A stretch of DNA of 23,108 nt from Chloroflexota bacterium (GTDB lineage Bacteria > Chloroflexota > Dehalococcoidia > UBA3495). Of the stretch, positions 1 to 23,108 are shown piece by piece; within the stretch, counting starts at the first letter, position 1; each line of letters starts with the position of its first letter. Under the pieces are notes generated by a model that was not told the origin of the DNA, did no database searches, and worked only from the letters and a program-made list of their open reading frames with translations. The DNA lies in assembly GCA_022563275.1 (NCBI GenBank), contig JADFNR010000052.1, positions 1 through 23,108 of the forward strand, read 5' to 3'. The position numbers and the translations under genes are program-made.

Positions 1-218
1 GTATTGGGCAGTATCTGATACTTGTTCCAGTCTATGTAATCCAGCAGTGTCTTGCTGGTGGGGTCGTCCAGGTCCAGGCGGCGGATCGCCACCGTGATCA
101 TCTCGGTCCCAGAAGCCTCAACCGCCGCGACCATTTCCTCCATGGTGCGGTACCGGCCCGTTCCCACTATCAGCCGGGAGTTAAATGACTTTCCACCGAT
201 AATTAGCTCATCGGACAT
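1..218 (-). CDS. thiG: Thiazole synthase ThiG, N-terminal part (cut by window edge)
   Basis: ThiG builds the thiazole phosphate moiety of thiamine from 1-deoxy-D-xylulose 5-phosphate, dehydroglycine and the ThiS thiocarboxylate in the cytoplasm. About 72 residues are visible, starting MSDELIIGGKSFNSRLIVGTG and continuing with a TVAIRR-type segment, LLDYIDW and ILPNT, all typical of the ThiG N-terminus (family knowledge). The ATG at 218-216 is preceded by AAAGGAG at good spacing. The rest, including the Schiff-base lysine, lies beyond the left edge. The gene sits directly behind a TPP riboswitch and an attenuator, which fits thiamine biosynthesis control. Identification is firm; completeness cannot be judged. 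Confidence 0.93.
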   Translation of the reverse strand, partial: MSDELIIGGKSFNSRLIVGTGRYRTMEEMVAAVEASGTEMITVAIRRLDLDDPTSKTLLDYIDWNKYQILPN

Positions 219-244
219 CTGGTCCAATCTCCTTTCGGGAGTAT

Positions 245-277
245 AAAAAAAGCCACCAGGTATCTAGCCTGGAGGCT
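245..277 (-). terminator. Attenuator terminator between TPP aptamer and thiG
   Basis: Read on the minus strand, AGCCTCCAGG and CCTGGTGGCT form a 10-position stem with one T-T mismatch and a 7-nt loop, followed at once by seven T. This is a Rho-independent terminator placed after the aptamer and 27 bases before the thiG start, so it is probably the expression platform: TPP binding would favour termination. I did not find a convincing long antiterminator pairing by eye. Confidence 0.85.
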
Positions 278-297
278 GCTTCGTAAGTCCTCTGCTG

Positions 298-398
298 CGT
301 CTAATCCCTGCGCCAGTATTACCTGGGTCAGGTACAGACGGTCGGCGGCGATCTTGGCCGCCCTCTCAGCCTGGCTTACCCAAGCTCCCGCCAGAACG
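298..398 (-). promoter_or_regulatory. TPP riboswitch (THI element)
   Basis: The minus strand shows the conserved TPP aptamer blocks in order: a GGGAGCTTGGG segment, GGCTGAGAGGG (the pyrimidine-sensor CUGAGA motif), ACCTGACCCAGGTAATACTGGC and GCGCAGGGA. These match the THI-box layout (CUGAGA...ACCUGAUCUGGAUAAUGCCAGCGNAGGGA). Short end segments CGTT and GACG can close P1. It lies between a promoter at 422-450 and the attenuator at 245-277, upstream of thiG. The exact ends are estimated. Confidence 0.93.
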
Positions 399-421
399 TA
401 TCTACCGCTCTGTTACGGAAA

Positions 422-450
422 AGAATAGCACCGGCCCAAGGGGGTGTCAA
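422..450 (-). promoter_or_regulatory. Sigma-A-type promoter of the thiG riboswitch transcript
   Basis: On the minus strand a perfect TTGACA (450-445) is followed after 17 bases by TATTCT (427-422), preceded by TGC, so it also has an extended -10. Transcription would begin near 415, about 20 bases before the aptamer. Confidence 0.75.
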
Positions 451-742
451 CGAAATAATCCGCCTCGAAAACCCGGCTGGTGAAAGATTTTCGCGAAGTC
501 AAAAGCCGGTGAAACCCATGTGACCGCTGCCACGGTTTTCTCGCGTGACATTGATTTACCTTAGATATCGTCCGAAGATTGAACCAACGGGCCTTCCCTC
601 GACTGAATAATCTCTGGGATGACCTCCGATCTGATGGGAGACCGGTCTTTGCTGGTCTTCGACACGGGCACGGCGGCCGCCCAACTAATCGACACTGGAT
701 TCGTCGTCGATGCTCGGTTGATCTTTATCGAGGGATAAGAGA
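451..742. other. Intergenic space, no recognised gene
   Basis: This stretch separates the end of the CoA-transferase operon (stop at 743, minus) from the thiG promoter (minus). I see no RNA gene and no clear intrinsic terminator. A 39-codon open frame (619-738, plus) has no Shine-Dalgarno site and no recognised homology, and I do not call it. Confidence 0.5.
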
Positions 743-1429
743 CTAGAGCTCGAAATCCTTAAGGTCCGGAGATATGGTCAATGTGGCCCCGGTCAGTTGC
801 TGCACCTCTTCAGGTGTCCAACCCGGGGCCACTTCTTTCAACGTCAAGCCATGGCCGTCGCACTCGATCACCGCCAGATCGGTGACGATGAGGTAGACGC
901 ACCCCTTCCCGGTCAGCGGGAAGGTGCATTCTTCCACTATCTTGGGGTCGCCGTTGCGGTCGGTATGCTCCATGGCGACGATGACCCCTCTGGCCCCGGT
1001 GGCCAGGTCCATGGCTCCGCCCACGTTGCCCACGCCCCTTTGGGGCAGCATCCAGTTGGCCAGGTCTCCGGTGGCCGACACCTGGTGGGAACCCAGGACC
1101 GTGACATCGACATGGCCGCCCCTGATCATGGCGAAGGCCTCCGCCGAATCGAAGAACGACATCCCGCCAACTCTTTGCAGGTACTGGCCTCCGGCGTTGA
1201 TCAGGTCGATGTCCTCTTCCCCCTCATCCCCCGGTTCGACGACGGGCCCGCAGTTCAGGATTCCGCTTTCGCTGTGGTAGAAGACGGTCCGTCCCTCGGG
1301 CAAAAAGCTGGACACCATGGTGGGGATACCGATGCCCAGGTTCACGTACGCGCCGTCGGGCAGCTCTTTGGCAACCCGCATGGCGACGATCTCTCTCGTA
1401 AGGCGCTCTTTACCGGCTAGCGATGTCAT
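743..1429 (-). CDS. 3-oxoacid CoA-transferase, subunit B
   Basis: A 228-residue family I CoA-transferase B subunit (ScoB/AtoA/PcaJ/CatJ type), which moves CoA from a donor such as succinyl-CoA to a carboxylic or 3-oxo acid through a glutamyl-CoA thioester. The N-terminal NLGIGIPT glycine loop and the catalytic motif YHSESGIL, with Glu54 as the expected nucleophile, are intact; the GGAMDLATGAR and VAPGWTPEEV segments also fit. Length is normal for a free B subunit. It is the last gene of a three-gene minus-strand set, 44 bases after a fused B'-A' gene. An A subunit is needed; either the free A at 2890 or the fused A' half could supply it. Substrate is unknown, so no specific symbol is given. 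Confidence 0.9.
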   Translation of the reverse strand: MTSLAGKERLTREIVAMRVAKELPDGAYVNLGIGIPTMVSSFLPEGRTVFYHSESGILNCGPVVEPGDEGEEDIDLINAGGQYLQRVGGMSFFDSAEAFAMIRGGHVDVTVLGSHQVSATGDLANWMLPQRGVGNVGGAMDLATGARGVIVAMEHTDRNGDPKIVEECTFPLTGKGCVYLIVTDLAVIECDGHGLTLKEVAPGWTPEEVQQLTGATLTISPDLKDFEL

Positions 1430-1473
1430 CGGCAGGACCTATTATTAGGATCAAATTTCGGTTCGAATTCTAG

Positions 1474-2868
1474 TCACAGATAGGCGGAAAAATCCGGTGG
1501 CCGGAGGACGATGCGGTCGATGAATAGGCCGGGGGTGACGATCTCTTCGGGGCCCAGCCGGCCCGGTTCCACGATCTCGTCCACCTCCACCACCGTTATC
1601 TTGGCGGTGGTGGCCATCACCGGGTTGAAGTTCCGGGAGGTGCCCTTATAGACCACGTTGCCCAGGGTGTCGGCCTTGTGGCCCCGGATGATGCAGAAAT
1701 CGGCCCGCAGCCCCATCTCCAAGATGTGCTCTTTGCCGTCAATGGTCCTAGCTTCTTTGCCTTCGGCCAGCAGAGTGCCCGCCCCGGTGGGGGTGTAGAA
1801 GGCCGCCACCCCGGCCCCTCCGCAGCGGAGCCGCTCGGCCAGGGTCCCCTGGGGCACCACTTCCAGTTCCGTTTCACCCCGGTTGTAGGCCTCCTCGAAG
1901 GCGCTGGGCCGGGAGGCCGAAGGGGAGACCGGGTAGGAAGCCGTGGCCTTGGCGACCTGGTTGTTCTCCACCAGGATGCTGTGGTCGATGATATTGGGCG
2001 ACCCGAAGCCGCTCACCCGGGCGACCCCAGCCGTATTGCTGATGAGCTTTAAACCTTTGACGCCCAGGTCGCGCAGTCCAACCATGAGGTAGTGGGCCAT
2101 CCCGCCGGGGCCGGCGAAGCCGTCAACGTTGATCACCGAGCCTTCGGGCACGTCCTTGAGGGCTTCCAACGCGCTTGGGTAGACCTTATTAAGCGGTTTC
2201 AGGGTTGGCGCCTGGAAGGTCATCTCTTTCACGCCGGATGAGACCGTCAGCGGCGCATCCGTGATGGCCACGATCTCTTCGGCGGTCCAACCGGGCGCAA
2301 CCTCGACCAGTTCCAAGCCGCCGGGGCCGACGCTCATCACCGCCGCGTCGGTGATGATCATGTCTATCTGCCCAACCCCGTCCACCGGCAAGCTGCACCG
2401 CGAAACGATATTGGGACGGCCTTCCGGGCTTTGATGGAGCATGAGCGCCACCACCCTCGATGCGCCGTAGGCCATGTCCACCGCCGGGCCGGGGGCGAAT
2501 AACCCCTGGGTGGCCGCGGTCGTCCAGTGCACGAAATCTCCGTCGGCGGCTACTTGGGCCGGTTGCAAGAACGCAATATCGGTGTGTCCGCCCCGGAGGA
2601 TGGCGGCGGTCTCCACCACGCCGGTGAAGGCGCCCCCGGACAGCAGAGCAACGGTATTACCCTCCGCGTCAACGGCGCCGGCGTCTGGTTCCAGACCTCG
2701 AATGCCTACGACACCGCTATCAGCGAGAAACCAAACGCCGCCATGGGAAGAAAATTCTCCGGGCAGGCGGCAAGGCAATCCCGGACCCAGGGCAACGACC
2801 GCTCCAGGAAACAGCTCCTGGGCGGCGCGGCGTGCCATGGCGGTTGGGTCTAACGGCGTACTCGACAT
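1474..2868 (-). CDS. Fused CoA-transferase, domain order B'-A', altered active site
   Basis: A 464-residue fusion. Residues 1 to about 220 resemble the B subunit (GGHTDIAFL, VDMAYGASRVV, VAPGWTAEEIV); about 228-464 resemble the A subunit (VYPSALEAL, RLRCGGAGVAAFYTPTGAGT, AEGKEARTIDGK, DTLGNVVYKGTSRNFNP, TPGLFIDRIVL). The usual fused enzyme (mitochondrial SCOT) is A then B, so this order is reversed. In the B' half the position of the catalytic Glu (HSESG in the neighbour) reads LADSG, with Asp50 instead, and the LGIGIP loop is changed to LGPGLP. The A' half also departs at its first glycine motif (GFAGPGGMAHY instead of GxxGxPENL). It lies 21 bases after the A gene and 44 before the B gene, in one apparent operon. 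It may be a catalytically altered or structural partner. Confidence 0.85.
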   Translation of the reverse strand: MSSTPLDPTAMARRAAQELFPGAVVALGPGLPCRLPGEFSSHGGVWFLADSGVVGIRGLEPDAGAVDAEGNTVALLSGGAFTGVVETAAILRGGHTDIAFLQPAQVAADGDFVHWTTAATQGLFAPGPAVDMAYGASRVVALMLHQSPEGRPNIVSRCSLPVDGVGQIDMIITDAAVMSVGPGGLELVEVAPGWTAEEIVAITDAPLTVSSGVKEMTFQAPTLKPLNKVYPSALEALKDVPEGSVINVDGFAGPGGMAHYLMVGLRDLGVKGLKLISNTAGVARVSGFGSPNIIDHSILVENNQVAKATASYPVSPSASRPSAFEEAYNRGETELEVVPQGTLAERLRCGGAGVAAFYTPTGAGTLLAEGKEARTIDGKEHILEMGLRADFCIIRGHKADTLGNVVYKGTSRNFNPVMATTAKITVVEVDEIVEPGRLGPEEIVTPGLFIDRIVLRPPDFSAYL

Positions 2869-2889
2869 CTTAAAAATAATCTCCTGCGG

Positions 2890-3591
2890 TTAGGCGGCCA
2901 GGACCAAACGGTCGATAAATATGGCCGGGGTGATGACCGTTTCCGGGTCTATCCCGCCCGGCTCGAGTACCTGGTCAACCTCGGCCACCGTGACCGCGGC
3001 GGCCATGGCCATGGTGGGGTTCCAATTGCGGCCGGTCCCCTGATACACCATGTTGCCCAGGGTATCGGCGGTCTGGGCCTTGAGCAGAGCAAGATCGGCC
3101 TTCAGAGCGGATTCCAAGACGTGGTCCTTGCCATCGAACCGGCGCACCTCTTTGCCCTCGGCGAACCTGGTGCCCGCGCCGGTTGGCAGGAAAACGCCGC
3201 CGATGCCTGCGCCACCCGCCCGGAGCCGCTCGGCCAAGACACCCTGGGGGACTATCTGAAGTTCCAACTTGCCCGACTCCCACAGGTCTTTCACCGGACC
3301 GCCGGCCTCGGGATGAAACGGCAGGGGCGAGATCATCTTTTTTACCTGTCCACCCGCAACCAGATCGGCCACTCCGAACCTGCCTGGTTCCTGGAACCAT
3401 GCCCCTTGGCAGATCAGGGTCAATTCTGAAACCCCGGTCTCGGCCAGCCCACGCAGCAGATTCTCAGGTACACCGCGCCCGGCGAACCCGGCGACCAGCA
3501 CAGATGCGCCATCGACGATGCCCTCCAGGGCCGCTAGGGCCGAGGGGTAGAGCTTGCCCTGCCGGGGAGAGTTGTCGGGAACTCCGGTCAT
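2890..3591 (-). CDS. 3-oxoacid CoA-transferase, subunit A
   Basis: A 233-residue family I CoA-transferase A subunit (ScoA/AtoD/PcaI type). Visible are KLYPSALAAL, VAGFAGRGVPENLLRGL (the CoA-binding glycine loop followed by PENL), RLRAGGAGIGGVFLPTGAGT, AEGKEVRRFDGKDHVLE, DTLGNMVYQGTGRNWNP and a C-terminal TPAIFIDRLVLAA. It is the first gene of the minus-strand operon, behind a promoter at 3639-3667. The ATG at 3591 has no good Shine-Dalgarno. It probably forms a heterotetramer with the B subunit at 743; the role of the intervening fusion is unclear. Confidence 0.9.
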   Translation of the reverse strand: MTGVPDNSPRQGKLYPSALAALEGIVDGASVLVAGFAGRGVPENLLRGLAETGVSELTLICQGAWFQEPGRFGVADLVAGGQVKKMISPLPFHPEAGGPVKDLWESGKLELQIVPQGVLAERLRAGGAGIGGVFLPTGAGTRFAEGKEVRRFDGKDHVLESALKADLALLKAQTADTLGNMVYQGTGRNWNPTMAMAAAVTVAEVDQVLEPGGIDPETVITPAIFIDRLVLAA

Positions 3592-3638
3592 GGGAAGTTT
3601 CTTGCACCTATGGGGTTGGGCGTTTTCAGCAGCAAAGC

Positions 3639-3667
3639 ATTATAGCGGCACAAAGCCGGACATACCA
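3639..3667 (-). promoter_or_regulatory. Putative promoter of the CoA-transferase operon
   Basis: On the minus strand a perfect TATAAT (3644-3639) lies 17 bases after TGGTAT (3667-3662), a weak -35. The start would be near 3632, giving a leader of about 40 bases before the A-subunit ATG. It begins just past the groEL terminator, so the two operons are separate. The sequence around the -35, CGTGGTAT, recurs at the leuC promoter. Confidence 0.6.
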
Positions 3668-3693
3668 CGGGGGCTCGATGGACGAGGCCCACG

Positions 3694-3727
3694 AAAAAGC
3701 CGCCCCGTGTTTAGCGGGGCGGCTTTT
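3694..3727 (-). terminator. Strong intrinsic terminator after groEL
   Basis: A perfect 10-bp GC-rich stem (AGCCGCCCCG at 3698-3707 with CGGGGCGGCT at 3715-3724) has a 7-nt loop. On the minus strand it ends in five T, the layout of a Rho-independent terminator, about 32 bases past the groEL stop. T residues also follow on the plus strand, so it may work both ways. Confidence 0.92.
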
Positions 3728-3758
3728 CTTTGCTTCGGGTTTTGGAAGGACTGTCTCT

Positions 3759-5408
<1,650 letters not shown>

Positions 5409-5409
5409 T

Positions 5410-5440
5410 CAGGGCTGGGCTGCTGCCCGCCCTGTTTTTT
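5410..5440 (+). terminator. Hairpin with plus-strand T-run between groES and groEL
   Basis: On the plus strand CAGGGC-T-GGGC pairs with GCCC-GCCCTG around a TGCT loop (one bulged T), followed by six T. This is a good intrinsic terminator in the direction opposite to groES-groEL. In the groESL mRNA the same sequence is a hairpin preceded by an A-run, where it could act as a processing or stability element rather than a terminator. The structure is seen; the role is inferred. Confidence 0.6.
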
Positions 5441-5463
5441 GATTCCAGATTGGGTTTTTAGGG

Positions 5464-5754
5464 CTAGCCGATCTTTGCTAGGATATCGCTTTCCCGAAGG
5501 ATCAATAACTCATCGTCGCCGTCTTTGTATTCGGTTCCGGCGAACTTGGAGTAGATCACGCGGTCTCCCTTGGCAAGCTCCATGGGAATCCGTTTGCCGT
5601 CATCGCTGACCCTTCCGGGTCCAACTGCGACGACCTCGCCCTCCTGGGGCTTTTCCTTGGCGGTATCGGGCAGATAGATCCCGCCCTTAGTGGTCTGTTC
5701 ACCCTCGCTGGGCTTCACCACCACACGTTCTCCCAATGGCGTAAAGTTTGCCAC
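5464..5754 (-). CDS. groES: 10-kDa co-chaperonin GroES
   Basis: GroES is the seven-membered lid of the GroEL chamber. The 96-residue product has normal length, the [10 protein letters not shown] opening, the mobile loop region [20 protein letters not shown] (about 17-36) that docks onto GroEL, and [27 protein letters not shown] beta-barrel end segments. The start is GTG at 5754-5752, chosen because AAAGGAGG lies just upstream and MANF is a natural N-terminus. It is first in the groES-groEL operon and is controlled by a CIRCE element overlapping the expected transcription start. Confidence 0.97.
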
Positions 5755-5813
5755 CGCGGCCTCCTTTTATTCGCCGGGGCAATATGGTAGCCCGGCATTA
5801 AACTCAGATGGGG

Positions 5814-5840
5814 TTAGCACTCTCAGTTCGAGAGTGCCAA
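5814..5840 (-). promoter_or_regulatory. CIRCE operator (HrcA site)
   Basis: The inverted repeat TTAGCACTC, nine bases, GAGTGCCAA matches the CIRCE consensus TTAGCACTC-N9-GAGTGCTAA with one difference. It overlaps the predicted start site of the groES promoter, the classical position at which HrcA represses and is released by heat stress. hrcA itself is not in the window. Confidence 0.95.
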
Positions 5841-5843
5841 GTT

Positions 5844-5872
5844 ATGGTAGAACGGGCATGAGACCTTGTCAA
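5844..5872 (-). promoter_or_regulatory. Sigma-A-type promoter of groES-groEL
   Basis: On the minus strand a perfect TTGACA (5872-5867) is separated by exactly 17 bases from TACCAT (5849-5844). The start site falls inside the CIRCE element at 5814-5840, so repressor and polymerase would compete. Confidence 0.85.
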
Positions 5873-5988
5873 GATTGACATGTCCGGCCTAGTATTTAGG
5901 GGTTGTTTCAAGGACGAATTTTAGCTTGTTTTCTTGATTCTGAACTGCCCGGAATCATCTGGGCGAGGGAATCCAACCGGATTTCCAG

Positions 5989-5994
5989 AGGAGG
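5989..5994 (+). promoter_or_regulatory. Shine-Dalgarno in front of an ATC codon
   Basis: A perfect AGGAGG ends seven bases before ATC at 6002-6004. This ATC is in frame with the crotonase that follows. No ATG, GTG or TTG lies at a comparable distance. The TTG at 5903 has its only purine run directly abutting it, and the GTG at 6047 has no Shine-Dalgarno. The site therefore points to ATC as start, or to a mutated or miscalled ATG. Confidence 0.6.
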
Positions 5995-6001
5995 AACCGG
6001 C

Positions 6002-6805
6002 ATCGCCATCGATCCGAAAAACGCAGGGCCCAAAACCATAGGGCCCGTGATTCTCGAGGTTAGCGCAACCGTGGCCACCATCACCCTGGACCGGCCAGAT
6101 AACGGCAACCGGATAGACGCGGAGATGGCCGACGCCTTGGGCGAAGCCTGCCGCGTGATCGCGGAGAACGACCACCTGCAGCTGGTGGTCCTGACCGCCA
6201 CCGGCGCCGTCTTTTCTATCGATGAAGAGAATGAAACAGCCGAACGGCCGGGGATGGGAAGCGACACTCCCAGAAAACCCGGCGCGCCGGCGCAGGTGGC
6301 GGGGTTGGCGGTCCCGGTTTTGGTGGCGTTGAACGGCGACGCCACCGGGTCCGGCTTGGAGCTGGCCCTGGCAGGAGACCTGCGTGTCTGTGTGCCATCC
6401 GCCCGGTTCGGATTCACCGGGTTGGCGCGGGGCGTGCTCCCCCAAGACGGCGGCACCCAACGGTTGCCCCGGCTGGTGGGGCCGGCCTGGGCCCGGGACA
6501 TGCTGCTCACGGGCCGCATGGTGGACGCCAACGAAGCCCTATCTATTGGATTAGTGAACCGGGTGACAGAACAGCCTGGCGGATTGGCCGCCGCGGTGGC
6601 TGAACTTACTGCGCACATCACCGAGGGGAGTCCCATCGGGGCCCGCTACGCCAAGGAGGCGGTCGGCAAGGGGATGGACCTGACCCTGGACCAGGGTTTG
6701 AGACTGGAGGCCGATCTGAACGTTATACTGCATTCCACATCGGACAGGGCCGAGGGGATCAAGTCCTTCCTGGAGAAACGGGACCCCGAGTTTACCGGGT
6801 CTTAA
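6002..6805 (+). CDS. Enoyl-CoA hydratase/isomerase-family protein, catalytic residues altered
   Basis: A crotonase-fold protein of about 267 residues counted from the ATC at 6002, a normal family length; the open frame extends back to TTG 5903. The fold is clear: VATITLDRPDNGN, GSGLELALAGDLRV, GVLPQDGGTQRLPRLVG, MLLTGRMVDANEALSIGLVNRV. The first acid (Glu144 of rat hydratase) is kept as Glu120. The second (Glu164) aligns without gaps to Gly140, in FGFTGLARG where hydratases have a PE pair. The usual FCAGAD oxyanion loop is replaced by VFSIDEENE. Simple syn-hydration is therefore doubtful; isomerase, hydrolase, lyase or non-enzymatic roles are open. It leads a plus-strand operon, 37 bases before a PHP-domain gene, and diverges from groES. 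Confidence 0.85.
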   Translation: MAIDPKNAGPKTIGPVILEVSATVATITLDRPDNGNRIDAEMADALGEACRVIAENDHLQLVVLTATGAVFSIDEENETAERPGMGSDTPRKPGAPAQVAGLAVPVLVALNGDATGSGLELALAGDLRVCVPSARFGFTGLARGVLPQDGGTQRLPRLVGPAWARDMLLTGRMVDANEALSIGLVNRVTEQPGGLAAAVAELTAHITEGSPIGARYAKEAVGKGMDLTLDQGLRLEADLNVILHSTSDRAEGIKSFLEKRDPEFTGS

Positions 6806-6842
6806 AGATGGACCCCGTTACTGGCATGAAAAAGGAATCCCT

Positions 6843-7388
6843 GTGAAGCTAAAACTGGACCTCCACACCCATGTATGGGAGGCCTTCAATTTCGCGCCGC
6901 CGTCCGTGGAGACCGCGGAAAAAGTGGTTAACCAGATCAAGTCCAAGGGCATCGACGGCATCGGCATCACCGACCACCACAATAAGGAGTGGGCCTTCGA
7001 GTTCCGCGAACTGGTGGAGAAACACTTTCCCGGACAGGTGCATATCCTGCCGGGCTGGGAGATAGAGGTCCGGCCCGAAGCCAACCCCTTCGCCGAGTAC
7101 CAGGTGGCCGAGCTTTTCCTGCCCAACGGCGGCGGTGTCTTCCGCACCTACTGCCACCCGGGCTATTATTCCCCCGAGATCCTGATCGAGCCGGATATCC
7201 ACGCCATAGAGATCGACAACTACATCCACAACTGGCACATCCGGAAGGACCAGGTGGCGGAGGTCGCCTTGGAACACAACCTGATGCTGATAGAAGTGAG
7301 CGACGCCCACAACCTGGAGAATATAGGTCTCCGCTACACCGAAGTGGAACTGGACGACCTCTACGCCAGGGCCGTCCCACGGGATTAA
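6843..7388 (+). CDS. PHP-domain metal-dependent hydrolase
   Basis: A 181-residue stand-alone PHP domain, a family of metal-dependent phosphoesterases and related hydrolases. The expected metal ligands are visible in order: DLHTH (His8, His10), ITDHHN (Asp44, His45), PGWEIEV (Glu73 or Glu75), YCHPG (His105) and VSDAH (Asp154, His156). The start is GTG at 6843, with AAGGA six bases upstream. It lies between two crotonase genes, with 37 bases before it and 8 after it, so it is probably co-transcribed and perhaps translationally coupled to the second crotonase. The substrate cannot be predicted. Histidinol phosphatase or polymerase-associated roles are not suggested by the neighbours. Confidence 0.85.
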   Translation: MKLKLDLHTHVWEAFNFAPPSVETAEKVVNQIKSKGIDGIGITDHHNKEWAFEFRELVEKHFPGQVHILPGWEIEVRPEANPFAEYQVAELFLPNGGGVFRTYCHPGYYSPEILIEPDIHAIEIDNYIHNWHIRKDQVAEVALEHNLMLIEVSDAHNLENIGLRYTEVELDDLYARAVPRD

Positions 7389-7396
7389 CAGTCCAC

Positions 7397-8137
7397 ATGT
7401 CCACTTCAGCCAGGTCCACTAAAGGCGCCTTCGAGACCCTGCTGTTCCAGAAGCGCGGCGCCGTGGCCCATATCTCGTTGGACCGTCCCCAGGTGGCGAA
7501 CGCCTATAACATGCAGATGAGGGATGATTTTTCCGAGGCGTTATCGGCCGTCCGGGAGGACCCTGACGTCCGTTCGTTATTGATCACTGGCGAGGGCCGG
7601 GGGTTCTGCGCCGGCGCGGACCTGACCGAGTTCGGCGCCGCCCCTTCGCAAGTCGTCGCCCGGCAAGTGCGTTGGGAACGGGACGTTTGGGGGCAACTGT
7701 TAAACTTGGACAAACCCGTCGTCGCCGCGGTGCACGGTTATTGCATCGGCTCCGGCCTGGAGATCGCCCTCCTGTGCGACCTGAGGATCGCCGCCACCGG
7801 CACGGTGTTCGCCCTGCCGGAGGTCCGATTGGGGATGATTCCGGCCGCCGGCGGCACGCAGACTCTGCCCAGGACGGTGGGCCGGTCCCGGGCGCTGGAC
7901 CTGCTGTTGACGGGCCGGCGCATCCAGCCGGAAGAGGCCCTTTCCATGGGCTTGGTGACCCGCCTGACCTCGCCGGAGTCACTTCGAGATGAGGCATGGC
8001 GGTTGGCGTACAGCCTGGCCGAATTGCCCGCCAAGGCGGTTGCGGCATTGAAACAATTATTGCGCCAGGGGATGGACCTAGACCTACCCCAAGCGTTGGA
8101 CCTGGAGGGCCGCGTTGCGGCCGGGTTGGCCGGTTAA
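7397..8137 (+). CDS. Enoyl-CoA hydratase, catalytic residues intact
   Basis: A 246-residue crotonase expected to hydrate trans-2-enoyl-CoA to 3-hydroxyacyl-CoA. The oxyanion motif GFCAGADL (about 69-76), YCIGSGLE with Glu122 and FALPEVRLGMIPAAGGTQ with Glu142 are all present; these two match rat Glu144 and Glu164. The start is ATG 7397. The frame is open much further upstream, but that part overlaps the PHP gene and is not crotonase-like. The start lies eight bases after the PHP stop and has no strong Shine-Dalgarno, which suggests coupling. It is the active-looking counterpart of the altered crotonase at 6002. Substrate specificity is unknown. Confidence 0.93.
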   Translation: MSTSARSTKGAFETLLFQKRGAVAHISLDRPQVANAYNMQMRDDFSEALSAVREDPDVRSLLITGEGRGFCAGADLTEFGAAPSQVVARQVRWERDVWGQLLNLDKPVVAAVHGYCIGSGLEIALLCDLRIAATGTVFALPEVRLGMIPAAGGTQTLPRTVGRSRALDLLLTGRRIQPEEALSMGLVTRLTSPESLRDEAWRLAYSLAELPAKAVAALKQLLRQGMDLDLPQALDLEGRVAAGLAG

Positions 8138-8167
8138 CCAAGAGAGCGGGCAAGTGAGAACAGATAG

Positions 8168-9739
8168 ATGAACACTTTCGAATTTTTGACCATCGCTGGG
8201 GCCATCGTTCCCGACCGGCCCGCAGTCATATTCGACGGCCAGAGCATCACCTTTGAAGGGCTGGCTGAGCGGGTCAACCGGCTGGCCAACGGACTCTCCG
8301 GGATGGGAGTCGGCCCCGGAGACCGGGTGGCCACCATGCAGGTCAACACCAACCAGTGCATCGAGGCCTATTTCGCCGCGGCACAACTGGACGCGATCTA
8401 CGTGCCGATAAACTTCCGGGCCAAAAGCGATGAACTGGCACAGATGCTGAACATCGTCGAGCCCTCCTGTCTGCTCATCGGCGAGCGGTATCTGCCGATG
8501 GTCAGCGAGGGCAGCATCCCTCCGGAAAGGGTTATCGTTCTGGACGGGGCGGTTGACGGAGGACCCGGCGGCCACCCAAGTTACGACGCCCTGCTGGCCG
8601 GAGGGTCTCCGGACCAGATGCACTTCCCGGAGGCCGGTGACGAAGACACCGCGGTGATCATGTTCACCGCCGGCACCACCGGGGTGCCCAAGGGCGTGAT
8701 GCTGACCCATGACAGCTTTTCCTCCTATCTGCTGGCCACCGTGGATCCCGCGGACCCGGACGTGGAAGAGCGCAACCTGATCAGCGTGCCCTTCTACCAC
8801 ATCGCCGGACTCCAGGCCGCCTTGGCCGCGGTCTACGGCGGGCGGACCTTGGTGGTGATGCGGCAGTTTGAGCCGGGGGAGTGGCTGCGGCTGGTCCAAG
8901 AGAACCGGGCCAACCGGGCCATGTTGGTGCCGACCATGTTGAAACACGTCATGGCGCACCCAGATTTCTCCGATTACGACCTATCGTCTCTCAGTGTCAT
9001 CACCTACGGAGCAGCCCCCATGCCCCTGGAGGTGATCCGTGAGGCCATCGAACGATTCCCCGGCGCACGGTTCATCAACGCCTTCGGCCAGACCGAGACC
9101 GCTTCAACCATCACCATGCTGCCGCCGGATGACCACGTGATGGAAGGCAGCCCGGAAGAGATCGAGACGAAACTCAAGCGGCTGACGTCGATCGGAAAAC
9201 CGTTGGAAGATGTTGAAGTGGAGATCGTGGATGAATCCGGGCAGGCCGTGGCAGTGGGTGAGACCGGCGAGATAGTGGCCCGGGGCTCCCGCATGATGGC
9301 CGGTTACTGGCAGGAGGAATCGGCCACCCGCGACACGATGCGCGGCGGTTGGATCTACACCGGGGACCTGGGTTACCAGGACCAAGACGGCTATATCTAC
9401 CTGTCGGGCCGGGCCAAGGACTTCATCAAGCGGGGCGGAGAGATGATCTCCCCCGAAGAGGTGGAGCGGGTGCTCCGTTCCCATCCTGAATTGGATGACG
9501 CGGCGGTGATCGGCGTGCCCGACGTGGAATGGGGCGAAGAAGTACGGGCCGTCGTGGTGGGCCGCTCCGACCGGGTCACCGAGGAGCAGGTCATCGAATT
9601 CTGCCGGGAAAAGCTGGCCGGATACAAGCGGCCCCGTTCGGTGGTTTTTGTCAGGGAACTGCCCCGCAATGCGATGGGCAAGGTGCTGAAACGTGACCTG
9701 CGGGATGAGTACAGTTATCCGGTGGAAAACCGGGGTTAA
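8168..9739 (+). CDS. AMP-forming acyl-CoA synthetase / ligase
   Basis: A 523-residue ANL-superfamily adenylating enzyme that activates a carboxylic acid to acyl-AMP and then acyl-CoA. Motifs are complete: TAGTTGVPKG phosphate loop (about 167-176), YGAAPMP (280-286), FGQTE (306-310), YTGDLG (397-402), the hinge GRAKDFIKRGGEMISPEEVE (414-433) and the C-terminal catalytic lysine in NAMGK (Lys505). Overall it resembles FadD/CaiC-like ligases for fatty, aromatic or other organic acids; the chain preference cannot be told. It follows the crotonase by 30 bases and would supply its CoA thioester. The Shine-Dalgarno is weak. Confidence 0.93.
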   Translation: MNTFEFLTIAGAIVPDRPAVIFDGQSITFEGLAERVNRLANGLSGMGVGPGDRVATMQVNTNQCIEAYFAAAQLDAIYVPINFRAKSDELAQMLNIVEPSCLLIGERYLPMVSEGSIPPERVIVLDGAVDGGPGGHPSYDALLAGGSPDQMHFPEAGDEDTAVIMFTAGTTGVPKGVMLTHDSFSSYLLATVDPADPDVEERNLISVPFYHIAGLQAALAAVYGGRTLVVMRQFEPGEWLRLVQENRANRAMLVPTMLKHVMAHPDFSDYDLSSLSVITYGAAPMPLEVIREAIERFPGARFINAFGQTETASTITMLPPDDHVMEGSPEEIETKLKRLTSIGKPLEDVEVEIVDESGQAVAVGETGEIVARGSRMMAGYWQEESATRDTMRGGWIYTGDLGYQDQDGYIYLSGRAKDFIKRGGEMISPEEVERVLRSHPELDDAAVIGVPDVEWGEEVRAVVVGRSDRVTEEQVIEFCREKLAGYKRPRSVVFVRELPRNAMGKVLKRDLRDEYSYPVENRG

Positions 9740-9828
9740 AACATCGGGAACGAAAAACCGGGATAATCCAAAGGTGATTCTTCGGAGATGGAGATTGAGA
9801 GCCCATGGTTATAGGAGCCAGGGAGCAT

Positions 9829-10767
9829 ATGAAAGTAGCGGTGATCGGGACCGGCGGAGTGGGCGGATATTTCGGCGGACTCCTGGCCCAAGCCGAACAT
9901 GAGGTGACCTTTATCGCCAGGGGCGCTCATCTTCAGGCCATCAAAGAGAACGGCCTGAGAGTCGAGAGCCAACTGGACGGCACCTTCACCGTGCCCGGCA
10001 ACGCCACCGACAACACGGCCGAACTCGAAGAACAAGACTTGGTGCTCTTCACGGTAAAAATGTACCACAACCCGGAAGCCATCAAACACCTTGGTCCAAT
10101 GATTGGACCGGACACCGTGGTGCTGACCCTGCAGAACGGCATCGACAACGGCGACATACTGGCCAAGGCCGTGGGCGAGTCGCATGTGATGATCGGTTCG
10201 GCCTACTTGGAAGGCCGCGTCTCCGAGCCGGGAGTGGTCACTCAGGCTGGGCCCGGCCTGGCCGCCTTTGGGGAGATGAAAGTTGGCATCAGCCGCCGGG
10301 GCGAGAATCTGCTCCAGAGATTCCAGGAGGCCGGCTGGCGGGTGAACCTCCACGAAAACATGCCCGGCATGCTCTGGAAGAAGTTTGCCTACATCGCTGG
10401 TTCGGCCGCCGTCTGCGCCGCCGCCAACTGCGTTTATGAAGAGATGCGCACCAAGCCGGAAACCCGAGCCCTGATCCAGCACGCCATCGAAGAGGCATTG
10501 GCCGTGGGCCGGGCCAAGGGCGCGCCGATCATGTCCGATTCTCTGGCCTGGGCCATGGACTCCCTAGACCGCTTCCCCGGCCAAGGCCGGGCCTCGATGG
10601 CCAAGGATTTTACCGACATGCGTCCCGTGGAACTTGAAGGCCTGACCGGCACGGTGGTCCGCATGGCCCGGGAACTGGACGTGCCCACTCCCGCCAACGA
10701 TTTTCTATACGCCATATTGAAACCCAGCGCCGCCCGCATCGAAGCCCTCAACAACGCCGGACCTTAG
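9829..10767 (+). CDS. Ketopantoate reductase-family protein (PanE/ApbA-like)
   Basis: A 312-residue 2-dehydropantoate 2-reductase-family protein, NAD(P)H-dependent. It has the N-terminal Rossmann motif VIGTGGVGGYFGG (5-17), FTVKMYHNPEA, VLTLQNGIDN, and a C-terminal helical domain with the conserved lysine in LWKKFAYIAG. In E. coli PanE two asparagines follow that lysine at +4 and +8; here those positions appear to be Ile and Ala, as in many divergent homologues, so the true substrate may be another 2-oxo or 3-oxo acid. The ATG at 9829 gives MKVAVIG and has GGGAG just upstream; an upstream in-frame ATG at 9805 would add eight residues. It follows the acyl-CoA synthetase by 89 bases and probably ends the operon. 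Confidence 0.85.
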   Translation: MKVAVIGTGGVGGYFGGLLAQAEHEVTFIARGAHLQAIKENGLRVESQLDGTFTVPGNATDNTAELEEQDLVLFTVKMYHNPEAIKHLGPMIGPDTVVLTLQNGIDNGDILAKAVGESHVMIGSAYLEGRVSEPGVVTQAGPGLAAFGEMKVGISRRGENLLQRFQEAGWRVNLHENMPGMLWKKFAYIAGSAAVCAAANCVYEEMRTKPETRALIQHAIEEALAVGRAKGAPIMSDSLAWAMDSLDRFPGQGRASMAKDFTDMRPVELEGLTGTVVRMARELDVPTPANDFLYAILKPSAARIEALNNAGP

Positions 10768-10803
10768 AAGTCATTCCGAAACACCGTATTACCCTCCGTC
10801 CGG

Positions 10804-10910
10804 TCCTTCGACAAGTCCCCCGATATATCGGAGAGACTTCCCCCCGATTCATCGGGGAGGACGCTCGATAGAATCGGCGCTCGACTTCGGTCGGAGCTCA
10901 GGACGAGCGG
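10804..10910. repeat. Palindrome array splitting a TCCTTCGACAAG...CTCAGGACGA repeat
   Basis: TCCTTCGACAAG (10804-10815) and CTCAGGACGAGCGG (10897-10910) look like the two halves of a common bacterial intergenic repeat (CCTTCGACAAGCTCAGGACGA, from memory). Between them lie three small palindromes: CCGATATATCGG (10820-10831), CCCCGA-TTCA-TCGGGG (10842-10857) and CGATAGAATCGG (10866-10877). The last is identical to 12 bases at 13339-13350. The layout suggests small hairpins accumulated inside an older repeat. Confidence 0.6.
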
Positions 10911-11003
10911 TAGATGGGCGACGTTTGCTGATGGGCAGCGGAAATCCCCCCAACCCCCCTTTTGCAAAGGGGGGCGTCTTACACCCGTTCGTCCTGAGCT
11001 CCG
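10892..11003. repeat. Inverted repeat with 19-bp arms
   Basis: CGGAGCTCAGGACGAGCGG (10892-10910) and CCGTTCGTCCTGAGCTCCG (10985-11003) are reverse complements at 18 of 19 positions. The 74 bases between them hold the C/G-run hairpin at 10942-10974. It lies between the PanE-like gene and the ThDP operon and may be a MITE-like or REP-pair element; it may also stop transcription. Confidence 0.7.
10942..10974. repeat. C/G-run hairpin repeat, copy 1
   Basis: AAATCCCCCCAA is followed by CCCCCCTTT-TGC-AAAGGGGGG, a perfect 9-bp stem (10954-10974). The same AAATCCCCC(C)AACCCCC(C)TTT order appears on the opposite strand at 16033-16078, so these are two copies of one dispersed palindromic repeat. Confidence 0.75.
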
Positions 11004-11030
11004 TCCGCTGATGCCCGCGCTCCTAGGCGG

Positions 11031-11039
11031 TGGTATACT
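11031..11039 (+). promoter_or_regulatory. Putative extended -10 promoter of the ThDP-enzyme operon
   Basis: TGGTATACT is an extended -10 (TGn followed by a 5/6 match to TATAAT). No good -35 is seen 16-18 bases upstream. Transcription would start near 11046, giving a leader of about 150 bases before the gene at 11199. I recognise no riboswitch in that leader. Confidence 0.4.
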
Positions 11040-11198
11040 CCCCGTGGCTAAAAACCGGGCTGGGACGGGCTCCTTTTTCCACGCCATCCGCCCGGAAAAG
11101 ATACCGAAAGAAATCCGAAACGCAGGCTGTCCCGGCCTCTACTTGGACCTTCTTGGACCGGCGCTCAAGCCAATAACACATTTCAGGAGGCGGCCCCG

Positions 11199-12845
11199 TT
11201 GAATACAATTGAAGCCATAACCGAGATTCTCAAGCGGGAAGGTGTCCAGTTCCTTCCCTGCTTTCCCACTACCCCGGTGATCGAAGCGGCCGCTCTTGGC
11301 GGCATCAGGCCCATCGTCTGCCGCCAAGAGCGGGTCGGCGTGGGCATCGCCGACGGCATCAGCCGTGTCACCAACGGCGATCAGATGGGCGTGTTCGCCA
11401 TGCAGTACGGCCCTGGGGCCGAGAACGCCTACGCCGGGATCGCCACCGCCTACTCCGACTCAGTCCCGCTCCTGCTGCTGCCCTTGGGCCACCCCAGGTC
11501 GCGGGCCGGCATATCGCCCCACTTCAGCGGTCTCAAGAGCTTTGAAGATGTCACCAAGGGCATCGAGCAGGTGAACGCCCCGGACCGCACCTCAGATATC
11601 ATGCGCCGTGCCTTTGCCGGACTGCGCCAGGGCCGCGGCGGCCCCATGGCCGTTGAGATTCCCGCCGACGTCGCCCTGGAGGACGTCAGCGAGGAGTCCT
11701 TCTACTATGTGCCCAGCAGGCCGGTCGCCTCCCAGGGCAACCCCAGCGACATCGAAGCGGCCGCCAAGGCCCTGTGCGCCGCCCATTTTCCGGTGATCAT
11801 GGCCGGTCAGGGCGTGCTCTACGGCAAGGCATCCGGCGAACTGGTGGAACTGGCTGAACTGCTCCAGGTCCCCGTATGCAGCACCCTGCTTGGCAAGAGC
11901 TCCTTTCCCGAGGTCCATCCCCTGGCTTTGGGCAGCACCGGCCCCACCATGTCGGGACACGCCTATCATTTCGTGCGCCGGGCCGATCTCATCTTCGGCG
12001 TCGGCACCAGTTTCACGAAGCACGGTATGTGCATGAACATACCTCCGGGCAAGACCGTGATTCACGCCACCAACGACGCATCCGACATCAACAAGGACTA
12101 CAACGTAGACTTTCCCATCGTGGGCGACGCCAAGCTGGTCCTGCGCCAGATGATCGAGGCCTGCCGGGCGATCGCCGGTGACAGCCGGAAGGACGACCAG
12201 TCCACCGCCAAAGAGGTGCAGTCGGAACGGGAAGGGTGGCTGTCCCAGTGGCGGGCCAAGCTCTCCGACAACTCAACCCCCATGACCCCCTACCGGGTGA
12301 TCTGGGATTTCATGCACACTATCCCGCCGGAAGACGCCATCGTGACCCACGACTCGGGCAGTCCCCGGGACCAGATAACCCCCTTCTACCGGTCCAACGG
12401 CCCCCGGACCTATCTGGGCTGGGGCAAGTCCCACGGCCTGGGCACGGGCTTGGGCCTGACAATCGGCGCCAAGCTGGCGGCCCCCGAGAAGGTCTGCGTT
12501 AACTTCATGGGCGACGCCGCCTTCGGCATGGTCGGGCTGGACTTCGAGACCGCCGTCCGCAGCGGCATCCCCATCATCACCGTGGTGTTGAACAACTCCA
12601 CCATGGCCATCGAGACCCAATCAATGACCGACTCCCACGGGCTCTACGGCACCCGGGACCTGGGCGGCAACTACGCCGACCTGGGCAAGGCCATGGGCGG
12701 CTACGCCGAACGCGTCGAAGACCCCAGCCAGATCAGCGCCGCCTTCGCCAGGGCCCGCAAGGTCACCGAGGAAGAGGGCAAGGCCGTTTTGCTGGAGTTC
12801 ATAACCAACGAGGAGACTGAATTTTCTCACCGGCGGGCTTTCTAG
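11199..12845 (+). CDS. Thiamine-diphosphate-dependent enzyme (acetolactate synthase / oxalyl-CoA decarboxylase superfamily)
   Basis: A 548-residue ThDP enzyme with the three-domain layout of this superfamily. The pyrimidine-binding domain carries CRQERVGVG with the probable activating Glu44. A central domain follows. The C-terminal domain has the ThDP/metal motif from GDAAF (438-442) to NN (465-466). The stretch GDAAFGMVGLDFET resembles the GDSAFGFSGxExET form I recall from oxalyl-CoA decarboxylase and 2-hydroxyacyl-CoA lyase, so a CoA-thioester substrate is plausible given two CaiB genes downstream. It could equally be an acetolactate-synthase-like carboligase or decarboxylase. The start is TTG 11199, with AGGAGG eight bases upstream. 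It is followed after 39 bases by a small EthD-like gene. Confidence 0.88.
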   Translation: MNTIEAITEILKREGVQFLPCFPTTPVIEAAALGGIRPIVCRQERVGVGIADGISRVTNGDQMGVFAMQYGPGAENAYAGIATAYSDSVPLLLLPLGHPRSRAGISPHFSGLKSFEDVTKGIEQVNAPDRTSDIMRRAFAGLRQGRGGPMAVEIPADVALEDVSEESFYYVPSRPVASQGNPSDIEAAAKALCAAHFPVIMAGQGVLYGKASGELVELAELLQVPVCSTLLGKSSFPEVHPLALGSTGPTMSGHAYHFVRRADLIFGVGTSFTKHGMCMNIPPGKTVIHATNDASDINKDYNVDFPIVGDAKLVLRQMIEACRAIAGDSRKDDQSTAKEVQSEREGWLSQWRAKLSDNSTPMTPYRVIWDFMHTIPPEDAIVTHDSGSPRDQITPFYRSNGPRTYLGWGKSHGLGTGLGLTIGAKLAAPEKVCVNFMGDAAFGMVGLDFETAVRSGIPIITVVLNNSTMAIETQSMTDSHGLYGTRDLGGNYADLGKAMGGYAERVEDPSQISAAFARARKVTEEEGKAVLLEFITNEETEFSHRRAF

Positions 12846-12884
12846 ACCCTCGACTTAACAACCTAATAATCAAGGAGGCTGGTC

Positions 12885-13247
12885 ATGGCCCAAAAATCGA
12901 AGTACCTCTTCATCGCGAGTATGGACGTCGACCCAGCAAAAGAGGCCCTGTTCCACGAGGTCTACAACACCGAGCATTGCCCGGAGTTGGGCAAGCTTGC
13001 CGGAGTAGGCGCCATCACCCGGTTCGAAGCCCAGGCCTTTCAGGTCCTCATCGGAGGGCAGACCCAGACCATCTCGCCGGAGGGCCAGCCCCGTTTCCAC
13101 GCCATGTACGAGATCGAGAGCCCGGAGATCCTCAGCTCTCCCGAATGGGGCGCCGCCGTGGAACTGGGCCGCTGGCCGGAGCAGGTCCGGCCCTACACCA
13201 CCAACCGGCGGCACACCCTGCTGCGGCTGACCTATCCCGAGGAGTAG
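12885..13247 (+). CDS. Small dimeric alpha/beta-barrel (EthD-like) protein
   Basis: A 120-residue protein with the look of ferredoxin-like dimeric alpha-beta barrel families such as EthD: an opening strand YLFIASMDV, a helix with EVYNTEHCPELGKLAGV (the N..H.P.L..GV pattern), then RFEA and a C-terminal strand. Some members are monooxygenases or help in ring or ketone chemistry, others have no known function; no catalytic claim is made. AAGGAGG lies seven bases before the ATG. It sits 39 bases after the ThDP-enzyme gene, so it is probably an accessory protein of the same pathway. Confidence 0.7.
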   Translation: MAQKSKYLFIASMDVDPAKEALFHEVYNTEHCPELGKLAGVGAITRFEAQAFQVLIGGQTQTISPEGQPRFHAMYEIESPEILSSPEWGAAVELGRWPEQVRPYTTNRRHTLLRLTYPEE

Positions 13248-13302
13248 GCCGCGCGGGCCGAATTCAAATTGGATCCGCCACAAGCCGCGACGCTTAAAAC
13301 AC

Positions 13303-13311
13303 TGTTATTAT
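13303..13311 (+). promoter_or_regulatory. Possible extended -10 promoter before the first CaiB gene
   Basis: TGTTATTAT fits TGn plus a 5/6 -10 hexamer. It lies in the only long gap (146 bases) inside the ThDP/CaiB cluster, just before a hairpin repeat that would form part of the leader. No clear -35. Confidence 0.35.
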
Positions 13312-13324
13312 CGGCGTAACAGCA

Positions 13325-13360
13325 TAGGGGCACGGACCCGATAGAATCGGGATGCCCCTA
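13325..13360. repeat. Nested hairpin repeat upstream of the first CaiB gene
   Basis: Outer arms TAGGGGCA (13325-13332) and TGCCCCTA (13353-13360) enclose an inner hairpin CCCGAT-AGA-ATCGGG (13337-13351). The core CGATAGAATCGG is identical to 10866-10877. In the mRNA this hairpin would end about 20 bases before the Shine-Dalgarno AGGAGA (13382-13387). Confidence 0.75.
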
Positions 13361-13393
13361 CAAATGCCGCCACGTCTATCTAGGAGACGCCCT

Positions 13394-14593
13394 TTGACTG
13401 AACGCGCCCTGGAAGGGGTGAAGGTCTTGGACCTCACCCACCACATCGCCGGACCATACTGCACTAAATTGATGGCCGACTTCGGCGCCGAAGTCCTCAA
13501 GGTCGAGCGGCCCGGCGGTGACCCGGCCCGGCGGATGGCGCCATTCCTCCACGACGAAGCCGACCCGGAAAAAAGCCTGGTCTTCGCCTATTTGAACACC
13601 AACAAGCAGAGCGTGACGCTGAACCTGAAATCCGAGAAGGGTATCCAGGTGCTCAAGTCATTGGTGGAAGATTCGGACGTTCTGGTGGAGAATTTCGCCC
13701 CCAAAGTCATGCCGTCCCTGGGATTGGACTTCGAAACTCTCCAACAGATCAACCCCAGTCTAGTCATGACCTCGATCTCCAATTTCGGGCAGACCGGGCC
13801 CTACCGGGACTACAAGGCCGCCGACATCGTCGAATATGCATTGGGCGGGCTGATGTATATCTTCGGGGCCTACGACCGGGAACCTCTGAAGCACGCATTT
13901 AATCAAGCCCAGTTCAAGGCTGGGACCGACGCCGCCTCCGCCACCCTCATGGCCACCTATCACCAGCGGCTCACCGGGGAGGGACAGAGGGTCGATGTCT
14001 CCATCCAGGAAGCGGTGGCCACCGGCCTCAGGGACGTGGTCAACAATTTCACCTACACCGGCGCGGTCCGCCGCCGCCAGCCCAACCACAGCGGCGACCT
14101 CACCCGCATGCGGGCCAGCGCCGACGGCCACTTCTTGCCGAATCCGGGTATGGGCGCCGGGCTAAACTGGGACAACGTGGTGGATTTCCTGGGTCTCCCC
14201 GAGCTTGACGACGAGAAGTTCAACACCCCCTCGGCCCGGCTGGCCAATGCCGAAGAACTGGGCCGGATATTGGACGAGTATTTCATCAAGCAGAACAAAT
14301 ACGACATCTTCTACGCCTCCCACAAGAGGCGGTTCATCTTTGGCGTGGTCCAGTCGCCTGAGGAAGTCATGGCCGACCCGCAGTTCCAGGCCAGAAATTA
14401 CTTCGTCGATATCGACCACCCGGCATTGGGGACCCTGAAGTATCCCGGCGCTCCCTTCGAGATGAGCGCCACCCCATGGGAGGCCCGCAGCCCCGCCCCA
14501 ACCCTGGGCGAGCACAACCAGGAAGTCATCGGCCAACGGCTGGGCCACACCCCTGAACAACTGGCCCAGATGCGCGCCATGCAAATTATCTAA
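13394..14593 (+). CDS. Class III (CaiB/BaiF) CoA-transferase, catalytic Asp apparently replaced
   Basis: A 399-residue CaiB/BaiF-family protein; relatives move CoA between carboxylates (formyl-CoA:oxalate, carnitine, benzylsuccinate, malate). Typical segments are LEGVKVLDLTHHIAGPYCTKLMADFGAEVLKVE-like (shown here in part), NTNKQSVTLNLKSEKG, DVLVENFAP, ISNFGQTGPYRDY and TGEGQRVDVSIQEA. The catalytic Asp169 of formyl-CoA transferase normally stands in a DxxxG motif 18 residues before the TG of TGxGQ. Here the aligned residue is Gln173 (QFKAG), while the next gene keeps Asp. The start is TTG 13394, chosen because AGGAGA lies six bases upstream; an upstream ATG at 13352 lies inside a repeat hairpin. 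It is 20 bases before its paralogue. Confidence 0.88.
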   Translation: MTERALEGVKVLDLTHHIAGPYCTKLMADFGAEVLKVERPGGDPARRMAPFLHDEADPEKSLVFAYLNTNKQSVTLNLKSEKGIQVLKSLVEDSDVLVENFAPKVMPSLGLDFETLQQINPSLVMTSISNFGQTGPYRDYKAADIVEYALGGLMYIFGAYDREPLKHAFNQAQFKAGTDAASATLMATYHQRLTGEGQRVDVSIQEAVATGLRDVVNNFTYTGAVRRRQPNHSGDLTRMRASADGHFLPNPGMGAGLNWDNVVDFLGLPELDDEKFNTPSARLANAEELGRILDEYFIKQNKYDIFYASHKRRFIFGVVQSPEEVMADPQFQARNYFVDIDHPALGTLKYPGAPFEMSATPWEARSPAPTLGEHNQEVIGQRLGHTPEQLAQMRAMQII

Positions 14594-14613
14594 GACCGGA
14601 GAAATACTGAAGC

Positions 14614-15960
14614 ATGTCAGGTCCTTTGGCAGGCATCCGCATAATCGAGATGGGCCAACTCATCGCCATCCCCTTCGCCATGAAGCTGCTGGCCGACATG
14701 GGAGCCCAGGTCATCCGCCTGGAGTCCACCGGCCGGCTGGAGAGCTACCGCGCCGACTCTGTCTACCAGAACGACGTTTCCGGCGAGTTTTGGAACAAGG
14801 GCGCTAATTTCTACGAGCAGAACCGCAACAAACTGGGCATCACCCTGGACCTGACCAAACCAGAGGGCCTCCAGGTCCTTCGCGAGCTCATCGCCGTCGC
14901 CGATGTGTTCTCCGAGAATTTCACCCCCAGGGTGATCAAAAACTTTGGGCTGGAGTACGAGGACCTAAAAAAGATAAAGCCGGACATCATAATGGTGTCG
15001 TCCACCGGCTACGGGTTCTACGGCCCGTGGGCCAATTTCGGGGCCACCGGCCCGGCCACGGAAGGCGCGGCGGGGCTGGCCTACCAGACCGGCTACCTGG
15101 GAGGGCCGCCGGTGATGGCCGAGATACCCTACACCGATTACACCTCAGGCGAGCACACGGTTTTCGCCGTGATGGCCGCTCTGATGCACCGGCTGCGCAC
15201 CGGCCAGGGCCAGTTCGTGGACATATCCCAGACCCAGGCCACCAGCGCCACCATCCCCGAAGTCTTGATGGACTACTCGGCCAACGGGCGCTCCGGACAG
15301 CGCATGGGCAATCAGGACACCGCCATGTCGCCCCACGGCTGCTATCCGTGCCGGGGAGACGACCGCTGGCTCACCATGGCCGTCGCCACCGACGACGAAT
15401 GGCAAGCAGTTTGCCGGGTGTTGGGACAGGAAGGATGGGCCGCCGACCCCAGGTTCGAGGACTCGCTAAGCCGTTGGAAGAACCGGGACGAACTGGACGC
15501 CCTGATCGGGCCGGTGACCAGCCCATGGGACGCCCATGAGTTGATGCACGCGCTGCAGAAAGAGGGAGTGGCCGCCGGAGCGGTCTTGGACAGCAAGGAC
15601 CTGCTCTTTGACCCCCATCTGAATGAGCGGGAATTCTACGAGGTAGTCACCCACCACGACAGCACCGGAATCCCGCCATTGCCCTACGCCGGCCGCCCCT
15701 GGAAGTTGTCGAAAACCCCGGCCGTCAAGGGCAAGGCCGCCCCTCTGATGGGAGAGCACAATGCGCTGGTCCTCTCAGACCTATTGGGCAAGACCGCCGG
15801 CGAACTGGCGGCCCTGGAAGAGGCGGGCATCATCGGCTACGGCCCCACCAACCCCCGCCCCGTGCAACGCCCGTCCCTAGACGAACAGGTGCGCCAAGGC
15901 CGGATGCAGCGCTACGAGACAGACTTTGAGGAACAGGTCAGAAGGGCGTTTCCGGGGTAG
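14614..15960 (+). CDS. Class III (CaiB/BaiF) CoA-transferase, catalytic Asp present
   Basis: A 448-residue CaiB/BaiF protein. N-terminal GPLAGIRIIEMGQLIAIPF and ADMGAQVIRLE, then NRNKLGITLDL, VFSENFTPRV, STGYGFYGPW and TGQGQFVDIS are family hallmarks. The expected catalytic aspartate is Asp175 in TDYTSG, 18 residues before the TG of TGQGQ. The protein is longer than its neighbour; the last 40 or so residues form a charged, Gln/Arg-rich extension. It lies 20 bases after the first CaiB gene. Two-subunit class III enzymes are known (BbsEF; SmtAB of Chloroflexus), so the pair may form one heteromeric transferase. No strong Shine-Dalgarno precedes the ATG, consistent with coupling. Substrate unknown. 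Confidence 0.9.
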   Translation: MSGPLAGIRIIEMGQLIAIPFAMKLLADMGAQVIRLESTGRLESYRADSVYQNDVSGEFWNKGANFYEQNRNKLGITLDLTKPEGLQVLRELIAVADVFSENFTPRVIKNFGLEYEDLKKIKPDIIMVSSTGYGFYGPWANFGATGPATEGAAGLAYQTGYLGGPPVMAEIPYTDYTSGEHTVFAVMAALMHRLRTGQGQFVDISQTQATSATIPEVLMDYSANGRSGQRMGNQDTAMSPHGCYPCRGDDRWLTMAVATDDEWQAVCRVLGQEGWAADPRFEDSLSRWKNRDELDALIGPVTSPWDAHELMHALQKEGVAAGAVLDSKDLLFDPHLNEREFYEVVTHHDSTGIPPLPYAGRPWKLSKTPAVKGKAAPLMGEHNALVLSDLLGKTAGELAALEEAGIIGYGPTNPRPVQRPSLDEQVRQGRMQRYETDFEEQVRRAFPG

Positions 15961-15970
15961 CAGCGGGCTG

Positions 15971-16016
15971 TCAGCCATCAGCCATCAGCCATCAGCCATC
16001 AGCCATCAGCCATCAG
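15971..16016. repeat. Tandem heptamer TCAGCCA, six copies plus a partial
   Basis: Six perfect copies of TCAGCCA run from 15971 to 16012, followed by TCAG. A degenerate version in inverted orientation lies at 16221-16247. The array starts ten bases after the CaiB stop, is outside any gene, and has no unique spacers, so it is not a CRISPR. Confidence 0.9.
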
Positions 16017-16032
16017 GGAAGATCGTAATTTG

Positions 16033-16078
16033 AAAATCCCCCAGGAGCCCCCTTTCGTAAAGGGGGTTGGGGGATTTT
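16033..16078. repeat. C/G-run hairpin repeat, copy 2; likely bidirectional terminator
   Basis: Outer arms AAAATCCCCC (16033-16042) and GGGGGATTTT (16069-16078) and inner arms CCCCCTTT (16048-16055) and AAAGGGGG (16059-16066) make a long two-part hairpin ending in a T-run on both strands. It sits between the convergent CaiB (plus) and leuD (minus) genes, so it may end transcription from both sides. It is the inverted counterpart of the repeat at 10942-10974. Confidence 0.75.
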
Positions 16079-16170
16079 CGCACCCTAGCGAAAGTCCTAC
16101 CTGCTCCTCAGTCACTGTGGGTAAAGCAAAGGGTCTCATTGCCTCTCAAATGTGCTGTAACACTGGCAAC

Positions 16171-16247
16171 GAGATTCTTCGCTCCCACCTCAGAATGACA
16201 GACTTGTATGAGCGCCAAAAGCTGACGGCTGACTGCTGTTGGCTGAC
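16171..16247. repeat. Right-hand repeat block: GAGATTCTTCGCTC...CAGAATGACAG and inverted heptamers
   Basis: 16171-16201 reads GAGATTCTTCGCTC, a short link, then CAGAATGACAG, which resembles a short interspersed repeat I recall from many bacterial genomes (from memory, not searched). 16221-16247 in reverse complement is a degenerate heptamer run (TCAGCCA, ACAGCAG, TCAGCCG, TCAGC) matching the array at 15971. Together with the hairpin at 16033 this fills the gap between the CaiB gene and leuD. Confidence 0.5.
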
Positions 16248-16251
16248 CGCT

Positions 16252-16845
16252 TTAAAGCCCGTGCTTGGACTCGTAGGCCGCGATATCGTTCTCCAGGCGT
16301 AGAGTTAGGCCGATGTCGTCCAGGCCGTTTACCAAGGCGTCTTTGCGGGCGGGGTCGATGTCGAAGGAGATGGATATCTCCTCGCTCTCGTCCCAGACCC
16401 GCTGGCTAACCAGGTCGACATTCAACTCGATGCCTGGGTCGGACTCGGCCTTATCCATGATCTGCCGCACCTGCTCTTCGGGCAGTATCAGGGGCAGTAC
16501 GCCGTTCTTGAAGCAGTTGTTGTAGAAGATGTCGGCGAAACTGGTGGAGATGATGCACTTGATCCCGTAATCCCGGAGCGCCCATGGTGCATGCTCCCTG
16601 GACGAACCGCACCCGAAGTTGGGCCCGGCCACCAGGACGTGGGCGTTCTTGTAGGGCGGTTTATTCAAAACGAAGTCTTGGTTGGGGCTGCCGTCGGTGT
16701 TGTACCGCCACGACGAGAACAGGGCGTCCTCAAAGCCGCTGCGTTCGATGCTTTTCAGGAACACCGCCGGGATGATCTGGTCGGTGTCGATGTTAACGCG
16801 GTCGATGGGGGCGACCACGCCGGTTAGTGTCGTGAAGGGGTCCAT
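16252..16845 (-). CDS. leuD: 3-isopropylmalate dehydratase, small subunit
   Basis: LeuD is the small (swivel) subunit of isopropylmalate isomerase, which with LeuC converts 2-isopropylmalate to 3-isopropylmalate in leucine synthesis. The 197-residue product has the normal length and the motifs NIDTDQIIPAVFLKSIERSGF (residues about 18-38, shown in part), GPNFGCGSSREHAPWAL and SFADIFYNNCFKNGVLPL. It follows leuC by 51 bases and is transcribed with it. The other leucine genes (leuA, leuB) are not in this window. Confidence 0.96.
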   Translation of the reverse strand: MDPFTTLTGVVAPIDRVNIDTDQIIPAVFLKSIERSGFEDALFSSWRYNTDGSPNQDFVLNKPPYKNAHVLVAGPNFGCGSSREHAPWALRDYGIKCIISTSFADIFYNNCFKNGVLPLILPEEQVRQIMDKAESDPGIELNVDLVSQRVWDESEEISISFDIDPARKDALVNGLDDIGLTLRLENDIAAYESKHGL

Positions 16846-16896
16846 GGTTAATCTCCCGTTGATCTGCCGGGTGTTTGGGCGCTTATCTCTGGGCGC

Positions 16897-18297
16897 TTAA
16901 AGGTCTCTAACGTCGACGAAGTGGCCGGCGATGGCCGCCGCCGCCGCCATGGCGGGGCTGACCAGGTGAGTCCGGCCGCCCTTGCCCTGCCGCCCTTCAA
17001 AGTTGCGGTTGGAGGTGGAGGCGCAGCGCTCTCCCGGCGCGAGGATGTCCGGGTTCATTCCCAGACACATGGAGCAGCCGGCGATCCGCCAGTCGAGGCC
17101 CGCTTCCTGGAATATCTTGTCCAGGCCCTCGTCCTCGGCCTCTTTCTTGATCTTGGCCGAACCGGGCACCACCATGGCGTAAACGTCGTCGTGGACCTTC
17201 TTGCCCTTGACCACCTCGGCGGCGGCCCTCAGGTCTTCCAGCCGGGCGTTGGTGCAGGCGCCCACGAAGATGCGGTCGATCTTGATGTCCTGAATCGCCA
17301 TGCCGGGCTTGAGGTCCATGTACTGAAGGGCGCGGACGGTGGCCTCCCGCTCGGCTTCGTCGTCCATGTCCGCCGGGTCCGGTATCTTGCCTGAGATGGG
17401 AACGACCATGCCGGGATTGGTCCCCCAGGTCACGTGGGGCTCCAACTGGGCCGCATCCAGCTCAACCACTTTGTCATATTTGGCGCCGGCGTCGCTGGGC
17501 AAGGCCTTCCACCGCTCCACCGCGGCGTCGAAGTCGGCGCCTTGGGGGGCGAACTGGCGGCCGCGCAGGTAATCGAAAGTAGTTTGGTCGGGGGCGATCA
17601 TTCCGGCCCGCGCCCCAGCTTCGATGCTCATGTTGCAGACCGTCATGCGGCCGTCCATGGACAGAGCACGGATGGCCTCGCCGGTGTATTCGATGACGTG
17701 GCCCACGCCGCCGTTGACGCCGATCTTGCCGATGATCGCCAGGATGATGTCCTTGGCGGTTACGCCCTTGGGCAACTGCCCGTTGACCCGGACTTCCATG
17801 GTGTCGGGTTTGAACGCACGCAGGGTCTGGGTGGCCAGCACGTGTTCCACCTCGGAGGTGCCGATGCCGATGGCGAAAGCGCCCAGGGCCCCGTGGGTTG
17901 AGGTATGGCTGTCGCCGCAGACCACGGTCTTGCCCGGCTGGGTATAGCCAAGGTCCGGGCCGATTATATGGACGATGCCCTGCAGGGGACTGAACCGGTC
18001 ATACAGCGTGACGCCGAACTCAGCGCAGTTGCGGTCTAGCGCGTCCAGTTGTTTTTTGGAGATCTCGTCCGTGACCGGAAGGGCCAGGTCCCAGGTGGGT
18101 GTATTGTGGTCGGCGGTGGCAACGGTCAGGTCGAGACGCCGCACCTTCCGCCCGGCGTCCCTGAGACCGTCAAACGCCTGGGCGGAGGTTACTTCGTGGA
18201 CCAGGTGCAGGTCGACGTAGAGCACCGCGGGCTCGCCCGGTTCCTGCGAAACCACATGGTCGTCCCAGATTTTCTCGAACATGGTCTTGGGAGGCAT
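16897..18297 (-). CDS. leuC: 3-isopropylmalate dehydratase, large subunit
   Basis: LeuC is the aconitase-fold large subunit carrying the [4Fe-4S] cluster. The 466-residue product shows [20 protein letters not shown] (128-147) and the three cluster cysteines Cys348 ([11 protein letters not shown]), Cys408 and Cys411 ([12 protein letters not shown]), then [19 protein letters not shown] near the C-terminus. Length fits bacterial LeuC. The ATG at 18297 is preceded by AAGGA at eight bases. Upstream lie a 23-bp palindrome and an extended -10 promoter, giving a leader of about 110 bases. No leucine-rich leader peptide or T-box was recognised. Confidence 0.97.
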
Positions 18298-18339
18298 TTA
18301 GGTCTTCCTTAGAAAATCAGATTCTGGTCCTGTCCCCCA

Positions 18340-18362
18340 GTCCTTCCAAGACTTGGAAGGAC
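18340..18362. promoter_or_regulatory. Perfect 23-bp palindrome in the leuC leader
   Basis: Arms GTCCTTCCAAG (18340-18350) and CTTGGAAGGAC (18352-18362) match perfectly around one central base. The element lies 43 bases upstream of the leuC ATG and about 47 bases after the predicted start of transcription. It could be an operator for a dimeric regulator or an RNA hairpin. No T-run follows on the minus strand, so it is not an intrinsic terminator. Confidence 0.7.
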
Positions 18363-18415
18363 CGCATTCAAAACCCACTTCCCACGCCTAAACCGGGCGA
18401 CGAAAACCGGGCCGT

Positions 18416-18443
18416 ATTATAGCACCATGTGGGACGGATACCA
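18416..18443 (-). promoter_or_regulatory. Extended -10 promoter of leuC-leuD
   Basis: On the minus strand TGC-TATAAT (the hexamer is 18421-18416) is a perfect extended -10. A weak -35, TGGTAT (18443-18438), stands 16 bases upstream, within CGTGGTAT, which also occurs at the CoA-transferase promoter. Start site near 18409. Confidence 0.7.
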
Positions 18444-18856
18444 CGCCCGGTCCAGTCTGCGCCGCTGCCCTCGTTGTGGCTAGAGGTGACAATGGGTTAG
18501 ACAGGTCAACCCGTATTTCCTGCTAAGGTTAAAGGTGTGCCACGGAAAATCCGCCGAATCAAACTGATCGTGGTTTCTTATTAACCAATGCGCGGCATAT
18601 CTGCGGTAATCCCTTCGTATAGTTTTATAGCTGGGATGAATCGCATAACGGTTCTTGAGGCATCTGATGGGTGCGTCGCAGGGCAATTGACGGGCCTGGG
18701 ATGCCGATTTATAATCCGAGACCTCCCAGGCCCGCACGTTTAGCGAAATCAGTTTTTTCTTGGAATCCGAATCCAACCACTCTCGTATAGGACGATGAGT
18801 TGTTTGGATTCAGGGGCCCATATATAGGGCGTTTCCGTTAACGCCGACATTTGACT
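18444..18856. other. Intergenic space between divergent leuC and MFS genes
   Basis: No recognised gene. A 98-codon minus-strand open frame (18480-18776, TTG start) is Arg/His/Ser-rich, has no clear Shine-Dalgarno and no family motif, so it is probably chance or a relic. A possible plus-strand promoter for the MFS genes is TTGTTT (18800-18805), 17 bases, TATAGG (18823-18828), a weak match. The stretch looks more AT-rich than its surroundings. Confidence 0.4.
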
Positions 18857-19306
18857 ATGGCTTCCAACCCACCTGAACCAAAATCGCCGGCCGTGAGAAC
18901 CGGCCGGGTTTTCTATGGTTGGTGGGTCCTTTCTGTAATAACTCCCCTCTATGCCCTGGCCAGCGGCGCCTACTTTAGCGGATTCAGTTTCTACTTTCTT
19001 CCCGTTACCAGAGACCTGGGTTTAAGCCGGACCTCCATGTCGCTGGCATTGGGTTTAGCGCGCCTAGCCGGGGGAATTCAGGCCCCATTCGCCGGCTATC
19101 TGATCGACAAAGCAGGTCCCAGGCGAATGATTGCCGCCAGCGGCGCCTTGGCGGGGCTTGGATTCATCTTGCTCGCCTTCACGCAGAATTACCTTTCGTT
19201 TGTCTTGGTGTACGTCGGTCTCATTGCGATCGGCATCAGCGGCGGCTTTGATCAGGGAATCATCGCGGACAATGTGAGACCGGCGGGGACTCGCTTTGGG
19301 GATTAG
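18857..19306 (+). pseudogene. Truncated MFS transporter (N-terminal remnant)
   Basis: About 149 residues with the start of a major facilitator carrier: RVFYGWWVLSVI (first helix), a second helix region, the loop 2-3 motif GYLIDKAGPRRM, and two more helices ending at VGLIAIGISGGFDQGII. Full MFS proteins have about 12 helices and 400 or more residues; this one stops after about four, with an unrelated tail (ADNVRPAGTRFGD). The next MFS gene starts inside its last 11 bases. The abrupt end beside a tandem paralogue suggests deletion or recombination that removed its 3' part. ATG 18857 is taken as start; TTG 18851 is in the same frame. A functional product is unlikely. Confidence 0.7.
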
Positions 19307-20615
19307 TCAGCAAATCCCAGCTGGCTCGGAACCGCAATCCAGCCGCAAATTCTACGGCTGGTGGTTGGTGGGCTTCTCACTCCTGATCAACACCGCCGCC
19401 AGCGGACCGATCTGGGGCGCCACGGGGGTTTGGGTGAGGGCGCTGGAGCTGCAGTTTGCTTGGAGCCGCGCCCAATTGACCGGTGCTTTTTCGATAGCGC
19501 AGGTTCAGGGGAGCCTCATCGGGCCATTTGTCGGGTACATGATCGATCGGGTCGGAGCCAGGCGCATGGTCTTGCTCGGCCTTCTTTTGATCGGCATCGG
19601 ATTTATCCTCTTTAGCTCCACCACGAATCTCGTGGTCTTTTATCTTTCCTTTGCGGTGCTGATGGTGGGCTCGTCGGCTGGGGCCTGGCTTCCATTGATG
19701 ACTGCTTTGAACCGGTGGTTTCACCGTCGCCGAGGCAGCGCCATGGGCATTGCCGGTTCAGGTTATTTCCTAGGCGGAGTGATCGCGGCGCCAATCCTAG
19801 CGTGGTTGGTAGACCCGGACCATCTTGGCTGGCGCGCCACGGCGTTCTGGATCGGAGTGCTATTTTTGATAGCGGCGTGGCCGGCGTCGCGGTTGATCAG
19901 AAACAATCCGGAGCAATACGGGCAGCTTCCCGACGGAGATAGCGTGCCCGCCGTTGCCGATGGCGGCGTGGGTCGCCACGCCGCACCAAACGCGGCCCAT
20001 GCGGTTCGGCCGTTGGAAGGCTTCACCGTGCGCCAGGCGTTGCGCACCCGCGCCTTCTGGTTTATCACCTTCGGCCATGCCCTGTCGTCGATGCTCATCG
20101 CAACCATGACCGTGCATATGGTCCCCATGCTCACGGACCAAGGACTATCTCTCCAAATGGCCGCAAGTGCATGGGCCACGATGATGGCGGTTGGTTTCGC
20201 GTTTCAATTGATCGGCGGATTTGTCGGGGACCGCGTTCCAAAGAACCTCGCCATCGCATTTTTCTCAGCGGTTCAAGCCGGCGGTTTCGCCATGGCGGTA
20301 TTGGTTGACGGCACCGCCATGGCATTCGTGTTCGCCGCTGTTTATGGCGTTGGCGTGGGAGGCCGTAATCCCTTAACCATCTCTATCAGGGGAGATTATT
20401 TCGGGGAGAGGGCATTCGCCACCATTACTGGGCTTTCCATGGCGCCGCTGTACGGGTTTATGGTGGTAGCTCCTTTGTTCGCGGCCTTCATGTTCGATAC
20501 GCGGGGCAGTTACACCTTTCCTATCTTGATCCTGGCAGTTCTGGGCGTTATCGGCGCGGTCTTGTTCGTCTTCGCCAAAAAACCGGATCCGGCCAAAAAT
20601 CTGGGGCGGCCGTAA
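19296..20615 (+). CDS. MFS transporter (monocarboxylate/oxalate:formate antiporter-like)
   Basis: A full-length 439-residue major facilitator protein with about 12 predicted membrane helices. It has RKFYGWWLVGFSLLI at helix 1, the motif GYMIDRVGARRM in loop 2-3, RWFHRRRGSAMGIAGSG after helix 4, a long hydrophilic central loop (about 205-250) and the second-half motif GFVGDRVPKNLA. The FYGWW opening and RG.AMG pattern fit the OFA/monocarboxylate-type group, so an organic acid is a likely substrate (inference). TTG 19296 is the only start that keeps helix 1 whole; a GGGGA purine run lies upstream. It overlaps the truncated MFS gene by 11 bases. Confidence 0.85.
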   Translation: MGISQQIPAGSEPQSSRKFYGWWLVGFSLLINTAASGPIWGATGVWVRALELQFAWSRAQLTGAFSIAQVQGSLIGPFVGYMIDRVGARRMVLLGLLLIGIGFILFSSTTNLVVFYLSFAVLMVGSSAGAWLPLMTALNRWFHRRRGSAMGIAGSGYFLGGVIAAPILAWLVDPDHLGWRATAFWIGVLFLIAAWPASRLIRNNPEQYGQLPDGDSVPAVADGGVGRHAAPNAAHAVRPLEGFTVRQALRTRAFWFITFGHALSSMLIATMTVHMVPMLTDQGLSLQMAASAWATMMAVGFAFQLIGGFVGDRVPKNLAIAFFSAVQAGGFAMAVLVDGTAMAFVFAAVYGVGVGGRNPLTISIRGDYFGERAFATITGLSMAPLYGFMVVAPLFAAFMFDTRGSYTFPILILAVLGVIGAVLFVFAKKPDPAKNLGRP

Positions 20616-20862
20616 GTGTTGGAGAGCGCAGCGTGAGCGGCGCTTCCACTCGGGTCCAAGCCGCCGCGGCCCGAATCGGACGATCCTGCGACGCTCTCAG
20701 GCGCCTGGGATCAACCGCGATGCGGGTCTAACCCTGGCTGCCGGGACGGATGCTAAGTAAGTTGTTACGATCAATGCCCATTTATGTCTGCCGTCTCGAT
20801 CAGCCGCTTTTGGGGCGACGGAAAAGTCCTTTGGACCCTTGGATTTTGTCCGCCGATTTGTC

Positions 20863-22092
20863 ATGACCGAATCAAGAGACCTTGAGATAGATTCAGAAGC
20901 CTCCGGATATCCGAGGTACCGGTTTGTCATCGGAGGCTTGATACTGTTTGCTCATTTCTCCGTTGGAATCAATTTTTTTGTCGTTGCGCCTCTTTTACAG
21001 CTTATCATCGATGACTTTGGAGTGAACCGCGCTACCGCCAGCCTTCTGATAGCGCTGGCGTTGCTGGTCCACTCTTTCTTTGGGCTGCCCGGAGGGATCC
21101 TAGCCACCCGTTTCGGCCTGAAACGGATGTATTTTCTAAGCTGGCTCATGGTTGGCCTGCCGGTCTTGTCGGCGGTGGCGCCCAATTTTGGGACCCTGCT
21201 GGCGCTGCGGTTGGTCTATGGCGTCGGCTTCGGCGCCATCTTCCCGGCCACGGGGCCGCTGCTGATGCAATGGTTTCGGCCCAGGGAAATCACCATCATG
21301 AACGGTTTGGATATCGCCGCTCTGAGCTTGGGGGTGGGCATTTCGGTTTCCGTGGCGGCGCCCCTCGCGAATGCGGTGGGCTGGCAGAACACGTTGAGCG
21401 TGTTTGGCGGCATCGCGTTGTTGGGGGCCGTCGCATGGGGCATCTTCGGCCGGGTCGAATCCGGCACGGCGGCTCGCGGGGCGGGAATACAGCTAAACGA
21501 AGTCTGGGGCATTCTACGCAACCGGACAATATTGCTTTTGGTGGCCGCGGATGCTCTAGTCTTCATGCAATACACGGCTCTCACCACTTGGTTGCCAACC
21601 TTCTATCACGAGGTCCGGGGAATGTCATTTATCCAGTCCGGATTTGTTACCGGGCTGCTTCCCCTCGTGGGTGTGTTCGCAGTTTTGGCAGGCGGATTTC
21701 TTCCACTCAGATTCGCATCAAAGAAGCCATTTTTCATCGTGCCCGGGATTCTGCTGGGGCTTGGCGGCTTGGGCTCTTTCCTGATCGATGGCTCATTCGG
21801 CATCTACGTTTCAATCGTACTGTTGGGCATAGGGTCGTGGTCGTACGCGCCCACCCTTCTTTCCCTGCCCATGGAGCTACCGGGCATGACCCCGGAAAAG
21901 GTTGCGGTGGTCTGGGGAACATTTGTCACGGTATCCGGATTCGGGATGTTTGTATCGCCCATCGTGGTGGGCGCGATGCGGGATGCCTCGGGCGGCTTCA
22001 TGCCGGGGTTTCTGATTTTCGCCGTGGGAGCGTGGTTCTTGGTGATTGCCGGTGTCTTAATGCCCGAGACCCGAGCCAAAAGCCACGTCTGA
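20863..22092 (+). CDS. MFS transporter
   Basis: A 409-residue major facilitator protein (417 from TTG 20839) with about 12 helices. Visible are YRFVIGGLILFAHFSVGINF (helix 1), the loop 2-3 segment GGILATRFGLKRM, RLVYGVGFGAIFPATGPLL, a motif WFRPREITIMNGLD, and a second half beginning near LRNRTILLLVAADALVF. It resembles cyanate, nitrate or sugar-acid type MFS carriers in a general way only; the substrate cannot be assigned. It is separated from the previous carrier by over 200 bases of non-coding DNA and is not an obvious operon partner. No clear Shine-Dalgarno precedes either start. Confidence 0.85.
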   Translation: MTESRDLEIDSEASGYPRYRFVIGGLILFAHFSVGINFFVVAPLLQLIIDDFGVNRATASLLIALALLVHSFFGLPGGILATRFGLKRMYFLSWLMVGLPVLSAVAPNFGTLLALRLVYGVGFGAIFPATGPLLMQWFRPREITIMNGLDIAALSLGVGISVSVAAPLANAVGWQNTLSVFGGIALLGAVAWGIFGRVESGTAARGAGIQLNEVWGILRNRTILLLVAADALVFMQYTALTTWLPTFYHEVRGMSFIQSGFVTGLLPLVGVFAVLAGGFLPLRFASKKPFFIVPGILLGLGGLGSFLIDGSFGIYVSIVLLGIGSWSYAPTLLSLPMELPGMTPEKVAVVWGTFVTVSGFGMFVSPIVVGAMRDASGGFMPGFLIFAVGAWFLVIAGVLMPETRAKSHV

Positions 22093-22509
22093 AACCGGCG
22101 CTTGGGGAAGGCTGCGAATCCGGCTGGAAGACATCCTTCTGAGCCGGGACGATACTCGTCGAAAGCTATTTGTTGCTGGGCCTCTGATTCGCCCTTCCAG
22201 GGCTTTGCGATCAACGCGATGAACGGGGCGTTGCACCGGCTCTCAACTGCGGACCGCCCGCCAGCCATAAATTTTTCATCAGGCTACAGCGTTGGCGGCA
22301 ACGCCGCGTAGACTGGGTTAATGTTACACTGGCCCTACGCCCAAACAGCGGGCACGATCGGCGGGTCATCGCCGCCGTATCTGCCAGCAATGGGGCCTCT
22401 GACACCCGCATCCAGAGCGGTTATTTGTACCAATTTCCGTGAGAACCGGCCCGTCGGCCGCGAGCTGACGCCGGACGCCCACGCCTGATGACTACGGAGG
22501 AAGATTGCG
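22093..22509. other. Intergenic space before the aminopeptidase
   Basis: No gene recognised on either strand. A candidate extended -10, TGTTACACT (22322-22330), could serve the aminopeptidase, but its -10 matches only 4 of 6 and no -35 is visible. The Shine-Dalgarno GGAGG of the next gene is at the right end. No RNA gene or clear terminator was seen. Confidence 0.4.
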
Positions 22510-23108
22510 ATGCCCGCATCTGAAGCGGTGGTCCTGCCCGAAACGGCCCGTCCCAGCAAATACCGCATCAAGCTCCAGCCCGACCTAAAAAATTTCACCT
22601 TCAGCGGCGAGCAAAGCGTGGACCTACAGGTCTTGGAAGCAACTTCCATCATCGTGCTCAACTCGGTGGACCTGGACATCAGCGCGGCCACCCTTCACAC
22701 CAACGGGACGGCGCTATCCAGCCGCTCCATAACCCTGGATAAAGAAGCCGAGACGGCGACGTTGGACTTCGGGGAAATCGTCCAGCCCGGCGAAGCCCGG
22801 TTGGACATGGTTTTCACCGGAGAGCTGAACGACAAATTGGTGGGTTTCTACCGGTCCGAGTACACCTCCCAGGACGGGGAGACCCGCTACCTGGCCACAA
22901 CCCAATTCGAGGCCACCGACGCCCGCCGCGCCTTTCCCTGTTGGGACGAACCGGCCAAAAAGGCGACCTTCGAAGTGACACTGGTGTTCTCGGACGAATA
23001 CCAGGCCATCTCCAACACCCCAGTGGCGGAGGAAAGTGTCCCCGGTCCCGGACTGAAGTCGATCCGGTTCGCCGAAACCCCTGTTATGTCAACTTATCTG
23101 CTGGTCTT
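22510..23108 (+). CDS. M1-family aminopeptidase, N-terminal part (cut by window edge)
   Basis: About 199 residues of the N-terminal beta-sandwich of an M1 metallo-aminopeptidase (aminopeptidase N / puromycin-sensitive type), which removes N-terminal amino acids from peptides. The opening LPETARPSKYRIKLQPDL and the hallmark TQFEATDARRAFPCWDEP, then KATFEVTL and MSTYLLV, are diagnostic of the family. The zinc site HExxH and GAMEN motif lie beyond the right edge. No signal peptide is seen, so it is probably cytoplasmic. GGAGG lies about nine bases before the ATG. It appears to have its own transcript. Confidence 0.93.
   Translation, partial: MPASEAVVLPETARPSKYRIKLQPDLKNFTFSGEQSVDLQVLEATSIIVLNSVDLDISAATLHTNGTALSSRSITLDKEAETATLDFGEIVQPGEARLDMVFTGELNDKLVGFYRSEYTSQDGETRYLATTQFEATDARRAFPCWDEPAKKATFEVTLVFSDEYQAISNTPVAEESVPGPGLKSIRFAETPVMSTYLLV

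Follow-up and report, generated by a model that had tools for sequence, protein, structure and literature searches.

Our reading of the window, the 23,108-nucleotide stretch of DNA analysed here, is that a single class I (family 1) 3-oxoacid-type CoA-transferase is spread, as four domains, over three adjacent genes. With a probability of roughly 0.6, a free alpha subunit (A), a beta-alpha fusion protein (B'A') and a free beta subunit (B) would form one (alpha-beta)2-like complex, in which a live A'/B site and a retained A/B' pseudo-site are cross-tied by the fusion. A tandem A-B-A-B cluster would have been fused across its middle, joining B' to A'; the first pair, A and B', would then have jointly lost canonical active-site residues, the second pair, A' and B, remaining fully canonical.

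The preliminary description had placed A, the fused B'A' and B close together on the minus strand, and the ORF coordinates match this exactly. The gene for A (2890..3591, 233 aa) is separated by 21 nt from that for B'A' (1474..2868, 464 aa), which is followed after 44 nt by that for B (743..1429, 228 aa). Within the fusion, the B' domain comprises about residues 1–222 (2203..2868) and the A' domain about residues 223–464 (1477..2202). A terminator-like inverted repeat of 14 pairs (3695..3727), the longest stem of 5 terminator-like sites (shuffles: mean 3.1, sd 1.6), separates gene A from groEL (3759-5387, minus strand), suggesting that the three genes may form their own transcription unit.

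Each of the four domains was assigned to PF01144 CoA_trans, the class I CoA-transferase domain. A and A' both exceeded the cut-off of TIGR02429 for subunit A (A', 230 versus 128.5). For TIGR02428, which represents subunit B, the free B scored 285 bits and lay above the curated cut-off of 243.55 bits, whereas B' reached only 142.4. The beta-alpha order of the fusion, described earlier as the reverse of that in mitochondrial SCOT, was borne out by these domain matches. A model of the B'A' fusion alone (mean pLDDT 71.9, pTM 0.72, five segments below 50) indicates with moderate confidence that its two halves adopt CoA-transferase beta and alpha folds; as a single-chain model it is mute on assembly. 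Class I heteromeric CoA-transferases were the best PDB matches of both halves, and AibA/AibB and IpdAB, the latter a ring-opening enzyme without the catalytic Glu, were also among the fold matches. Judging from family membership, the substrate may be a 3-oxoacid such as acetoacetate.

The outer A and B had been regarded as canonical and the inner pair as divergent, but the alignment shows a different division: A' and B are canonical, and A and B' are altered. A' carries F251, N278 and Q340 at the positions of F24, N50 and Q98, the alpha substrate-site residues of CtfA (PMC12400318). B retains N30, Glu54 and G137-G138, and Glu54 (codon 1268..1270, minus strand) is the predicted catalytic nucleophile of a single ping-pong active site that would lie at the A'/B interface. 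In B', a pseudo-beta domain, the nucleophile position (E46 in T. melanesiensis CtfB) is occupied by Asp50 (codon 2719..2721, minus strand), the Asn is replaced by Ala26, and the Gly-Gly of the oxyanion loop has become Gly127-Pro128. A keeps F36 and Q116, and its single change among F/N/Q is from Asn to Gln62. The A'/B pair thus has both the residues and the domain matches of a class I CoA-transferase, whereas the A/B' pair lacks the beta residues and an above-cut-off TIGR02428 match; the A/B' half is therefore predicted from its sequence to be catalytically dead or impaired.

The same division was found across related loci, for which seven positions were read (F/N/Q in alpha domains, N/E/G/G in beta domains) and a domain was called altered when at least one of them was changed. 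The last Pro of PS01723 lies outside this scoring, the column read being one residue before it. In a table of 46 distinct loci, from which four duplicates (L188, L189, L190 and L198) were removed, A' was intact in 46/46 and B in 45/45, whereas free A was intact in 3/43 and B' in 5/45; L011 had too short a B' for scoring, and the residue columns of the divergent B' of L218, L219 and L220 may be misaligned. A and B' were both intact in 3 and both altered in 39 of the 42 loci scored for both, with no mixed locus. The loci with both intact are a small number of relatives, so this perfect match may reflect few events. The mild Asn-to-Gln change was the sole alteration in 7 of the 43 free A subunits. 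In another locus with an intact B' (L213, genome G788), the translation of an A gene 11 kb away reads F, N and Q at the three alpha positions. Comparison rows were close to invariant: F was present in 69, N in 70 and Q in all of 71 other A domains, and E in 64 and N and both Gly in all of 65 other B domains. The trees and the separate table that supplied these comparison rows omitted L046-L080 and the twice-fetched L081, L082, L090, L095 and L107, and included ten of the 120 database fusions listed at that time.

A wider survey used 230 B'A' proteins, some of them fragments, that were the listed matches of two protein searches (51 of 171 and 437 of 557 matches fell outside the listing). A' had F/N/Q in 224 of these proteins, and 34 had a B' with all of its read residues intact. 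At the nucleophile position of B', 113 had E, so not every B' has lost the nucleophile; the remainder had D (82), A (8), N (6), G (4), S (3), V (2), Q (2), R (1), T (1) or a gap (8).

Purifying selection acts on all four domains. Between the window and L002, dN/dS was 0.21 for A, 0.19 for B', 0.055 for A' and 0.10 for B, indicating that A and B' evolve faster, yet not neutrally. Distance correlations given GroEL across 11 loci were highest for A'-B (0.86), followed by A-A' (0.78), A-B' (0.77), B'-A' (0.67), A-B (0.62) and B'-B (0.51). Among eight close loci, A'-B fell to only 0.07, with A-B' at 0.72 and A-A' at 0.64. These correlations are only suggestive of the proposed pairs, which they do not separate cleanly, A-A' being equal to A-B'.

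Selection on A and B' would also be expected if this half had been repurposed, for instance as an Asp50-based CoA-ester hydrolase, a lyase or a decarboxylase, beside an A'/B transferase. Precedents exist, since class I variants with Glu changed to Asp are reported to be hydrolases, the E46D change in T. melanesiensis CtfB having abolished the transferase reaction (PMC12400318), and since the same fold, recovered above as AibA/AibB and IpdAB, hosts other chemistry in the decarboxylase AibA/AibB, where Cys replaces Glu in AibB (PMC7756340). However, the Asp50 of the window stands beside Ala26 and Pro128 in place of Asn and Gly, and so differs from the E46D-like hydrolase state. Asp occupies this position in only the 82 listed proteins counted above, against 27 with A, N, G, S, V, Q, R or T; of 24 B' rows, 23 had lost the adjacent Asn, and as many the second oxyanion-loop Gly; and 20 residue states other than F/N/Q occurred among 43 free A loci. 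No conserved set of replacements appeared at the seven positions read, and we consider repurposing unlikely.

The same B'A' fusion was present in 12 further genome records (L001-L010, L012 and L013; from the best 80 of 556 relatives), which rules out a sequencing error as its origin. In a thirteenth record, L011, a stop codon and a run of N break the fusion. The domain order was B-A in 228 of the 230 listed proteins, with one B-A-B and one B-A-A, the latter a 277-aa fragment. P0121 is a natural B'-A'-B protein; free B rows are just 44–57% identical to it, so they were taken as aligned to its B' and not to its C-terminal B. The few source names given to the fusion are mostly '3-oxoacid CoA-transferase subunit A', and some name subunit B or both. 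Carriers are some Chloroflexota bacteria, including ocean members of the SAR202 group, an abundant dark-ocean clade for which the CoA-transferases stressed are chiefly those of the CaiB/BaiF family, unrelated to class I here (PMC5395668). The fusion was found in 40 of 197 genomes in a sample of one Dehalococcoidia-related order. A match unbroken across both halves was found in at least 2 of 393 genomes of a class sample, the centre genome included, and, with the relative P0069 as query, in 1 of 400 genomes of a phylum sample at E 1e-100, the centre genome only. In one genome of the class sample, G145, the match runs over a pair of neighbouring genes that a stop separates.

A homologue search for the same three-gene order, as had been proposed, showed that the order is conserved: in the 35 fused loci taken from the order sample, four of them already in the first set, the nearest CoA_trans gene on the upstream side was A in 33 cases and that on the downstream side was B in 34. 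The exceptions were L213, with its distant alpha gene, genome G745, whose canonical beta gene lies elsewhere in the genome, and L209, where an alpha gene is cut off by the end of the contig. In G002, a genome that may be incomplete, the four PF01144 matches of the locus were the only ones found. No description of the A / B'A' / B arrangement was found among the titles and abstract openings listed from the open literature.

The proposed A-B-A-B tandem stage gained support from L111, an unfused A-B-A'-B cluster. In the trees, its first A belongs to the lineage of free A (SH-aLRT 94). Its second A fell in a 35-row set with fused A' and nine ordinary A (SH-aLRT 92), and a 24-row set (SH-aLRT 97) united its second B with some ordinary B and the free B from these loci. 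A and A' were not sisters in free trees, and the duplication may therefore be old. Constrained trees placing A with A' (AU p 0.40) or B with B' (AU p 0.76) were not rejected, which is compatible with local duplication. The trees came from quick searches that missed better topologies for B, and they include long branches, that of the L013 A for example; they do not decide the sister status of A/A' and B/B'. In a rooted quick A' tree, fusions with an intact B' made up a 28-row sister group to a larger set as well as its near outgroups, suggesting that fusion preceded most of the decay. The intact state of B' requires at least 6 changes on the A' tree, in an otherwise altered part of which five intact B' proteins are nested, and Glu versus non-Glu requires at least 20. 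The unfused A-B-A'-B cluster and the fused both-intact loci give an evolutionary series. With living relatives at each step, unfused, fused-intact and half-dead, the origin of a pseudoenzyme partner may be traceable in extant species.

Fusion before most of the decay, the many routes of decay and the persistence of all four domains would also fit a constructive neutral ratchet, in which a dead half without benefit is locked in by the fusion and an obligate tetramer interface and serves folding only. No covalent bond holds the free A, and still it was present or partly present wherever the sequence allowed, and we judge a purely neutral history somewhat less likely still than repurposing. It is also a sub-case of the one-complex reading, and sequence alone cannot separate it from an allosteric role.

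As to whether the products form one mixed complex or two enzymes, alternatives left side by side in the preliminary description, the fact that A and B' are altered together and that all four domains are retained favours one complex, the assembly itself being inferred. If free A paired with free B in one enzyme and B'A' formed another by itself, each would have one alpha and one beta domain, the fusion alone holding both, but this is very improbable because altered A with intact B, and altered B' with intact A', would each have half a canonical site, and because the neighbours A-B and A'-B of the unfused L111 correspond to A/B' and A'/B after fusion. In the preferred single complex, the A/B' half would act as the second protomer, in folding, stability or allosteric control of A'/B, and would be retained for two reasons: the covalent link between B' and the active A', and the supply of that protomer by A/B'. 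More tentatively, at somewhat less than even odds, we picture a covalently cross-tied asymmetric CoA-transferase whose dead pair is an allosteric or scaffold partner, or a decayed half with an unrelated new function.

Class I heteromeric CoA-transferases (CtfAB, AtoDA and ScoAB) share domains, residues and fold with A'/B. In its crystals, T. melanesiensis CtfAB is a heterotetramer built from two AB heterodimers and has as many domains as A + B'A' + B together, although several oligomer states were reported and the crystal tetramer may not be the cellular state. Instead of two identical AB pairs, the present system has four distinct domains on three chains, one of its two sites altered, and a beta-alpha fusion. 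Mitochondrial SCOT likewise fuses one alpha and one beta domain; here the order is reversed, the beta domain is altered, and the fused domains seem to come from different catalytic pairs, so that the fusion probably does not make up an active unit by itself. Live and dead paralogues also meet in trypanosomatid deoxyhypusine synthase, where their heterotetramer is reported to raise activity 3000-fold (PMC3663545); that enzyme has another fold and chemistry, whereas here the presumed live and dead halves are tied by gene fusion. AibA/AibB and IpdAB use the CoA-transferase fold for other chemistry as stand-alone enzymes, whereas the altered half here is yoked to a live transferase pair.

For annotation, the name 'subunit A' overlooks that the N-terminal half of the fusion is an altered subunit B. 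Why cells keep dead subunits, whether for regulation, for assembly or through a neutral ratchet, is an open question, and a small, well-assayed enzyme with live and altered halves fixed in one cluster offers a natural test case. Because each of these states, from unfused through fused-intact to half-altered, survives in related genomes, this could be tested with three natural versions of the same enzyme.

The preliminary description of a free alpha gene, a beta-alpha fusion and a free beta gene was upheld by the database searches. Three minus-strand ORFs, A (2890-3591), the fusion B'A' (1474-2868) and B (743-1429), lie in the window, and CoA_trans (PF01144) matches were found by Pfam in A, in B and in each half of the fusion. 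NCBIfam told alpha from beta: A and A' matched TIGR02429 and B matched TIGR02428, all above the curated cut-offs, and B' reached only 142 bits against TIGR02428, below its cut-off of 243.55 bits. A model of the fusion together with structure matches gave the expected fold for both halves. The three genes may form a single transcription unit of their own, since the gaps separating them are short (21 and 44 nt) and gene A is divided from groEL by a long terminator-like stem. Elsewhere in the window, at 5903-9739 on the plus strand, a small PHP-domain gene and an acyl-CoA ligase-like gene accompany two enoyl-CoA hydratase-like genes, the first of which was examined with Pfam; many of the first related loci likewise have this gene set beside their cluster. 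A second plus-strand stretch, 11199-15960, contains a gene for a TPP-dependent enzyme, a small ORF lacking a Pfam match and, one after the other, two CoA-transferase genes of family III (CaiB-type); it may be a catabolic operon of the oxalyl-CoA or formyl-CoA type.

From the 556 related loci of a contig scan, the best 80 were retained. The cluster was present in the best 13 of these, labelled SAR202 cluster, Dehalococcoidia or Chloroflexi; the remaining 67 contained an ordinary A-B pair or had one of its genes in view. Gene A was upstream of the fusion in 12 of the 13, the other locus, L010, lying at a contig edge. The fusion was found in 40 of 197 genomes of one relative's order (E 1e-100), in 2 of 393 genomes of that relative's class, counted as an unbroken match over both halves, and, with a relative as query, in 1 of 400 genomes of the phylum. 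Fourteen of the first 15 loci have groEL directly upstream (the window, L001-L009, L011-L013 and L116; L010 is cut), and so do 19 of the 35 loci from the order sample, 4 of which repeat loci of the first set. This genomic place is common to much of the family, not to all of it. In the order sample, A was the next CoA_trans gene upstream in 33/35 loci and B was downstream in 34/35, and the gaps between A, fusion and B reached about 1.1 kb at most. Exceptions were genome G788 (L213 with L221), whose free A is an alpha gene 11 kb off on the other strand, genome G745 (L219 with L222), whose canonical free B is far away in the genome, and locus L209, where the contig stops within an alpha gene. On this pattern all four domains are retained as one set, although its parts can be separated, as in G788 and G745. 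At L011 (2560-3000), an in-frame stop codon and a few N interrupt the B' half of the fusion, owing either to decay or to faulty assembly. In L116, an ORF at 6888-7881 between the fusion and gene B carries a putative metallo-beta-lactamase-like metal motif.

Catalytic positions were taken from the T. melanesiensis CtfAB report (beta Glu46 and Asn22; alpha Phe24, Asn50 and Gln98; PMC12400318) and from work on class I enzymes, whose external oxyanion hole uses a backbone glycine, Gly388 in AarC (PMC4876117). Residue states at these positions were read from the domain alignment, and one changed position sufficed to call a copy altered. The oxyanion-hole glycine was presumed to be in the Gly-Gly of the GGAMD loop. 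In the window, A' (F251, N278, Q340) and B (N30, E54, G137, G138) were canonical at every position, and the changes fell in B' (A26, D50, G127, P128) and in A, which has F36 and Q116 with Asn replaced by Q62. Among 46 distinct loci, A' was intact in 46/46 and B in 45/45, A in 3/43 and B' in 5/45; the Asn to Gln replacement was the sole change in 7 of the altered A. A and B' changed together: in the 42 loci scorable for both, both were intact in 3, both altered in 39 and mixed in none, although these loci are related and the value from Fisher's test is therefore no probability. A fourth intact pair is present in G788, where an intact B' accompanies the distant A, which keeps F, N and Q. Ordinary domains from other loci kept these residues almost without exception (A, n=71: F 69, N 70, Q 71; B, n=65: E 64, N 65, Gly-Gly 65). 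Among the matches listed, A' was intact in 224 of 230 B'A' proteins and B' fully intact in 34 of the 230, with E in 113, D in 82, other residues in 27 and a gap in 8 at the B' nucleophile position. These results overturn the proposal that the outer A and B are canonical and the inner pair divergent; the canonical copies are A' and B, and the altered ones are A and B'.

The altered copies evolve faster. Over ten close loci, mean amino-acid identity was lower in A (0.742) and B' (0.670) than in A' (0.888) and B (0.925). For A, B', A' and B, respectively, dN/dS was about 0.21, 0.19, 0.055 and 0.10 between the window and L002, and 0.19, 0.17, 0.07 and 0.07 between the window and L001; values are from close pairs only, as dS in wider comparisons was often high or saturated. 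On these values, A and B' are faster-evolving yet constrained, unlike pseudogenes.

A tandem-duplication origin (A-B-A-B), as first suggested, is plausible and has a living intermediate, the unfused A-B-A'-B cluster of L111. The first A of this cluster joins the lineage of free A genes (SH-aLRT 94). Its second A falls in a 35-row set of fused A' and nine ordinary A (SH-aLRT 92), and its second B falls in a 24-row set containing the free B of fusion loci (SH-aLRT 97). A tree uniting its first B with the fused B' was not rejected, and its score exceeded that of the unconstrained search. Unconstrained trees do not make A and A' sisters, yet forcing the two together is not rejected (AU p 0.40). 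A quick rooted tree of A' from database proteins placed the fusions with intact B' in a 28-row group, sister to a 196-row group; the scored rows of the smaller group were all intact but one, and that group includes P0122, which shares 98% identity with L013 across the region searched. Of the 196 rows, 144 form a clade without intact B' among scorable rows, and five intact B' fall in the rest. On the A' tree (LG+G4), a minimum of 20 switches between Glu and non-Glu is required, and a minimum of six for the intact state. Most simply, tandem pairs would have come first and the fusion next, followed by decay of the first pair on repeated occasions. Other arrangements were also seen. L112 (3116-5225) and L114 (3657-5890) have two alpha genes then one beta, as if a tandem cluster had lost its first beta. 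P0121 (698 aa) reads B'-A'-B in one protein, with the free B fused onto B'A'; it is the sole member, and an assembly error is possible. Another type of double CoA-transferase occurs in L115 (3582-6515), where two SCOT-like alpha-beta fusions (502 and 474 aa) directly abut in tandem.

Class I enzymes function as alpha-beta units. Because A and B' change jointly, and A' and B both remain intact, the catalytic interfaces would be A/B' and A'/B, and the fusion would couple the live half with the altered one. Given GroEL, distance correlations in 11 loci (A'-B 0.86, A-B' 0.77, A-B 0.62, B'-A' 0.67, A-A' 0.78) are weakly consistent with this pairing, since A-A' is equally high and in eight close loci A'-B was only 0.07 (A-B' 0.72). 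A, B'A' and B supply two alpha and two beta domains; the T. melanesiensis CtfAB crystal has a heterotetramer of two heterodimers, although several oligomer states of that enzyme were also observed. In CtfB E46D, an Asp nucleophile abolishes transferase activity and leaves partial hydrolysis (PMC12400318). Since B' has lost the Asn and Gly positions besides the Glu to Asp change, little or no activity is expected of the A/B' half. A dead partner can be essential, as in deoxyhypusine synthase, whose live and dead paralogues make an active heterotetramer (PMC3663545). From the family only, we infer that the substrate is a 3-oxoacid. The cluster is a real, conserved variant of class I CoA-transferase, whose reversed-order fusion probably couples a live pair of domains with an altered pair that is itself probably dead.
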